From Lacinutrix mariniflava (GTDB taxonomy: Bacteria; Bacteroidota; Bacteroidia; Flavobacteriales; Flavobacteriaceae), in the NCBI RefSeq assembly GCF_001418015.1, contig NZ_LIQG01000022.1, positions 1 to 64,000 of the forward strand: 64,000 nucleotides of DNA, given 5' to 3'. The translations under genes were made by a program, and so were the position numbers. Shown one piece after another: positions 1 through 64,000 of the stretch. The notes beneath the pieces are model-generated. The model was not told where the DNA came from and did not search any database. It worked only from the letters and a program-made list of their open reading frames with translations. Numbering within the stretch: position 1 is the stretch's first letter; every line of letters starts with the position of its first letter.

Positions 1-32
1 AGTTGCTCTTTTTTTGTCTTAGATTAATTCTA

Positions 33-368
33 CTACACTAAAGTAATCCTTACGGGAATTTTATAAGTTTTTTGGGTAGTCACTAAACCTTCTTTTAATT
101 TAGAATAGTTTAGTCTGTTTTTAATATAATTTTCTAACTGTTCACTTTCTGTATCTACACTTATTACAACAATCTCATTATTTTTATTGAGCATAAAAGT
201 TACATTTGCTTTAAGATCTTCAGCAACTTTAAATTCCGGATTTTTTAATAATGTTGTAATTTCATTTGCTAATACATTTGGTTCTATACCAGTTGGATTT
301 GTTGTTGCGTTTAAAGCACCCGTAAAAGTAATTGCTAATACTAATAATACCATTTTAATTGATTTCAT
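33..368 (-). CDS. small secreted protein of unknown function
   Basis: This is a 111-residue protein with a clear signal peptide: a basic start (MKSIK), a hydrophobic core to about residue 18, and a likely cleavage site near residue 20. The mature part of about 90 residues is mixed alpha/beta and contains NEIVVISVDTESEQLENYIK. It ends in a basic beta-strand (KIPVRITLV), somewhat like TonB C-terminal or STN-like folds, but I cannot assign a family. It is probably periplasmic. The first bases of the window (AGTTGCTCTTTTTTTG) match one arm of the terminator at 512-546, so this gene's own terminator probably straddles the left window edge. Confidence 0.75.
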   Translation of the reverse strand: MKSIKMVLLVLAITFTGALNATTNPTGIEPNVLANEITTLLKNPEFKVAEDLKANVTFMLNKNNEIVVISVDTESEQLENYIKNRLNYSKLKEGLVTTQKTYKIPVRITLV

Positions 369-511
369 AATTTTTGTTTTAATTGTTTATAGCTTATAGA
401 CTCAAGTAGTTTAGAAAAGTAACATTGAAACATTTGGTTTAACTAATGATTAACACAACTTTTAGTTCTTCTTAAGAAACTCAATTTTAGCATGTTAAAA
501 TATTAAGACAA

Positions 512-546
512 AAAAAAGAGCAACGATTAAGTTGCTCTTTTTGTTT
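512..546 (-). terminator. intrinsic terminator, probably bidirectional
   Basis: The arms AAAAGAGCAAC and GTTGCTCTTTT flank a six-base loop, with A- and T-runs outside. It lies 37 bases past the stop of the minus-strand lipoprotein gene at 583-1491, and the T-run on the minus strand fits termination of that gene. Confidence 0.75.
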
Positions 547-582
547 TTAAGTTAACAATGTTTTAATATTGATAATAGTTAT

Positions 583-1491
583 TTAAAATTGGTTATAAAT
601 CCATTCTCCATTTTCATCATATGCAAAACTCCAAGTTTGAAAGGATTCTTCATAAGTTGGAAGTACAATTGGGGATTGATAAAAATCATTATTTGGATAA
701 TGATATCCATTTCTAGTTACTCTATAGTCTGTAAAATTATTTTGAGATATAGACCTATTAAATGTTTCTTCAAAAATTTGAAGTTTTCTAAAAGGATTAC
801 TAGCAGAATCATAACCACTAAATATCTTAGTCTCTTTATCTTCAAGAACTATATATGGAGTATCACTATATTTACGTGAAGAAATAGCTACAATACTATC
901 TAAATTGCTATTTGAATAGTAAAGTTCTGATTCTTCAAAATATCTAACACCAATAACTTCACCTGTCCATAAAGTAGACTCCTTATTAGAGGTTTTAATA
1001 TATGAAACTAACTTATCATTATTATATGAGAAATTAGTAGTATCTACTTGAACATCCTGACCACCACTTATTTGGTAATTTCTTATTTTTTGAATCATTC
1101 TATTATTTACATCGAAAGTAATAGTCGCCTCATTTTGAGCAACTCCAGATGTACCACCAGTAGGAGTAATTTTCTTTTCAATATAAACCTTATCCTCATA
1201 ATAAGTCAAATCGGTATATAATAAATCTGAAATAACAAGTACACCAAAGCTTGTATGTAAAACGTCACCAATTCTTTTTATTATTCTACCCTGCTCATCA
1301 TACTCAAATTTAATTAAATTATCTTGAGTAGGGTCTGCAATAGTTGAGATATTATTATATTGTGCATACAATCCATGATATTTTTCAATTTTAAAATCAT
1401 CAACTGGATCAATTGTAACAACTCCATCAGAATCATCACTACTACAACTTAAAATAAGTAAAAAGGTAAATACTAAATAAAATGGTTTCAT
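583..1491 (-). CDS. lipoprotein with YD-repeat-like segment
   Basis: A 302-residue protein whose signal ends in a lipobox (LILSC, Cys16) followed by SSDDSD; acidic or serine residues after the lipidated Cys are typical of surface-exposed Bacteroidota lipoproteins. The mature protein is rich in beta-strand. It contains FEYDEQGRIIKRIGD and FAYDENGEW, which resemble the Y-D-x-x-G-R pattern of RHS/YD repeats but are too few to form a full RHS shell. Function is unknown. Neighbours give no clue: it is followed by its own terminator and preceded by sucC, which has a separate terminator. Confidence 0.8.
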   Translation of the reverse strand: MKPFYLVFTFLLILSCSSDDSDGVVTIDPVDDFKIEKYHGLYAQYNNISTIADPTQDNLIKFEYDEQGRIIKRIGDVLHTSFGVLVISDLLYTDLTYYEDKVYIEKKITPTGGTSGVAQNEATITFDVNNRMIQKIRNYQISGGQDVQVDTTNFSYNNDKLVSYIKTSNKESTLWTGEVIGVRYFEESELYYSNSNLDSIVAISSRKYSDTPYIVLEDKETKIFSGYDSASNPFRKLQIFEETFNRSISQNNFTDYRVTRNGYHYPNNDFYQSPIVLPTYEESFQTWSFAYDENGEWIYNQF

Positions 1492-1506
1492 AATAATTAA
1501 ATGTAA

Positions 1507-1540
1507 AAAGCCTGCACTATCTAAATAGTACAGGCTTTAT
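1507..1540 (-). terminator. terminator of sucC
   Basis: The arms AAAGCCTGCACTAT and ATAGTACAGGCTTT pair with one mismatch around a CTAA loop, 19 bases after the sucC stop. The A-run on the plus strand gives a U-run on the minus-strand transcript. Confidence 0.7.
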
Positions 1541-1558
1541 ATTATAAATTTGATTAGC

Positions 1559-2749
1559 TTAAGCTAATACAGCTTGTACTTTATCTGCTGCTTCTTGAAA
1601 TTCTGTAGCACTCATTACATCTAATCCAGAATCGTCAATTAATTTTTTAGCGATATCTGCGTTAGTTCCTTGTAAACGTACAATAATTGGTACACTAATG
1701 TTACCCATGTTTTTGTAAGCATCAATTACACCTTGAGCAACACGATCGCAACGAACGATACCACCAAAAATGTTAATTAAAATAGCTTTTACAGCTGGAT
1801 CTCTTAAAATAAGTTCGAAAGCAATTTCTACTCTCGCTGCATCTGCAGTACCACCAACATCTAAAAAGTTAGCTGGCTCTCCACCTGCTTGCTTAATTAA
1901 ATCCATAGTTGCCATTGCTAAACCAGCACCATTTACCATACAACCAACGTTTCCGTCTAAGTCTACATAGTTAAGTCCTTGCTCACCTGCTTCTACTTCA
2001 ATTGGATTTTCTTCACGTAAATCGCGCATTGCTGCTAAATCTTTATGTCTGTATAATGCACTAGCATCTAAAGTTACTTTAGCATCTACTGCCATTATTT
2101 TATCATCACTAGTTTTTAAAACAGGATTGATTTCAAATAAAGCTGAATCAGATTTTACGTATGCTGTATATAAAGACGTTACAAATTTTGTCATGTCTTT
2201 AAAAGCTGCTCCAGATAAACCTAAGTTAAAAGCAATTTTACGTGCTTGAAAAGGTAAAATTCCTGTTGCAGGATCTATTTCTTCGTTAAAAATTAAATGT
2301 GGAGTCTCTTCTGCAACTGTTTCAATATCCATTCCACCTTCTGTAGAATACATAATCATGTTACGCCCAGTTCCTCTGTTTAACAACACAGACATGTAAT
2401 ACTCTTCTGGCTCAGAATCTCCAGGATAGTATACATCTTCACATACTAAAACTTGGTGCACACGCTTTCCTTCGGCAGAAGTTTGAGGTGTTACCAAATC
2501 CATTCCTATAATATCTCCAGCGATAGATTTAACTTCGTCTAAGTTTTTAGCCAACTTAACACCACCACCTTTACCACGACCACCTGCGTGAACCTGTGCT
2601 TTTATTACGTGCCAACCTGTTCCAGTATCTTCGGTTAATTTTTTTGCTGCAGCTACTGCTTCATCAGCATTTTGAGCAACTATACCACGTTGGATACGTA
2701 CGCCAAAGCTGCTTAATAATTCTTTTCCTTGATATTCGTGTAAATTCAT
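1559..2749 (-). CDS. sucC: succinyl-CoA ligase (ADP-forming) subunit beta
   Basis: At 396 residues this is the normal length for SucC, the ATP-grasp subunit that makes succinate and ATP from succinyl-CoA in the TCA cycle. The start [12 protein letters not shown] is typical. The ATP-grasp nucleotide-binding stretch [14 protein letters not shown] is near residues 56-70. The C-terminal ligase half has [18 protein letters not shown] and [10 protein letters not shown]. Its partner sucD is not in this window, so the subunits are unlinked here, which I recall as common in flavobacteria. A TACTTTTG box at 2813-2820 on the minus strand is the likely promoter. Confidence 0.97.
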
Positions 2750-2812
2750 CTTTATTAATGGATTTATTTATATTTCTGCCTGAGCAGTAAAGTCTATAAA
2801 ATTTTAGAGTTA

Positions 2813-2820
2813 CAAAAGTA
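2813..2820 (-). promoter_or_regulatory. -7 box of sucC (TACTTTTG)
   Basis: Minus-strand match to the Bacteroidota -7 consensus TAnnTTTG, about 65 bases upstream of the sucC start. No convincing -33 TTG was seen. Confidence 0.5.
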
Positions 2821-2966
2821 AATAATCACAATAACTTACCCTAATATTTAATTATTAAAAAATGACATCTAAATCTATCCTGATAACATTATTTGTTAAC
2901 TATTTAACAAATTGTTTAAATATGTAATATTTTGAATTAAAAATTTATAACTTAATACAATAATAA

Positions 2967-2974
2967 TAGCTTTG
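2967..2974 (+). promoter_or_regulatory. -7 box of lysA (TAGCTTTG)
   Basis: Matches TAnnTTTG and ends 14 bases before the lysA ATG, which predicts a very short leader. It is divergent from the sucC promoter in the same 239-base gap. Confidence 0.5.
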
Positions 2975-2988
2975 AAAAAAAATAATTT

Positions 2989-4215
2989 ATGACCAATACG
3001 CAATTACTTAAAATCGCTAAAGACTTTGGAAGTCCTGTTTATGTATATAACTCTGAAATCATTTCAGAACAATACAAACGTTTAACTTCTGCTTTCAAGT
3101 CTGTAAAAAAGGTAAAAGTAAATTATGCAGTAAAGGCACTCTCTAATATTTCAATTTTAAAATTAATGAAATCTCTTGGAGCTGGACTAGATACCGTTTC
3201 TATCCAAGAAGTACAATTAGGTTTAGCTGCTGGATTTAAAGCAGAGCACATTATTTTTACTCCTAATGGTGTATCTCTTGAAGAAATAGAACAAGCTGCT
3301 GTATTAGGCTGTCAAATAAATATAGATAACCTTTCTATACTTGAGCAGTTTGGCACCAAACATCCTGACATTCCTGTATGTATTCGTATTAATCCTCATG
3401 TTATGGCTGGAGGTAATACTAATATTTCTGTAGGACATATTGATAGTAAATTTGGTATTTCAATTCATCAAATTCCACATATTCTACGTATTGTAGAGAA
3501 CACAAACATGAATATAAACGGAATCCACATGCATACTGGAAGCGATATTTTAGATATTGATGTTTTTCTTTATGCTAGCGAAATACTTTTTGAAACTGCA
3601 AAAAACTTTAAAAATCTAGATTTTATAGATTTTGGTTCTGGTTTTAAAGTGCCTTACAAACCTGGAGATATAGAAACTAATATTGAAGAGTTTGGAGAAA
3701 AATTATCAGCTCGTTTTAACGAATTTTGCAAAAACTATGGCAAAGAATTAACCTTAGCTTTCGAGCCAGGAAAATTTTTAGTGAGCGAAGCAGGACAGTT
3801 TTTAGCCAAGGTAAACGTAGTAAAACAAACAACTTCTACTGTTTTTGCGCAGATAGATTCAGGTTTTAATCATTTAATTAGACCCATGTTATATGGCTCT
3901 CAACATGAGATCGAAAATATATCGAACCCTAAAGGGCGTGAACGTTTTTATAGTGTGGTTGGTTATATTTGTGAAACAGATACGTTTGCCAACAATAGAC
4001 GTATTTCTGAAATTAATGAAGGTGACATTTTAACCTTTAAAAATGCTGGAGCATATTGCTATTCTATGGCTAGTAACTATAATTCTAGATATCGTCCTGC
4101 AGAAGTACTTTGGCACAATGGTGAAGCGCATTTAATAAGAAAACGAGAAACTTTTGATGACATTATGAATAATCAAATTCAAATAGATCTAAAACCTAAA
4201 AAGGTAAAAGCATAA
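2989..4215 (+). CDS. lysA: diaminopimelate decarboxylase
   Basis: A 408-residue PLP enzyme of the alanine-racemase fold (group IV decarboxylase). It catalyses the last step of lysine synthesis, meso-diaminopimelate to L-lysine. The PLP-binding lysine lies in VNYAVKALSN near residue 49. Also visible are HMHTGSDI, GSGFKVPY, EPGKFLVSEAG and the C-terminal catalytic block GYICETDTFA followed by FKNAGAYCYSMASNYN. The gene is monocistronic, with a promoter box just upstream and a terminator 7 bases downstream. Confidence 0.96.
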   Translation: MTNTQLLKIAKDFGSPVYVYNSEIISEQYKRLTSAFKSVKKVKVNYAVKALSNISILKLMKSLGAGLDTVSIQEVQLGLAAGFKAEHIIFTPNGVSLEEIEQAAVLGCQINIDNLSILEQFGTKHPDIPVCIRINPHVMAGGNTNISVGHIDSKFGISIHQIPHILRIVENTNMNINGIHMHTGSDILDIDVFLYASEILFETAKNFKNLDFIDFGSGFKVPYKPGDIETNIEEFGEKLSARFNEFCKNYGKELTLAFEPGKFLVSEAGQFLAKVNVVKQTTSTVFAQIDSGFNHLIRPMLYGSQHEIENISNPKGRERFYSVVGYICETDTFANNRRISEINEGDILTFKNAGAYCYSMASNYNSRYRPAEVLWHNGEAHLIRKRETFDDIMNNQIQIDLKPKKVKA

Positions 4216-4221
4216 CTAATT

Positions 4222-4252
4222 AATAGCACTTCAATTGAAGTGCTATTTTTTT
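4222..4252 (+). terminator. terminator of lysA
   Basis: A near-continuous palindrome, AATAGCACTT with AAGTGCTATT, followed by a run of seven T, directly after the lysA stop. Confidence 0.85.
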
Positions 4253-4403
4253 GTTCAAATTCTAATTACCATATTGATAATTCTATTTTTTCACAATATT
4301 CATTAATAGCAACTTAATCAAAATTATAGATATATCTACATAAGCTACGCTAAGTTTAAAGAACCTTAATAGGTTAATTTATATAGTCACTAAAACCGTA
4401 ATT

Positions 4404-4845
4404 ATGAAAAATATATTGATCTTATTCAGACTTGGTTTTACTTTATTCCTTGTCGAAACAAACAATTAGATATTCACAGAATTCTAAAGAGATAGAAACC
4501 TTAAAACAAACAAGTGCCTATTACGATTTACATAAGCGGGACAGTTTGGTTATGAATTATGCAGACATCGTAAAAGTTGATTACAATACCAGAAAGAATA
4601 TTATCACTCCAAGAAACATAAAATCATTTTTTGTTCAAAATAATAATTATATGTCTACTCGTGCTTTTAAAGATCTTAATAAATGTATTGTTATTCCTGT
4701 TGGAATTATTTATCAATATAGTAATGATCAAATTATTGAAGCATATGGCTATTGAAATGCTTTAGAAATAATGAATAAAATACAAGCAATTCAAAAAAAT
4801 AAACTAGAAAAAGAAGACACTCAATACTCTAAAAATATTGATTAA
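4404..4845 (+). pseudogene. decayed gene: frameshift plus in-frame TGA
   Basis: An ATG at 4404 opens a signal-peptide-like start (MKNILILFRLGFTLFL) that stops at 4467 in its own frame. The sequence continues sensibly in another frame from about 4432 (LLYSLSKQTIRYSQNSKEIE) to a TGA at 4753-4755. After that TGA the same frame stays open for 29 codons (NALEIMNKIQAIQKNKLEKE) to a TAA at 4843-4845. One indel near 4432-4445 and one Trp-to-stop change at 4753 would restore a secreted protein of about 145 residues. I do not recognise the family. A truncated 107-residue product starting at a TTG (4432) is possible, but no promoter or start context supports it. Confidence 0.55.
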
Positions 4846-4882
4846 CTGCAAATTAGACAAAACTAAGACGCCATTTTAAATA

Positions 4883-4912
4883 GAAACAGCTTTTATTGTT
4901 GCTGTTCTTTTT
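4883..4912 (+). terminator. weak hairpin downstream of the decayed gene
   Basis: AACAGC and GCTGTT pair around a 10-base loop and are followed by CTTTTTACT. The stem is only six base pairs, so this is a marginal terminator. Confidence 0.35.
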
Positions 4913-5098
4913 ACTAATTATTCTTTAAAAAAGAACATATTACCAAGCATACAAAACCACTCACTTATCATAAAAAATAGTGTTTTATCGTTAAAAACAA
5001 TCATTTAATCGAAAAAATAATTAAATTCGCTATCTATTAAAAGTGAGATTATTTTTACTCTACCTTTTAACGAACAAGATTTACAAAATTCCCTACTT

Positions 5099-6598
5099 AT
5101 GTTTAACAGCACTTCAAACAACATATTATCTAACGAAATACACGACAAAGATTTTTTAAATGTAATTGAAAACTCCTTGGCTATTGGGTCTTGGGAATTA
5201 GATATTAAATCTAATATTTTAAAATGGAGCTCTGTTACAAGAAAAATACATGAGGTAGAAGACAGTTATGTTCCTGATGTAACCACTGGTCTTAATTTTT
5301 ACAAAGCGGGAGCTAACAGAGAGTTAATATCTAAACATTTTACAGAATGTTTAACCAATGGGAAAAGTTTTGATGATGAGCTTTTATTAATCACAGCAAA
5401 AGGAAATGAAAAATGGGTTAGAACAATTGGACACTCTAAACTAGAAGACGGCGTTTGTATTGCTGTAAGAGGCGTCTTTCAAGATATTACTAAAAAAACG
5501 GTAGCAGCTAAAAAAACGGCGATTAAAGAAAAAGAATTCAGATCAATGTTTGAAAATTCTTTAACAGGAATGGCAATAGTTAGCTTAACTGGCAAATTGT
5601 TAAACGTAAACAACAGTATTTGCAACATATTAGGCTATACAAAGGAGGACTTTTTAGATTTAGGATACGAAGACTTTACTCATCCTGAGGATAAGAATAT
5701 CGCTAAAAAAGAAGTTAAACTTATGCTTTCTGGAAAAATAGATCACTTTCGGATAGAAAAACGATACATACACAAAAACGGAACTATTATTCATTCCATT
5801 CTATCAGTAACTATTGTAAGAGACACTAACGGTTTACCACAACACTTTATCTCAAATATTATTGATGTTTCTGACATAAAAACAGCCAAAAATGATATAA
5901 CAGAATTACTTACCATAAGCTCAAAACAAAATGATAGATTATTAAACTTTGCGCATATTGTCTCTCATAATTTAAGATCGCATGGAAGTAACCTAGATAT
6001 GCTTTTACAATTAAAGAAAGATGATTCTCCTGAAATTATGAATGACGAATACTTCCAGTTATATGAAAAGGCAGTGGATAATTTAAATGAAACCATTAAC
6101 AATTTAAATGAAGTTGCTATCCATAACTCGTTATCGAATGACGATTTACAATCATTAAACCTCCTTCAGTTTACAAATAATGCGATTAGTAATATTAATG
6201 CATTAATTCTCTCTAATGAAGCAGATATAAATGTAATAATTGATGAAAAAATAACAGTTAAAGGAATACCAGCTTACCTTGATAGTATTATTATAAACTT
6301 TTTAACCAATGCTATTAAATACAAAAAATTAGATATTAATCCTAAAATAACACTTGAAGCTAAACAAAACGATGATGCTATAATTCTATCGATTACAGAC
6401 AATGGCCAAGGAATAAATTTAGAAAAACATGGAGACCGATTGTTCGGTATGTACAATGTTTTTCATAAACATAAAGACTCAAGAGGTCTTGGATTATTTA
6501 TTGTAAAAAATCAAATAGAGGCCATTGGAGGTAAAGTAGAAGTTGATAGCACCGTTGGAAAAGGTACTAATTTTAAAATCCATTTTACTTATAAATAA
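5099..6598 (+). CDS. PAS-domain sensor histidine kinase
   Basis: A 499-residue kinase with no transmembrane segment, so probably cytosolic. A first PAS/PAC domain covers about residues 20-130 and a second about 145-260 (FENSLTGMAIVSLTGKLLNV). The phospho-accepting helix contains FAHIVSHNLRSHGSN with His290. The HATPase domain shows the N box (NFLTNAIKYKK), G1 (DNGQGI) and G2 (SRGLGLFIVKN). The SHNLRSH form is common among Bacteroidota kinases. No response regulator is adjacent, so it is an orphan kinase. The signal it senses cannot be read from the sequence. Confidence 0.93.
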   Translation: MFNSTSNNILSNEIHDKDFLNVIENSLAIGSWELDIKSNILKWSSVTRKIHEVEDSYVPDVTTGLNFYKAGANRELISKHFTECLTNGKSFDDELLLITAKGNEKWVRTIGHSKLEDGVCIAVRGVFQDITKKTVAAKKTAIKEKEFRSMFENSLTGMAIVSLTGKLLNVNNSICNILGYTKEDFLDLGYEDFTHPEDKNIAKKEVKLMLSGKIDHFRIEKRYIHKNGTIIHSILSVTIVRDTNGLPQHFISNIIDVSDIKTAKNDITELLTISSKQNDRLLNFAHIVSHNLRSHGSNLDMLLQLKKDDSPEIMNDEYFQLYEKAVDNLNETINNLNEVAIHNSLSNDDLQSLNLLQFTNNAISNINALILSNEADINVIIDEKITVKGIPAYLDSIIINFLTNAIKYKKLDINPKITLEAKQNDDAIILSITDNGQGINLEKHGDRLFGMYNVFHKHKDSRGLGLFIVKNQIEAIGGKVEVDSTVGKGTNFKIHFTYK

Positions 6599-6743
6599 AA
6601 TGCTTAACTAAGTTTTGTAATTAATTAATTAAGCTACCATAAATATCTTGACGGTAAAAGAGATCTATTACTATTGCCTCTAAAAGATATAATTTAAGAA
6701 ATATTAAGAATGACGTAAAGTCTTAAATTGGCAGCCCGTCTCT

Positions 6744-7095
6744 TTATTTCTCAACTTTTACAGAAAAATGATTGACTTTTGGGCTTATTAGATTTCCAAT
6801 AACACGTCTAAAGAAAGCCAATTGTCTACAATACCAAATAGAATCACTAATTGGTTCATAACTATTATTCCAATACGGAATCTCTTTAGTTCCAAAAATG
6901 ATTTAGTATTGCAAAATGTCATCACTAGATCTCAAAATCTCCTCCACTTGTTTTTAATTCAGGAATGTTCGCGCTCTCAGTTATAAATAAGACATATTTG
7001 TTTTTTCTCTTACATTCCCTTTTTAAAGTTGAATTTAATACCATTAATGATAAGCTGTAAACATGCTGAATCGTTTCCAAAGACGTTCGTTTAAT
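6744..7095 (-). pseudogene. gene remnant with frameshift and in-frame stop
   Basis: This 513-base gap between the kinase and the peptidase is not empty. Read on the minus strand, one frame gives KRTSLETIQHVYSLSLMVLN and then NKYVLFITESANIPELK. A frame change near 6945-6955 continues as KQVEEILRSSDDILQY, an in-frame TAA lies at 6904-6906, and the same frame resumes with FGTKEIPYWNNSYEPISD and RRVIGNLISPKVNHFSVK to a TAA at 6744. The pieces look protein-like and join in order, which fits a decayed gene of about 110 codons. No intact start was found and the family is not recognised. The rest of the gap (6599-6743) holds nothing I can name. Confidence 0.45.
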
Positions 7096-7111
7096 TGTTG
7101 TTTTAGAGTGA

Positions 7112-8509
7112 TTAATCTTTAATTTCTTTTACATCACTAATTGTACTGGTTCCATATTTATCGAACAAATAAATTAAACTCGTCATAGTTGCAGCTCCAA
7201 GCTCTAATTCTCTTTTATTAACGGCATCGAAAGTATCATTCGCAGCATGATGATGATCGAAATAGCGTTGAGAATCTGGACGTAATCCTGCTAAGACAAT
7301 ATTGTCATTTTTTAATGGTCCAATATCTGCTCCACTATATCCTTTTTCGAAATAGTGTATTAAATACGGCTTGAATAATGGTTCCCAACTTAGTACCTTA
7401 TTAAGGTTAGCATCGCTACAATCGAAACTAAATCCTCTAGGAGTAAAACCTCCAGAGTCACTTTCTAATGCAAATACATGATTTTCGTTTTTACGTTTGG
7501 CTTCTTCTGCATATTTTTTACCGCCTCGTAAACCGTTTTCTTCGTTCATAAAAAGAACAACACGAATGGTGCGTTTTGGTTTAATACCACTTTCTTTTAA
7601 TAATCTAACAACATCCATAGATTGCACAACTCCTGCTCCATCATCGTGCGAACCGTCTCCAAGATCCCAAGAATCTAAATGTCCACCAACTACCATATAT
7701 TCGTCTGGAAACTCGCTACCAGTAATTTCTCCAATAACATTATATGATAATACATCTTCAAATTGTTTACAACTTTGCTTGAAGTAGAATTCTAAATTTG
7801 CATCTTTTTTTAAGGCTTCGGATAATTTATTTGAATCGTTTGTACTTATTGCTGCAGATGGCACGCGTTGCTCATTTGGCAAATCTAAATAACCCATACT
7901 TCCTGTGTGTGGTAAATTGTCCTGTCTTAGGTTTAAAGAGCGAACAATTACACCAACGGCTCCAAGTTTTCCTGCTTCGTAAGCACCTGCATAACGTTGT
8001 TTTGAACAGCCTCCATAAGCTTCGAACGTGTGTATTAATTCAGGATTTAAAGCACCATTAAAAAACACTATTTTCCCTTTTACTTTTGTTCCTAGTGTTT
8101 CTAATTCTTCGAAGCTTTTTACTTCGATTACTTGTGCTTTTAAACCAGAATTAGAGGTTGCTACAGAGCCACCAAGTGCGCAAATATTTACATTTAATTT
8201 CTCTCCTGCAGTTTCGAAATAACCTACTTCTTTTTCGCCACGTTCCCACTTTGGAACCATTACTTCTTGTAGCCACACTTTATCTAAACCTAGTTTTTCC
8301 AGTTCGGATTTTGTGTATTGCACTGCTTTTTCTGCACTTACAGAACCAGATAATCTTCCTCCTATTTGGTTTGACAAATAATCTAACCATTGGTAAGATT
8401 GCCCATTGGTTAACGATTGGCTATAAATGGCTTTTACGGTTTCTTTATCGTTTTGCGCAAATACGTTTGCTGATAATAGAAGTGCTGCAATTAATACTTT
8501 TAGTTTCAT
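7112..8509 (-). CDS. secreted M28-family zinc peptidase with PA domain
   Basis: A 465-residue enzyme with signal peptide MKLKVLIAALLLSANVFAQ. A protease-associated segment covers about residues 120-235. The M28 catalytic core follows, with zinc and catalytic residues visible in GGHLDSWDLGDGSHDDGAG, MNEENGL, ALESDSGG and the C-terminal DHHHAANDTFD. The layout matches the carboxypeptidase Q / plasma glutamate carboxypeptidase branch, so an exopeptidase acting in the periplasm or outside is likely. It seems to be a single-gene unit. Confidence 0.92.
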   Translation of the reverse strand: MKLKVLIAALLLSANVFAQNDKETVKAIYSQSLTNGQSYQWLDYLSNQIGGRLSGSVSAEKAVQYTKSELEKLGLDKVWLQEVMVPKWERGEKEVGYFETAGEKLNVNICALGGSVATSNSGLKAQVIEVKSFEELETLGTKVKGKIVFFNGALNPELIHTFEAYGGCSKQRYAGAYEAGKLGAVGVIVRSLNLRQDNLPHTGSMGYLDLPNEQRVPSAAISTNDSNKLSEALKKDANLEFYFKQSCKQFEDVLSYNVIGEITGSEFPDEYMVVGGHLDSWDLGDGSHDDGAGVVQSMDVVRLLKESGIKPKRTIRVVLFMNEENGLRGGKKYAEEAKRKNENHVFALESDSGGFTPRGFSFDCSDANLNKVLSWEPLFKPYLIHYFEKGYSGADIGPLKNDNIVLAGLRPDSQRYFDHHHAANDTFDAVNKRELELGAATMTSLIYLFDKYGTSTISDVKEIKD

Positions 8510-8631
8510 GGTGAGTACGTTAGCGATTACTCGCCTATTTTATTAATTAAGATCTCGTGATTGTTTCACAGTTAAACGGTTTGTTTGAGCTCCTTTTTGA
8601 TTTTCGCAAAAAGAGCGAGTAGTGAAAGCGC

Positions 8632-8649
8632 TCCCGATAACTATCGGGA
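8632..8649. repeat. intergenic hairpin (CCCGATA / TATCGGG)
   Basis: A perfect palindrome around a two-base centre lies in the gap 8510-8703, followed by a second hairpin near 8683-8699 (TCCTG / CAGGA). There is no T-run, so it is not an ordinary terminator. Its form suggests a dispersed intergenic element, but I saw no second copy in this window. Confidence 0.4.
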
Positions 8650-8703
8650 TTGTGGTAACGCCCAAAATATTATTTACAAGGTTCCTGCCTGCACAGGAGT
8701 TGT

Positions 8704-9582
8704 TTACTCGTTATTTAATTGTTCTTTATAGAGATGTAAATTAGCCTTTGTTTTGTCGTCTAATTCTGGCTCTTTTATGTCTTTGTACTCTTTTAAAGTG
8801 TTGTACAAAATGGTTGCTACGGCTAATCGTGCTGCTGGCTTATTGTCTGCTGGAATATTAAACCATGGTGCATGAGTTTTACTTGTTCTATTGATGGCGT
8901 CTTGGTAGCAATCCATATAACTATCCCAAAGTTTACGTTCTTTTAAATCGCCTGCTGAGAATTTCCAGTTTTTTTGTTTTAGGTCTAAACGACGTAATAA
9001 TCTACGCTTTTGCTCGTCTTTTGACAAGTTCATAAAGAACTTGAAGATTAGAGTTCCATTATCGGCTAGATGCTTTTCGAAATTATTTATTTCTTCGAAA
9101 CGTTTGTCCCAAAAAGCTTCATTTACATCGTCTAGAGAATGAATATTTGGTAATTTTTCTCCTAAAATATAATTAGGATGTACGCGTGTTACTAGTACAT
9201 TTTCATAGTGCGTGCGATTGTGAACACCAAATTTACCTCTTGCTGGTAAGGCTAAATAATGTCTCCATAGGTAGTCGTGTTTTAATTCTAAATCTGTTGG
9301 TACTTTAAAGCTCATTACCTCTACACCACGTGCGTTGAAATCTTTAAAAACTTCACGAATTAAACTGTCTTTACCTGAAGTATCCATGCCTTGTAAACAA
9401 ACCAAAACCGAATATTTTCCATGTGCATAAAGTCTGTCTTGAAGCTTACCTAACTTCTTTCGGACTTTCTTTAATTCATCTTTTACCTCATCGTCGTGCT
9501 CTTCTAAATCTAAATGAGATGGCAAGTTAGACAACTTAATGTTTGATGTTATTTTATGGTCTTCTATATTTATTTTTTTCAT
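8704..9582 (-). CDS. polyphosphate kinase 2 family protein
   Basis: A 292-residue member of the PPK2 family, which transfers phosphate between polyphosphate and nucleotides. The Walker A motif GMDTSGKD is at residues 65-72. The lid and Walker B region shows HNRTHYENVLVTRVHP at 121-136; an N-R-[ST]-H-Y form points to class III, which can phosphorylate AMP and ADP, rather than the D-R-S form of class I. That class call is from memory. The gene is 54 bases upstream of the sigma-54 regulator on the same strand and could be cotranscribed. Confidence 0.9.
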   Translation of the reverse strand: MKKINIEDHKITSNIKLSNLPSHLDLEEHDDEVKDELKKVRKKLGKLQDRLYAHGKYSVLVCLQGMDTSGKDSLIREVFKDFNARGVEVMSFKVPTDLELKHDYLWRHYLALPARGKFGVHNRTHYENVLVTRVHPNYILGEKLPNIHSLDDVNEAFWDKRFEEINNFEKHLADNGTLIFKFFMNLSKDEQKRRLLRRLDLKQKNWKFSAGDLKERKLWDSYMDCYQDAINRTSKTHAPWFNIPADNKPAARLAVATILYNTLKEYKDIKEPELDDKTKANLHLYKEQLNNE

Positions 9583-9636
9583 CGATAAAGGTTTTGTTTA
9601 TCGTTTCCGTGAACCGGAAATCTTATTAATTTTTAA

Positions 9637-10800
9637 TTATTTACTTGCAAACAACTTGACGTCTTTCTCGCTTACTTCTGCTCCACCAAGTATTAGTAGT
9701 CTTTCGATAACGTTACGTAACTCTCTAATGTTTCCTGTCCAATCGTACTCTTGTAACAATTTAATGGCTTTAGTAGAAAAACTTTTTTCTGCCGTGCCTT
9801 GCTCTCCAGAAATTTTCTTTGCAAAATGCTTTATTAGCAACGGAATATCGTCTCTCCTATCGTTAAGTGCTGGAACTTTAACGAGTATTACTGCGAGTCT
9901 ATGGTATAAATCTTCACGAAATCTACCGTCTGCAATTTCCTTTTTTAAGTTTTTATTTGTTGCGGCTACAATACGAACATCTACTTTAATATCCTTATCA
10001 CTACCAACACGTTGAATACGGCTTTCTTGTAAAGCACGTAATACTTTTGCTTGTGCAGATAAGCTCATGTCTCCAATTTCGTCTAAAAAAATGGTTCCTC
10101 CATTTGCTGCTTCAAACTTTCCTGCTCTGTCTTTTGCTGCACTTGTAAAGGCACCTTTTACGTGACCGAATAATTCACTTTCTATAAGCTCGCTTGGTAT
10201 TGCTGCACAGTTTACCTCAATCATTGGTCCTTTTGCACGTGCACTTTTCTCGTGTAACCAATGTGCTACTAACTCTTTACCTGTTCCGTTTGGACCTGTA
10301 ATTAATACACGAGCATCTGTTGGTGCTACTTTATCTATAATGTCTTTAATTTGAGAAATGCCATCGCTTTCTCCAATCATTTCGTACTTTTTACTAACTT
10401 TTCTTTTAAGAATTTTATTTTCGACAACCAGCTCTTTTCTATCTAAAGCATTACGAACAGTGTTTAGTAAACGGTTTAAATCTGGTGGCTTAGAAATATA
10501 ATCGAAAGCCCCCAAACGCATTGTGTTTACTGCTGTATCTAAATCGCCGTGACCAGAGATCATGACCATTGGTATTTCTGGTTTAATTTTTTTTGCAGCT
10601 TCAAGCACTTCTACACCATCCATTTTTGGCATTTTAATATCACAAAGTACAAGGTCGAAATCTTCTTTTCTAATTCTCTCTATTCCTGCCAAACCATCTT
10701 CGGCTTCAAAGACTTGATATTTATCATTTTCTTCAGAAAGAATTTTTATTAAAACCCTTCTAATCGCTGCTTCGTCTTCTATTACTAATATTTTTGGCAT
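9637..10800 (-). CDS. NtrC-family sigma-54 regulator lacking a DNA-binding domain
   Basis: A 387-residue protein. The receiver domain spans 1-120 with Asp54 in CDIKMPKMDG. The AAA+ domain follows, with Walker A GPNGTGKE at 169-176, the sigma-54 contact loop as GAFTSA at 216-221 (usually GAFTGA), and NGGTIFLDEIGDM as Walker B. The protein ends soon after NIRELRNVIERLL, so the usual Fis-type helix-turn-helix is missing. It probably activates sigma-54 RNA polymerase without binding a specific enhancer, or works with another DNA-binding partner. Its ATG overlaps the stop of the upstream gene by one base (TAATG), so they are translationally coupled. No histidine kinase is adjacent. Confidence 0.92.
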   Translation of the reverse strand: MPKILVIEDEAAIRRVLIKILSEENDKYQVFEAEDGLAGIERIRKEDFDLVLCDIKMPKMDGVEVLEAAKKIKPEIPMVMISGHGDLDTAVNTMRLGAFDYISKPPDLNRLLNTVRNALDRKELVVENKILKRKVSKKYEMIGESDGISQIKDIIDKVAPTDARVLITGPNGTGKELVAHWLHEKSARAKGPMIEVNCAAIPSELIESELFGHVKGAFTSAAKDRAGKFEAANGGTIFLDEIGDMSLSAQAKVLRALQESRIQRVGSDKDIKVDVRIVAATNKNLKKEIADGRFREDLYHRLAVILVKVPALNDRRDDIPLLIKHFAKKISGEQGTAEKSFSTKAIKLLQEYDWTGNIRELRNVIERLLILGGAEVSEKDVKLFASK

Positions 10801-11684
10801 TATATTTTAAATTTAATTCCTGTTCTTAAATAAAATGTATTTACGTTATCTAGTCTATAGACTTCATCTCTATTCTCATCGCGTAACCTGTTACTCATAC
10901 TTAGGGTGTAGCCTGAATATGCATACCATATTAAGTGGTCTGTAAAATAATACTCGTAACCCAAACCTGCAAGAATAACCGATAAGGAAATATTATCGAC
11001 TTCTTTGCCTCCAATAGCAATAGCATCCTGAACGTTAGCCGAATAACCATCGATACCTACAAATGTTTGTACAATACTGTGTTCACTAAAAAAGTACTTT
11101 ACATTAGTTTTAGGAACACCTAAATTAAAAGACCACTTCTCGTTTATACGTCTATAGTAACTTACAAATGGCAGCGGTAATGGTATTCCTGTTGTACTAT
11201 TATAGGTTAGTCCTAAAATTAAACGGTATGGTTTCTTTTTAGACTCGTCTTTTGTTCTATCGTTTATAGCATAAACACCTCCATTTAAAAAGAAGTCGTC
11301 TCCAGATAACTTATGTGTTAGTGTAGATGCTATCCTAGGCGAAATCTTTGCTCCTAAACGCCAACCACTTTTAAGTTTAAAAGTATACGCTACATTAAAA
11401 TCCATTACATGCAAACGCCTTAAATTAGAAGTGTTAAATGGATAGTTATCCTCTATATTAAGTGCTATTCTACTATACTCACCTCCAATTACTAAATAAC
11501 AATCTTCTTTAGTTTTTATAGGATAATTAACTAAACCTCTAAATCTATTAAAACTATCTTCTGAGTTGCCTTTAGGAATATAAGAATACTCCAAACGTGC
11601 TAAATCTGTGAGCTGAGCATACGTGTTCTGAAATGCTATTATTATAAAAACCAGTATGATAAACTTAGTTGTTTTGTTTTTCAT
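10800..11684 (-). CDS. outer-membrane beta-barrel protein (DUF6268-like)
   Basis: A 294-residue protein with a signal peptide ending near FQNTYAQ (residue 23). The rest alternates aromatic and polar residues in short strands and ends in FYLRTGIKFKI, as expected for an outer-membrane barrel. I associate it with DUF6268 from memory, without a search. It is coupled by a one-base overlap to the sigma-54 regulator downstream and lies 15 bases after the MscS gene, so it sits within a possible ABC-MscS-barrel-regulator operon. Confidence 0.75.
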   Translation of the reverse strand: MKNKTTKFIILVFIIIAFQNTYAQLTDLARLEYSYIPKGNSEDSFNRFRGLVNYPIKTKEDCYLVIGGEYSRIALNIEDNYPFNTSNLRRLHVMDFNVAYTFKLKSGWRLGAKISPRIASTLTHKLSGDDFFLNGGVYAINDRTKDESKKKPYRLILGLTYNSTTGIPLPLPFVSYYRRINEKWSFNLGVPKTNVKYFFSEHSIVQTFVGIDGYSANVQDAIAIGGKEVDNISLSVILAGLGYEYYFTDHLIWYAYSGYTLSMSNRLRDENRDEVYRLDNVNTFYLRTGIKFKI

Positions 11685-11699
11685 AAATTTTATTAGTGT

Positions 11700-12659
11700 T
11701 TAAGACTGTTTTGAATTCATTTTTAATTGGATATTATCCTCTCCTTTTTGAATAACATGTACATCGCGTTGTGGAAAAGGAATGCTAATATTATTTTCGC
11801 TAAATAACCGATCTATGGCAAAACGAATTTCACTTTTAGGAAATCTAGAATTAAAACTATCTTCTATTGTAAAGGCGACTCTAAAATCTAAAGAACTCTC
11901 TCCAAAATCCATAAAAACCACACTTGGAGCCGGATTTTGAAATACTAATTTCGAAGATTTCGCTGCCTGTAACAATAACTCCTTTACTAACTCTACATCA
12001 CTACCATAAGCAACTCCAACATCTACAGACTCTCTAGTTGAAGAACCGTTTTGTGTCCAGTTGTATAAGCTATTGGCTAAGTACAAATGGTTTGGTATTA
12101 CTAACACCTTGTTATCTATGGTTACAGCTCTTGTTGTTCTTAATTTTATTTCTTCTACTCGACCAACCTTACCTTCAATTTCTATAATATCACCTACATG
12201 AACAGATTGATCTACTAATATAAATATACCAGAAATAATATCTTGAAACAAAGTTTGTAATGCCAAACCAACACCAATTAATAATGCTGCAGAAGCGGCA
12301 AAAACGGCAGTTATATCTACTCCTAAAGAGCTCAAGGCTACTAAAAAAACAATAATATAGATTAACCATCTAGCAAAGGAAAATACAGTAGTAAACTTGG
12401 CTTTATCATTCTCTGGCATTTTTCGTGTTAACAATTTCTTTAACCAACGTAAAGCATAAGTGGTGAAAATTAGTATTACAATTAAGAATAAAAAGTACTT
12501 TATTTTCAAAGCACCTGTCTCTAAACCATTAATATCTGAAAATGTATATAATTTAATATTTAAAAAATTTGTAAATTTTTCCCAAACAGTGCTATCTGTA
12601 ATAGCCTCTCCTAATTCCTCTACAGTTTCTTCAATCTGATCTTTAACCTTTTCCTGCAT
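11700..12659 (-). CDS. MscS-family mechanosensitive channel
   Basis: A 319-residue protein with three membrane segments between about residues 50 and 140. The pore-lining helix is rich in Ala and Gly (AVFAASAALLIGVGLALQTL). The beta-domain has HVGDIIEIEGKVGRVEEIKL and the typical VLVIPNHLYLANSLYNWT. It should release solutes on hypo-osmotic shock from the inner membrane. Its start is two bases after the stop of the ABC permease gene, so the two are probably cotranscribed. Confidence 0.93.
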   Translation of the reverse strand: MQEKVKDQIEETVEELGEAITDSTVWEKFTNFLNIKLYTFSDINGLETGALKIKYFLFLIVILIFTTYALRWLKKLLTRKMPENDKAKFTTVFSFARWLIYIIVFLVALSSLGVDITAVFAASAALLIGVGLALQTLFQDIISGIFILVDQSVHVGDIIEIEGKVGRVEEIKLRTTRAVTIDNKVLVIPNHLYLANSLYNWTQNGSSTRESVDVGVAYGSDVELVKELLLQAAKSSKLVFQNPAPSVVFMDFGESSLDFRVAFTIEDSFNSRFPKSEIRFAIDRLFSENNISIPFPQRDVHVIQKGEDNIQLKMNSKQS

Positions 12660-12661
12660 CT

Positions 12662-13996
12662 TTAATATTTAATCCATTTTAAAAGTTCTCTATATGTAGG
12701 CTTTTTTCCATACATTAGTATACCAACCCTATATATTTTTGAAGCCATCCATATGGTAAACATAAATGTACCAATTAATATTAACAATGACAGTATTTGT
12801 TGCCAAATTGGGACTCCAAAAGGAATACGCATAAGCATAACAACTGGAGATGTAAATGGGATAAAAGAAAATACCGTTGCTACTGTACCATGAGGATCTT
12901 CTATTACCGTAAAACCACCAACATAAACTGCCAATATTAATGGCATTATTACAGGTAACATAAACTGCTGCGTATCTGTCTCATTATCTACTGCTGCTCC
13001 AATAGCTGCATACAACGAGCTATATAAAAGATAACCACTTACAAAGAATAATATAAATGCAATTATTAAATTTGCTAATGGCATATTAAAAAAGGCACTT
13101 ATAAATAGTTGCATATTAACGTTTCCGTCTGGGTTTTGCATGGCTTGTGTTACGAGATCTTGCTGCGGAGTATTAACTTGTGAAAAATCAATATCAAAAA
13201 TTAGTGATGCACCAAGCATTAAAACACTACCTAAAATTATCCATATTCCAAACTGTGTAATACCAGCGAGTGTTGTGCCAATAATTTTACCCAACATTAA
13301 TTGTATTGGCTTAACTGAGGAAATAATCACCTCAATTATTCTACTGGTCTTCTCCTCGATTACAGAACGCATAATCATGTTTCCGTAAATAATTATAAAC
13401 ATGAAAAGCAAGTAGCCTGCTGCTCCTCCAAAAACAAGTTTTACAATACTATCTGCTTCAGATGTTTTTTCTCCAGTAAAATTTTCTTGACTAATTGTAA
13501 TGTCTACTTCTGCATTTTTAATAGTAAGTTGATCGACACCTTTTTTCTCAAGATTAATTTCTTTAAGATGTTCTTTCACTTTCGATTCTAATGCTGAGAT
13601 AATAGTAATAGAAGGTGTTTCAGTTGAATAAAAAGCAACGTCAACACTTCTTTTTTCATCTTGATTAATTGTATCAATAGTGGTTTTAAAATCTGAGATA
13701 TAAAGCAATCCATAACTTTCCTGCTCTTCTACAATAGTTTTAGCGTTCTCTAAAGTTACATTTTTTAATATGGTATATTTAACTGTTTCTTTATCTGTAA
13801 AAATAGATTCAATTTGTCCAGACTCATCTAAAACAGTAATATTTTTTTCCTTTGTATTGTTTAACTGCGACAAATATGCTACTAAAGAAAAAAGACCAAT
13901 CATAATTAACGGACTCAAAAAAGTCATAATTATAAAAGCCTTATTTTTTACTTTGGTTATATACTCGCGTTTTATTATTAGTGGTAAATGATTCAT
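12662..13996 (-). CDS. ABC-2 type transporter permease (NatB-like)
   Basis: A 444-residue membrane protein. It has one N-terminal membrane helix (residues 20-42), a large external domain to about 185, then five or six membrane segments. REYITKVKNKAFIIMTF at the start and RSVIEEKTSRIIEVIISS near residue 215 are typical of NatB-type ABC-2 permeases. It is paired with the ATPase gene five bases upstream. The substrate is unknown; NatAB of Bacillus exports sodium, but this group is broad. Confidence 0.9.
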   Translation of the reverse strand: MNHLPLIIKREYITKVKNKAFIIMTFLSPLIMIGLFSLVAYLSQLNNTKEKNITVLDESGQIESIFTDKETVKYTILKNVTLENAKTIVEEQESYGLLYISDFKTTIDTINQDEKRSVDVAFYSTETPSITIISALESKVKEHLKEINLEKKGVDQLTIKNAEVDITISQENFTGEKTSEADSIVKLVFGGAAGYLLFMFIIIYGNMIMRSVIEEKTSRIIEVIISSVKPIQLMLGKIIGTTLAGITQFGIWIILGSVLMLGASLIFDIDFSQVNTPQQDLVTQAMQNPDGNVNMQLFISAFFNMPLANLIIAFILFFVSGYLLYSSLYAAIGAAVDNETDTQQFMLPVIMPLILAVYVGGFTVIEDPHGTVATVFSFIPFTSPVVMLMRIPFGVPIWQQILSLLILIGTFMFTIWMASKIYRVGILMYGKKPTYRELLKWIKY

Positions 13997-14001
13997 GGTT
14001 T

Positions 14002-14928
14002 TTAATTATTCTTTACGGCTTGAATAAAAATATCGCTAGCACTTGGTATTACTTCTAAAAAATGAGACACCTCTCCTTTTGTAGTTAGGTAATTTAATAA
14101 TTGATTTGCAGATTCTTTTTCTGAAAGCTTTACATTAAGTTTTAACTCATTATTTAAAGTCTTAAATTCTGCCGGAGACACTATAAACTTTTCAGAAAGC
14201 GACCGCTGTAATTCTGAAGCGTTATCTGTAGTAATTCCAACCTCAAAAGTATTAGACTTATACTGCCTTTTTATAGCGTTAAGATTACCATCTAAAATTT
14301 TATTAGATTTATGTATTAATGCAATATGATCGCATAACTCTTCAACAGACTCCATTCTATGGGTAGAAAAAATAACGGTTGCACCATCTTCACGCAATCT
14401 TAGAATTTCGTTTTTAATAATGTCTGCATTTATAGGATCGAAGCCTGAAAAAGGTTCATCGAAAATCAATAATTTTGGTTGGTGTAATACAGTAACTACA
14501 AATTGTATTTTTTGAGCCATACCTTTAGACAACTCTTGAATTTTTTTATTCCACCAATCTCCAATTTCTAATCTTTCGAACCATTCTAGCAAACGCTTTT
14601 TAGCTTCGGCTTTATCTAAACCTTTAAGTTGCGCTAAGTATAGGGCCTGCTCACCAACTTTCATTGTTTTATATAAACCACGTTCTTCTGGTAAATACCC
14701 AATGTTTTGTATGTGATGCCTCTGTAAAGGCTCTCCATCTAAAAGCACGTGCCCTTTATCAGGCATTGTAATTTGGTTTATAATACGAATTAATGTGGTT
14801 TTCCCAGCTCCATTTGGACCTAGGAGTCCAAATATGCTTCCTTTTTCTACAGCAATAGAAACGTCATTAAGTGCTATAAAATCGCCGAAATTTTTAGAAA
14901 CTGATTGCGCTTCTAATAAGTTGCCCAT
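14002..14928 (-). CDS. ABC transporter ATP-binding protein (NatA-like)
   Basis: A 308-residue ATPase with Walker A GPNGAGKTT near residue 38, a degenerate signature LSKGMAQK, Walker B LLIFDEPFSGFDP and the H-loop STHRME. A C-terminal extension of about 80 residues is typical of NatA/CcmA-like subunits that pair with ABC-2 permeases. It is the first gene of a minus-strand run ABC ATPase, permease, MscS, barrel, sigma-54 regulator and perhaps PPK2. Confidence 0.93.
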   Translation of the reverse strand: MGNLLEAQSVSKNFGDFIALNDVSIAVEKGSIFGLLGPNGAGKTTLIRIINQITMPDKGHVLLDGEPLQRHHIQNIGYLPEERGLYKTMKVGEQALYLAQLKGLDKAEAKKRLLEWFERLEIGDWWNKKIQELSKGMAQKIQFVVTVLHQPKLLIFDEPFSGFDPINADIIKNEILRLREDGATVIFSTHRMESVEELCDHIALIHKSNKILDGNLNAIKRQYKSNTFEVGITTDNASELQRSLSEKFIVSPAEFKTLNNELKLNVKLSEKESANQLLNYLTTKGEVSHFLEVIPSASDIFIQAVKNN

Positions 14929-15138
14929 AAAGATAAAGTTGTTAGTTGTGTAAAGATAAAAAATGTTAATTAGTATGCTTTGCTGTTTAAATTTATTTTA
15001 AGACTGTAAGGAATATATAATTACACGTCTAATTGCAAGTAGTAATTATATAAAAGCATTACAACCAATCCATTAAAATGATTTGTTTCACCTTTTTTAT
15101 CCTTTGCTATACACTTAAAATAAAACATAATACTGCTA

Positions 15139-15227
15139 AAAAACAAAACCCACCCTCTACGCAAATAAAGGATGGGAAAAAATTGCTATGAAAAAGAAAA
15201 ATTACCATTGGCGCAAACCAATGATAA
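15139..15227 (-). ncRNA. candidate small RNA (minus strand, about 85 nt)
   Basis: In the 416-base gap between the dnaJ terminator and the ABC operon, the minus strand has a TATATTTG box at 15237-15230. The predicted start near 15226 falls at the edge of an 11-bp hairpin (arms 15228-15218 and 15211-15201, one G-U pair). Next come about 22 unpaired bases, then a terminator stem at 15178-15151 (CCCATCCT with AGGGTGGG) followed by TTTTGTTTTTT. No coding potential was seen. A 30-codon plus-strand ORF at 15188 was rejected. The call rests on structure only. Confidence 0.4.
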
Positions 15228-15229
15228 TT

Positions 15230-15237
15230 CAAATATA
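15230..15237 (-). promoter_or_regulatory. -7 box (TATATTTG) of the candidate small RNA
   Basis: TAnnTTTG match on the minus strand, four to five bases before the hairpin of the candidate RNA. There is no clear -33 TTG. Confidence 0.4.
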
Positions 15238-15289
15238 CTGTTTTTTGTTTAACATTTTCTTTTTTAACTTAATAACTTAAATTTTTAAC

Positions 15290-15325
15290 AAAAAAAATCC
15301 GCAATATTATTACGGATTCTTTTTT
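15290..15325 (-). terminator. terminator of dnaJ
   Basis: Arms AATCCG (15296-15301) and CGGATT (15313-15318), with A- and T-runs outside, 20 bases past the dnaJ stop. It works on the minus strand and possibly both. Confidence 0.7.
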
Positions 15326-15344
15326 GTTATAAATTCTCTTAGTG

Positions 15345-16478
15345 CTATGAGAACATGTCTTTTACTTTTTCAAAAAACGATTTATCACTTCGTTCTGGTT
15401 TAGGAGAAAAATGATCGTCATCTTTCATTTTTTCAAAAAATGCTGACTGTTCTTTATTTAACGTTTTTGGCGTCCAAACATTTACATGTACTAATAAATC
15501 ACCTTTACCATAACCATTAATACTAGGGATACCTTTTCCGCGTAAGCGTAAAATTTTCCCTGACTGTAAACCTGCTTCAACCTTAATTCGCACTTTACCT
15601 GTAACTGTATCAATTTCTTTAGAAGCACCTAAAATAGCATCTGGTAAACTTACATATAAATCGTAATGCAAGTTATCACCTTCTCGCTGTAAAGTATCAT
15701 GATCTAGCTCTTCTATAGCTACTAATAAATCTCCTGCTATTCCATTTCCTGGCGCATCGTTTCCTTTACCTGTTACTTTAAGCTGCATTCCATCTACAAC
15801 TCCCGCAGGAATTTTAACAGAAATCGTTTCCTCTTTTACAATTAAACCTTGTCCATCTGCTCCTGCTGGCTTTTTATCTATAGTTTGTCCTGCTCCTCCA
15901 CAAGTAGGACATGGACTTGCAGTTTGCATACGGCCTAAAATAGTGTTTGTAACTCTGGTTACTTGACCAGCACCATTACAAGTTCCACATGTTTGATATG
16001 TAGTCCCTTCTGCTTGAATTTTACGTTTAACTTTTATTTTTTTCTCAACACCATTAGCAATTTCTTCTAATGTTAATTTTACGCGAATACGCAAGTTGCT
16101 TCCTTTTACGCGACGTTGTTGGCCTCCACCAAAACCGCCACCTCCAAAACCAGAGAAGCCTCCACCACCTCCGCCAAAGATGTCTCCGAATTGGCTAAAT
16201 ATGTCATCCATATTCATGCCGCCTCTTCCACCACCACCAAAACCACCACCACCTTCGAAGGCTTGGTGACCATATTGGTCGTAACGTGCTTTTTTATTGT
16301 CGTCGCTTAAAATCTCGTAAGCTTCTGCAGCCTCTTTAAATTTAGCTTCTGCAGTCGCATCGTCTGGATTTTTATCTGGATGAAACTCTATAGCTTTCTT
16401 TCGGTAGCCCTTCTTTATTTCGGCAGCTGTAGCACCTTTATTAATGCCTAATGTTTCGTAATAATCTTTCTTTGCCAT
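15345..16478 (-). CDS. dnaJ: chaperone DnaJ with a single zinc centre
   Basis: A 377-residue Hsp40 that stimulates the DnaK ATPase. The J domain has HPD at residues 33-35, and a Gly/Phe-rich linker covers about 75-120. The central domain has only two CxxCxGxG motifs (Cys164/167 and Cys190/193), where a standard DnaJ has four. The first and last motifs are replaced by KIKVKRKIQAEG and DKKPAGADGQG, so one of the two zinc centres is missing. The C-terminal substrate domains look complete. It follows grpE by 59 bases in the same operon. Confidence 0.96.
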   Translation of the reverse strand: MAKKDYYETLGINKGATAAEIKKGYRKKAIEFHPDKNPDDATAEAKFKEAAEAYEILSDDNKKARYDQYGHQAFEGGGGFGGGGRGGMNMDDIFSQFGDIFGGGGGGFSGFGGGGFGGGQQRRVKGSNLRIRVKLTLEEIANGVEKKIKVKRKIQAEGTTYQTCGTCNGAGQVTRVTNTILGRMQTASPCPTCGGAGQTIDKKPAGADGQGLIVKEETISVKIPAGVVDGMQLKVTGKGNDAPGNGIAGDLLVAIEELDHDTLQREGDNLHYDLYVSLPDAILGASKEIDTVTGKVRIKVEAGLQSGKILRLRGKGIPSINGYGKGDLLVHVNVWTPKTLNKEQSAFFEKMKDDDHFSPKPERSDKSFFEKVKDMFS

Positions 16479-16537
16479 ATTCTTTCTTTGACTTTTAGCG
16501 ATATGCTATTGCCTTTTAGTTTAAAATTATTTTTTTA

Positions 16538-17080
16538 TTATTGCCCGATAACTACTTTTGGAAAACGAATTACTGTTTCTCCAAGTGTGTAACCTTTTTC
16601 AACAACATCAATAATTTTACCTTTTAAATCTTTACTCGGTGCCGGTACTTGCGTAATGGCTTGATGAATTTCAGAATCGAAAACATCGCCTTTATTTACT
16701 TCCATTGCTGCTAAACCTTTTTGACTTAAAGTGTTCAACAATTTTTGGTATATTAATACCACACCTTTCCTTAATTCTTCGGCCTCTTTATCGTCCTCAA
16801 TATGTAATAAAGCACGTTCGAAATCGTCTAAAACTGGTAACATTGAAACCATGACATCTTTACCTGCTGTTTTAAACAGCTCGACACGTTCTTTAGATGT
16901 TCGTTTTTTATAATTCTCGAATTCGGCAAACAATCTTAAAAACTTGTCTTTTTCTTGACCTAGCTCTTTATTAAGTCTATCTTCTGTAGATAATTCCTCA
17001 ACCTCAGCAGTTTCCTCGTTTGTTGTTACTTCTACTTGTTCTTCGATTATATCTTCTTTTATATCTTTTGCTTTGCTCAT
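16538..17080 (-). CDS. grpE: nucleotide exchange factor GrpE
   Basis: A 180-residue exchange factor for DnaK. After an acidic disordered start, a long coiled coil (KDKFLRLFAEFENYKKRTSKE) leads to the beta-wing domain, which ends VIRFPKVVIGQ. I start at MSKAKDIKED. The frame is open to an ATG at 17128, but a TACTTTTG box at 17121-17114 lies inside that extension, so transcription should begin near 17108. The gene heads a grpE-dnaJ operon. No HrcA/CIRCE repeat was seen in front. Confidence 0.94.
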   Translation of the reverse strand: MSKAKDIKEDIIEEQVEVTTNEETAEVEELSTEDRLNKELGQEKDKFLRLFAEFENYKKRTSKERVELFKTAGKDVMVSMLPVLDDFERALLHIEDDKEAEELRKGVVLIYQKLLNTLSQKGLAAMEVNKGDVFDSEIHQAITQVPAPSKDLKGKIIDVVEKGYTLGETVIRFPKVVIGQ

Positions 17081-17113
17081 CTCTGTATTTATTTTAATAC
17101 CATTTAAGATTGG

Positions 17114-17121
17114 CAAAAGTA
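17114..17121 (-). promoter_or_regulatory. -7 box of grpE-dnaJ (TACTTTTG)
   Basis: Minus-strand TAnnTTTG match. The predicted start is about 30 bases upstream of the chosen grpE ATG. Confidence 0.5.
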
Positions 17122-17290
17122 CTGCCATTATTATAAAAATGCCAAAATGTCATTATCTTTTTTTTACACTGCCTTGAAACCTCCAAACCACTTCTTCACC
17201 TGCTCAAATCCTACTATTTAAAACACATTAGGGCAACATATTAATCTTTATATTTATGAAAAATTTAAGTATTTTCCATGGAATCTTTTT

Positions 17291-17298
17291 TACTTTTG
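17291..17298 (+). promoter_or_regulatory. -7 box of the YceI-like gene (TACTTTTG)
   Basis: TAnnTTTG match 27 bases before the ATG at 17325. Confidence 0.5.
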
Positions 17299-17324
17299 TA
17301 ACTTAACCAATAATAAATTTTAAA

Positions 17325-17990
17325 ATGAAAAAGCAAGTATTAAATATTTTTACAGTTTTAGCCTTAGGTCTAGCTGTTGTAGGATGTAAAAAAGGGACAG
17401 AAGCAAATACAACTGAAGCAGAAACTGTGATTACCAGTGAAATTAGTGCTGTAAAATACGCAGCAAACACTTCTGAATCTACTATCGAATGGAAAGGATT
17501 TAAACCAACAGGATCTCATAATGGAACTATAAATTTAGATAGCGGTACTTTTTCTGTCGCTGATGGCGCTTTACAAAGTGGAACCTTTATTATAGACATG
17601 AATTCTATTGCTGCTACAGATTTAGAAGGAGATCAAAAAGCAAATCTTGAAGCACATTTAAAAGGTACTGTTGAAGGTCAAGAAGGTGACTTTTTTAATG
17701 TTTCAAAATTCCCAAATGCTGCTTTCGAAATTACAGGAACAACAGTTGAAAATGGAAAAACTATGGTGTCTGGTAATTTAGCATTAAAAGGAAATAAAAA
17801 CAATATTACTTTTCCTGCTACTATTACTAATACAGGTGATGTAATGACTATTGTTAGTGATGCTTTTACTATCGACAGAACTAAATGGTCTATAAACTAT
17901 GGATCTAAAAGTATTTTTGATAACCTTGGAGACAAGTTTATTAATGATGAAATGGAATTAAAAATTTCTATTACAGCTAAGAAATCTTAA
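17325..17990 (+). CDS. YceI-family lipoprotein
   Basis: A 221-residue protein with a lipobox ending at Cys21 (LAVVGC) and then a 20-residue linker. The YceI domain fills about residues 45-220, with STIEWKGFKPTGSHNGTI, DMNSIAATDLEG and FDNLGDKFINDEMEL. YceI proteins form a lipocalin-like barrel that binds isoprenoid lipids in the periplasm. The exact ligand here is unknown. Single gene with its own promoter and terminator. Confidence 0.93.
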   Translation: MKKQVLNIFTVLALGLAVVGCKKGTEANTTEAETVITSEISAVKYAANTSESTIEWKGFKPTGSHNGTINLDSGTFSVADGALQSGTFIIDMNSIAATDLEGDQKANLEAHLKGTVEGQEGDFFNVSKFPNAAFEITGTTVENGKTMVSGNLALKGNKNNITFPATITNTGDVMTIVSDAFTIDRTKWSINYGSKSIFDNLGDKFINDEMELKISITAKKS

Positions 17991-18013
17991 TTAGATTCTT
18001 AATAAATTATTTA

Positions 18014-18045
18014 GAAGCCACATCGAAAGATGTGGCTTTTTTGTT
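18014..18045 (+). terminator. terminator of the YceI-like gene
   Basis: Arms AAGCCACATC and GATGTGGCTT around GAAA, a stable tetraloop, followed by a T-run. Confidence 0.85.
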
Positions 18046-18116
18046 TTTGGGTTATTCGACTTTAAAATAAATAGCCGAACTTCGTTTATCTTCAAATCTA
18101 CAATATTGAAATTATT

Positions 18117-19085
18117 ATGAAAATAAGCCCATTTTTAATCTTTGCACTGTTACTTATAACTAAAACTTATAGTCAAGAAACATATAAAGTAACTGCTAAA
18201 AACGGATTAAATATTAGAAAAGAATCAAGTTTAAAATCTGAAATTATAGGAAAAATAATATTTAATACAGAATTAGAAACTGTTAAATCTGATCAAAAAA
18301 AAGAAAAGATTTTTGATAATAATATCCCTATTGAAGGTGAGTGGGTTAAAATAGATTTATCTCAATTTAATGAAATAAAAACAACCATTAGCCATGGATA
18401 TATTTTTAACGGATTTTTAAAACTACAAAAACCTCACATACCTGTTGGCTATGTAGCGAATTACGATAACCTACCAAAATTAAAATTCGAAGAAATTAGT
18501 GAAAAAGAATTTATTAAATCAAATCCTATTACGACAACAATTTTACCCGAAATAGAAAAAAACGATTCACATTTTACGATTAAAACAAAGAATGACAGCT
18601 TCTCCTTTAAAAACTATAAAGACCATAAAGGAAATGAAGGTTGGTCTGGAAGTGAATATATGGGTTATTATCCTGAATTAGCTTTTCATGTCGTTATAAA
18701 TAGTTACACCTCTGGAAACTTAGGTTTTGCCGAACTTATATTAATTGATGATACAACGGATAACATATTTGATATAGCTTCAATAGGTGATGGTGCTATA
18801 GCAAAACCCATCCCATCACCTAATAAGGACTATTTAATATATTACTACAATTACATATATGAACAAAAAGAATGTTTTATTGCGCTTTTAAAAATAAATC
18901 CCAAAGAAAGAAACAATCCTAAAACATATTTAACAGAGCACAAAAGTTTTGATTCAAAAGAATGGGCTATTGAAGAAATAAGATGGAGTAATAACCATAC
19001 TTGCCTTATAAAAGGATATGAAGAAGTCTATGAAAATAAAGAATGGATCAAAAAATTTAAATATTATAAAACAGAAATTGAATAA
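18117..19085 (+). CDS. secreted protein with bacterial SH3 domain
   Basis: A 322-residue protein with a signal peptide cleaved after TKTYS (residue 19). A bacterial SH3 domain covers about residues 22-90, recognised by YKVTAKNGLNIRKESSLKS and ending GYIFNGFL. Such domains often bind peptidoglycan or peptides. The remaining 220 residues (YYPELAFHVVINSYTSGN onward) are beta-rich and unfamiliar. No transmembrane segment besides the signal. Confidence 0.8.
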   Translation: MKISPFLIFALLLITKTYSQETYKVTAKNGLNIRKESSLKSEIIGKIIFNTELETVKSDQKKEKIFDNNIPIEGEWVKIDLSQFNEIKTTISHGYIFNGFLKLQKPHIPVGYVANYDNLPKLKFEEISEKEFIKSNPITTTILPEIEKNDSHFTIKTKNDSFSFKNYKDHKGNEGWSGSEYMGYYPELAFHVVINSYTSGNLGFAELILIDDTTDNIFDIASIGDGAIAKPIPSPNKDYLIYYYNYIYEQKECFIALLKINPKERNNPKTYLTEHKSFDSKEWAIEEIRWSNNHTCLIKGYEEVYENKEWIKKFKYYKTEIE

Positions 19086-19111
19086 CTATGATTCACACAT
19101 TAAACAAAACG

Positions 19112-20017
19112 TTACTTAACCAACTCCTCTAGAGCCGATTCTAAATTAACATATTCAAACTTAAAACCAGACTTTTCGATCTTTTTAGAACATACGCGCT
19201 GACTTTCAAATAGTAGAATATGCATTTCTCCAAGTACGAGTTTCATTGCGAATTTTGGAATATTTGGTAAAAGCAAAGGCATTTTTAATTGCTTTGCAAT
19301 CGCTTTTGTAATTGCTTTATTTGTTGCTGGATTTGGAGCAACGCCATTATAGACACCTTTTAATTTATGCTCTAAAACGTGCATAAAAATGTTTGATAAA
19401 TCTTCTAAGTGAATCCAAGACATCCATTGCTCTCCGCTTCCCATTGCAGCTCCTGCTCCAAACTTAATAGGTTTTTCTAATTGTGGAAAAGCACCGCCTT
19501 TTTCAGAGAATACGATACCAATTCTCACTTTAGAAACAGTAATATTTAAGGTGTTAAAAGTATCCACTACTTGTTCCCATTCTTGCACTACTCTACCTAG
19601 AAAAGAATCGTTGATTTGTTTTTCATCTTCAGAATAATAATTCGTTAAAGAATCTGGATAATAGCCAATAGCACTTGCAGAGATAATTTGTTTTATGTTA
19701 TTTGGATTGTTTTTAACCGTTTCATGTAACAAAGCTGTAGTTTCTAACCTACTACTTAGCATAACTTGCTTATTAGCTTCTGTCCAACGTTTAGAAATAC
19801 TAGATCCTACTAAATGAATAATGACATCTACATCTTTTACACAATTAACATCAATTTCAGCTTTACTAGGATTCCAATAAAAACCTTGATAATTAGAAGT
19901 GTTTTCTATTTTAGATTTGCTTGTTGTTAAGTAATTAACCGCAATGCCATTATTATGACATTTTTTCACAATTTCAGTTCCAATTAAACCTGTTGCTCCT
20001 GTTATAAGTACGCGCAT
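19112..20017 (-). CDS. TIGR01777-family NAD-dependent epimerase
   Basis: A 301-residue Rossmann protein of the SDR superfamily, YfcH/SulA-like group. The nucleotide-binding motif is MRVLITGATGLIG at the very start. An active-site region has SASAIGYYPD, and a C-terminal DUF1731-type tail follows (ALEELV). I start at MRVLITG, not seven codons earlier, because the motif is normally at residue 1. The substrate is unknown. It may be cotranscribed after mnmD, 133 bases upstream. Confidence 0.9.
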   Translation of the reverse strand: MRVLITGATGLIGTEIVKKCHNNGIAVNYLTTSKSKIENTSNYQGFYWNPSKAEIDVNCVKDVDVIIHLVGSSISKRWTEANKQVMLSSRLETTALLHETVKNNPNNIKQIISASAIGYYPDSLTNYYSEDEKQINDSFLGRVVQEWEQVVDTFNTLNITVSKVRIGIVFSEKGGAFPQLEKPIKFGAGAAMGSGEQWMSWIHLEDLSNIFMHVLEHKLKGVYNGVAPNPATNKAITKAIAKQLKMPLLLPNIPKFAMKLVLGEMHILLFESQRVCSKKIEKSGFKFEYVNLESALEELVK

Positions 20018-20150
20018 CTCTTTTTTATAAAAATACAATTTTAGTTTGTAGTTATAAACACCTAAAGCACTAATGTTTCGTTAAATATTAAGGTGCTAAA
20101 AATTATTATATTAATTAAAAAAAAGCGTTTTAAACAAACCAAAATAGCAA

Positions 20151-20825
20151 CTATAACTTAACAGCCCTTAACATGTGTCGTTTTCCTGGAGGCCCTTTTA
20201 CTTTTTCTACAGTAAACCCAACCGAAATCATAGCACGTCTTGCATGACCTTGAGCACAATAAGTAACTAATACTCCATTAGGTTTCATGGCTTCGTACAT
20301 GTTTTTAAAAATAGCCTCTGTCCATAACTCTGGTTGTACTCTTGGCCCAAAAGCATCAAAATAAACAACATCAAACTTGTTTTTATCTGCTATTTCAGAA
20401 AACTGTTTCTGCTGTTTTTTAAGATTGAAATTTTTAGATACAATGCACTCTTTTTCCCAATCACATTCATGAATAGCATCAAAAACAACATCGTCTTTTA
20501 ATGCTTCAGAATAGTTTAAAGCCTTTAGTTCTTCTTTAGAAATAGGAAAACCTTCCACTCCAGCATAATTACAATTTAAGTTTAATGCTTCAGCTTTAAT
20601 TGCTGTTAAAAAAGCATTTAATCCTGTACCAAAACCTATTTCTAAAATAGAGATTTCAGAGTCTTTAGCATAGCCTTCCGAAGTACAAAAAAAGGCTAAG
20701 CCATGTTCTAAATAAACATGCTCAGCCTCTTGTATTGCTCCGTGTGTAGAATGGTATTGCTCGTTCCACTCTGGTATGTGGATGGTTGTAGAACCATCGT
20801 CTGTTATTATTATTTTGCGTTCCAA
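20151..20825 (-). CDS. mnmD: tRNA mnm5s2U34 methyltransferase MnmD
   Basis: A 224-residue SAM-dependent methyltransferase corresponding to the MnmC1 half of bifunctional MnmC, standing alone. It converts nm5s2U to mnm5s2U at the wobble base of several tRNAs. The SAM site is LEIGFGTGLNAF near residue 62. FDAFGPRVQPELWT near residue 153 is the family's catalytic block, and GPPGKRHMLRA ends the protein. The FAD-dependent MnmC2 half is absent. It starts five bases after the stop of the DUF4920 gene, so the two form an operon. Confidence 0.92.
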   Translation of the reverse strand: MERKIIITDDGSTTIHIPEWNEQYHSTHGAIQEAEHVYLEHGLAFFCTSEGYAKDSEISILEIGFGTGLNAFLTAIKAEALNLNCNYAGVEGFPISKEELKALNYSEALKDDVVFDAIHECDWEKECIVSKNFNLKKQQKQFSEIADKNKFDVVYFDAFGPRVQPELWTEAIFKNMYEAMKPNGVLVTYCAQGHARRAMISVGFTVEKVKGPPGKRHMLRAVKL

Positions 20826-20830
20826 ATAAA

Positions 20831-21334
20831 CTATTGCTTTAATAAAACACCATCTGCTTCAAAAGAAAACGTACGTTTTGGCGCTATAATAGCTGCAATT
20901 GCTTCTTCACTTTCTCCGCCGTCTTCTGCATAATGCCTTTGTTCTTCCACAGACACCTCTTTTACGTAAGCTTTTCCGTTTACAATAACTTCTTTTCCTG
21001 TAATATCTTTAGGCATAAAAAATCCGTAGTCTTTAAACTTAACCATAACCTGCTCTCCATTATCTAAATCTAATTTCATCCAACAGCCTTTAGATTGGCA
21101 AACCTCATCTACTTTTGCAATCATTTTAGTGTTTATGCTATCACCAACATTCATTGCTTTATAATGTTCTGCCATAGATTTTACTGCAATAGCATCGTCT
21201 GCAATAATTTCTTCTCCAAACGACTTGTAATTAACAGCCATTTCTTTAGCCACCTCAACAGCCTCTTCTTTTTTCGCTTCTTTACATGCTACAATACTGA
21301 AAACAACAGCTAGTGCCAATACTACTTTTCTCAT
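20831..21334 (-). CDS. DUF4920-domain lipoprotein
   Basis: A 167-residue protein with a lipobox at Cys17 (SIVACK) and an acidic/lysine linker. The DUF4920 core contains YKSFGEEIIADDA, VDEVCQSKGCWMKLDL and VMVKFKDYGFFMPKD. The paired cysteines in CQSKGCW may form a disulfide or bind metal. DUF4920 proteins are periplasmic and uncharacterised. A TATCTTTG box upstream is the likely operon promoter with mnmD. Confidence 0.88.
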   Translation of the reverse strand: MRKVVLALAVVFSIVACKEAKKEEAVEVAKEMAVNYKSFGEEIIADDAIAVKSMAEHYKAMNVGDSINTKMIAKVDEVCQSKGCWMKLDLDNGEQVMVKFKDYGFFMPKDITGKEVIVNGKAYVKEVSVEEQRHYAEDGGESEEAIAAIIAPKRTFSFEADGVLLKQ

Positions 21335-21369
21335 ATTACTATATTTTATTAAATTGGTTTTTACTACTT

Positions 21370-21377
21370 CAAAGATA
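21370..21377 (-). promoter_or_regulatory. -7 box of the DUF4920-mnmD operon (TATCTTTG)
   Basis: Minus-strand TAnnTTTG match 36 bases before the ATG, divergent from the ilvE box. Confidence 0.5.
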
Positions 21378-21420
21378 GTATTTTAAGATGAAAAATCTGA
21401 TTTCTTAATTCTTAATTCTG

Positions 21421-21428
21421 TACTTTTG
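21421..21428 (+). promoter_or_regulatory. -7 box of ilvE (TACTTTTG)
   Basis: TAnnTTTG match 27 bases before the ilvE ATG. Confidence 0.5.
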
Positions 21429-21454
21429 CAATAGTAAAGACATACAATATTTTC

Positions 21455-22522
21455 ATGAAAAACATCACTAAAGATCAAGTAGAAATTACAAAAGCTAAAA
21501 ACTCTAAAATTGATAGTATCGATTTTAATGATCTTGCTTTTGGTCAAGTATTTTCAGATCACATGCTAACATGCGATTATAAGGATGGCAAATGGCAACA
21601 ACCAAAAATTGAGCCTTTTGCACCTATTACATTAATGCCTTCTGCAAAGATTTTTCATTACGGACAATCTATTTTTGAAGGTATGAAAGCTTATAAAGAT
21701 GCTAATGACGATGTACTTTTATTTCGCCCAACGGATAACGTAAAACGTTTAAACATTTCAGCAAAACGTTTATGTATTCCAGAAATTCCTGAAAACTATT
21801 TTATGGAAGGTTTAAAAGCCCTTTTAGACCTAGAAAAGGATTGGATTCCTACAAAAGAAGGAAGCTCTTTATACCTTAGACCTTTTATTTTTGCAACTGG
21901 AGAAGGTTTTCACGCATCTCCTGCAGACGAGTATAAATTTATTATTGCTTGTGCACCTTCTGGACCTTATTTTTCTGGAAAAGTAAAAGTTTTAATCGAA
22001 GAAACGTATTCGCGTTCTGCAAATGGTGGTGTTGGTTTTGCTAAAGCTGGTGGTAATTATGCTGGACAGTTTTACCCAACACAATTAGCTAAAGATAAAG
22101 GTTACCAACAGGTAATTTGGACAGACGACACGTCTCACGAATATATTGAAGAAGCTGGTGCAATGAATGTTTTTGTGCGTATTAACGACACATTAATCAC
22201 TTCTCCTGTAAGTGATAGAATTCTTGATGGAATTACTAGAAAAAGTATTTTAGATATCGCTAAAGCGGAAGGCATAAACACCGAAGTAAGAAAAATTAAA
22301 GTTAGCGAACTTGTTGAAGCTGCTAAAGATGGAAGTTTAAAAGAAATTTTCGGTGCTGGAACAGCAGCTGTAATTTCTCCTATTTCTGGTTTTGGTTTTA
22401 GAGATTCAGATTTCGATTTACCAGAAATAGAAGATACTTATGCTAGTAAATTAAAAGCTCGTATTGTAGCAATACAAACTAATAAAACTGAAGATCCTTT
22501 TGGATGGAGAGTTAAAATTTAG
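21455..22522 (+). CDS. ilvE: branched-chain amino acid aminotransferase
   Basis: A 355-residue class IV PLP aminotransferase, the longer type close to eukaryotic BCAT. It makes leucine, isoleucine and valine from their keto acids using glutamate. The PLP lysine is in FAKAGGNYAG near residue 196. HYGQSIFEGMKAY, LYLRPF and EEAGAMNVF are family motifs, and IFGAGTAAVISPI binds the cofactor phosphate. Other ilv genes are not nearby. Confidence 0.95.
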   Translation: MKNITKDQVEITKAKNSKIDSIDFNDLAFGQVFSDHMLTCDYKDGKWQQPKIEPFAPITLMPSAKIFHYGQSIFEGMKAYKDANDDVLLFRPTDNVKRLNISAKRLCIPEIPENYFMEGLKALLDLEKDWIPTKEGSSLYLRPFIFATGEGFHASPADEYKFIIACAPSGPYFSGKVKVLIEETYSRSANGGVGFAKAGGNYAGQFYPTQLAKDKGYQQVIWTDDTSHEYIEEAGAMNVFVRINDTLITSPVSDRILDGITRKSILDIAKAEGINTEVRKIKVSELVEAAKDGSLKEIFGAGTAAVISPISGFGFRDSDFDLPEIEDTYASKLKARIVAIQTNKTEDPFGWRVKI

Positions 22523-22631
22523 TTTCTAAATTTTAAACAAAATAAATAGAGTTCTGTTTACAGCACGTATTCTTATAAGTAAAAAAGCAGTCTAGATTCT
22601 AGATCTTTTTTACTTTACATAACTATATATT

Positions 22632-23018
22632 TTACTTTTCTAAAATTTCTTTAATATTTGGTTTAAAATAGTTTGGGCCTTTTAAAACCTTACCATCTTC
22701 TCTATAAATTGGCTGTCCATCTTCTCCTAACTTACTCATATTACTGCGCTGGATTTCGTTAAAGACTTCCTCTATTTTATGCTGCATACCATGTTCTATA
22801 ATGGTACCACATAAAATATAAAGCATATCTCCTAAAGCATCTGCCACTTCTACCAAATCGTTATTATTTGCAGCTTCTAAATACTCTTCGTTTTCTTCTT
22901 GCATTAAATTAAAACGCAACGTGTTTTTAGGTATTCCTAAGTCGGCTTTTGGAGCTTCTAAATGCCCTATTTTAAATGCTGTATGAAATGCTTTTACTGC
23001 TTCTATTTTATTTTTCAT
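22632..23018 (-). CDS. MazG-like NTP pyrophosphohydrolase
   Basis: A 128-residue all-alpha protein. Metal-binding residues are seen in EENEEYLEA and VADALGDMLYI, the E-x2-E ... D-x3-D pattern of the all-alpha NTP pyrophosphatase superfamily (MazG, HisE, dUTPase-like). The closest match I recall is the flavobacterial group annotated as phosphoribosyl-ATP pyrophosphohydrolase-like or nucleoside triphosphate pyrophosphohydrolase. The substrate cannot be told from sequence. It stands alone and is not in a his operon. Confidence 0.85.
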   Translation of the reverse strand: MKNKIEAVKAFHTAFKIGHLEAPKADLGIPKNTLRFNLMQEENEEYLEAANNNDLVEVADALGDMLYILCGTIIEHGMQHKIEEVFNEIQRSNMSKLGEDGQPIYREDGKVLKGPNYFKPNIKEILEK

Positions 23019-23138
23019 GTCTTCTTTTAGTTATTTTTTTTTATCTATTACTTTAAACATTCATCAAATTATATCCTAATTAATACTACTTTAATAAGGA
23101 ATGTTACATTGAAAGCCATTTTTACTACTTCTATTCGT

Positions 23139-23146
23139 TATTTTTG
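23139..23146 (+). promoter_or_regulatory. -7 box (TATTTTTG) of the 61-residue membrane protein gene
   Basis: TAnnTTTG match. It covers the TTG at 23144 that a longer reading frame would use as start, which favours the ATG at 23162. Confidence 0.5.
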
Positions 23147-23161
23147 CATAAAAATAATACT

Positions 23162-23347
23162 ATGTTTAGTTCAGGACAATTAATATTCGCCATTTGTTTT
23201 TCAGTTGTGTTCATTTCTGCATTAATTTACACCTATAGAAAAGATCTAAAGCTGCATAAGCAGCATTACAAAGGCACCATTTGGGTATTAGTTGCGTTCA
23301 TTTCCTTTATTGGACTTATAGCTACTATTAAATTTGTTTTTAAATAA
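23162..23347 (+). CDS. small two-helix membrane protein
   Basis: A 61-residue protein with two predicted membrane helices, about residues 6-24 (LIFAICFSVVFISALIY) and 41-58 (IWVLVAFISFIGLIATI), joined by a basic loop (RKDLKLHKQHYKG). The positive-inside rule puts the loop in the cytoplasm. The ATG at 23162 is chosen because the promoter box covers the upstream TTG. Small proteins of this kind are conserved in flavobacteria as far as I recall; no function is known. Confidence 0.7.
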   Translation: MFSSGQLIFAICFSVVFISALIYTYRKDLKLHKQHYKGTIWVLVAFISFIGLIATIKFVFK

Positions 23348-23392
23348 AAAACTCATTCTTCAGCATAAAATACTGTAATTGCAGATATTTCG

Positions 23393-23400
23393 TAAATTTG
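23393..23400 (+). promoter_or_regulatory. -7 box (TAAATTTG) of the SRPBCC-GyrI gene
   Basis: TAnnTTTG match 26 bases before the ATG at 23427; probably also drives crcB. Confidence 0.5.
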
Positions 23401-23426
23401 AATGTGAGTAATTCCCTTATTAAAAT

Positions 23427-24449
23427 ATGAAAGCTTTAAAATATATTTTCTTCCTTATACTAATTACTATAATTGCCTTAGCAATTTACATAGCTGTGCA
23501 ACCTAGCGAATTTTCTGTAACAAGAACACGCACAATTAATGCACCTGCAGCTGTAATTTATAAAAACGTAAATGATTTTAAAAACTGGAAATTTTGGTCC
23601 TCTTGGGCAGAAAAGAATCCAGACATGAAAATAACTTTACCAGAATTAACACAAGGCGAAGGTTCTAGTTATACATGGGAAGATAAAGATGGTATTGGTA
23701 CAATGAAAACTATTGAAACAAACACCAATAAATCTATAGAACAAGTAATGCAGTTTGCAGACTTTCCATCGTCTGATGTTTCATGGAAATTTAAACCAAA
23801 TGCAGATGGCTCAACAGATGTCTCTTGGAACATAACAGGTAAAGATTTACCATTCGGATTTAAAGCTTTTACTGCTTTTATGGGTGGCATGGAAAAGCAA
23901 ATTGGTCCAGAATACGAACGTAGTTTAGAGAAACTTGATAGTATTGTTCTTTTAGGGATGAAAAAATATAGTATTGTTGTTGCTAAAGAAACAACACAAC
24001 ACAGTGGAGGATATTACATTTATAATACTGCTGCTACAACTCTAGACGATTTTAAAAGCAAAGTAGCTACAATGTTACCTGCAGTTGTAACTTATGCTCA
24101 AAAGAATAACATTACAATGGCTGGTGCGCCTTATGTATTATATCATAAATATGATGAAGAAAATAATGCTGTCATGTTTTCATGTTGTGTACCAACAACA
24201 GCCCGAGTAATTACTACAGGAGGCACTATTTTAACAGGACAATTAGCTCCTTTTAAAGCTGTAAAAACGACCTTAAATGGAGATTACAGCAACTTAAAAG
24301 AAGCTTGGGAAAAAGCAACAAAATCAATTCTAACTAGTGGTTTAGAACAAGACGAAAACGGACCAAATATTGAAGCTTACTTAAATACGCCAATAAACAC
24401 TCCTAATCCTGCAGACTTAAAAACTGAAATTTATATTGCTGTAAAATAA
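23427..24449 (+). CDS. SRPBCC domain fused to GyrI-like domain
   Basis: A 340-residue protein with an N-terminal membrane helix (residues 4-24). A SRPBCC (START/polyketide-cyclase type) ligand-binding domain covers about 30-170, marked by TRTRTINAPAAVIYKNVNDF and NWKFWSSW. A GyrI-like / AraC effector-binding domain spans about 180-338 (AGAPYVLYHKYDEENNAVMF). Both halves are small-molecule binding folds with no DNA-binding part, so it is likely a membrane-anchored ligand-binding protein. CrcB starts two bases after its stop, so they form an operon. Confidence 0.88.
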   Translation: MKALKYIFFLILITIIALAIYIAVQPSEFSVTRTRTINAPAAVIYKNVNDFKNWKFWSSWAEKNPDMKITLPELTQGEGSSYTWEDKDGIGTMKTIETNTNKSIEQVMQFADFPSSDVSWKFKPNADGSTDVSWNITGKDLPFGFKAFTAFMGGMEKQIGPEYERSLEKLDSIVLLGMKKYSIVVAKETTQHSGGYYIYNTAATTLDDFKSKVATMLPAVVTYAQKNNITMAGAPYVLYHKYDEENNAVMFSCCVPTTARVITTGGTILTGQLAPFKAVKTTLNGDYSNLKEAWEKATKSILTSGLEQDENGPNIEAYLNTPINTPNPADLKTEIYIAVK

Positions 24450-24451
24450 CT

Positions 24452-24823
24452 ATGAAAAACGTATTACTTGTATTTATTGGTGGTGGTTTTGGTAGTGTAC
24501 TGCGCTATTTACTTGGTAAGTTTTTAAATAATACCGAAAACGGAATACCTTACGGTACTTTTGCTGCCAACATTTTAGGAAGTTTACTAATAGGTATTAT
24601 ACTAGGTTTAGCGCTTAAAAACAATACGCTATCCCAAAATAGCACCTTATTATTAGCTACTGGTTTTTGTGGCGGATTTACCACTTTTTCAAGCTTCGCT
24701 TATGAGAATCATGTATTCTTAAAAGCTGGAGATTTTACAAGTTTTGCTATTTACACTATTGCCAGTTTTGTTATTGGATTTTTAGCTGTATTTGGCGGTA
24801 TGTATTTAGCCAAAAGTTTTTAG
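24452..24823 (+). CDS. crcB: fluoride channel CrcB/FluC
   Basis: A 123-residue, four-helix membrane protein that works as a dual-topology dimer to expel fluoride. The family motifs GGGFGSVLRYLLG, GTFAANILGSLLIG and TGFCGGFTTFSSFAYE are all present. The gene lies two bases after the SRPBCC-GyrI gene. I saw no fluoride riboswitch ahead of the pair. Its 3' end overlaps the convergent DUF1684 gene by four bases. Confidence 0.95.
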   Translation: MKNVLLVFIGGGFGSVLRYLLGKFLNNTENGIPYGTFAANILGSLLIGIILGLALKNNTLSQNSTLLLATGFCGGFTTFSSFAYENHVFLKAGDFTSFAIYTIASFVIGFLAVFGGMYLAKSF

Positions 24824-25428
24824 TGCTTTGCATAAGCTTTAATTCCTGCTTCAATTTTTTCATCTATACTATTTCCTCTAGGTACGATTGGGCAAGAATA
24901 CTTGTCGTTATAAGCACAATATGGGTTGTAGGCTTTATTAAAATCGACAACTAAATTAGCACCTTCTTCTGGTATGCGCAAATCAATATAGCGTCCACCT
25001 CCATAACTAGTATCTCCGTTGGTATCGTCTAAAAACGGTAGAAACAAATAATCTTCAAAACCTTCTTTCTCCATTAAATCCTGACCTTGATAAATATTTA
25101 AATCGTACACGTTGCCATTCAATTTAAAGGATAAAACACCATAAACACGCTCATTAGAAACGCGACTTGTAGTCGTTTTCATTTTAAACCATTTCGAATT
25201 TGGTGTTGTTTTTAATGTAGCAGTAACAACATAAGTAGAATCAAATTTAAAAAAATATAAGCCTTTAAAATCTTTTCTATCTTTATCTTTTAAAGGTGAT
25301 TCTGACGCATCTTTAAAATCTGAATTCATTTCGCGTTGCCATTCTGTATCTCCTAAAAGTGGTTGCTTATCTTGAGCACAGCTTAAAGCTGAAACAAATA
25401 ACACAAAAAGTATAATATGCTTTTTCAT
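24820..25428 (-). CDS. DUF1684-domain lipoprotein
   Basis: A 202-residue protein with a lipobox at Cys17 (SALSCAQ). The DUF1684 fold is recognised by YQGQDLMEKEGFEDYLFLPF, TNGDTSYGGGRYIDL and FNKAYNPYCAYNDKYSCPI. DUF1684 proteins are uncharacterised; a heme-type role has been suggested only loosely, so I assign none. It overlaps crcB tail-to-tail and lies 23 bases after the DUF4252 gene on the same strand. Confidence 0.88.
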   Translation of the reverse strand: MKKHIILFVLFVSALSCAQDKQPLLGDTEWQREMNSDFKDASESPLKDKDRKDFKGLYFFKFDSTYVVTATLKTTPNSKWFKMKTTTSRVSNERVYGVLSFKLNGNVYDLNIYQGQDLMEKEGFEDYLFLPFLDDTNGDTSYGGGRYIDLRIPEEGANLVVDFNKAYNPYCAYNDKYSCPIVPRGNSIDEKIEAGIKAYAKH

Positions 25429-25451
25429 AATAGAATTGAGGTCTGTTAATT

Positions 25452-25994
25452 TTAATTATTTGGGTTGAATGATGGATTTAAACTAGGACTCATATTAGAT
25501 TTATAAGACTGTAGCAAATCTAGAGATAATGCTTCGAAATTTTTGGCTTCAGATAATGTTTTAATCTTATCCGGATCAAAACGACCTTGCAAATAAAAAG
25601 CTGTCGCTTCTTTTTCATCACAATTAAAAAGAATAACATCGGTTAGTACATTACCATTTTCTTTAACCGAAATAATACGTGTGTTTTTAACCTGATTATC
25701 TCTAAACATATCCAGATATCCTGCACTTGTAACTGCATTCATTTCTGTTATTATTTGCTGCCTTCTAAAAGGCGAAACACTATTCAGTTTTATATATTTT
25801 ACATCTTGAAGATTGCCTATAATATTTTTTGTTTCTGGTGACACCGAACTTAAAAGTGCTTTCATAACATTTGGAACCTGAAAAGAAGTAGCACCCAAAT
25901 CTGTTTTATGAGTGTTATAAAAACCTTGAAAAGAAGCACTACTGCATGAAAAAAGCAACAAAAAAACACCAAACATTAAAATTGTTTTCTTCAT
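25452..25994 (-). CDS. DUF4252-like lipoprotein
   Basis: A 180-residue protein with a lipobox at Cys17 (LLFSCSSA). The body resembles DUF4252 (residues about 30-165; VKYIKLNSVSPFRRQQI, LQGRFDPDKI). DUF4252 genes often sit by ECF sigma-factor/anti-sigma pairs in Bacteroidota; here no such pair adjoins. First gene of a two-lipoprotein unit with the DUF1684 gene. The TACTTTTG box upstream is its probable promoter. Confidence 0.8.
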   Translation of the reverse strand: MKKTILMFGVFLLLFSCSSASFQGFYNTHKTDLGATSFQVPNVMKALLSSVSPETKNIIGNLQDVKYIKLNSVSPFRRQQIITEMNAVTSAGYLDMFRDNQVKNTRIISVKENGNVLTDVILFNCDEKEATAFYLQGRFDPDKIKTLSEAKNFEALSLDLLQSYKSNMSPSLNPSFNPNN

Positions 25995-26016
25995 AAAAAA
26001 TATATTTATCTCGTTT

Positions 26017-26024
26017 CAAAAGTA
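26017..26024 (-). promoter_or_regulatory. -7 box (TACTTTTG) of the DUF4252-DUF1684 unit
   Basis: Minus-strand TAnnTTTG match 23 bases before the ATG at 25994. A plus-strand box (26044-26051) starts 20 bases away. Confidence 0.5.
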
Positions 26025-26043
26025 CAACTTTAAAAAAAATGTT

Positions 26044-26051
26044 TAGCTTTG
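26044..26051 (+). promoter_or_regulatory. -7 box (TAGCTTTG) of a possible short transcript
   Basis: Plus-strand TAnnTTTG match. The next downstream signals are a hairpin at 26111-26126 and a terminator at 26181-26200, with no convincing gene between. Confidence 0.35.
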
Positions 26052-26055
26052 GAGT

Positions 26056-26207
26056 CTTAAAACATAAATAAAAATGAATTTAGTCATTAGAAATTATAAA
26101 CAATATACCTCTTGTAGAGTTACAAGTTGGGCTTGCTATATTTTATGATGATCTAAATATCAATTAATACAATATTAAAAGTCCAACTTCGTAGTTGGAC
26201 TTTTTTA
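26056..26207 (+). ncRNA. candidate short transcript upstream of the MFS gene
   Basis: The 280-base gap holds a plus-strand TAGCTTTG box, a six-base-pair hairpin (CTTGTA / TACAAG, 26111-26126) and then a strong terminator at 26181-26200 that no plus-strand gene uses. Either a small RNA of about 150 nt is made here, or this is a leader that attenuates the MFS gene 68 bases on. A 24-codon ORF (MNLVIRNYKQYTSCR...) lies inside; it could be a leader peptide but has no independent support. Confidence 0.3.
26176..26207 (+). terminator. orphan terminator before the MFS gene
   Basis: Arms GTCCAAC (26181-26187) and GTTGGAC (26194-26200) around TTCGTA, with a run of six T. Strong by appearance, but it follows no plus-strand gene. 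Confidence 0.75.
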
Positions 26208-26274
26208 ATTTAAGCCTATTACGAATTAAACTTTTAGTTAATGAAATAAACCGAAAACAAAAACCAACCAAACC

Positions 26275-27480
26275 ATGAAAAAACTATATACTAACTACAT
26301 CGATTCTTTTAAAGGCCTTTCTAAAGAAATATGGTGGCTCGCACTTATTACGTTAATCAATCGCGCTGGCACGATGGTTATTCCTTTTTTATCAATTTAT
26401 TTAATTGAAGATTTAGGCATATCAAAAGGAAATGTAGGCTGGATTATGAGCTGTTTTGGTTTAGGTTCTCTTATTGGAACTTGGCTTGGCGGAAAACTAA
26501 CAGACAAAATTGGTTACTACAAAATCATGGTTATTAGCCTTCTTGCCACAGGTTTTATATTTATTGGTTTGCAATATTTAACTACTTTTAAATCGCTTTG
26601 CCTTGGCGTTTTCTTAACCATGTGCGTGGCAGATATGTTTAGACCTGCATCATTTGTTGCTATGAGTTCCTATAGCAAACCCGAAAACAAAACAAGAAGT
26701 GTTACCCTTATTCGTTTAGCAATAAACTTAGGCTTTTCGGCAGGACCAGCTATTGGTGGATTAATAATTACGCATCTAAACTATTCCGGCCTATTTTGGG
26801 TCGATGGGATTACTTGCATTTTAGCAACTCTTGTTTTATTTTTTGTTTTAAATCCTGAAAAAGCTAAAATACAAGATGAATTTAAAATTGTAAATCCAGA
26901 ATCAGCATATAAAGACAAGCCTTTTTTAATGTTCTTTATCGCTATGGTACTATTTTCTATTGTATTCTTTCAGTATTTTTCTGTTATACCAATCTACTAT
27001 AGAGAAGTACATTTTTTAAGTGAATTACAAGTCGGACTTATTTTAGGAGCTAACGGTTTCTTTATTTTCCTTTTTGAAATGCCTTTAATTAAATGGTTAG
27101 AAAAAACGAAAAACACGAAAGTTGGTCTTATTCTATTTGGTTGTTTTTTAACTGGACTTAGTTTAATTGTATTAAATCTAACACAGTGGTCTGGAATTTT
27201 AATTGTTGGTATGTTTTTAATGACGGTTGGAGAAATGATAGCTTTCCCATTCGCTAATGCTTTTGCTTTAGATCGTGCAAAACGCGGTAATCAAGGTGAA
27301 TTTATGGCTATGTATGCGATGGCATTTTCTGTAGGTAGTATTTTTGGACATAACACAGGCTTACATTTAGCCGAAGATGTAGGTTTTGATAACACTTGGT
27401 ATATTATGAGTGTTCTGGCTATGGTAGGCGTTCTATTATTACTTGCTTTAAAACTATTTATGAAGAAAAAAACAACATAA
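26275..27480 (+). CDS. MFS transporter
   Basis: A 401-residue protein with about 12 membrane segments in two halves joined by a cytoplasmic loop near residue 195-215 (NPEKAKIQDEFKIVNPES). The A motif between helices 2 and 3 reads GGKLTDKIGYYK. RAGTMVIPFLSIYLIEDLGI is typical of the YjjL/MdtH-like drug and sugar efflux groups. The substrate is not predictable. Single gene, with an orphan terminator ahead that could act as an attenuator. Confidence 0.88.
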   Translation: MKKLYTNYIDSFKGLSKEIWWLALITLINRAGTMVIPFLSIYLIEDLGISKGNVGWIMSCFGLGSLIGTWLGGKLTDKIGYYKIMVISLLATGFIFIGLQYLTTFKSLCLGVFLTMCVADMFRPASFVAMSSYSKPENKTRSVTLIRLAINLGFSAGPAIGGLIITHLNYSGLFWVDGITCILATLVLFFVLNPEKAKIQDEFKIVNPESAYKDKPFLMFFIAMVLFSIVFFQYFSVIPIYYREVHFLSELQVGLILGANGFFIFLFEMPLIKWLEKTKNTKVGLILFGCFLTGLSLIVLNLTQWSGILIVGMFLMTVGEMIAFPFANAFALDRAKRGNQGEFMAMYAMAFSVGSIFGHNTGLHLAEDVGFDNTWYIMSVLAMVGVLLLLALKLFMKKKTT

Positions 27481-27589
27481 AATGAACCTAAATCGAATTA
27501 TGATTGCTACAAGAAAATCCGATTTGAAGAATTAAACAAGTTTCTGTTTTATTAAAACTCTTACTGTTTCATCAAAAAAATTAAAGATT

Positions 27590-28129
27590 TCAACCGCAAA
27601 CCTTACAATCCTCTTTTTCTTGTATTTCACCAACCAAAATACCTTTGTCGTTTTCTACAAAACCGCAACAGTCTTTAAAACCTTGTGCTACCATTTTTCT
27701 AGCACGTTGAATTTGAGATTTCACTGTTGGTAAACTAACATGTAATTGGTCTGCGACCTCAGCTTGTTTTAAGCCTTTAATATCCGATAGAAATAATGGG
27801 TCTCTATACTTTTTAGGTAAACTTTTAATAATGCCGTATAAACATTCCTTTTCTGTATGTACAGAGGCTTCTATAAACGTTTCTGTTTCAGAATTAGCAA
27901 CCTCAAAAGTTTGGTTTGTAGCTTTAAAATGGTCTAAAACCGAATATCTAGCAATAGAGAATACCCATGCTTTTATTTTAGATTCATCTTTAAGCGTATC
28001 TAATTTTGTGTGAATTTTAATAAAAGTATCTTGTAGAATATCGTCTGTAACGGCAGCATCTTTTACCATACTTAAAATAAAATGTTTTAAGTCTTGAGAA
28101 TAATTTTGCCAAACGTGTTGTGTCGTCAT
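27590..28129 (-). CDS. SigZ-like sigma-70 family factor with cysteine-rich tail
   Basis: A 179-residue ECF-type sigma factor. Region 2 spans about 10-75 (DDILQDTFIKIHTKL, KAWVFSIARYSVLDHF) and region 4 about 95-145 (LKQAEVADQLHVSLPTVKSQIQ). The sequence resembles the SigZ group. After region 4 comes a 30-residue tail with Cys154, Cys155, Cys175 and Cys178 (a CC pair and a CxxC), which could bind zinc or sense thiols. No anti-sigma gene is adjacent. Directly upstream on the same strand, 51 bases away, is an 11-cysteine peptide gene, with a perfect hairpin between them. Confidence 0.9.
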   Translation of the reverse strand: MTTQHVWQNYSQDLKHFILSMVKDAAVTDDILQDTFIKIHTKLDTLKDESKIKAWVFSIARYSVLDHFKATNQTFEVANSETETFIEASVHTEKECLYGIIKSLPKKYRDPLFLSDIKGLKQAEVADQLHVSLPTVKSQIQRARKMVAQGFKDCCGFVENDKGILVGEIQEKEDCKVCG

Positions 28130-28140
28130 AGTTTTAAATG

Positions 28141-28174
28141 AGTCGGTTTAAAAGCGTAAACCTTTAAACCGACT
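28141..28174. repeat. perfect 12-bp inverted repeat between cysteine peptide and sigma gene
   Basis: AGTCGGTTTAAA (28141-28152) and TTTAAACCGACT (28163-28174) flank 10 bases. On the minus-strand transcript the stem starts six bases after the peptide stop and ends 11 bases before the sigma-factor ATG. There is no U-run on that strand, so it is not a standard terminator there. It may stabilise the upstream mRNA, lower expression of the sigma gene, or be an operator. Confidence 0.6.
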
Positions 28175-28180
28175 TTTATT

Positions 28181-28282
28181 TTAACAGTTACAATTAGTAC
28201 ATGTGCAGTTATCGCAAGTACAGTTTTTACAGTTTCCTTTAGAGCAACCTTCGCAGTTGCAAGTACATTCTTTATTTTTCAT
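28181..28282 (-). CDS. metallothionein-like cysteine-rich peptide, 33 residues
   Basis: An ATG at 28282 opens a 33-codon frame ending TAA at 28181. The product has 11 cysteines at positions 6, 8, 10, 13, 18, 21, 23, 26, 28, 31 and 33, in CxC and CxxC spacing (ECTCNCEGC ... CKNCTCDNCTCTNCNC), with no aromatic or hydrophobic residues apart from Met1. This density is that of metallothioneins, which bind d10 or monovalent metals such as Zn, Cd or Cu(I). Chance would not produce it. It lies between the OsmC gene and the SigZ-like factor on the same strand. I cannot name a known family; an unusual metal-binding or thiol peptide is the best reading. Confidence 0.75.
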   Translation of the reverse strand: MKNKECTCNCEGCSKGNCKNCTCDNCTCTNCNC

Positions 28283-28430
28283 GATATTGATATTTAGTGT
28301 TCATATAATAGACGTAGAAATTATAAAAAAGATGCATTATTTAATATTTATTTTTAAGATTGTATTAAAAATCAATAGTTCTTCAAATAAAACCAAGCAA
28401 ACAACACATACCCATTCTAACGATAAAAAT

Positions 28431-28904
28431 CTAATCCACCAAAACCTCTGCCTCATGTTCTATAGGGAAATTACAAGAATTAGCTATAAAACACAAACTA
28501 TTAGCTTCTTTATGTAAACTAAGCGCTAGTGCTTTATTAGTTTCACCTTTTATAGTTACTATAGGTTTTAAGCGTACTATTTTAAAACTACCATTTCCTG
28601 TCATTTCTACCTCCAAATCTGCTTCTGCACTATCTGTATAACTCAATACTTCAATTTTATGTTGTGCGCAAACGTATAAATAAGACATCATATGACAAGA
28701 AGCTAAAGCAGACAATAATAAATCTTCCGGATTATATAACGCATCGTCACCTCTAAATGGTTTTGCCGCCGACACTTTTAGCGGCGTTGTTTTATTAGCA
28801 ATTACAACACTGTGATTTCTACTAAAAGTTCTTGGGTTATTGGTGTTTTCACCTTCGTTTATTGTCCAGTTTATATTTGCTTTAAAAGTGTGATTGATAG
28901 ACAT
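28431..28904 (-). CDS. OsmC-family peroxiredoxin-like protein
   Basis: A 157-residue OsmC/Ohr-fold protein. The two family cysteines appear as Cys70 in ALASCHM and Cys144 in ANSCNFP, and two further cysteines (79 and 138) are present. The motif PEDLLLSALASC is diagnostic. Ohr/OsmC proteins reduce organic hydroperoxides with lipoyl-type thiols; whether this one is OsmC, Ohr or YhfA-like is not clear, and it is closest to OsmC-type by motif. It is 148 bases upstream of the cysteine-rich peptide gene on the same strand. Confidence 0.9.
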   Translation of the reverse strand: MSINHTFKANINWTINEGENTNNPRTFSRNHSVVIANKTTPLKVSAAKPFRGDDALYNPEDLLLSALASCHMMSYLYVCAQHKIEVLSYTDSAEADLEVEMTGNGSFKIVRLKPIVTIKGETNKALALSLHKEANSLCFIANSCNFPIEHEAEVLVD

Positions 28905-28966
28905 GTTGATATTTTTAAGATTAAAAAAAAGTTCAATTGAAACGCTTTTTTTTGTTATTTATTTAG

Positions 28967-28993
28967 ACTCTTCGCTTTCTTCACAATGACAAA
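28967..28993. repeat. copy 1 of a short intergenic repeat
   Basis: Contains CTTCGCTTTCTTCACAATGA, related to 35803-35831 and 38804-38850, in the gap between the OsmC and icmF genes. It is the most diverged of the three. Confidence 0.4.
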
Positions 28994-29093
28994 TAGTTTT
29001 ATAACGTTTTATTTTTTTTCAAAAACGAAAAAATCATTAATTGAGATAAGCGATTAACTCACTTTTAGTGAAAAACGAAAAATGGTTCTCTGC

Positions 29094-32000
29094 TTACATG
29101 TTTCTGCGATACTGTCCACCAACTTCAAATAACGAAGCCGTAATTTCACCAAGAGAACACACTTTACAAACCTCCATTAAAGCCTCAAAAATATTTTCAT
29201 TCTTAATAGCTTTCTGTTGTAATTCTTTTAGCATCTCACTTGTATCATTTGCTTGATGTAAATGTTCTAATGTTTTAATCTGGAACTGCTTTTCTTCTTC
29301 CGTAGCTCTAATAACTTCCTTAGGAACAACCGTTGGAGATCCTTTAGAACTCAAGAATGTATTTACACCTATAATTGGGAACTCTCCATTATGTTTCAAT
29401 GTTTCATAATACAGACTTTCTTCTTGAATTTTAGAACGCTGGTACATGGTTTCCATTGCTCCTAAAACGCCACCTCTTTCTGTAATTCTGTCAAACTCTG
29501 TTAGTACAGCTGCTTCGACTAAATCGGTTAATTCTTCAATAATAAAAGAACCTTGTATTGGGTTTTCATTTTTAGCTAAACCTAATTCCTTATTTATAAT
29601 TAACTGTATTGCCATTGCACGACGTACAGATTCTTCTGTAGGTGTTGTAATAGCTTCGTCGTAAGCGTTTGTATGTAACGAGTTACAGTTATCGTAAATA
29701 GCATATAATGCTTGTAATGTTGTACGAATGTCGTTAAAATCTATCTCCTGAGCGTGTAAACTTCTACCAGACGTTTGAATGTGATATTTAAGCATTTGCG
29801 CTCTAGAATTAGCGCCATATTTATGCTTTAATGCTTTAGACCAAATCTTACGTGCTACACGACCAATTACTGAATATTCTGGATCGATACCATTCGAGAA
29901 AAAGAATGATAAGTTTGGTCCAAACTTATTAATATCCATGCCGCGACTTAAATAGTATTCCACGTAAGTGAAACCATTAGATAAAGTCAGCGCTAATTGT
30001 GTAATTGGGTTTGCACCTGCTTCTGCAATATGGTATCCAGAAATTGAAACCGAATAAAAGTTACGCACATTATTCTCTATAAAATATTCTTGCACGTCAC
30101 CCATTAAACGCAATGCAAATTCTGTAGAGAAAATACATGTATTTTGCGCTTGATCTTCTTTTAAAATATCTGCTTGAACCGTTCCTCTAACCTGAGCAAT
30201 CGTGTTCTTTTTAATTTCGGCATAAACGTCTGCAGGTAATACTAAATCTCCAGTAACACCTAATAACATTAAACCTAAACCATTGTTACTCTCTGGCAAA
30301 TCGCCATTATAACTTGGTCTTTCATTATCTTTATAAATTTTAGCAATTTTTGCTTCTACTTCTTTTTCTAATCCGTTTTCTGTAATGTACAATTCGCATT
30401 GTTGGTCTATGGCAGCATTCATAAAAAAGCCTAATAACATAGGTGCAGGACCATTAATTGTCATACTTACCGAAGTCATTACATGTGCTAAATTGAAACC
30501 AGAGTATAGTTTTTTAGCATCGTCTAAACAACAAATACTAACACCTGCATTACCAATTTTACCGTAGATATCCGGACGTAAATCTGGATCGTTTCCGTAT
30601 AAAGTTACACTATCGAAAGCCGTAGACAAACGTTTTGCTGGTAAACCTGCACTTACATAATGAAAACGTCTGTTTGTACGTTCTGGACCACCTTCTCCTG
30701 CAAACATTCTTGCTGGATCTTCTCCTGTACGTTTAAAAGGATATAATCCTGAAGTGTACGGAAACTCTCCAGGTACATTTTCTTGTAAACACCATTTTAA
30801 AATATCTCCCCAAGCCTCGTACTTTGGTAAAGCTACCTTTGGAATATCACTTTGCGATAATGATTTCGTATGTGTTTCTATTTTAATCTCCTTATCTCTA
30901 ACTTTAAAAGTATAGATAGGGTTTTTATATTTATTTACTTTTTCTGACCAACCTGTAATGACTTCCCAATTGTAAGGATCTAAGTTTAGTTTTACACGGT
31001 CGAATTCCCCAACAAGTAATCTTACAAAGTCTTTATTTTCTTCAGTAGCATTCAAAGATTCTGAAGCAATACCTGCTTTATCTAATTCTGGCTTTGATTC
31101 TAAAACAGATTCTAATGTTTTATAGATACCAAAAAGTCTTTGTGCAACTTCAACTTGAGTTTTTGCTGTTTTATCGTATGCACGATTACTTTCTGCAATT
31201 TCAGATAAATAACGTGTTCTACTTGGTGGAATAACAAAAATCTTTTCGCTCATTTCTTTAGAAATCTCGAAAGTAGATTTTAAAACACTATCTGTTTTCT
31301 CTACCAACTTATCCATTATCGCCTTATAAAGCGTGTTCATTCCTGGATCGTTAAATTGAGACGCTATCGTACCAAAAACAGGCAAATCATCTTGATGCAC
31401 ATCCCAAAGATGATTATTACGCATGTATTGTTTTTTCACATCACGCAACGCATCTAAAGAACCTCGTTTATCGAATTTATTTATGGCTACTAAATCTGCA
31501 AAATCTAGCATATCAATTTTCTCTAATTGCGTAGCTGCTCCAAATTCTGGTGTCATAACATATAAAGCAACATCACTGTGCTCCATAATTTCTGTATCAG
31601 ATTGCCCAATACCAGAAGTTTCAAGAATAATTAAATCGTATTCGGCAGCTTTTAAAACCTGTACCGCTTCATTTACATATTTAGATAATGCTAAGTTACT
31701 TTGGCGTGTTGCCAAACTACGCATGTATACTCGTGGTGAGTTTATAGCATTCATTCTAATTCTATCGCCTAAAAGTGCTCCTCCAGTTTTACGTTTTGAA
31801 GGATCTACAGACACTAAACCAACCGTTTTTTCTGGGAAGTCGATTAAAAATCTACGCACTAGCTCGTCTACTAAAGACGATTTTCCAGAACCACCTGTTC
31901 CTGTTATACCTAAAACTGGTGTTTTAGAGCTTTCATTTTTTTTATGAATATCTTCTAAAGCGTTTTTTGCTACTTCTGGAAAGTTTTCAGCCGAAGAAAT

Positions 32001-32507
32001 AACTCTCGCTATTGCTTTTGGATTTTTAGTAGGAAGCATTTCTACTTCGTTACTTAATGTATCGCCAATGGCAAAGTCTGATTGTTGAACCAAATCGTTA
32101 ATCATACCTTGTAATCCCATTTCACGTCCATCATCTGGAGAGTAAATTCGTGAAATACCGTAATCCATTAATTCCTTAATTTCCGAAGGTAAAATAACAC
32201 CTCCTCCTCCACCGAAGATTTTAATATGTTCCGCACCTCTTTCTTTTAAAAGATCGTACATGTATTTAAAATACTCGTTATGTCCACCTTGATAAGAGGT
32301 TAAGCAAATAGCATTTGCATCTTCTTGAATGGCTGTATTTACAACCTCGTCGACACTTCTATCGTGTCCTAAATGGATAACCTCAACTCCTGTAGATTGT
32401 ATAATGCGTCGCATAATATTTATGGAGGCATCATGGCCATCAAACAAGGCTGCTGCTGTTACTATTCTAACTTTATATTTTGGTTTGTATGGTGTTGCTT
32501 GTATCAT
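29094..32507 (-). CDS. icmF: fused isobutyryl-CoA mutase IcmF
   Basis: A 1137-residue adenosylcobalamin enzyme with its own chaperone. The N-terminal B12 domain has DGHDAS with axial His25 and [13 protein letters not shown] MeaB-type GTPase follows, with P-loop GTGGSGKSS (203-211) and NKFD (343-346). The mutase domain starts near 560. Where methylmalonyl-CoA mutase has an arginine that holds the substrate carboxylate (VRNT), this protein has Gln788 (DQAQNT), and Phe591 in GLYPFKR takes the place of a Tyr; both point to isobutyryl-CoA/n-butyryl-CoA rather than methylmalonyl-CoA. It probably serves branched-chain carbon metabolism. Single gene; no B12 riboswitch seen. Confidence 0.95.
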
Positions 32508-32685
32508 TCTTAAAAAATAATCGGATTTGAACCTGCAATTTACGGAATATTCAAAAAATTTGGTATAAAATCTACAATTATCTAAAAATTTTAATCAACA
32601 ATTTAAACTACCCTTTTTACACTACTTTAGTATGGTCAATAGTCATCGTGTTTCCAAAAGAATGGCAAAGAAAGAACTAATTTCT

Positions 32686-33534
32686 ATGAAAAAAATAACA
32701 TTACAAATACACTGTAAAGACCAATCTGGAATCATTGCAACAGTCACAAATTTTATCGCCAACAATAACGGAAACATTGTTTACATAGACCAACATGTTG
32801 ATAGAGAGCAAGACATCTTTTTTATGCGTTTAGAAAGTGAATTTACTTCGTTCTCGATGGAAGGCTTTACTCTTAATTTTAAAACAGAATTAGCAGAACG
32901 CTTTAATATGAAATGGCGTATTTATAATGCTGAAGAAAAACCAAAAATGGCATTGTTTGTGTCTAAGTACGACCATTGTTTATACGATTTATTAGGACGT
33001 TATAATTCTGGTGAATTAAATTTAGAAATCCCTTTTATTATTAGTAATCACAATACCTTAAAACCTATTGCAGATAGTTTTAATATTCCGTTTTATCATA
33101 TTCCGGTTACAAAAGACACTAAAGCAGAAGCTGAAGTACAACAATTAAAGCTTTGTGAAACGCATGGTATAGATTTTATAGTTTTAGCACGCTACATGCA
33201 AATTGTATCAAGCAAAATCATTAGTAAATTCCCTAATAAGGTTATAAACATTCACCATTCATTTTTACCTGCTTTTGTTGGTGCAAAACCTTATCATTCG
33301 GCCTACAAACGTGGTGTTAAAATTATCGGAGCTACTAGTCATTATGTAACCGAAGAACTAGATGCTGGACCAATTATAGAACAAGACGTGGAGCGTGTGT
33401 CTCACACTTATACTATTGAAGACTTAATAGCAAAAGGTCGTGATTTAGAACGCGTTGTATTAGCAAACGCTATTAAATTACATATTAAACGCAAAGTGAT
33501 GGTCTTTAATAACAAAACGGTTATTTTCTCATAA
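32686..33534 (+). CDS. purU: formyltetrahydrofolate deformylase
   Basis: A 282-residue enzyme that hydrolyses 10-formyl-THF to formate and THF. An N-terminal ACT domain (residues 1-80; KDQSGIIATVTNFIANNNGN) is joined to a formyltransferase-fold domain. The catalytic residues appear as VINIHHSFLPAF (Asn, His) and EELDAGPIIEQDV (Asp). I start at MKKITLQIHC; the frame is open to an ATG at 32632, but the extra 18 residues are basic and not part of the family. Confidence 0.93.
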   Translation: MKKITLQIHCKDQSGIIATVTNFIANNNGNIVYIDQHVDREQDIFFMRLESEFTSFSMEGFTLNFKTELAERFNMKWRIYNAEEKPKMALFVSKYDHCLYDLLGRYNSGELNLEIPFIISNHNTLKPIADSFNIPFYHIPVTKDTKAEAEVQQLKLCETHGIDFIVLARYMQIVSSKIISKFPNKVINIHHSFLPAFVGAKPYHSAYKRGVKIIGATSHYVTEELDAGPIIEQDVERVSHTYTIEDLIAKGRDLERVVLANAIKLHIKRKVMVFNNKTVIFS

Positions 33535-33652
33535 AAAACCTTGTAAAAAACGAATGTTATTCTTTCATTAAAAAAAATAAAAAAACATCGCAATTTTTAT
33601 TATAAAAACGCATCTTAATAATAAGTACCTTTACACCTTAAAATTAAAAATT

Positions 33653-34357
33653 ATGAAAAAAATAGTTGCATTTATTATGCTTTTAAACTTAACTGCTTGT
33701 GCAGAATTACAACAAGTTGTTAACCAACTTCCAACAGGAACAGGAACAACATCTGCTCTTGATATTGCAGGAGGATTACGTGAAGCCTTAGATTTAGGAA
33801 TAGATAAACAGGTAAGTAAACTAACGCTTGAGGATGGTTTTTACAAAAATGAATTAGTAAAAATATTATTACCAGAAGAATTGCAAAAAGTAGATTCTGC
33901 ATTGAGAAAAATTGGTTTAAGCAGTTTAGCTGATGAAGGCTTAAAAGTATTAAATCGTGCTGCAGAAGATGCTGTTAGTGAGGCTACACCTATTTTTGTT
34001 AACGCCGTAAAAGGTATTACTTTTACTGATGCTAAAGATATTTTATTAGGTAACAAAGATGCTGCTACTCAATATTTAAATACAAAAACACAAACTGAGC
34101 TTTACGCAAAATTTAATCCTGTTATTAAAACTAGTTTTTCTAAAGTTGGAGCAGACGAAATCTGGTCTAATTTAATTACAAGGTATAACGCGATTCCTTT
34201 TACTAGTGATGTTAATCCTGATTTAACAGACTATGTAACTACTCAAGCTTTAAGCGGTGTTTATAAAATGATAGCTGTTGAAGAATTAGAAATTAGAGAA
34301 AAAGTAGGATCTAGAACTACTGCTTTATTACAAAAAGTTTTTGCTTTACAGGATTAA
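33653..34357 (+). CDS. DUF4197-domain lipoprotein
   Basis: A 234-residue protein with a lipobox at Cys16 (LNLTACAE). DUF4197 fills the rest, seen from DIAGGLREALDLGIDKQVSKL, KILLPEELQKVDSALRKIGL, GITFTDAKDILLGNKDAATQYL and the C-terminal DYVTTQALSGVYKMIAVEE. The fold is all-alpha and its role is unknown. It is a single gene, preceded by TACCTTTA, a near match to the -7 box. Confidence 0.88.
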   Translation: MKKIVAFIMLLNLTACAELQQVVNQLPTGTGTTSALDIAGGLREALDLGIDKQVSKLTLEDGFYKNELVKILLPEELQKVDSALRKIGLSSLADEGLKVLNRAAEDAVSEATPIFVNAVKGITFTDAKDILLGNKDAATQYLNTKTQTELYAKFNPVIKTSFSKVGADEIWSNLITRYNAIPFTSDVNPDLTDYVTTQALSGVYKMIAVEELEIREKVGSRTTALLQKVFALQD

Positions 34358-34435
34358 AAGCAACCCTTACGAAATCTACACCTATTAGTAATGTTTAGAT
34401 AAAGTTTAGTTAACATATAAAATTAGTAATTACTA

Positions 34436-34443
34436 TACTTTTG
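34436..34443 (+). promoter_or_regulatory. -7 box (TACTTTTG) of the candidate small RNA
   Basis: TAnnTTTG match; the predicted transcription start (about 34447) is the first base of a hairpin. Confidence 0.45.
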
Positions 34444-34446
34444 TGG

Positions 34447-34534
34447 CTCAAGTTTAAAACTCCATATTTACTTGAGTTAGTTAGTTTAGTAAAATAAAAT
34501 TAAAGCCAATCTTATAAACGGGATTGGCTTTTTA
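34447..34534 (+). ncRNA. candidate small RNA, about 88 nt
   Basis: After a TACTTTTG box, the sequence forms a hairpin at its predicted 5' end (CTCAAGT 34447-34453 with ACTTGAG 34470-34476), then an A/U-rich single-stranded stretch, then a terminator: AAGCCAATC (34503-34511) with GATTGGCTT (34522-34530) and a T-run. No ORF of note lies inside, and the DUF4197 gene ends 90 bases before the hairpin, beyond the promoter box. The same layout occurs on the minus strand at 15139-15227. The terminator could instead end readthrough from the DUF4197 gene. Confidence 0.45.
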
Positions 34535-34616
34535 CTTGGTTTCAAAAACAATATAGCTCATAACTTGCTTATTATCAATATTTAATGTATTTTTATTAAC
34601 TAACCCCAAGTTAAAA

Positions 34617-34814
34617 ATGAGCAGAAAAGACCTATTAATATCGCATCAACAAATATTAGACCAACGCTATAAGCAATTAGTTGAAGAGGCTTACAACCTT
34701 AAACAAACCGATCATGCACTTAGCGATGATTCTGAGTATAAAGCAATGAAATTGTTCTGTAAATTAAATAAGATTAAATTTTTATCTCTTGACAATTCGC
34801 AGTGTACTGCTTAA
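34617..34814 (+). CDS. small helical protein, Lacal_2735-like
   Basis: A 65-residue protein, highly charged and helical. YKQLVEEAYNLKQTDHALSDDSEYKAMKL resembles the core of small flavobacterial proteins named Lacal_2735 (K-x-L-EEA-x2-L ... SD). No membrane segment or signal. Start at the ATG 34617 after an AAAA tract. Function unknown; family call from memory. Confidence 0.6.
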   Translation: MSRKDLLISHQQILDQRYKQLVEEAYNLKQTDHALSDDSEYKAMKLFCKLNKIKFLSLDNSQCTA

Positions 34815-34882
34815 AATTATTTTTTTTCCTTTTTAAGAACATCCAAGTAAGAAATCTACTCGTATTTAAATTAAAAGGAACT

Positions 34883-35029
34883 ATGAGTAAACATTTTTGT
34901 AAAGTCGGAAAAATAAGACCTAATTTAAATAAAATTTTTGGATTAAATGCTTTGAAAGAAAAGGCTATTCAGTCTTTTTACGTCATTCATAATAAGAAGT
35001 ATCCTAAAGGCTTTGACGTAGCGACTTAA
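34883..35029 (+). CDS. possible 48-residue basic protein
   Basis: An ATG at 34883, preceded by AAAAGGAA, opens a frame of 48 residues (MSKHFCKVGKIRPNLNKIFG...) that is basic and without membrane segments. It overlaps the 3' end of the convergent BtuF-like gene by 26 bases. Weak: it may be a chance frame. A longer version from 34802 would add a phenylalanine-rich stretch that looks non-coding. Confidence 0.25.
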   Translation: MSKHFCKVGKIRPNLNKIFGLNALKEKAIQSFYVIHNKKYPKGFDVAT

Positions 35030-35795
35030 AGTAACTAAATGCCTTTATAAGTCTTGAACCATACCAAGAGAACATTTCTCCATCTACAAACATTGTTTTA
35101 ATATGAGTAGATGTGTTAACAATTTCTAAAGCATGCTCTTCTTTAAACGGATAAGGTTCGCTAGATAATAACACTATTTCTGGACCGTCCTCTAAACGCA
35201 ATTTATTCAATTCAATTTCAGGATAACGTTCTAGATTACTATAGATATTTTCAAATTTATTTAATGCTAATAAATGATTTATAAACGTGCCATTTCCTGC
35301 CACCATCCAAGGATTTCGCCATATAAAGTAAGCCGCTTTTATAGTGGGTTTGTCTTTTATAAATGATTTAAAATCTTTTAAACTAAAGTTGATTTTATCT
35401 GAAATTGCTTGAGCTTCTTTTTGCTTGTTGAAGATTTCTCCATATTGGATAATGACTTCTATACAATCTACTATTGTAAAGATATCTGACACGTGAGTTG
35501 TACAGATAGCTTCACAAGCTTCTACTATATCTTTAGTGTTCTCTTCTTTATTGCAGAGAATTATATCTGGATTTAACGCCTTAATTTTATCTATATTAAT
35601 TTGCTTGGTGCCTCCAACTACTTGTTTTGTGCTTTTATAATGAATTGGGTGTATGCAGAATTTAGTGATACCAACTACAGAATCTTCTAAACCCAAGTCA
35701 TGGAGTAATTCTGTTTGAGAAGGCACTAACGAGACAATACGTTTTGGAGTTGATTCTAGCTCTATAAGTCTTCCTATTTGGTCTTTATGTTTCAT
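35004..35795 (-). CDS. BtuF-like helical-backbone metal receptor without signal peptide
   Basis: A 263-residue protein of the periplasmic-binding-protein class III fold (BtuF/FhuD type). RIVSLVPSQTELLHDLGLEDSVVGIT and LNPDIILCNKEENTKDIV are typical, followed by the long connecting helix and AAYFIWRNPWMVAGNGTFI. It begins MKHKDQIGRLIELE with no signal peptide or lipobox, so it should stay in the cytoplasm. That is odd for a transport receptor; it may bind cobalamin or another metal chelate inside the cell. No transporter genes are adjacent. Confidence 0.85.
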   Translation of the reverse strand: MKHKDQIGRLIELESTPKRIVSLVPSQTELLHDLGLEDSVVGITKFCIHPIHYKSTKQVVGGTKQINIDKIKALNPDIILCNKEENTKDIVEACEAICTTHVSDIFTIVDCIEVIIQYGEIFNKQKEAQAISDKINFSLKDFKSFIKDKPTIKAAYFIWRNPWMVAGNGTFINHLLALNKFENIYSNLERYPEIELNKLRLEDGPEIVLLSSEPYPFKEEHALEIVNTSTHIKTMFVDGEMFSWYGSRLIKAFSYFKSLRQSL

Positions 35796-35802
35796 CTATA
35801 AG

Positions 35803-35831
35803 GTTGCTTCGCTTTGCTCGCAATGACAAAG
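35803..35831. repeat. copy 2 of a short intergenic repeat
   Basis: GTTGCTTCGCTTTGCTCGCA followed by ATGACAAAG, just upstream of the BtuF-like gene. It shares GCTTCG...CAATGAC with the other two copies. Confidence 0.45.
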
Positions 35832-35898
35832 ATAAAAAAACCTTTGTAGCTATAGCAAACTACAATGGTTTATAAAAAAGAACTGACTAAAACTATTT

Positions 35899-38715
35899 TT
35901 ATTTTTTTATAATCTTCTCTACTTTCACTCCTGTTTCGCTTTGTATTTTAATAAAATACACTCCACTTGCTCTACTAGACAAGTCTAGCTTCACTTCTTG
36001 ACTTGAGTTTAATTTTGTTTGCAAAACTCGACCTGACACATCGAATAACGATACTGATTTTATATTATCTTTAGCTGAGATTAGTACTACATCTCTTACT
36101 GGATTTGGATAGATTGACACTGTTTCATCAACATCAAACTCTGTAGTACTCAATACAGCATAGGTTGTATTGGCATTATTTGTTTCTATTGGGAAATTAT
36201 AATCGAAAAATATTTCTGCATTTTTAGTTACGGTATCGCCTATTTGTACAGCTTCTTGAGATTGTACTTTTAATAAAATATTTCCATGCCCTCCAGAAGA
36301 CAAGTAAATAGATTCGAATATAATTTCTACTTTATTTCCCGTTTGTTTTACATAAACATCATGAGAACTACTCATTACACGCAATGTTGAAACATCGAAC
36401 ATTGTTGGATCTATTTCTGTGGCTACAACAATATTTTGTGCAGGAAAATTACCTGTGTTTTCGAAATTAATTATATAGTGTAAATACTCTCCTATTTCTG
36501 TTGGATCTACTATATCTCCTTCTAAGCAAGTTATATCGTTTGGGTCGTAACTTCCAACTACTATTTGTTTATAACCAAAAGTATTATCACCTGGTATTTC
36601 GTCTCCTGTTATTGGATTAATTTGTACTGAAAAAAGCAACTCATCATCAATATTAATTGCTGGTATTTCTTGTGGACTATTTACGTTTAATGTTACGTAA
36701 ATACTTCTGCTTTCAAAAGGTAATAAATCTATATAATTCCAGCTTAGTAATCCTGTGGTTTCTGTTAATGGTGCTTCTGTTGCGCTTATATAATCTAAAA
36801 CAGTCTCATCATAATTAAAAACAAAATCTCCAGATAGCGTTTGGTTACCTTTGTTTTTGTAGGTAATAATGTATTCTGCATCAAAACCTGGTCGTGCAGG
36901 AATGGTTGGAGCCATTACAATTTCTACGTCGTTATGTACTCCATTTGCTGTAATGCAAAAGTCCTGTGTTGTAATGTTGTTGTATGTGTCAGGAAAGTTT
37001 ACTGTTGCATCTATTGGTGTTGCATTAAAGAATGTTGGGTTTTCAAATTCTGGCGTTATTATAAAATCTCCACCTTCTGTGTAGAAGCTATATTCTCCTA
37101 TATCATTCGTAAAAGTAGCTCCTGTATTTGAGCCATCGTTAATATTTAGTTTTAAATTTGGAAACACCAAATTGCTAGCATTACAACCGTTGGTGTCAAT
37201 GTCAAAAGTTGCTATTCCATTTATTGTATTAAAATCTCCTCCAGGCATAAAGGAGCAATACGTATTTACATGAGCAGGTAATAAATCTGCTTGAATTAAT
37301 TGATTATATGATAATATCTCAGATTCGTCAGCACAAATAAATTGTAAACTAATTAAACCTGAAGGAGTAAAAGTGTAAACATCATTTACACCATTTTTTG
37401 AATTAACAGTTTCTAATGCTTGATTTCCTACAAAAAAACTCAATATTAAACTTGAATTTAGGCTAAAATCTAAATTCAAAATATTGTTATAAGAACAATC
37501 TACAAACTTTAATAAAGGCAAACTGGAAGGATCAAATAAAATAATAGAATTTTGAGAAACATTCAAATATTGCAAATTACTAAATGCTTCTAATCCTTCT
37601 AAAGAATTAATATTCAAATTATCTAATACTAAACCTGTTATTAATAAAGCTTCTGATTCTTGAATTTCTCCGTCATTATTAAGATCAACACCTGTTGCCG
37701 AAAAAGTAGGAGTCCCTCCAAAAGTAGAAGTAAAAATACTATACTCCCCATATGTATAATCAAAATTTTCCGTAGTAGAGATGCTACTATTATTTAGTAA
37801 TTCCGCTTTAAAATTAACATCAGGAATATTTACTATCCCATCACTAGGGCTGCAAAAAAAGAGATCTATATTATTTTCATCTATTATATATGTATCTGTT
37901 ACTTGCATCACCGGAGTGCCATTTGGTTTTACACCATTAATAGCAACAGTATTAGTAATAATCCCAGTAGTTACATCATCTTGAGTTACCGTATAATTAG
38001 GACCTGTAAATATCCATTGTTCCGATGTACTTAATAAATTATCGTTGTTAGTATCTCCTCCTGTAAAGTTGCAAATTCCAGTTATATCTCCTCCTAATAA
38101 ATCATCTGTAATTGAAATATTGTTGATTGACAAATTACCAATATTAGTTACAGTAAAGCTATATGTAACTTCATTCCCAACACTTAAACACGTACCTCCA
38201 TTTGCATTAATTGCCGACTTAACAACAGTAAAACTAGCATCGCTACACAAAGTTACATCACTATTGCCCTCAGCATCAACTACATATATATCTATTCCTT
38301 GCACTGCCGTTGTGTTATCAGGCTCTAAACCATCTACTGTTACACTATTAACAATGGCACCATTATCAAGATCTCCTGAATTTACTATATAATTAGGCGC
38401 TGTATAGACCCATGTTTCAGAAGTATCTAATAATGCATCGTTATTAAGATCACCTGTATATGGTAATGAAGCAGTAATATCACCTCCTAACAAATCACTA
38501 GTAACAGTTATTGAATTAATTACTTGCGTACCCACATTAGTAACTGTAATCGTATAAGTGATTTCATCTCCAACACCAACACACATACTACTAGAAGATA
38601 CTGATTCCACAACATTAATAGCACCTCCTGTATAATTATTAATGGTGTCTGAATTGATAATATTAGGACTAAAAAAAGCTATTATACTACTTAGTAAAAA
38701 AATATATGTTCTCAT
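35899..38715 (-). CDS. large T9SS-exported protein with DUF11-type repeats
   Basis: A 938-residue secreted protein with a signal peptide over residues 1-22. Two tandem repeats of about 120 residues follow (31-150 and 160-285), each with GDEITYTITVTNVGTQVINS- and LLGGDIT-like segments of the DUF11/DUF7507 type. Leucine-rich-like turns lie near 355-430 (LEGLEAFSNLQYLNVSQNS). Next is a carboxypeptidase-regulatory-like domain, then a DUF7619-type domain starting at GSYDPNDITCLEGDIV. The type IX sorting domain closes it (SIYPNPVRDVVLIS to VEKIIKK). It is probably surface-attached or released, and may act in adhesion. Confidence 0.9.
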   Translation of the reverse strand: MRTYIFLLSSIIAFFSPNIINSDTINNYTGGAINVVESVSSSSMCVGVGDEITYTITVTNVGTQVINSITVTSDLLGGDITASLPYTGDLNNDALLDTSETWVYTAPNYIVNSGDLDNGAIVNSVTVDGLEPDNTTAVQGIDIYVVDAEGNSDVTLCSDASFTVVKSAINANGGTCLSVGNEVTYSFTVTNIGNLSINNISITDDLLGGDITGICNFTGGDTNNDNLLSTSEQWIFTGPNYTVTQDDVTTGIITNTVAINGVKPNGTPVMQVTDTYIIDENNIDLFFCSPSDGIVNIPDVNFKAELLNNSSISTTENFDYTYGEYSIFTSTFGGTPTFSATGVDLNNDGEIQESEALLITGLVLDNLNINSLEGLEAFSNLQYLNVSQNSIILFDPSSLPLLKFVDCSYNNILNLDFSLNSSLILSFFVGNQALETVNSKNGVNDVYTFTPSGLISLQFICADESEILSYNQLIQADLLPAHVNTYCSFMPGGDFNTINGIATFDIDTNGCNASNLVFPNLKLNINDGSNTGATFTNDIGEYSFYTEGGDFIITPEFENPTFFNATPIDATVNFPDTYNNITTQDFCITANGVHNDVEIVMAPTIPARPGFDAEYIITYKNKGNQTLSGDFVFNYDETVLDYISATEAPLTETTGLLSWNYIDLLPFESRSIYVTLNVNSPQEIPAINIDDELLFSVQINPITGDEIPGDNTFGYKQIVVGSYDPNDITCLEGDIVDPTEIGEYLHYIINFENTGNFPAQNIVVATEIDPTMFDVSTLRVMSSSHDVYVKQTGNKVEIIFESIYLSSGGHGNILLKVQSQEAVQIGDTVTKNAEIFFDYNFPIETNNANTTYAVLSTTEFDVDETVSIYPNPVRDVVLISAKDNIKSVSLFDVSGRVLQTKLNSSQEVKLDLSSRASGVYFIKIQSETGVKVEKIIKK

Positions 38716-38803
38716 GGTTAATTAGTTTTATTTTTTTTAGCAAATTAGTATTCAATGGTTTTGACTTAGAATTCGATTTTTAAATATATTAATCCATTTT
38801 ATC

Positions 38804-38850
38804 AGATTGCTTCGTATGCTCGATTACAATCGAAGCTCCTTGCAATGACG
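38804..38850. repeat. copy 3 of a short intergenic repeat
   Basis: GATTGCTTCG, then an insert with CGATTACAATCG (itself palindromic), then CTTGCAATGACG. It lies between pyrF and the T9SS protein gene and runs up to the pyrF stop. Confidence 0.45.
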
Positions 38851-39666
38851 TTAGTTATTTAAGACAACTTCCATTTGTTGCTGTAAATCTTTTGCTTTAG
38901 TTGCAGCTGCTTGCGCAAAATCTTTTTCTGTTGAAGCATAAATAATTCCTCTTGAAGAATTTATTAATAAACCTACATTTTCACTCATTCCATATTTACA
39001 GACATCTTGCAAGTTTCCGCCTTGTGCTCCAACACCAGGAACTAATAAAAAGTTATTTGGAATTATTTTTCTAATATCTGCAAAATACTCTGCTTTTGTT
39101 GCCCCAACTACATACATCAAATTTTCAGAGTTTTTCCAACTTTTAGAAGTCTCTAAAACCTGCTTATATAACTCTTTACCTTCGACTGTTTTTGTTTGAA
39201 AATCGAAAGCACCTTCGTTAGACGTTAACGCCAACATAATAGTGTGCTTGTTTTTAAAGGCAAGAAAAGGCTCTACTGAGTCTTTTCCCATATATGGTGC
39301 TACTGTAACACTATCGAATGCTAAGTCTTCTAGAAAAGCTTTAGCATACATTGTACTTGTATTACCAATGTCTCCACGTTTTGCATCTGCAATAGTAAAA
39401 ATCTCTGGATGGTTAGTATTTAAATACTTAATTGTTTTTTCTAATGCTTGCCAACCTTTAATACCATAAGCTTCGTAGAATGCTGTGTTTGGTTTATAAG
39501 CTACACATAAATGATGCGTTGCATCTATTATTGCTTTATTGAATTCGAAAATAGGATCTTCTAATTCTAATAAATGTTTTGGTATTTTATTTAAATCGAC
39601 ATCTAACCCAATACATAGGAAAGAGTTCTTTTTTTTAATTTGTACTGTAAGTTCTTGTGTTGTCAT
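38851..39666 (-). CDS. pyrF: orotidine 5'-phosphate decarboxylase
   Basis: A 271-residue enzyme giving UMP from OMP, the last step of pyrimidine synthesis. It belongs to the longer type 2 group, with [14 protein letters not shown] at the start, the catalytic [10 protein letters not shown] near residue 98 and VVGAT...VPGVGAQGG in the phosphate-binding part. It lies 92 bases after prfA on the same strand but has its own TAAATTTG box behind the prfA terminator. Confidence 0.95.
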
Positions 39667-39714
39667 GCTCTAAAATTATGGATTCTGCATAGTGCGCAGA
39701 AGGACAAATATTTT

Positions 39715-39722
39715 CAAATTTA
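39715..39722 (-). promoter_or_regulatory. -7 box of pyrF (TAAATTTG)
   Basis: Minus-strand TAnnTTTG match just after the prfA terminator, 49 bases before the pyrF ATG. Confidence 0.45.
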
Positions 39723-39729
39723 AAAAATA

Positions 39730-39755
39730 AAAAAGCCTCTAAAAAAGAGGCTTAA
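39730..39755 (-). terminator. terminator of prfA
   Basis: Arms AAGCCTC and GAGGCTT with a T-rich run on the minus strand, a few bases after the prfA stop. Confidence 0.8.
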
Positions 39756-39758
39756 AAT

Positions 39759-40835
39759 TTATAATATATCGCTATTGGCCTTTAACTTTTCAGTATTGTC
39801 AGCCAACATTAATTCATCTAATATTTTTTGAATATCTCCATTTACAATGTTCTGTAAATCGTATAGTGTTAATCCTATTCTATGATCCGTTACACGACCT
39901 TGAGAATAGTTATAAGTTCTAATTTTAGCACTTCTGTCTCCAGAGGTTACCATTGTTCCTCTTAAAGCTGCATCTTCTTCGTTCTTTTTAGCTAATTCTA
40001 AATCGTATAAACGCGAACGTAATACTTTAAAGGCTTTTTCTTTATTTTTATGCTGCGATTTTTGATCTTGACACTGTGCCACTAATCCTGTTGGAATATG
40101 CGTTAAACGTACTGCTGAATAGGTTGTGTTTACAGATTGCCCTCCTGGACCTGAAGAACAAAAGAAATCTACTCTTACATCTTTTGCTTCTACAACTACA
40201 TCAAACTCTTCGGCTTCTGGAAAAACCATTACTGTTGCTGCACTTGTATGTACACGACCTTGAGTCTCTGTTTGTGGTACACGTTGCACACGGTGTACAC
40301 CTGCTTCAAATTTTAAAGTTCCGTAAACATCCTCTCCAGAAACTTCAAATTGAATTTCTTTAAAACCACCATTTGTACCTTCACTATAATCTACAGTATC
40401 GACTTTCCATCCTCTACCTTCACAGTACCTACTGTACATTCTAAATAAATCTCCTGCAAAAATACTTGCTTCGTCTCCACCTGCTCCTGCGCGTAATTCT
40501 ACAACTGCATTCTTAGCATCTTGAGGATCTTTAGGTATTAAGAGTACTTTTATTTCTTCTTCTAATAAAGGAATTTCTGTTTTAGCTTCGTCGTATTGCA
40601 TTTTAGCCATGTCTACCATTTCGGCATCACTACCATCTGCAATTATTTCTTCAGCTTCAGCTAAATTATTTGTCTGCTCTATATATAACTCACGTTTATC
40701 CATTAATAAACGTAAACTTTTGTATTCTCTAGTTAACTCAACATAAGTTTTTTGATCTGAAATAATATCTGGCTGAATGATTAAATCACTCACCTCATCA
40801 AAACGTTGTTTTACTATTTGTAATTTATCTAACAT
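39759..40835 (-). CDS. prfA: peptide chain release factor 1
   Basis: A 358-residue class I release factor. The catalytic GGQ is in [13 protein letters not shown] near residue 225. The codon-recognition site has PQT in [18 protein letters not shown], the P-x-T form of RF1 (UAA/UAG) as opposed to the SPF of RF2. I start at MLDKLQIVK; the ATG eight codons earlier (40859) lies inside a TATTTTTG box, so it would not be transcribed. Confidence 0.96.
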
Positions 40836-40856
40836 AAATGTTTTTGCGTTATTTAG

Positions 40857-40864
40857 CAAAAATA
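40857..40864 (-). promoter_or_regulatory. -7 box of prfA (TATTTTTG)
   Basis: Minus-strand TAnnTTTG match. It overlaps the upstream alternative ATG of prfA and so helps fix the start at 40835. Confidence 0.5.
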
Positions 40865-40874
40865 CGATAAATAA

Positions 40875-41588
40875 TCAATAATAATAAACCGTTTTTGATA
40901 CTGAATTTTGTTCTCTTTTCTTGATTTCTAACATTACGTAGTTTACCCAAGTTAAAAAGGCTGAAATTGAAAAAAACCGTTCTAAATAATATAACGATTT
41001 TACCTCTAGAAAATAACCACAAAACATTGCTATATCACCAAAAGCGAAACAAAATGTTGCAAACAAAAACAACGTTGAACGCAAGTGAAATCTATTAAAA
41101 TTATAATTTGCAGAACAAACGCACATTATAATCATTACGATGCTTGGAAACATAAAAAAAACTCTATCAACTAAACCAAATCTTGAAACATCTACAGAAG
41201 ACACTAGCAAATAAATTAAATACACGTTTAACAATGCGATGATTGAAAAAATTAAAATCATGGCATAATTCTTAGTTTTAATCGTGATCTTTTTTATCAC
41301 TAAACTGCATAATAGACCAAATATAATTGCCCGAATTACTATTGCTATTTTTGTTACTATTGGTTCTTCTACAAAAAATGTAAGCATATCGAAAACAACA
41401 AACAAAAGCATAATAATTGTCGCTCTTTTATGCTTATAGCAACCTATATAAAAGTAAGCAAGTGTAAAAATTATTGATGTAATTATTGTATGAATTACAT
41501 AAACATCGAATGACATCTCTAAGACAGTGTAAATACCAGTTAAAAATAGAATAACTGCTATAGAATATAATAGCTTTTGATAATACAA
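40875..41588 (-). CDS. YhhN-like membrane protein
   Basis: A 237-residue protein with about eight predicted membrane helices and short loops. GLVDRVFFMFPSIVMI, FGDIAMFCGYF and FLTWVNYVMLE recall the YhhN family, which includes lysoplasmalogenases. The key acidic residues of that family appear in FVVFDML and FCFAFGDIA, but I am not certain of the alignment. It is 15 bases past the prfA promoter region on the same strand, probably transcribed separately. Confidence 0.6.
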   Translation of the reverse strand: MYYQKLLYSIAVILFLTGIYTVLEMSFDVYVIHTIITSIIFTLAYFYIGCYKHKRATIIMLLFVVFDMLTFFVEEPIVTKIAIVIRAIIFGLLCSLVIKKITIKTKNYAMILIFSIIALLNVYLIYLLVSSVDVSRFGLVDRVFFMFPSIVMIIMCVCSANYNFNRFHLRSTLFLFATFCFAFGDIAMFCGYFLEVKSLYYLERFFSISAFLTWVNYVMLEIKKREQNSVSKTVYYY

Positions 41589-41721
41589 GATTAAATAGGT
41601 TATGATTTAGGCTTGTGAAGATAGTAATAATAATTATTTCCTACAGCAAGGCCATCCTCACATTTACAAATGTTAATTAACGTTTAAAATAATTCGCTAC
41701 AGTTTGCGTTATAAATAAACT

Positions 41722-42012
41722 ATGTTAAACCAATTTCGCGCTATACTATTTTACTATAAATCTATTGCCTTATGGTCCTTTGCTGCTACTATTCTTATAA
41801 CTATTTATAGTCCAGAAATAGTTAGTGCTTTATTGACCAAATTATTTTTAATGGTTTTATTTTTGTTAATGATTAATGATAGGAGTATGCGAAGAAAATT
41901 AAAATTTTATAAGATGGCAGGAACATCTAACTTGAAGCTTGTTTTTATGTTATACATTATAGATTGCTTTTTTACTTGTAGTTTTCTATTATTAATACAA
42001 GGCTTTATTTAA
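41722..42012 (+). CDS. small membrane protein of unknown function
   Basis: A 96-residue protein with three hydrophobic stretches: residues 16-33, 36-50 and 73-93. A basic segment lies between the last two (DRSMRRKLKFYKMAG). I do not recognise a family. The ATG at 41722 is the only good start. It stands alone between a YhhN-like gene and the DUF3078 gene, both on the other strand. Confidence 0.6.
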   Translation: MLNQFRAILFYYKSIALWSFAATILITIYSPEIVSALLTKLFLMVLFLLMINDRSMRRKLKFYKMAGTSNLKLVFMLYIIDCFFTCSFLLLIQGFI

Positions 42013-42127
42013 AAAGAGAAAAACATAAATCCTAAAAAAAATATAAAGCACGTTCTAAATAGAAAAAAGAATACAATCTATACGAATATCATACAAAAAC
42101 GCTTTAATCTATAAAATGGATATATAG

Positions 42128-43069
42128 TTATAAATCCATAGTAACACCTACTCCTAGAATTTGTTTCCACTGTAATCTAGCACCTCTATCCACAAACACA
42201 TCTACAACAGTAGTTTCTTGCTGCGTTTTTATATCATTATCATACCTAATATGGGATCCTAAAGTTGCCTTTACATAATCGTTAACCTTAAAGTCGAGCA
42301 CAACTTCCCAATCAACATCAATGTTGCCAAAACTATTAAGATAATCTGTATATAAACTAAATTGATTTCTAAGGTATATATTTTCAAACACTTCTGCTTC
42401 AAAGGCATTTGTAATTAAAACACCCATTTCTGTTCTAGCATTTTCTCCCTTTTTTATTCTATTTTGAAACTCATCGTATTCTGCTGCTTGAACACCAAAA
42501 GAGCCTGCATCTGCCAAATCTTGATCTAAAACAAACGTTCCCTTAAAGGTTAAAGGAGAGAGGTAAAAAGATAATTTTTCAAGATTTTTACCATACTCAA
42601 CGCCTCCTCCGATAAATAAATATCCTGGAGCCATAAAACGCGAAATTGGATTATCTCTATTTGGATATGTATAACCGTTAGAATATTGTGTTTTAAAATT
42701 AAATCTCCCTGAATAATACCAATTGGTTAAAGTATCTTTTCTATAACCTATAGTCGAAATTAATTCTAATTCGTCTTCTGTTTTCCTTAACCTTTGACTT
42801 TCCTGTTTATTAACACCATAGCGCGTTCTAACCGAGCTTTTCCAAATAAGGTTTTCTCTTTTATATCTTAAACTTGATACCAATTTCAAAAGAGCAGAAA
42901 CAGAATTACTTCCACCTGCATTCCAATTAACAAAAGTAACCTCATTGATATCTAAACCTGCTGTACTTTTCTGAACCCACTTTACAGTATCTAAAACCTT
43001 GACAACAGAGTCTTGAGCTTTTACAAATTGGAACGAGAGAATAACTAAAACTATTAAACAAAATCTCAT
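42128..43069 (-). CDS. DUF3078 outer-membrane-type protein
   Basis: A 313-residue protein with a signal peptide cleaved after FVKAQ (residue 18). DUF3078 is recognised by INEVTFVNWNAGGSNSVSALL and the many alternating strands that follow (GRFNFKTQYSNGYTYPN), ending in ILGVGVTMDL. It is probably an outer-membrane beta-barrel. It follows purM by 28 bases on the same strand and may be cotranscribed, although the functions do not obviously connect. Confidence 0.88.
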   Translation of the reverse strand: MRFCLIVLVILSFQFVKAQDSVVKVLDTVKWVQKSTAGLDINEVTFVNWNAGGSNSVSALLKLVSSLRYKRENLIWKSSVRTRYGVNKQESQRLRKTEDELELISTIGYRKDTLTNWYYSGRFNFKTQYSNGYTYPNRDNPISRFMAPGYLFIGGGVEYGKNLEKLSFYLSPLTFKGTFVLDQDLADAGSFGVQAAEYDEFQNRIKKGENARTEMGVLITNAFEAEVFENIYLRNQFSLYTDYLNSFGNIDVDWEVVLDFKVNDYVKATLGSHIRYDNDIKTQQETTVVDVFVDRGARLQWKQILGVGVTMDL

Positions 43070-43097
43070 TTTATACTACTTTAAAAATTAAAAAACA

Positions 43098-44276
43098 TTA
43101 GTAAATAAACGTGCCAAATTCACTATTTATTGTAAGTTTTTTATCTTCCGAAGTTTCCACTCGACCAACAACCTGAGCATTAACATTATATGATTTAGAA
43201 ATTAAAATAATCTCTTCTGCAATTTCTGGAGAAACATAAAGTTCCATTCTGTGTCCACAGTTAAATACTTGATACATTTCTTTCCAATCTGTTTTAGACT
43301 GTTCTTGTATTAATTTGAATAAAGGCGGAATTGGAAATAAATTATCTTTTACAATATGTAAATTGTCTATAAAATGAAGAATTTTTGTTTGTGCTCCACC
43401 AGAACAATGTACCATTCCGTGTAGCGTCTCAGAATTAAATTTTGATAAAATTTCTTTTATAATTGGAGCATACGTTCTTGTTGGGGACAAGACTAATTTG
43501 CCTGCATCTATTGGACTGTTTTCTACTTTATCTGTTAATTTAACCTGTCCAGAATACACAAGATCCTCTGGAACTGCTGCATCAAAACTTTCTGGATATT
43601 TTTTTGCTAGGTAGTTATCAAACACATCATGTCGTGCGGAAGTTAAGCCATTACTTCCCATACCTCCATTATACTCTTTCTCGTAAGTGGCCTGACCAAA
43701 ACTCTCTAAACCAACTATTACGTCTCCAGCTTTTATGTTTGCATTATCGACAACATCACTACGTTTCATTCTAGCAGTAACTGTAGAATCTACAATTATT
43801 GTACGTACTAAATCTCCAACATCTGCAGTTTCGCCTCCAGTAGAATGTATAGTTACTCCAAAGGTTTTTAAATCTTGAATAAGCTCTTCGGTTCCATTAA
43901 TAATTGCAGATAATACTTCTCCTGTAATTAAATTTTTATTTCTACCTATAGTTGATGACAGCATAATATTATCTGTAGCACCAACACAAAGTAAATCGTC
44001 GATATTCATTATTAGAGCATCTTGAGCGATACCTTTCCATACTGAAACATCTCCAGTTTCTTTCCAATACATATATGCTAAAGCACTTTTTGTTCCTGCT
44101 CCATCTGCATGCATGATTAAGCAATAATCATCGTCTCCTGTAAGGTAATCTGGTACAATTTTACAGAATGCCTTTGGGAACAAGCCTTTATCTATGTTTT
44201 TTATTGCATTGTGCACATCTTCTTTTGATGCTGAAACACCTCTTTGACTGTAACGTTTACTTATTTCCGAGCTCAT
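43098..44276 (-). CDS. purM: phosphoribosylformylglycinamidine cyclo-ligase (AIR synthase), Bacteroidota type
   Basis: A 392-residue PurM-like protein that closes the imidazole ring in purine synthesis. It is longer and more divergent than E. coli PurM (345 residues). Motifs include MHADGAGTKSALAYMYWKETG, IHSTGGETADVGDLVRTI and FNCGHRMELYV. The start MSSEISKRYSQRGVSASKED is chosen because a TATCTTTG box lies over the longer frame that begins at 44321. No other pur genes adjoin. Confidence 0.9.
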   Translation of the reverse strand: MSSEISKRYSQRGVSASKEDVHNAIKNIDKGLFPKAFCKIVPDYLTGDDDYCLIMHADGAGTKSALAYMYWKETGDVSVWKGIAQDALIMNIDDLLCVGATDNIMLSSTIGRNKNLITGEVLSAIINGTEELIQDLKTFGVTIHSTGGETADVGDLVRTIIVDSTVTARMKRSDVVDNANIKAGDVIVGLESFGQATYEKEYNGGMGSNGLTSARHDVFDNYLAKKYPESFDAAVPEDLVYSGQVKLTDKVENSPIDAGKLVLSPTRTYAPIIKEILSKFNSETLHGMVHCSGGAQTKILHFIDNLHIVKDNLFPIPPLFKLIQEQSKTDWKEMYQVFNCGHRMELYVSPEIAEEIILISKSYNVNAQVVGRVETSEDKKLTINSEFGTFIY

Positions 44277-44293
44277 AGTTATGTATTGAAAAG

Positions 44294-44301
44294 CAAAGAT
44301 A
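44294..44301 (-). promoter_or_regulatory. -7 box of purM (TATCTTTG)
   Basis: Minus-strand TAnnTTTG match 18 bases before the chosen purM ATG and inside the rejected 15-codon extension. Confidence 0.5.
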
Positions 44302-44311
44302 GTTGTAAATA

Positions 44312-44340
44312 AAAAGCACACAAATTATTTGTGTGCTTCT
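44312..44340 (-). terminator. terminator of the curli operon
   Basis: Arms AAGCACACAAA and TTTGTGTGCTT around TTA, with a U-run on the minus strand, 28 bases after the last curli-operon gene. Confidence 0.8.
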
Positions 44341-44367
44341 TATAATAAAGTTTTTAAATATTATAAT

Positions 44368-45900
44368 TTAATCCCAATCTGGCATTGATGCAGCTGTAAA
44401 AAGTTCTACTTCCTGTGTTGATGTTCCAAATTGATACTTAAGAATGCGCGGAATACCATCTATACTACTACTTGATCTTGTAAAAATAAAGCCACCTTCA
44501 TTTGGCGCGAATTTAACATCTAAATCGTTTTCTCCAATTAAAACATCAGTATCTACCTGTGTATTTGTTGAAGCATTGATATCATAAATAAAAACTCGAC
44601 TTTGAAACTGTCTATAATTTGGATTTTGACTACCTGATAAATCTCTGGTATAAACAACCTGATTACCATTTGCGGTTATATCTATTCCTCCTAATGCTCC
44701 AGGCAATCCTTCGACTATTACAGTTTCTTCGGTTTCAGTAGATAATCTTACTGTAAAAATTCGAGCATTATAACCATCTACTGTATTTGTTTTTAAAATT
44801 ACCAAATCATTATCAAAAACTACACTTTCTACCTCTGAGATAAATGACCCATCTGTAGTTGCAAATAAAGGAACTCCTCCTCCACTACCATCTGGATTTA
44901 TATCATACAACTTATCAAAATAAGGGTAATACAATTTACTACCATTTTGCGCCCAACAAAAATCCACATGATCAAATCTAAAGCCAGCAACTGGAATAGT
45001 ATTAGTAACTTGTGTTTTATTCGAACCATCTGTATTCATAGTAAATATTTGCGTATTTCCTCCTTCCGCAGTTCTTAAATAGGCTATTTTATTTGTTATT
45101 GCATTTGTTCTAGGTCTAAAACTGTTATTAGTTTCACTAGTTAACTTTAACAAACTTACATCAACTTCATCGTCTCCAGAATCACTAACACCCTCATCTC
45201 CAGAATAAACAACACTATTCCCATTTTCTTCTTTTACAAAAACAAAAGAGTTATTTGGCGCAGTAATAGTTGTAAATTGGCTAATTGAAGAACTTACTTC
45301 TTCATTTGTGTCATCACTAACTTTTACTTGCCAAAAATATGTAGTAGATAATTGCAGATTACTAGCTAAATAAAAAGTATCCTGCTCTGTTTCAAATAAC
45401 TCAATTTCATTGGTGCTTCCATTTCTTAATTCTAAAGTATAAGATAACTCGTCGTTAGCATCAGGATCGCTAGACTCCCAAGTAAACTCAACTTCTAAAT
45501 CTGCTTCAGTCACTAAATCCTCAGGAAATACTAAAATTGGTATCGCTGGTGATTGATTATTTGCATTGGAAGTAATTAATTCGAATGAAACAACAGCAGC
45601 AGTATTTTCTAAAACTGTAACAGATTCAAAAGCTGTAACAAATCCATCTAACTCTGCTTGCACTGCATAAGTTTCCACCAAAGCATTATTTATAAAAAAA
45701 TAACCTTCTTCATCTGAAAAAACTGTACTTGTTACTGGATTTGTAGATATTTTTACATTTTGTAAAGGTGAATTTGTACCACTTGAAACTACTTTACCAT
45801 TAATGGTTCCGATTCTTACGCCATCAATTTGTTCTTCACTACATGTTGTAATAACTAACACTAATAATAAAAGACTGACTAAAAATTTTATTGTTTTCAT
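44368..45900 (-). CDS. lipoprotein with TolB-like beta-propeller, last gene of the curli operon
   Basis: A 510-residue protein with a lipobox at Cys20 (LVITTCSEE). A carboxypeptidase-regulatory-like domain covers about 28-105 (TINGKVVSSGTNSPLQNVKI). A fibronectin-III-like domain is near 118-210 (FTWESSDPDANDELSYTLEL). A beta-propeller of TolB/WD40 type fills 225-510 (FTMNTDGSNKTQVTNT, FAPNEGGFIFTRS). It starts 15 bases after csgG, so it belongs to the curli operon, though no such gene exists in the E. coli csg set. It may anchor or tune the secretion complex at the cell surface. Confidence 0.85.
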   Translation of the reverse strand: MKTIKFLVSLLLLVLVITTCSEEQIDGVRIGTINGKVVSSGTNSPLQNVKISTNPVTSTVFSDEEGYFFINNALVETYAVQAELDGFVTAFESVTVLENTAAVVSFELITSNANNQSPAIPILVFPEDLVTEADLEVEFTWESSDPDANDELSYTLELRNGSTNEIELFETEQDTFYLASNLQLSTTYFWQVKVSDDTNEEVSSSISQFTTITAPNNSFVFVKEENGNSVVYSGDEGVSDSGDDEVDVSLLKLTSETNNSFRPRTNAITNKIAYLRTAEGGNTQIFTMNTDGSNKTQVTNTIPVAGFRFDHVDFCWAQNGSKLYYPYFDKLYDINPDGSGGGVPLFATTDGSFISEVESVVFDNDLVILKTNTVDGYNARIFTVRLSTETEETVIVEGLPGALGGIDITANGNQVVYTRDLSGSQNPNYRQFQSRVFIYDINASTNTQVDTDVLIGENDLDVKFAPNEGGFIFTRSSSSIDGIPRILKYQFGTSTQEVELFTAASMPDWD

Positions 45901-45915
45901 TGTTGTTAGATTTGT

Positions 45916-47427
45916 TTAATTGTCTTCTTCATTTACATCATTACTTTTCTCAGCTTCTTTTTGTGCTCTTTTCTTCTGTAATTCCTTATTTATATTGGAC
46001 TTTTTAATCTCTTTTAATTCTCGTTTTTGTTCACGTGCTTTAACACGTTCTAAATCTTTTTTTGTATTATAACTGCCAATATACAGGTTTAAACCAATTC
46101 CAAATCTTAAATACATATCATCTTTAGCCCCTCTTTCTAAATCATCAACTAAATCACTAAACACAAAGTTATTTTCTAAATAGCCAGTAATTCCAATACG
46201 TTCAGTGACTAAGTATTCTAAACCTGCTCCAACTTGTAATTTAGGGTTAATATTATTAAAATCGTTTGAAATATTTGTTCCTCCACCAGCATAAACAAAA
46301 GGTGTAAATTTATCATAAGGTAAAACTGTATATTCTACATTAGCGTCTATAGACACAAAACTTTTATTTAAAATCCCTTGATTTGATAAGTTAAATTTAT
46401 TTGCATTTAAACTGAGGTTAAAGTGAGAGTTTAAATAACGTTTATATCCTAACCGAGAATTTAATTCAAACTCTGGGTTTATATAATCTCCGTTTATTTT
46501 AGCTGCCCCAATTGATGCATGAATTACATTATCTGTTCTTCTTTTAAATTGAAATCTATTAAACAACTCTGTTACATTTGCTGCTTCTTTTTCATCTTTA
46601 TAATTTAAAACAAGTTTATTATCTTCTTCTATACCAGCTTTAGTAGACCAATATCCATCTTGAATTCCTTCAACAATTAAATCATGTACAGCTTTTTCTA
46701 TAGCATCTTTAACGGCCAATTGTACTGGTTCGTTTTGAGTGAAACCTGTTTCTGCTTCTAACAGTTTTTGAAATTTAACAAAACGAAATAAACTAACATC
46801 AACAGCTTGAGATAATATTGTTTTAGAAACATAAATTGTTTTTAAAATCTCACCATTTTTAGTTGAAATAGCCCGTAAGTATACAGTTATTCTATCTTGT
46901 CTATATCTTGTAGATCCTCCTACTCCAAAATATCGAACTCCAGCTCCTCCTGTTACTATGTTGGTGTCGTAAGAAATTATACCTCCTTCAAGTAGCAATC
47001 CTGCGTAAAGCAGTGGCTCTATAGGTGGTTCATTTGGATTAAGACCTTTTACATACTCTTGCTTTGTAGAGCGTATAATATTCCGCTCGGTAGATAAGTT
47101 ATTAAAATTCTCTCTCTCTAGAGGAATAAAATATCCTGAATCTCCAAGTGCCTTAATAAGCATAGTTGTAGCTCCTTGAGTTACAGCTGTGCTAAATGTA
47201 CTCCCATTTTCAACCGCTTTATACTGTCCTGTTTGGTCACTAAAATTATAAACAGCTACCTCAAGAGGAACCTTTGCTGGGGGAAGGTTTAATAATATGC
47301 TAGTAGACTGAGAAAATTCTCCAATTCTCGATGGTTGCTGAGAAAAGGGTTGATTAAAATATGTTCCACATGAACTTAAGCATAAATTAATAACAAATAA
47401 TACTACGATTTTTTTATAATCTATCAT
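45916..47427 (-). CDS. csgG: CsgG-family curli secretion pore with C-terminal extension
   Basis: A 503-residue lipoprotein (lipobox Cys20 in CLSSCGTYF). Residues about 45-265 are CsgG: VPLEVAVYNFSDQTGQYK, ALGDSGYFIPLERENFNNL, GGIISYDTNIVTGGAG and RYRQDRITVYLRAIS, the last covering the transmembrane beta-hairpins. CsgG forms the nonameric outer-membrane pore for curlin. E. coli CsgG ends there at 277 residues; here about 200 more resemble an outer-membrane beta-barrel (LGYKRYLNSHFNLSLNANKF, VGAGLEYLVTERIGITGYLE), plus a 35-residue charged tail. Located 17 bases after csgF. Confidence 0.93.
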   Translation of the reverse strand: MIDYKKIVVLFVINLCLSSCGTYFNQPFSQQPSRIGEFSQSTSILLNLPPAKVPLEVAVYNFSDQTGQYKAVENGSTFSTAVTQGATTMLIKALGDSGYFIPLERENFNNLSTERNIIRSTKQEYVKGLNPNEPPIEPLLYAGLLLEGGIISYDTNIVTGGAGVRYFGVGGSTRYRQDRITVYLRAISTKNGEILKTIYVSKTILSQAVDVSLFRFVKFQKLLEAETGFTQNEPVQLAVKDAIEKAVHDLIVEGIQDGYWSTKAGIEEDNKLVLNYKDEKEAANVTELFNRFQFKRRTDNVIHASIGAAKINGDYINPEFELNSRLGYKRYLNSHFNLSLNANKFNLSNQGILNKSFVSIDANVEYTVLPYDKFTPFVYAGGGTNISNDFNNINPKLQVGAGLEYLVTERIGITGYLENNFVFSDLVDDLERGAKDDMYLRFGIGLNLYIGSYNTKKDLERVKAREQKRELKEIKKSNINKELQKKRAQKEAEKSNDVNEEDN

Positions 47428-47444
47428 AAAAGGTTAAACTAGAT

Positions 47445-47855
47445 TTAAGGATTTGGAACAACAATTTGGGTTTGCTCACCATTTGTTGTGTTTAAGATAT
47501 TAATTACCAATCCTTCATCAGAATCGAAAACCTCAACATTAAGTGTCCCAAAAGTAAAAGTGCCTTCTTGATCAAAATCACCAACAGCCTCAACTTGCTG
47601 AGCTAATAAAACTCTTGAAATTTGGCTTAATACTTGTTGGTTTAATTGCTCTCCAAACCTATCTAAATCAGACTGTTGAACAGTAGCTGCTCTAGGTTGC
47701 GTAAAGCCATTTTGGGCAGTCGCAGAACTTAACAGCCAATTATAATTAAATGTATCTCCTCCAAAAGCAGGGTTCAATGGTTTGTAACTAAATTGCTGCG
47801 CAAACGCAAAAGAGAAAGCCCCAAGAAACAATATTAAAAAATATTTAAATTTCAT
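47445..47855 (-). CDS. csgF: curli assembly protein CsgF
   Basis: A 136-residue protein with a signal peptide cleaved after FAFA (residue 19). The mature N-terminus QFSYKPLNPAFGGDTFNYNW is the conserved CsgF segment that plugs into the CsgG pore; NPAFGG is diagnostic. CsgF couples curlin secretion to nucleation at the surface. It is two bases from the CsgE-type gene and 17 bases from csgG, in the order csgA-B-E-F-G. Confidence 0.94.
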   Translation of the reverse strand: MKFKYFLILFLGAFSFAFAQQFSYKPLNPAFGGDTFNYNWLLSSATAQNGFTQPRAATVQQSDLDRFGEQLNQQVLSQISRVLLAQQVEAVGDFDQEGTFTFGTLNVEVFDSDEGLVINILNTTNGEQTQIVVPNP

Positions 47856-47857
47856 TA

Positions 47858-48673
47858 TTAATAGCGTGTTATAATTTCTTTTTGTTGTTGTTGTTGTTGT
47901 AATCGTTGTAAATGAGCGAGACTTCTTTGTATTGCTGTGTTAGCCATTTCAATTAAGAATTCTTTTTTAGGGTTTGCAAAAAACTGCCATACTAGTTGAC
48001 CATCTACTTTTACAGATATTCTTGTACTACGCCTTTGCCCAGGTACTTCATGTATGAGAATATGCTTATTGGTTTTAATTTGCTTATTAAAATATTCCGC
48101 ATAGAAATAACGATGAAAATCTCTACCTGCTTTTGTTAATGTTTTTTGAATCACTAATCCTTGCATAAGCACTCCATCTTCACCATCTGCTACAACATCT
48201 AGTGATACTGTTTCCTTTAATTCTTTTCTATTAGGATCTAATTCAATTCTAATTTGTCCATTCTCACTAATACTTAAAACTATTCTATCTTTGCCAATGG
48301 CTCCAACGTTGTTTTCTCCATCAATAATAGGATAGATAAGCAATAACAAAGTTGTTTTAACATCTACATTATTATTTAAAGTAATGGAAGATAATATTTT
48401 TTTTTCATTCCCTTCTAAAAAAAAACGATTGCTTTGTAACGATTTAGACACATTATTAATTGTATCTGTTTTAAAAACTATAAACTCATACCTTAAATTA
48501 ACTCCTGAATATGTTAAATTCTGTGCTGTTGCACTAAAGGTTGTAAATTCACTCTTCTTTTCAATCTTTATTAGCGCATTAATATCTTTATTATAAAATT
48601 TTTGCGCATTAACAAATAAAACAGAGAATACTAAAACAACAATAGTAAGGTATATCTTAAAATTGAGAAACAT
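47858..48673 (-). CDS. csgE: CsgE-domain protein with extra N-terminal domain
   Basis: A 271-residue secreted protein (signal to about residue 23). Residues about 158-245 match CsgE, the periplasmic cap of the CsgG pore: GLVIQKTLTKAGRDFHRYFY, HEVPGQRRSTRISVKVDGQ and VWQFFANP. E. coli CsgE is only 129 residues. The N-terminal part here (28-135; FSATAQNLTYSGVNLRYEFI) is a beta-sandwich-like domain that recalls CsgH, an alpha-proteobacterial curli inhibitor; that link is a guess. The protein ends in a polyglutamine run and a basic tail. It is four bases after the CsgB-like gene. Confidence 0.9.
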   Translation of the reverse strand: MFLNFKIYLTIVVLVFSVLFVNAQKFYNKDINALIKIEKKSEFTTFSATAQNLTYSGVNLRYEFIVFKTDTINNVSKSLQSNRFFLEGNEKKILSSITLNNNVDVKTTLLLLIYPIIDGENNVGAIGKDRIVLSISENGQIRIELDPNRKELKETVSLDVVADGEDGVLMQGLVIQKTLTKAGRDFHRYFYAEYFNKQIKTNKHILIHEVPGQRRSTRISVKVDGQLVWQFFANPKKEFLIEMANTAIQRSLAHLQRLQQQQQQKEIITRY

Positions 48674-48677
48674 AATA

Positions 48678-49220
48678 CTAATTAAAACTTCTAATAATTA
48701 TTGAAGGAGAAGATTCGGTTTGAGTAAATTTAATATTCTTTGTGATACTATTAGTTCCAAATTTATCAAACTTTAAATTATTTCCATTTTGTTTCAAATC
48801 TAAAGAAACTTCAGCATTAGCATCAATTACATAGTCTTTAATAATATTACTATTTCCATTTTGAGATAAATTCGCAACCACTTTATCTACATTATATTCT
48901 AAATTTAGGTTATTAAACTTTCCATTTTGAGAAATTGTAATTTCACTTGCATTAGATTCTATATCTGCAGCTACTCCATTGTATTGACCAACTTGAGTTA
49001 TAAAAACCGAATTACCTTGTACGGTACTTAATTTAGGATTTATTGTAGTATCAAAAAAAGAGCTAAAAAACTCATGCGAAACATTTTGCCCACCTAACTG
49101 AGTGCTTCCTTCTGAATTATTTTCGTCATCTGTATATGTTTGAGAAAACATCATTTGAGCACTTAAGAATAGACAAATTATTAAAAATATTGTTTTGTTA
49201 TTTATGTTTAACTTTTTCAT
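48678..49220 (-). CDS. minor curlin, CsgB-like
   Basis: A 180-residue secreted protein (signal cleaved after MMFSQ, residue 26). The mature part carries at least four curlin-type units: VFITQVGQYN, ITISQNGKFN, ANLSQNGNSN and LDLKQNGNN, matching the S-x5-Q-x-G-x-x-N pattern of amyloid repeats. The low number of repeats and position next to the major curlin suggest a nucleator like CsgB, though the role cannot be separated from a second fibre subunit. It is 107 bases downstream of the major curlin gene. Confidence 0.82.
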   Translation of the reverse strand: MKKLNINNKTIFLIICLFLSAQMMFSQTYTDDENNSEGSTQLGGQNVSHEFFSSFFDTTINPKLSTVQGNSVFITQVGQYNGVAADIESNASEITISQNGKFNNLNLEYNVDKVVANLSQNGNSNIIKDYVIDANAEVSLDLKQNGNNLKFDKFGTNSITKNIKFTQTESSPSIIIRSFN

Positions 49221-49327
49221 GATTTTTGAATATTAAAAAAGGAGGATGCTTGCTATTTAGACATCCTCCTTTTAGTTATGTAATAACAATAATGATTAAA
49301 AAAAACATTATTATAATAAAATGCTAA

Positions 49328-50881
49328 TTAGCATCCAGATCCAGGAGCACCACAAGGGTTAGCTATATCCCAAGTTGCATTAAGAGCATTTGGAGAAACC
49401 ACATTTTGATTAGATTGAAAATCCATTCCTTCACCATCTGTAGCGAAATCACCATTTGGACCTAATTGTAAAATATCTGCAACATTACCACCATTTGGAT
49501 TCCCTACTGGAGTTCCTCCTGGTAAATTTTGAGACACTTTATAACTGTGCCCTCCCCATCCTTGTTCTTTTTGCACTACTAATATTTCGTTCATAGTACC
49601 TCTTTGTCCAGTTTCAAGAGCATTTCCGTTTCCACCTTGATATGTACTAGTATAGTTCATTGTACCTCTTTGCGTAGATAAAGCAGAGTTAGAATCTCCA
49701 TATTGCCTTTGGTAAGCTTTATGATCTGTACCATTTTGACCGATATGAGCTATGTTACTATCTCCAGTAGAAACTCCCATTTCTCCTTGATCTTGACGAG
49801 CATAGTTATCACCTCCATTTGCATTACCAAATGCATTTTGGATGATTCCTGCTTCGTTACTTTGACCATTTTGATTTTGTGCTGCATGATTTCCAACAGA
49901 ACTACCATCACCAAATTGGCCAATGTAAGCATCATTTGCATTACCTACTTGGTTTTGTAAAGCCTCTGCATTTTCAGAATCTCCATTAAAACCAGCGTTT
50001 GTAATATTATCTACACCAGCTAATGCACTTTGTGAATTACCATACGCAGCAAATGGAAAATTAGTTCCTTGATCAACTAAAGCGTTGTTACCTACACCAG
50101 AACCTCCAACAGAAGTTTGATTTTGATTAGACAAGTTACTATCACCAACCTGAACTGAACGTGCCGTGTTACGGTTATCTCCATTTTGACGCATTCTAGA
50201 AACATTACTATCTCCATACTGCTCTAATAAAGCTTCGTGACCTGCAGAACTATCTGGTCCAGCATTTTGCTTTATATCACCAATGTTAAAATCACCTTCT
50301 TGAATTGTTCTAGCATCACTATTATCAAACTGCTGAACTGTTTTAGAAGAGTTTCCTTCACCATCTTGCTCTGTCATAGCAAAATTAGCTTCTCCTTGCT
50401 GACCTGTACCGTGATGGATTAACGCAACGTTGTCCTTACTTAAACCCAACGTACCTTCTTTCATACCTTGACGAGTAATCGCTTCGTTAAAATCTCCTTC
50501 TTGAATAGAAGTAGACTTGTTGTTAGTACCTCTTTGTCTAACATCAGCTTCGTTATTAAAAGCACTTGGTGGTGGCAAAACCTCACCTGTTTGCCAAATA
50601 CGTGCTTGGTTTCCACCACTACCTAACCCATCTGCTTGATCTGTGTAAGTAGAATTAAAGATACCAGCCTGTCTAACCATAACTTTATTACCGTTACCAT
50701 TTTGGATAGATTCTCCTGAATTTCCCCCAAAACTAGAGGCAGCTAGAGGTGATACATAATCAGCATCTACTGCTGAAGTTCCGTTAATACCAGTCATAGT
50801 ACCAGCATTTACATCATTAGTTTGTGCCATAAGGGCACCCGAGAATAATAGTGCCGCAGCACCGAAAATTACTTTTTTCAT
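49328..50881 (-). CDS. major curlin, CsgA-like, about 20 repeats
   Basis: A 517-residue secreted amyloid subunit, signal peptide to about residue 19 (LMAQ). Some twenty QxGxxN-type motifs run through the protein, for example VRQAGIFN, IQEGDFN (twice), EQYGDSN, VQVGDSN, NQNGQSN, RQYGDSN and TQRGTMN. E. coli CsgA has five repeats in 151 residues, so this subunit is far larger. The C-terminus (DIANPCGAPGSGC) departs from the repeat and has two cysteines. The protein is acidic and rich in Asn, Gln and Gly. It is the first gene of the curli operon. Confidence 0.9.
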   Translation of the reverse strand: MKKVIFGAAALLFSGALMAQTNDVNAGTMTGINGTSAVDADYVSPLAASSFGGNSGESIQNGNGNKVMVRQAGIFNSTYTDQADGLGSGGNQARIWQTGEVLPPPSAFNNEADVRQRGTNNKSTSIQEGDFNEAITRQGMKEGTLGLSKDNVALIHHGTGQQGEANFAMTEQDGEGNSSKTVQQFDNSDARTIQEGDFNIGDIKQNAGPDSSAGHEALLEQYGDSNVSRMRQNGDNRNTARSVQVGDSNLSNQNQTSVGGSGVGNNALVDQGTNFPFAAYGNSQSALAGVDNITNAGFNGDSENAEALQNQVGNANDAYIGQFGDGSSVGNHAAQNQNGQSNEAGIIQNAFGNANGGDNYARQDQGEMGVSTGDSNIAHIGQNGTDHKAYQRQYGDSNSALSTQRGTMNYTSTYQGGNGNALETGQRGTMNEILVVQKEQGWGGHSYKVSQNLPGGTPVGNPNGGNVADILQLGPNGDFATDGEGMDFQSNQNVVSPNALNATWDIANPCGAPGSGC

Positions 50882-51063
50882 GTTAAATATATATTGATTA
50901 ATAGCAATGTAAATATAGAGAAATATTTCAATACAAATTTCAACACACCTTAAAAAAAGGCTGATTTAACTGATTTTTCGATTAGTTCCTGATTAACTTC
51001 GACGAAATGCTATTTTGAGTAAGAAAAAAACTACTCAACCCCTTCAACTCCCTGCTTATCAAG

Positions 51064-51103
51064 TACGTAGTTCTACGTAGATTTCACTACGTAGAACTAC
51101 GTA
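51064..51103. repeat. perfect 17-bp inverted repeat overlapping the glutamine synthetase III stop codon
   Basis: TACGTAGTTCTACGTAG (51064-51080) and CTACGTAGAACTACGTA (51087-51103) flank six bases. Each arm contains the 8-bp palindrome CTACGTAG or a near copy, giving four TACGTA cores in 40 bases. The right arm covers the last two codons and the TAG stop of the glutamine synthetase III gene. No U-run follows on the minus strand, so it is not a simple terminator. Confidence 0.8.
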
Positions 51104-53283
51104 GTAAACAGCAACTCTCTATATTTGGTAAGTGGCCAAAGCTCATCGTCGACCAATAATTCTAATTTATCGCACGGATACCTTATGTCATCCAACAAAG
51201 GTTTTACTGTATTACAATAAGCACTCGCTCTATCTTCAATAGATTTAATTTGGTTTGATTTCCTCCTAGCTTCAGTCATATTATTAACTAGTTTATTTAT
51301 GGATTCTATATGTTTAGAAATCTCCTCTATTAATTCTAATTGTGCCAGAGACACTTTTTTAAAATCTTTACCATAAATCTCCTTCAACCCTTTTACATTT
51401 TCAATTAAAATGTTTTGATATTTAACTGCAGTTGGCACAATGTGGTTTCTAGCCAGATCTCCAAGCACACGACCTTCAATTTGAATACGCATAATATAAT
51501 CCTCAAGCTCTATTTCATATCTCGCCTCAACTTCTGTGGCATTCATAACACCTAGGTCCTTATACAAGTCTAATGCTTTTTTGGAGATTTTAGCTTTTAA
51601 TGCTTCAGGAGTTGATTTATTATTACTAAGCCCTCTTTTCTTAGCTTCTTTTTCCCAAGCATCTCCATAGCCATTACCCTCAAACAAAACAGATTTACTC
51701 TTTTTAATGTACTCTCTTAATATATTAAAGACAGCTTCATCCTTTTTAAGGTCCTTCTTAATAATTAACGCATCAACTTCAATTTTAAAATCCTTTAGTT
51801 GTTTTGCTACAATAGAATTAAGCACGGTCATTGGGTTTGCGCAGTTTGCTCTAGAACCGACTGCTCTAAATTCAAACTTATTTCCCGTAAACGCAAAAGG
51901 CGAAGTTCTATTTCTATCGGTATTATCTAAAAGTATTTCCGGAATCTTACCGACAACATTTAGTTTTAAATCAGTTTTTTCTTGAGGTGATAATTTTCCG
52001 TTGGTTACATTCTCTAACTCGTTTAAGACATGAGTTAATTGCTCCCCTATAAACACAGAAATAATTGCAGGAGGTGCTTCATTTGCCCCTAACCTATGAT
52101 CATTACTTGCAGACGCTATTGCTGCCCGAAGCAATTCTTCATTATCATTTACCGCTTTTATTGTATTTATAAAGAACGCTAAAAACTGAAGATTACTCAT
52201 TGGTGTTTTTCCTGGACTCAAGAGATTAACACCTGTATCTGTACTTAAACTCCAGTTATTGTGCTTTCCAGATCCATTAATACCTTTAAAAGGTTTTTCA
52301 TGAAACAGTACTTTAAAATTATGACGTTCCGCAACCTTGTCCATAACATCCATTAATAAGGCATTATGATCAACCGCTAAATTAGCCTCTTCATATATAG
52401 GAGCCAATTCAAACTGATTTGGCGCCACTTCATTGTGCCTTGTTTTTACTGGAATACCTAATAACATACATTCAGTTTCTAAATCACGCATATAAGACAT
52501 CGCGCGATTAGGAATAGTACCAAAATAATGATCATCTAATTGTTGACCTTTAGCTGAATCATGACCTAATAACGTTCTTCCTGTTAATTGGATATCTGGA
52601 CGAGAGGATACTAAAGCACTATCTATTAAAAAATATTCTTGCTCCCAACCTAATGAAGCGTTTACCTTTTTTACATTTTTATCAAAATACTTACATACTG
52701 CTACTGCCGCAGTATCTACAGCCTGCAATGCTCTCAACAAAGGTGTCTTATAATCTAAAGCTTCTCCAGTATAAGCAACAAACACAGTAGGTATGCATAA
52801 TGTAGTACCATAAATAAATGCCGGAGAAGTTGGATCCCAAGCCGTATATCCTCTTGCTTCGAATGTATTACGAATACCACCATTTGGAAAACTAGATGCA
52901 TCTGGTTCTTGTTGAACCAATTGAGTACCTCCAAATTTCTCTATTGCTCCATTATTTTCTATCGTTTCAAAAAAGGCATCATGTTTTTCTGCAGTTGCTC
53001 CTGTTAACGGTTGAAACCAATGCGTATAATGGGTTACACCCTTAGACAATGCCCAATCCTTCATAGCAGAAGCTATTTGATCTGCAATTGTTCTATCAAT
53101 TTTACCTCCTTTTTCAATAGCATTTGTCAAACTTACAAAAGCATCACTTGTAAGGGTTTGACGCATTTTTTTAGAATCGTAAACATTTTGTCCAAAAATT
53201 TCAGAACGACGTTTTTCCTCCGTTATTACAACAGGTTTCCTGTTTAACGTTTCTTTTATTGCGAAAAATCTTAAAGTAGACAT
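51097..53283 (-). CDS. glnN: glutamine synthetase type III
   Basis: A 728-residue GSIII that makes glutamine from glutamate, ammonia and ATP in a dodecamer. Motifs: GGTQLVQQEPDASSFPNGGI, ASLGWEQEYFLID (metal Glu), RHNEVAPNQFELAPI, HEKPFKGINGSGKHNNWS (nucleotide and metal site) and EFRAVGSR. I begin at MSTLRFFAIKETLNRKP rather than 15 codons upstream, because the family starts there and a TATATTTG box lies just upstream. It is divergent from a type II glutamine synthetase. Confidence 0.95.
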   Translation of the reverse strand: MSTLRFFAIKETLNRKPVVITEEKRRSEIFGQNVYDSKKMRQTLTSDAFVSLTNAIEKGGKIDRTIADQIASAMKDWALSKGVTHYTHWFQPLTGATAEKHDAFFETIENNGAIEKFGGTQLVQQEPDASSFPNGGIRNTFEARGYTAWDPTSPAFIYGTTLCIPTVFVAYTGEALDYKTPLLRALQAVDTAAVAVCKYFDKNVKKVNASLGWEQEYFLIDSALVSSRPDIQLTGRTLLGHDSAKGQQLDDHYFGTIPNRAMSYMRDLETECMLLGIPVKTRHNEVAPNQFELAPIYEEANLAVDHNALLMDVMDKVAERHNFKVLFHEKPFKGINGSGKHNNWSLSTDTGVNLLSPGKTPMSNLQFLAFFINTIKAVNDNEELLRAAIASASNDHRLGANEAPPAIISVFIGEQLTHVLNELENVTNGKLSPQEKTDLKLNVVGKIPEILLDNTDRNRTSPFAFTGNKFEFRAVGSRANCANPMTVLNSIVAKQLKDFKIEVDALIIKKDLKKDEAVFNILREYIKKSKSVLFEGNGYGDAWEKEAKKRGLSNNKSTPEALKAKISKKALDLYKDLGVMNATEVEARYEIELEDYIMRIQIEGRVLGDLARNHIVPTAVKYQNILIENVKGLKEIYGKDFKKVSLAQLELIEEISKHIESINKLVNNMTEARRKSNQIKSIEDRASAYCNTVKPLLDDIRYPCDKLELLVDDELWPLTKYRELLFTT

Positions 53284-53303
53284 ATTTATTGCTATTTTTT
53301 TTA

Positions 53304-53311
53304 CAAATATA
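53304..53311 (-). promoter_or_regulatory. -7 box of glutamine synthetase III (TATATTTG)
   Basis: Minus-strand match to TAnnTTTG, 20 bases before the chosen ATG. The same octamer serves the divergent type II gene. Confidence 0.5.
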
Positions 53312-53436
53312 TTAATTCTAAGCCACAATAAATCCGAAAACCAATAGCACCCTTAAAAAATCAGGGTTATAAACATGAATTTAATAAAAATTAATATTTT
53401 ACCTATCAAATATTACGGGCTAAAAAAAAATCATTT

Positions 53437-53444
53437 TATATTTG
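53437..53444 (+). promoter_or_regulatory. -7 box of glutamine synthetase II (TATATTTG)
   Basis: TAnnTTTG match 32 bases before the ATG at 53477. Confidence 0.55.
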
Positions 53445-53476
53445 TAGATATATTATTAATATAATTTGTAAGTACT

Positions 53477-54493
53477 ATGGCAAAAATAAAATTAGAATAC
53501 ATTTGGCTAGATGGTTATTTCCCAACTCAGAACATGAGAAGTAAAACCAAAGTTGAAGAACATGAAGATTTTCAAGGAACAGTTGAAGAATTAGGACTTT
53601 GGTCTTTTGACGGCTCTTCTACAAAACAAGCTTCCGGTGGAGCGTCTGACTGTATTTTAAAGCCAGTTGCAATTTATCCGGATCCTACAAGAAGAAATGG
53701 TTATTTAGTAATGACTGAAGTAATGAATGCGGATGGAACTCCTCATATTTCTAACGCACGTGCTACTATTGAAGATGATGATAACGATTTCTGGTTTGGT
53801 TTCGAACAAGAATATTTTATCATGAATACAAGTACAGAATTACCGTTAGGCTTTCCAAGAGGTGGCTATCCAGCTCCACAAGGAATGTACTATTGTTCTG
53901 TTGGCGGAAAACACACTCATGGTAGAGATTTAGTTGAAGAACATGCTGACATGTGTATTGATGCTGGCTTAAACTTTGAAGGTATTAACCAAGAGGTTGC
54001 CTCTGGACAATGGGAATACCAATTATTTGCTAAAGGCGCTAAAAAAGCCGGAGATGAAATCTGGATATCAAGATATTTATTAGATCGTTTAACTGAAGGC
54101 AAAGGTATGTATATTGAATACCACCCAAAACCATTAGGAAATACTGATTGGAATGGATCGGGAATGCATGCTAATTTTTCTAACACAATCTTAAGAACCT
54201 GCGGTTCTAAAGAAAAGTATGCTGAAATTTGTGAAGCTTTTCGTCCACTAGTAAAAGAACACATCCAAGTTTATGGTGAGCATAACGAACAACGTTTAAC
54301 TGGAGATCACGAAACGGCATCTATTCATGATTTCTCTTGGGGAGTTTCAGATAGAGGAGCTTCTATTCGTATTCCAATTATCGCTGTAGAAAAAGGATAC
54401 AAAGGATGGTTAGAAGACCGTCGTCCTTCTTCAAATGGAGATCCATACAAAATTGCGGCAAGAATTATTAAAACTGTTAAACCAGTTAAATAA
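53477..54493 (+). CDS. glutamine synthetase type II (eukaryote-like)
   Basis: A 338-residue glutamine synthetase of the short GSII type, with the beta-grasp start KLEYIWLDGYFPTQNMRSKT, GLWSFDGSSTKQASGGASDC, the metal site FWFGFEQEYFI, the ammonium/ATP segment GINQEVASGQWEYQ, and WNGSGMHANFSNT. Unlike GSI it has no adenylylation site. GSII is normal in eukaryotes and found in some bacteria, so here it is a second isozyme next to GSIII; the two are divergent and share a 193-base promoter region. Confidence 0.94.
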   Translation: MAKIKLEYIWLDGYFPTQNMRSKTKVEEHEDFQGTVEELGLWSFDGSSTKQASGGASDCILKPVAIYPDPTRRNGYLVMTEVMNADGTPHISNARATIEDDDNDFWFGFEQEYFIMNTSTELPLGFPRGGYPAPQGMYYCSVGGKHTHGRDLVEEHADMCIDAGLNFEGINQEVASGQWEYQLFAKGAKKAGDEIWISRYLLDRLTEGKGMYIEYHPKPLGNTDWNGSGMHANFSNTILRTCGSKEKYAEICEAFRPLVKEHIQVYGEHNEQRLTGDHETASIHDFSWGVSDRGASIRIPIIAVEKGYKGWLEDRRPSSNGDPYKIAARIIKTVKPVK

Positions 54494-54521
54494 TAATCTC
54501 TCTAAGATTTCAACATAATAA

Positions 54522-54553
54522 AAAACTCCTTTGCTAGCGCAAAGGAGTTTTTT
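54522..54553 (+). terminator. bidirectional terminator between GSII and the FadL-type gene
   Basis: Arms AAACTCCTTTG and CAAAGGAGTTT around CTAGCG, with A- and T-runs on either side; it can serve both convergent genes. Confidence 0.85.
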
Positions 54554-54601
54554 GTTATATAAATTATTTCATCGTTTAAATAATGAATACTCAATATAGC
54601 T

Positions 54602-56119
54602 CTATAACTGAAATCCTAATGTTAAAGTAATATTAGAATTATTAGCATCAATTGACGCAGCATCTGTTAACCCTGTATTATATAATTGATATTCTCTAGA
54701 TTGATTGTAAGCATCGTAGGTTAAATCTAATTTAGTGTTACCAAAATCAAAACCTAAACCTAAAGAATATCCGTTTAAATCGCCAACAGTCTCTCCATTC
54801 TTATATGGACTTTCCTCAAATCGATAACCACCTCTAAAACTAAACTGATTAACTTTATACTCTCCACCTATTTTATAGGTTGCTGCCGCTACTAAGTTAT
54901 CTGCGATAATATCATTCTGCGCACTAAAGTAAGCATCAGATTTTGGCTTAAACTTTGTTTTACTATAATCTTTTCTAGAATAATCAAAACTAATTAATCC
55001 CTGTTTTCCAAATATATAAGCCAAACTTCCCGTAACCTTAGAAGGTGATTGAAGATTATAATCTGGAAACAAATTCACTACCTGAGGGTCTACAATTTGC
55101 AAAACATTAACACCTCCTTCAACCCTTACCGACTCAATATACTGCGAAGTTTCTTCAGTAATAGTCATCCACATAGGAGAATCATATGTAAACCCAACTC
55201 TAAACTCGTTGGACAGCTTATAAATAGTCCCTAACTGAAATGAAAATCCAGAGCCATTTGTTATTATATTGTTTTCAAATCCTACTTGACTCACTATGGA
55301 ACCCGTATTATTATTTTTTTCGTATAAGAAAGTTGAACGTTCATAATTTAGAAAATGAGAGTTTAAATTCAAACCTAAATATAAATCATCTCCATATTGA
55401 GCCCCTAAATTAAATGCAATCTTTCCATTGTATCCTGTTGCTGCATAAGTATATTCTTGATCAAAATTTCCGGCCGCAATATTAGAAGAGTATAAAGTAT
55501 TATCATCTGCATCCGTTGCAGGTTCCAAAATAAATGAGTCATAGCCTAAATACGCTTGCTGAGCGGTGTAACCATATGTACTCCCTATTCCCGCATAAGC
55601 ATCTGATGAGGATTCCTCAGGAAAAGCAGAGATTTCATCTAAACGCAAGCCTTGAGCATTATTTAAAAAATATTGATCTATAGAAGTCGTGTTTACTCCT
55701 CGAGCCTCCCAATTATCATCGTAATTTTTAGTATTATCAAAAGCAACGCTAAAAGCAAATTTCTTCCAAGGCGAATTGCTACTTCTATTTTCAAAAACAA
55801 AAACACCACCTCCTTGATTTAGCGATATATTGGAATCTGAAGTAGCACTTTTACCACCAAAATAGTCAGTTTCATTATCTATATCACTAACATTTAGCGA
55901 AACCGAAGCAAAACTATTTGTATATATAGCAGAGCCGGCTGGATTAACACTAATAGCACTTAAATCTCCACCTAAGGCTCCAAATGCACCACTCAATGCT
56001 CTATACCGCGCCGAACCTATCACCTCTCCCGTACTATATCGTAAAGCATCGTTAATATCTTGAGCATTAATTGTCAACATAGACATAACACCTACGAATA
56101 AGAATATTCCTTTTTTCAT
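54602..56119 (-). CDS. FadL/OmpP1-family outer membrane transport protein
   Basis: A 505-residue beta-barrel with signal peptide MKKGIFLFVGVMSMLTINAQ. The N-terminal plug is typical of the FadL/TodX group in flavobacteria: DALRYSTGEVIGSARYRAL, SGAFGALGGDLSAISVNPAG and SAIYTNSFASVSL. The barrel ends in ITLTLGFQL. FadL proteins import hydrophobic compounds such as fatty acids. It follows the repetitive lipoprotein by 39 bases and has a TAAATTTG box in that gap. Confidence 0.9.
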   Translation of the reverse strand: MKKGIFLFVGVMSMLTINAQDINDALRYSTGEVIGSARYRALSGAFGALGGDLSAISVNPAGSAIYTNSFASVSLNVSDIDNETDYFGGKSATSDSNISLNQGGGVFVFENRSSNSPWKKFAFSVAFDNTKNYDDNWEARGVNTTSIDQYFLNNAQGLRLDEISAFPEESSSDAYAGIGSTYGYTAQQAYLGYDSFILEPATDADDNTLYSSNIAAGNFDQEYTYAATGYNGKIAFNLGAQYGDDLYLGLNLNSHFLNYERSTFLYEKNNNTGSIVSQVGFENNIITNGSGFSFQLGTIYKLSNEFRVGFTYDSPMWMTITEETSQYIESVRVEGGVNVLQIVDPQVVNLFPDYNLQSPSKVTGSLAYIFGKQGLISFDYSRKDYSKTKFKPKSDAYFSAQNDIIADNLVAAATYKIGGEYKVNQFSFRGGYRFEESPYKNGETVGDLNGYSLGLGFDFGNTKLDLTYDAYNQSREYQLYNTGLTDAASIDANNSNITLTLGFQL

Positions 56120-56135
56120 ATTATTTTTTTAATTC

Positions 56136-56143
56136 AAATTTAT
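56136..56143 (-). promoter_or_regulatory. -7 box of the FadL-type gene (TAAATTTG)
   Basis: Minus-strand TAnnTTTG match in the 39-base gap, 17 bases before the ATG. Confidence 0.4.
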
Positions 56144-56158
56144 TAGTAGACCAACAGT

Positions 56159-57136
56159 CTAACCTCTACCTCTACTTCCAGATGATGATCTTGAAGATGA
56201 ACCCGAAGAACTTCTAGTAGAAGATCTGCTTGGAGAAGACGTTCTTGGAGTGGACGTTCTAGGAGTAGTTGTTCTTGTTCTCGTTCTTGGCGTAGTAGTC
56301 CTTACTCTAGGCGTAGAACTATTATTACTCCTAACTCTTGGAGTTGACGTCCTAACTCTAGGTGTAGAATTATTTGTTCTAACTCTTGGTGTCGTAGCTC
56401 TAGTTCTAGGTGTTGAAGATGTTCTTGTGCGAGTAGATGTAGAGCTACTTCTTCTTGCCCCCTCAACCCTTCTTCCTAAAACAGAATTTCTTCCATAAGT
56501 ACTACCTCTTCGAGTAGAATTATAAGACAAGCTGTTTCTGCCATAACCATTACCGCCATAGTAACCTCCATAATAAGAACCAGCTCCATAACCGTATCCA
56601 TAACCAAAACCTGGAGACCAGAAAGGATCATAAATCCCACCATATTGATAACCTGAATAATAATGACCATAGCCTCCAAAACCTAAATTCCATCCTGAAT
56701 ATGGTCTATTCCAACCATATCTATTCCAACCATAATACGGTCGATTCCAATAGTTATTGAAACCATTATTATATATATTTATAGACACATCACTATTATT
56801 CTCTCCCCAAGCACCATATCCAGTATTAACATCTTCCTCTTGAACATAATCTTCAGAGTAAGAACCCTCATAAGAATCAATATCCACAAATACTTCTTCA
56901 TTCCTGTCAGAACCCATCTCTAACGATTTTTCCTTGAAATAATTTTTGTAGTATGTATTATCTCCGGAGTCTTCAGCATCGGCACGAACAACATCCTCTT
57001 GCCTTTCATCTTCTCCATAAACGCCATCATTATTTTGTCCAACATATTGATAAGATCCACAAGACGTAAGTCCTAAAGCAAATAAAACCATGGCAAACGT
57101 TGGTAATTTACTTAATAAGTGTTTTTTTAATTGCAT
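56159..57136 (-). CDS. repetitive lipoprotein (Tyr/Gly-rich middle, Thr-Pro-Arg repeats)
   Basis: A 325-residue protein with a lipobox at Cys26 (LGLTSCGSYQ). An acidic part (to about residue 110) is followed by a Tyr/Gly/Trp-rich middle (WNRPYYGWNRYGWNRPYSGW, then YGYGYG). The tail is basic and low-complexity, with near-repeats of TPRVRT, TPRTRT and SSSRSS. Homologues in flavobacteria often carry the misleading label vitellogenin II. The tail repeats are also visible in the DNA. Function is unknown; surface display and binding to acidic polymers are possible. Confidence 0.8.
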   Translation of the reverse strand: MQLKKHLLSKLPTFAMVLFALGLTSCGSYQYVGQNNDGVYGEDERQEDVVRADAEDSGDNTYYKNYFKEKSLEMGSDRNEEVFVDIDSYEGSYSEDYVQEEDVNTGYGAWGENNSDVSINIYNNGFNNYWNRPYYGWNRYGWNRPYSGWNLGFGGYGHYYSGYQYGGIYDPFWSPGFGYGYGYGAGSYYGGYYGGNGYGRNSLSYNSTRRGSTYGRNSVLGRRVEGARRSSSTSTRTRTSSTPRTRATTPRVRTNNSTPRVRTSTPRVRSNNSSTPRVRTTTPRTRTRTTTPRTSTPRTSSPSRSSTRSSSGSSSRSSSGSRGRG

Positions 57137-57164
57137 AACTGTTTGTTTTTATTGTTGAACATAA

Positions 57165-57172
57165 CAAAAATA
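57165..57172 (-). promoter_or_regulatory. -7 box (TATTTTTG) of the repetitive lipoprotein gene
   Basis: Minus-strand TAnnTTTG match 29 bases before the ATG at 57136. Confidence 0.5.
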
Positions 57173-57236
57173 GTTAGTTTTGTCGAACTATTTCTTTTTT
57201 TAACATAATCACAATATTTGTGCCAAAACCCTATAT

Positions 57237-58715
57237 ATGAGCAAAAAACTCACAACAAGAGCAGAAGATTATTCAAAATGGTATAACGAATTGGTCGTAA
57301 AGGCCGATTTAGCTGAGAACTCGGCAGTTAGAGGTTGTATGGTAATAAAACCATATGGTTATGCTATATGGGAAAAAATGCAAGCAGAATTAGATAGAAT
57401 GTTTAAAGAAACAGGTCATCAAAATGCTTATTTCCCACTTTTCGTACCTAAGAGTCTGTTTGAAGCTGAAGAAAAAAATGCTGAAGGTTTCGCAAAAGAA
57501 TGTGCAGTAGTAACTCATTATAGATTACAAAACGACCCAGACAACCCAGGAAAGCTTCGTGTAGACCCAGAAGCAAAATTAGAAGAAGAACTTGTAGTAA
57601 GACCAACAAGTGAAGCAATCATCTGGAGTACGTTTAAAGGGTGGGTTCAATCTTATAGAGATTTACCTTTATTAATAAACCAATGGGCAAATGTTGTTAG
57701 ATGGGAAATGCGTACGCGCTTATTTTTACGCACAGCAGAGTTTCTTTGGCAAGAAGGACATACAGCCCACGAAACAAAAGCCGAAGCTATAACAGAAGCA
57801 GAAACTATGAATAATGTCTATGCAACTTTCGTTGAAAACTTCATGGCCATGCCAGTTGTTCAGGGTCTAAAAACTGAAAGCGAACGTTTTGCTGGAGCAG
57901 ATGAAACTTACTGTATTGAAGCATTGATGCAAGACGGTAAAGCGCTACAAGCTGGAACGTCTCACTTCTTAGGCCAAAATTTCGCAAAGGCTTTTGATGT
58001 AAAATTCACAAATAAAGAAGGGAAACAAGATTATGTTTGGGCTACTTCTTGGGGAGTTTCAACGCGATTAATGGGAGCTTTAATCATGACACATAGTGAT
58101 GATCACGGTTTAGTACTACCACCAAACCTAGCACCTAACCAAGTTGTAATCGTTCCAATTTATAAAACCGATGAACAACTAGAGGAAATCACAACGGTTG
58201 TAAACGGAATAATAAAAGATTTAAGATCGAAGCATATTACAGTTAAATACGATAATAGAACAACCTATCGTCCAGGTGCAAAATTTGCACAACACGAACT
58301 ACAAGGCGTTCCTCTTCGTATTGCTATTGGATCTAGAGATCTAGAAAACGGTACAGTAGAATTAGCACGTAGAGATACATTAACTAAAGAAACTGTTCCT
58401 TTAGATTCTTTAATAGAAAAAATTGAAGGCTTAATGAAGGAGATTCAAGACTCCTTATTTAACAAAGCTTTAAAACATAGAGACACCCATACAACAGAAG
58501 TTGAAGATTTTGAACAATTCAAAACTGTTTTAGAAGAAAAAGGAGGGTTTATATCTGCACATTGGGACGGTACCGCTGAAACAGAAGATAAGATTAAAGA
58601 AATCACAAAAGCAACTATTAGATGTCTTCCATTAGAAGGAAAGATAGAGAACGGCATTTGTGTCTATTCTGGGAAGCCTTCAAAACGTCGAGTATTGTTC
58701 GCAAAAGCATATTAA
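57237..58715 (+). CDS. proS: prolyl-tRNA synthetase, archaeal/eukaryotic type
   Basis: A 492-residue class II synthetase of the short, archaeal/eukaryotic-type form without the bacterial editing insertion. Motif 1 is in [19 protein letters not shown] and motif 2 in [20 protein letters not shown]; a C-terminal anticodon-binding domain follows ([15 protein letters not shown]) and a zinc-like extension ([18 protein letters not shown]). Monocistronic, with the tRNA-Glu promoter region starting right behind it. Confidence 0.95.
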
Positions 58716-58747
58716 TTGATTTTTTTGAAAAAAAAATTAGTTTGGTC

Positions 58748-58777
58748 TTGCAAAAGTAGAAAATAGTTGTATTTTTG
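58748..58777 (+). promoter_or_regulatory. promoter P1 upstream of tRNA-Glu (TTG-N19-TATTTTTG)
   Basis: TTG at 58748-58750, 19 bases, then TATTTTTG at 58770-58777: a full -33/-7 match. Predicted start near 58782, giving a leader of about 125 nt before the tRNA. Confidence 0.55.
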
Positions 58778-58857
58778 CACCCGCAATGGAAACGTTGTGT
58801 AAGTTATTTGAAAAGTTTATCAGCAAAAAAAATATTTTAAAAATTATTGCAAAAAAG

Positions 58858-58888
58858 TTTGCAGTAACTAAAAAAGGTTTTATATTTG
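58858..58888 (+). promoter_or_regulatory. promoter P2 of tRNA-Glu (TTTG-N19-TATATTTG)
   Basis: TTTG at 58858-58861, 19 bases, then TATATTTG at 58881-58888, an almost perfect Bacteroidota promoter. Predicted start near 58893, 13 bases before the tRNA. Confidence 0.65.
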
Positions 58889-58905
58889 CAAACTCAAAAA
58901 TAAAT

Positions 58906-58977
58906 GGCCCGTTCGTCTATCGGCTAGGACGCATGGTTTTCATCCATGTAAGAGGGGTTCGACTCCCCTACGGGCTA
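58906..58977 (+). tRNA. tRNA-Glu (anticodon TTC)
   Basis: The acceptor stem GGCCCGT pairs with ACGGGCT (one G-U), followed by discriminator A. D-arm TCGTCTATCGGCTAGGA, anticodon stem CATGG/CCATG with loop TTTTCAT giving anticodon TTC, and T-arm with GGTTCGACTCC are all present. CCA is not encoded. It lies 29 bases before rpsT, so the tRNA and S20 are probably made from one transcript and processed. Confidence 0.97.
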
Positions 58978-59006
58978 CAATTTTTTAATAAAGAAAAAAG
59001 AAACAA

Positions 59007-59258
59007 ATGGCAAATCATAAGTCAGCGTTAAAAAGAATTAGAAGTAACGAAACTAAACGCTTAAGAAATAAGTACCAGCATAAAACTACTCGTAATGCTA
59101 TAAAAAAATTACGTGAGTTAACTGACAAGAAAGAAGCTGAAGCATTATTACCATCAGTACACTCTATGTTAGATAAATTAGCTAAGAAAAATGTTATTCA
59201 TTTTAACAAAGCTGCTAACTTAAAATCTGGTTTAACTAAATTCGTTTCTGCGATATAG
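59007..59258 (+). CDS. rpsT: 30S ribosomal protein S20
   Basis: An 83-residue, very basic helical protein that binds 16S rRNA, with the family start [20 protein letters not shown] and the end [20 protein letters not shown]. Normal length. Follows tRNA-Glu directly and is closed by a strong terminator, so transcription most likely begins at the tRNA promoters. Confidence 0.97.
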
Positions 59259-59280
59259 TCAAATTAATTCTACAAGAAAC

Positions 59281-59312
59281 AAAAGCCTATCGAAATTTCG
59301 ATAGGCTTTTTT
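59281..59312 (+). terminator. terminator of tRNA-Glu-rpsT
   Basis: A perfect 30-base palindrome (AAAAGCCTATCGAAA and its complement) that ends in a T-run. Confidence 0.9.
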
Positions 59313-59385
59313 GTTTTACAAAAATTCTTTTAGCGAGTATGTAAATTTACTCGAAATAAGGTCTATGATTTAATTTCTAAAAGTA

Positions 59386-59393
59386 TAAATTTG
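59386..59393 (+). promoter_or_regulatory. -7 box (TAAATTTG) of the TTG-started gene
   Basis: TAnnTTTG match; predicted start near 59398, 36 bases before the TTG at 59434. Confidence 0.5.
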
Positions 59394-59433
59394 CAATTAT
59401 CATAAAACAACCATTCACATAAATCTTACTCTT

Positions 59434-59811
59434 TTGGAAAACACAAACGCAATTAAAGTAATTGATAAAATTCTTAATAACCTTGATACATCTGGAATCA
59501 ATACAGATACATTAATTGATGATATAAAAGCATTGCGGGTTTATGCTATTGAGGAGGAAGTTCCTTTAGTGGTAAAAGTACTTAGACTTGCCTGTGAGCA
59601 CATAGAAGAACATGAAGCGTTCCTTCTTCCTATTCCTCAAGATGAGCCTTTAGAAGAGGACGAAGAAGAACTTACGGAAGAAGACAATGATACATCTGAT
59701 ATATCTCCTGTAGAAAGTCTTAAATATTTAATAGCATGTACTAGAAACCTTAATAACAAGGATAATATCTCTGACCTAAAAGAGTATAAAGAGTTATTAT
59801 TAGCCTACTAG
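59434..59811 (+). CDS. acidic conserved-type protein with TTG start
   Basis: A 125-residue acidic helical protein (ENTNAIKVIDKILNNLDTSG ... EEDEEELTEEDN). The frame has no methionine codon at all between the upstream stop and its end, so the start must be a non-ATG codon. TTG at 59434 is well placed 36 bases after a predicted transcription start. I recall proteins like this next to rho in other flavobacteria, but know no function. A terminator follows at 59861-59904. Confidence 0.72.
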   Translation: MENTNAIKVIDKILNNLDTSGINTDTLIDDIKALRVYAIEEEVPLVVKVLRLACEHIEEHEAFLLPIPQDEPLEEDEEELTEEDNDTSDISPVESLKYLIACTRNLNNKDNISDLKEYKELLLAY

Positions 59812-59860
59812 TAATTACAATTATATAATTTTATTCGTTTTTTTTTTAAACGAAATTTAA

Positions 59861-59904
59861 AAACAAGCATTGACTCTTTATTTAGTCTATGCTTGTTTTT
59901 TTTT
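59861..59904 (+). terminator. terminator downstream of the acidic protein gene
   Basis: AAACAAGCAT pairs with ATGCTTGTTT, extended by GACT/AGTC, followed by a long T-run. Confidence 0.8.
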
Positions 59905-59934
59905 GCCTTAATATCAATTTCGTTTTATAAAACA

Positions 59935-59968
59935 AAAAAGCCTTGACTATAAAATCAAGGCTTTTTTA
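59935..59968 (-). terminator. terminator of rho (bidirectional)
   Basis: AAAAAGCCTTGA and TCAAGGCTTTTT around an eight-base loop with symmetric A/T runs, 37 bases after the rho stop on the minus strand. Confidence 0.85.
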
Positions 59969-60004
59969 TTTGTAATTAGTTCTTAAAACTAAATCAGGAT
60001 AAAC

Positions 60005-61735
60005 CTAACCGTTCATTGAAATTAAAAACTCTTCGTTATTTCTTGTTTGCTTAAAGCGCTCGTTAATAAACTCCATAGCTTCTACAGGATTCATATCAGC
60101 AAGATATTTACGCATAACCCACATTCTTTGGATTGTAACCTTGTCTAATAAGATATCATCACGACGTGTACTTGAAGATGTTAAATCGATAGCTGGGAAT
60201 ATTCTACGATTAGAAATCTTACGATCTAACTGAAGCTCCATGTTACCTGTTCCTTTAAATTCCTCGAAAATTACCTCATCCATCTTAGAACCTGTTTCTG
60301 TTAAAGCTGTCGCAATTATGGTAAGTGATCCACCATTTTCTATGTTACGAGCGGCTCCAAAGAAACGTTTTGGCTTGTGTAATGCATTTGCATCTACACC
60401 ACCAGAAAGTATTTTTCCTGATGCTGGCTGTACAGAATTATAAGCTCTAGCTAAACGGGTAATAGAATCTAATAAGATTACTACATCGTGTCCACATTCT
60501 ACTAAACGTTTTGCTTTCTCTAATACTATATTAGCGATTTTTACATGCTCATGAGCTTCTTTATCAAAAGTAGAAGCAATAACTTCACCACGCACATTAC
60601 GCTGCATATCTGTTACCTCTTCTGGACGCTCATCGATAAGTAATATCATTTGATATACTTCTGGATGGTTAGCTGCAATTGCATTTGCAACATCTTTAAG
60701 TAACATTGTTTTACCTGTTTTAGGTTGAGAAACAATCATACCACGTTGTCCTTTTCCTATTGGAGCAAACAAATCCATAATACGCGTAGAAATTGTAGCT
60801 TGCTTACCTGCGATATTAAATTTCTCTTGAGGAAATAACGGAGTTAAATGCTCAAAAGACACACGGTCTCTAACTACATCTGGACTTTGTCCATTAATTT
60901 TATTTACCTTAATAAGCGGAAAATACTTTTCACCTTCTTTTGGAGGTCTTACATTTCCTAATACTGTATCTCCTACTTTTAATCCAAATAAACGAATTTG
61001 AGATTGAGATACATAGATATCATCCGGAGATGATAAGTAATTATAATCTGAAGATCTTAAAAACCCATACCCATCTTGCATAACATCTAATACGCCTTCG
61101 CTTTCAATAATAGCATCAAATTCGAAATCTGGCTCGCGATAACGGTTACGCGTTTCATCGCTTCCATGCGTATTTCCATTTTTACCTTGGTTACGTTGAT
61201 TATTTTGGTTTTTATTCTGGTTCTTATTTTGACGATTTGGGTTATTATCCTTTTTATCCTCTTTTTTATTTTGATGATTATGAACAGGTTTCTTATGCTG
61301 TGGCTTTGGCTGTTGTGCTTTAGCTGGCGCTTTTACCGGTTTATTATCTTCTTTAACTTCTTTCGTGTCTTTTACCTCTTTACTTACTTCCTCTTTAAAC
61401 GTAATAGTCTCTTGCTCTACCTTTGGCTCTACTTTAGCTTGAGGTTTTGGTTGCGCTTTTTCTTTAGGTTTTGGCTGTGCTTTCGGTCTTGGATTTGGCT
61501 TATTTGCAGCAACACGTACACGTTCTCTTTTAGGTTTTGCCGCAGCTACTGGAGCTGGAGCAAGCACATCTGCCTTTACAACTTCTACAGCTTTAGGATT
61601 GGCTGCTTGTTTATCTAAAATTTGATAAACTAAGTCTAATTTTTTTAATGAACGAAACTTTGGGATACTTAGCTTTTTAGCCATGTCCTGCAACTCAGGA
61701 AGCTTCATTTCTTTTAATTGTGAGATTTCAAACAT
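60005..61735 (-). CDS. rho: transcription termination factor Rho with long disordered insert
   Basis: A 576-residue hexameric RNA helicase. The N-terminal Rho_N helical domain covers 1-48. Residues 50-200 are disordered, rich in Lys, Pro, Gln and Asn ([12 protein letters not shown]). The cold-shock-type RNA-binding domain runs from about 210 ([14 protein letters not shown]). The ATPase has the P-loop [29 protein letters not shown] and [12 protein letters not shown]. coli Rho is 419 residues, so the insert explains the extra length. Such inserts are known in Bacteroidota Rho. Confidence 0.97.
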
Positions 61736-61904
61736 GAATTGTTTAATTGAATATTTTTAGAAAAATATGTTTTTGAAAATTTCCGAAGAAAATTATAATG
61801 TGATTCTGAAGAATTAACGTATTGCTAATGTGACTATTGCAACGCGCTGATGCAATTATACAACTTTATTTTAAATTTTTAGTTAAAATTACCAAAAGAA
61901 GTTA

Positions 61905-61912
61905 TATTTTTG
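61905..61912 (+). promoter_or_regulatory. -7 box (TATTTTTG) of the DUF4293 gene
   Basis: TAnnTTTG match 26 bases before the ATG at 61939. Confidence 0.5.
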
Positions 61913-61938
61913 GACCTGAAATTATTCGATTAAAATAA

Positions 61939-62349
61939 ATGATACAACGCATTCAATCTGTCTATTTACTGCTTACTGCTGGAATTTCGGCTGGGTTGAT
62001 TTTCGTTTTTCATTTATGGATAACTAACGAAGATGTAAAAATCTTTGCTATGGATGAGCTTTTATATTTTGGACTATTTTTAGGTTCTGCTGCTTTATCT
62101 TTGTTATCTATATTTATGTTTAAAAATAGGAAGTTACAATTTGTATTGGGACGACTTAACATCATATTGAACGTTATTTTACTAGGATTTTTTGTATATC
62201 AATCTCTAAATGTATCTGGAGAAGCTTTGGTTTCTGAGAAAGGTATTGGGATCTTTCTTCCAATTCTGTCTATTGTATTATTAGTTTTAGCTAATAAGGC
62301 GATTAAAAAGGATGAAGATCTTGTAAAATCTGTAGATAGGTTACGATAA
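61939..62349 (+). CDS. DUF4293 membrane protein
   Basis: A 136-residue protein with four membrane helices (about 7-27, 41-59, 68-88 and 103-122). The start MIQRIQSVYLLLTAG is characteristic of DUF4293, and the tail is charged (KKDEDLVKSVDRLR). Function unknown. It is divergent from rho, a neighbourhood I recall from other flavobacteria. Followed by a terminator at 62379-62408. Confidence 0.88.
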   Translation: MIQRIQSVYLLLTAGISAGLIFVFHLWITNEDVKIFAMDELLYFGLFLGSAALSLLSIFMFKNRKLQFVLGRLNIILNVILLGFFVYQSLNVSGEALVSEKGIGIFLPILSIVLLVLANKAIKKDEDLVKSVDRLR

Positions 62350-62378
62350 ACCTAACATCTTAGTAGTATTAGTGCGTG

Positions 62379-62408
62379 AGCCCAAGGTGAAGATCTTGGG
62401 CTTTTTTA
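62379..62408 (+). terminator. terminator of the DUF4293 gene
   Basis: Arms AGCCCAAG (62379-62386) and CTTGGGCT (62395-62402) followed by TTTTTT. Confidence 0.85.
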
Positions 62409-62468
62409 TGTCTAATCCTTAATATTTTTGGAAGAAGAAAAAAATATTGAGAATAACTATATAATCTC

Positions 62469-62969
62469 TTATAGGTGTCTTTTAGGAAATTCTATGACCT
62501 CTAAATTCTCAATTTTCGACCCATCTATAGTAAAACGAAGCATTGTTCTTACGTTATGAAACCCATGTATACCAACTGCTCCAGGATTCATGTGTATTAA
62601 ATTCAGTTTTTTATCTGGCATAACTTTTAAAATATGTGAATGTCCGCAAATAAAAATACGTGGTGGATTTTTATATATCTCCTCTCTTACTCTTACATTG
62701 TATTTATTTGGGTAACCACCAATGTGCGTTATCCAAACATCTACACCTTCACACATAAAACGATTGTTTTCCGGGAATTCCATGCGCGCCTTATCATCAT
62801 CAATATTACCATAAACACCACGTAAAGGTTTTAATTTCGCAATAGCATCTGTTACTTTTAAATCTCCAATATCTCCTGCATGCCAAACCTCATCGGCTTG
62901 TTTAACGTATTTTAAAATATCGTCGTCAATATGACTGTGAGTATCTGATAATAGTAGGATTTTTTTCAT
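62469..62969 (-). CDS. YfcE-type metallophosphoesterase
   Basis: A 166-residue phosphodiesterase. The metal-binding motifs are LLLSDTHSHID, VWHAGDIGD, GVYGNIDDD, WITHIGG and ICGHSHILK, the standard calcineurin-like set, with GNID in place of the usual GNHD/GNCD. These small enzymes of the YfcE/MJ0936 group hydrolyse phosphodiesters with manganese or nickel; the natural substrate is unknown. It starts near the divergent truA promoter. Confidence 0.92.
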   Translation of the reverse strand: MKKILLLSDTHSHIDDDILKYVKQADEVWHAGDIGDLKVTDAIAKLKPLRGVYGNIDDDKARMEFPENNRFMCEGVDVWITHIGGYPNKYNVRVREEIYKNPPRIFICGHSHILKVMPDKKLNLIHMNPGAVGIHGFHNVRTMLRFTIDGSKIENLEVIEFPKRHL

Positions 62970-63057
62970 TTATGATGAACTTGTTTTTAGTCGCTAATGC
63001 TTCCGCGAAAGCGTTAATTTTATTATTATTTAGCATTTCTTTAGGAACAAAAACGAT

Positions 63058-63065
63058 TATCTTTG
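63058..63065 (+). promoter_or_regulatory. -7 box of truA (TATCTTTG)
   Basis: TAnnTTTG match. It overlaps the upstream TTG (63063) of the truA frame, which rules that start out. Confidence 0.5.
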
Positions 63066-63095
63066 TTTTTTCAGAAATCAAAAATACAAGTTTCT

Positions 63096-63851
63096 TTGCG
63101 ATATTTTATAGAACTCTCATACAACGGAAAAGCATATCATGGTTGGCAAATACAGCCCAATGCTATTTCGGTACAAGAAGTTTTACAAAAAGGACTGTCT
63201 ACTTTATTAAGAGAACCTATTGTTACCATGGGAGCAGGTAGAACAGATTCTGGTGTTCATGCTAAACAAATGTTTGCTCATTTTAATACTGAAGTACCCT
63301 TTGAAACATCTCAATTTATATATAAATTAAATTCGTTTTTACCAGAAGATATTGCAATTCATGATATTTTTAAAGTGAAAGCCGATGCGCACGCTAGATT
63401 TCATGCAACTAGTAGACAATATTTATATAGAATTGCCCTAGAAAAAAGTCCGTTTAATACAGAACAAGCCTTTTTACTAAAGCCAAAATTAGATATTGAA
63501 AGACTAAAGGAAGCGACCAACATTTTATTGGACTATAAAGATTTTCAATGCTTTTCTAAAAGTAATACTGATGTAAAAACGTATAATTGTGATATTATGA
63601 AAGCCGAATGGCAGATTGTAGATAACGAGTTACAGTTTACTATTAAAGCTAATCGTTTTTTAAGAAACATGGTTCGCGCTATTGTTGGAACACTTATTAA
63701 TATTGGAATTGGTAAGGTTGAAGTAGAAATGCTCCACAATATTATTAAATCTAAAAACCGAAGTGAAGCTGGGTTTTCTGTTCCTGCTCACGCTTTATAT
63801 TTAACAGAAGTTGACTATCCAGAAACAATAAAATTACACATTGAGCAATAA
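63096..63851 (+). CDS. truA: tRNA pseudouridine(38-40) synthase TruA
   Basis: A 251-residue pseudouridine synthase. The start is a TTG at 63096, giving (M)RYFIELSYNGKAYHGWQ, which is where the family begins. The longer TTG start at 63063 lies inside the promoter box. The catalytic Asp is in GAGRTDSGVHA near residue 50, and FLRNMVRAIVGTL closes the active site. The ABC exporter frame overlaps its 3' end by 11 bases, so the two are coupled. Confidence 0.93.
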   Translation: MRYFIELSYNGKAYHGWQIQPNAISVQEVLQKGLSTLLREPIVTMGAGRTDSGVHAKQMFAHFNTEVPFETSQFIYKLNSFLPEDIAIHDIFKVKADAHARFHATSRQYLYRIALEKSPFNTEQAFLLKPKLDIERLKEATNILLDYKDFQCFSKSNTDVKTYNCDIMKAEWQIVDNELQFTIKANRFLRNMVRAIVGTLINIGIGKVEVEMLHNIIKSKNRSEAGFSVPAHALYLTEVDYPETIKLHIEQ

Positions 63852-64000
63852 AAAGGAAAACATATTCGACATTACACTATTTAAACGCTTGTTTGAATAC
63901 ACAAAACCATACAAAACTATTTTTTATGGCGTACTTTTATCTGTATTAATTATTGCAGGCTTAAGTATTGCTACGCCAAAGTTACTGCAAATAGTTATTG
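63841..64000 (+). CDS. ABC exporter (MsbA-like), 5' part only
   Basis: The frame opens with TTG at 63841, inside the end of truA, and runs off the window after 53 codons. It reads (M)SNKKENIFDITLFKRLFEYT and continues with KPYKTIFYGVLLSVLIIAGL. This is a cytoplasmic elbow helix (LFKRLFEYTKPYK) followed by the first membrane helix of a fused permease-ATPase ABC exporter of the MsbA/LmrA type. No ATG is available in this frame, so TTG is the best start. The ATPase domain is outside the window. Confidence 0.75.
   Translation, partial: MSNKKENIFDITLFKRLFEYTKPYKTIFYGVLLSVLIIAGLSIATPKLLQIVI

Follow-up and report, generated by a model that had tools for sequence, protein, structure and literature searches.

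A conserved 33-residue cysteine-rich peptide of flavobacteria and its cysteine-tailed SigZ-like sigma factor: a probable metallothionein-like unit

What a gene of 33 codons does beside a sigma factor gene is the question raised by a contig of Lacinutrix mariniflava, of which a stretch of 64,000 nucleotides, hereafter the window, was analysed. On the minus strand, from 28282 to 28181, a complete ORF running from ATG to TAA specifies the 33-residue product MKNKECTCNCEGCSKGNCKNCTCDNCTCTNCNC, which contains 11 cysteines, CxC and CxxC motifs, no histidine, no aromatic residue and no hydrophobic residue after Met1. The small gene described in the original prediction is thus seen in the sequence itself, and the neighbours named there, an OsmC-family protein and a SigZ-like sigma factor with a cysteine tail, were confirmed by domain matches; the peptide gene lies between the two, all three on one strand. 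The features of the locus are as follows.

28431-28904, minus strand: OsmC-family protein (PF02566, E 1.6e-16)
28309-28335, minus strand: ECF-type promoter-like element GCATCTTTTTTATAATTTCTACGTCTA (-35-like GCATCTTTTT, -10-like CGTCTA), 26 nt before the ATG, from motif matches
28181-28282, minus strand: gene of the 33-aa, 11-Cys peptide, form A skeleton CxCxCx2Cx4Cx2CxCx2CxCx2CxC, from sequence, conservation and dN/dS
28141-28174, minus strand: hairpin separating the peptide stop from the sigma start, stem of 15 pairs with G-U pairs counted, 4-nt loop, -19.4 kcal/mol, z -8.0, from folding
27590-28129, minus strand: SigZ-like ECF sigma factor, 179 aa (TIGR02959, NF007215, PF04542, PF08281)
27842-27844, minus strand: Cys96 of the sigma factor, at the end of the sigma2-sigma4 linker or start of sigma4, from the tree set
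27596-27670, minus strand: C-terminal cysteine tail of the sigma factor (C154 C155 ... C175 xx C178), proposed metal(loid) sensor, from alignment, tree and model

Loci for comparison were drawn from two anchors, a peptide search and a sigma factor search that was blind to the peptide. The former matched 10 of 60 genomes at E<=0.1, the source genome included, eight of them within the genus (13 genomes), and the latter matched 70 of 299 family genomes at E<=1e-20; sixty loci were fetched, 55 sigma-anchored and five peptide-anchored. In 50 of the 55 sigma-anchored loci, and in 55 of all 60, a cysteine-rich ORF precedes the sigma gene at a distance of 3 to 249 bases, and a filter of 20-70 aa with at least 8 Cys and at least 20% Cys retained these 55 ORFs directly upstream of sigma and none elsewhere on either strand of the 60 sigma loci (704,131 bp). 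Pooled dN/dS over 29 equal-length form A genes was ~0.10, with pS near saturation outside the genus and with related sequences that are not independent; the rows had been selected as 33 aa with 11 Cys, so that only the constancy of cysteine position, not of number, is informative in this value. Both TGT and TGC are used at all 11 cysteine positions of these genes. On the evidence of sequence comparison, the cysteine-rich ORF is a real, conserved gene under selection in flavobacteria, and the persistence of its frame and cysteine pattern in relatives answers the reservation of the original prediction that it might be a chance ORF. A looser filter (>=6 Cys, >=15%) passed two other ORFs in the window: one of 37 aa ending at 8861 (+), with 6 Cys, a TTG start and many hydrophobic residues, is probably a chance frame, and another ending at 37131 (+), with 12 Cys, is antisense to a 938-aa ORF.

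Two forms of the peptide were distinguished. Form A, ~33 aa in length, has the exact 11-Cys skeleton in 39 of 41 A loci, and form B, belonging to a sister clade, is ~37 aa long with 14 Cys, exact in 12 of 14 B loci as called. In the two A exceptions, L047 (genome G002) and L074 (G222), a shortened or frame-broken peptide coincides with an interrupted sigma frame, as if the unit decayed together; this double damage may also reflect sequencing error. Profiles of both forms, applied to 299 family genomes, apparently those already searched for the sigma, detected A in 48, B in 16 and both in none. Peptide and A/B-clade sigma occur together in 51 of these genomes, sigma only in one (locus L091), peptide only in 13 and neither in 234, in a tally that leaves out twelve weak sigma places (E 1e-20 to 1e-28), any of which could raise the sigma-only class if it belonged to the A/B clade. 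A further unopened sigma place, in G307, adjoins a form B peptide by its coordinates. Of five genus mates lacking the peptide, three are without any match to the sigma at E<=1e-10, and the other two gave one of only 28% or 34%. A scan of named species for a nine-Cys skeleton returned at least 116 stretches; among the first 80 translated, 14 were genuine, and the remaining 66 looked on visual inspection like repeats rich in Cys codons or long frames of another nature. All 14 genuine stretches are Flavobacteriales or 'Bacteroidetes' records, from Gelidibacter, Tenacibaculum, Polaribacter, Leptobacterium, Oceanihabitans, Winogradskyella, Lutibacter and uncultured organisms. The sigma factor is present in 11 of them, and in two (L137 and L153) the sequence stops about 160 bases or less from the peptide. 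An uncultured Flavobacteriales record (L122, CAJXCU010000071.1) encodes a form A peptide at 640-741 (+) followed by ~7 kb devoid of sigma, and it may be another sigma-less copy.

The original prediction had suggested a metal- or thiol-stress module, from the setting of the peptide between the OsmC gene and the sigma factor. Such a module is still the best-supported reading, limited to peptide and sigma: an OsmC gene of the window's family is near the unit in 5 of 60 loci, which places it outside. The recurrent neighbours of the A set, methylmalonyl-CoA mutase (29 of 60 loci, on the same strand), an MFS gene (27), Lrp/AsnC (23) and a 131-aa protein of no known kind (22), were likewise considered as module members and are read as conserved background, since they are near none of the B loci. 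In the window, the first of these is a fused methylmalonyl-CoA mutase of 1137 aa with B12-binding and MeaB GTPase parts, at 29094-32507 (-). The A/B units have no metal gene as a regular neighbour; Acr3 is near only L088 and L090. Eight of the 60 loci have an Xre/MbcA/ParS antitoxin and RES-domain pair near the unit, downstream of sigma in L043-L048 and upstream in L049 and L063; one pair was matched to PF20432, PF09722 and PF08808.

Between the OsmC gene and the peptide gene lies the promoter-like element, which reads GCATCTTTTT...CGTCTA in form A loci and GTATCTTTTT...GTCTAC in form B loci. The motif expressions were written after inspection of the upstream regions and differ slightly between tests. 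In its lenient version the motif is present in all 55 peptide loci, with a gap that is always 14 bases although 10-18 were allowed, and the start codon follows after 26-30 bases in 47 of the 55; the strict version is present in 52 of 55 and occurs nowhere else on either strand of those loci (644,126 bp). A wider regulon in the source genome was considered and set aside: the expression GCATCTTTTN{8,16}GTCTA has a single match there, at the peptide, as has a reversed-pattern control. With up to two mismatches the source genome contains 25 sites vs 14 for the control, and with up to one mismatch the 13 genomes of the genus have many sites, close in number to controls in most of them, among the matches listed; further targets may exist among these weaker sites.

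The spacer between peptide and sigma encodes a hairpin, with z < -2 in 51 of 53 folded spacers (two more were too short to fold) and a median z of -4.8. Stem sequences differ widely between loci. TTTT marks the stem end in only 17 of 53, and no U run follows the window hairpin, so that termination is doubtful; the hairpin is possibly a partial terminator or a processing or stability element. Nine A loci (L043, L044, L051, L053-L055, L058, L060 and L062) have a similar upper stem and loop, about AGTAAnTTTATACTA, on lower stems that differ; this similar part is possibly a binding site or a mobile element.

The sigma factor contains the domains of an ECF sigma (PF04542, sigma2, 1.6e-10; PF08281, sigma4, 2.2e-15) within its 179 aa. 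Its homology to the SigZ models extends over the whole length and falls below their curated cut-offs: 153.8 bits against TIGR02959 (E 3.8e-45, cut-off 168.65), so that membership of the SigZ equivalog is missed, and 165.3 bits against NF007215 (E 1.3e-48, cut-off 212). In a tree of 96 sigmas, all 38 A sigmas, all 16 B sigmas and L091 form one clade (support 100/98) in which A is a single subclade (99/80), and the peptide form tracks this division, A with A and B with B. Of the five loci that lack a cysteine-rich ORF upstream of sigma (L091, L094, L098, L100 and L101), four lie outside the A/B clade. C154, C155, C175 and C178 are invariant in 11 aligned sigmas; of the 54 tree sigmas in A and B, all have the first three and 53 have C178. 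When sigmas linked to any cysteine-rich peptide are counted, Cys96, Cys154, Cys155 and Cys175 are found in 62 of 62 and Cys178 in 61, and in the 34 tree sigmas with no peptide the numbers are 10 for Cys96, 31 for Cys154, 23 for Cys155, 31 for Cys175 and 20 for Cys178. A structure model of the sigma is helical (mean pLDDT 80.9, pTM 0.45), with short strands in a moderately confident tail. The B-clade sigma of L091 (G260:C11), which has no peptide, has its B-type motif at another place on the minus strand, ~2.8 kb from the sigma start, where 22 bases separate it from a TonB-dependent receptor gene, a switched target.

CorE and CorE2 of Myxococcus xanthus, of group ECF238 (former ECF44), are known examples of sigma factors that metals switch through a Cys-rich C-terminus (PMC8999054, PMC3107203, PMC9023288). 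These are likened to the window sigma as the closest precedent of the peptide/sigma unit. Both are ECF sigmas in which sigma4 is followed by a Cys-rich extension and the region of the sigma2-sigma4 linker has a Cys motif, and the CorE2 tail also starts with CC. The window sigma differs in having a single Cys96 where the linker CxC is a CorE/CorE2 feature, and in a tail spacing of CC-x19-CxxC as opposed to CC-x3-C-x2-C-x-C; the CorE targets named in these papers include oxidase and ATPase genes, whereas the main target here would be a thionein-like peptide. OrbS of Burkholderia cenocepacia is another ECF sigma with an on-board C-terminal metal-sensing Cys cluster (PMC9023288); unlike what is proposed for the peptide-linked sigma, it is inhibited by Fe(II) and its targets are siderophore genes. 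In the SigZ family (TIGR02959/NF007215), a Cys pair at the sigma4 end is frequent among the related sigmas of the tree.

The peptide itself matched no model of Pfam, NCBIfam or PADLOC, with no family at E<=1 in the first two. No metallothionein model was found with 15 form A members (Pfam and NCBIfam) or 11 form B members (Pfam only) at E<=10, in agreement with the original prediction, which had not placed the peptide in the bacterial SmtA-type family. Sequence searches of the PDB gave no solved structure for the window peptide and no significant one for relatives, the rows for the latter not exceeding chance (E 0.044 at best, for a single member against a beta-helix model; a defensin row had E 0.45). 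Metallothioneins of the SmtA type are controlled by an ArsR-type repressor, as in SmtA/SmtB. Very short chains with CxC repeats are known in fungal copper thioneins, e.g., of Neurospora; these resemble the window peptide by description only, belong to another kingdom and gave no match in the PDB sequence searches. MymT is a copper-protective metallothionein of the mycobacterial RicR regulon (PMC10141476). SmtA/BmtA and MymT are like the window peptide in being small and Cys-rich, with presumed metal thiolate clusters, but the window peptide has 33 aa, no His, no aromatics and no family-model match, and its presumed regulator is a sigma factor rather than an ArsR- or CsoR-type repressor. It is probably a new metallothionein-like metal binder, of a family that has no model in the libraries searched.

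The relation of peptide to sigma is illuminated by the 13 loci in which the peptide is followed by no sigma of the A/B kind; several of these genomes are incomplete, and the loci themselves were read. One of them, L351, has a weak and distant sigma match (20.8% identity) elsewhere in its stretch. The SigZ-type promoter motif is absent upstream of all 13 sigma-less copies vs present in 52 of 55 sigma-linked ones, and a TAnnTTT[G/A] box is found in 9 of the 13 vs 3 of the 55; none of 300 mononucleotide shuffles reached 9 of 13. The Bacteroidota primary promoter element is TAnnTTTG and all nine boxes end in A (TAnnTTTA), so 'housekeeping-like' denotes a likeness and not a match. L349, which encodes an 8-Cys peptide, has a decayed motif, and L349, L350 and L357 retain two genes that are often downstream of sigma in other genomes (likeness by eye), as if sigma had been lost from the middle. 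Peptides kept under a changed upstream region speak strongly against a leader peptide or an anti-sigma factor as the only role. The peptide is accordingly read as the payload, with the sigma as its switch, and not as a leader or an antisense accident. One to three histidines, of which the window copy has none, occur in six of the 13 sigma-less peptides (L350, L351, L353, L354, L355 and L356).

The nature of the signal was approached through related sigmas. SigZ-family matches at E<=1e-25 are present in 92 of 395 phylum genomes, and TIGR02959 is matched above its cut-off in 13 of the 395. From family and phylum sigma searches, 39 further SigZ-family loci were opened and 7-9 kb of each read. A Cys-rich mini-ORF adjoins the sigma in 10 of the 39, two being form B and eight of other kinds, five of these eight downstream of sigma. 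The eight (L317, L318, L319, L320, L324, L325, L332 and L342), from other Bacteroidota, comprise several different-looking mini-ORFs. Genes of the ArsM, ArsI/CadI, Acr3, ArsC, MerTP or ArsP type are near 18 of the 29 further loci that have no peptide and near none of the 10 that have one. In the first 60 loci such genes were found at three (L088, L090 and the peptide-less L094, the first two having Acr3), and in a rough control, which is not taxon-matched and consists of the 116 contigs of the nine-Cys scan with its 14 peptide loci, at one. The ars-gene queries, named by NCBIfam and Pfam and in some cases below cut-off, came from the counted loci, often both queries defining a family being from the very locus counted.

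A SigZ-type motif stands directly before ArsM or ArsI/CadI in six loci (L306, L307, L313, L316, L328 and L338), those of L313 and L338 ending in GTCA. Behind a promoter of this type, the slot is thus often occupied either by the gene of a Cys-rich peptide or by one for metal(loid) detoxification; in other loci it holds genes with no known metal link, e.g., that of a PhzF-family protein (L331). The arsenic, cadmium and mercury genes near 18 of 29 peptide-less SigZ-family sigmas point to thiophilic metal(loid)s as the ion class, arsenite, cadmium or copper(I) being candidates, with the As, Cd and Hg links derived from cousin sigmas and not from the peptide unit.

Taken together, these comparisons of sequence make it reasonably likely that the peptide is metallothionein-like and forms a self-contained unit under a CorE-like, Cys-tailed, metal(loid)-sensing sigma. 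Cysteines in the C-terminal tail of the sigma itself (CC-x19-CxxC), perhaps together with Cys96 of the linker, would detect thiophilic metal(loid) ions, and no anti-sigma factor would be needed; once activated, the sigma would direct RNA polymerase to one strong, invariant promoter before the peptide gene. Many transcripts would end at the hairpin, or be trimmed to it, giving much peptide, and some would read through into the sigma gene as positive feedback; chelation of the ion by the peptide would lower the signal as negative feedback. A broader proposal, for and against which the balance is even, is that the SigZ-type sigmas of Bacteroidota act as one-component thiophilic metal(loid) sensors at GCRTCYTT-N14-GTCY, that marine flavobacteria carry a minimal circuit of this type and that some lineages dropped the sigma. 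This minimal circuit would consist of one sigma with an on-board Cys sensor, one promoter and one payload, a new class of metallothionein, with the hairpin setting the payload-to-sensor ratio; the lineages that discarded the sigma would have put the metallothionein under a housekeeping-like promoter. If this is true, a function would be gained for a hidden gene family of many flavobacteria, at the lower edge of annotation size, and SigZ-like sigma factors would acquire a candidate signal and a candidate promoter. The circuit would be an unusually small sensor-plus-effector system, whose parts, sensor tail, promoter, hairpin and payload, are each separately testable. Metal-sensing ECF sigmas and metallothioneins are each of a known kind, and their combination was not found in the open-licence literature, of which titles and abstract starts were covered; nor did these include a paper that deals with the Cys peptide or relates SigZ to metals in Bacteroidota.

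Mycobacteria have attenuators whose short ORFs are rich in Cys, and the peptide could by analogy be a leader, a Cys- or charged-tRNA-sensing attenuator whose translation would control the hairpin and hence the sigma gene. The ORF is flanked by the promoter and the sigma gene, a hairpin follows it immediately in 51 of 53 loci, and one third of its codons are for Cys. An attenuator ORF would always precede the gene it controls, however, whereas sigma is missing after the peptide in 13 of 64 peptide-bearing genomes and the mini-ORF is downstream of sigma in five other SigZ-family loci. What is kept at dN/dS ~0.1 is the full spacing pattern, not merely hairpin-proximal Cys codons, and hairpin sequences vary widely while the ORF is kept, so that they give no evident sign of a common antiterminator pairing with it; a leader role is very unlikely. 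Export of a modified product, such as a bacteriocin or other RiPP, would suit a very short, Cys-rich peptide with its own regulator, but no constant neighbour besides sigma is fit for modification, proteolysis or export, the N-terminus is not leader-like and the Cys positions are kept in 39 of 41, which leaves a RiPP precursor highly improbable.

Another reading is a peptide that acts mainly on the sigma itself, holding metal or thiols or withdrawing them from its tail and thereby switching it off as an anti-sigma factor or metal buffer. The peptide form follows the sigma clade, four sigma cysteines are invariant in all 62 peptide-linked tree sigmas and no other gene is a constant neighbour. 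Yet the peptide is kept, under another upstream region, in 13 genomes that have no adjoining sigma, and different-looking Cys peptides partner other SigZ sigmas. As the primary function this is unlikely, and it could be a second role of the peptide. A thiol/redox buffer or disulfide-stress peptide, whose cysteines would react with oxidants or electrophiles while the sigma tail served as a redox switch, accords with likely ligands that are all Cys and with the OsmC-family neighbour in the window, and a bare redox/thiol role would leave identical sequence marks. It is opposed by the presence of OsmC in only 5 of 60 loci and by the metal(loid) detoxification genes adjoining related sigmas; fixed CxC/CxxC spacing, furthermore, suits metal clusters better than free thiols. 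A purely redox role is likewise unlikely.

A connection in Bacteroidota between Cys-tailed sigma factors and detoxification of the arsenic type is also suggested, and the same titles and abstract starts of open-licence literature yielded no paper on it. Of 428 records with plasmid copies of related sigmas, six were opened. Arsenic genes are near the sigma in three of the six and no metal gene is near it in the other three. An Arenibacter plasmid has an ArsP-type permease and an ArsE-like thioredoxin (below cut-off) near a related sigma, and a Hymenobacter plasmid has ArsC and Acr3 near one. On the Citrobacter freundii plasmid pE51_001 (L364), a distant sigma is located between a Tn3-type recombinase gene and arsA, arsC and arsB.
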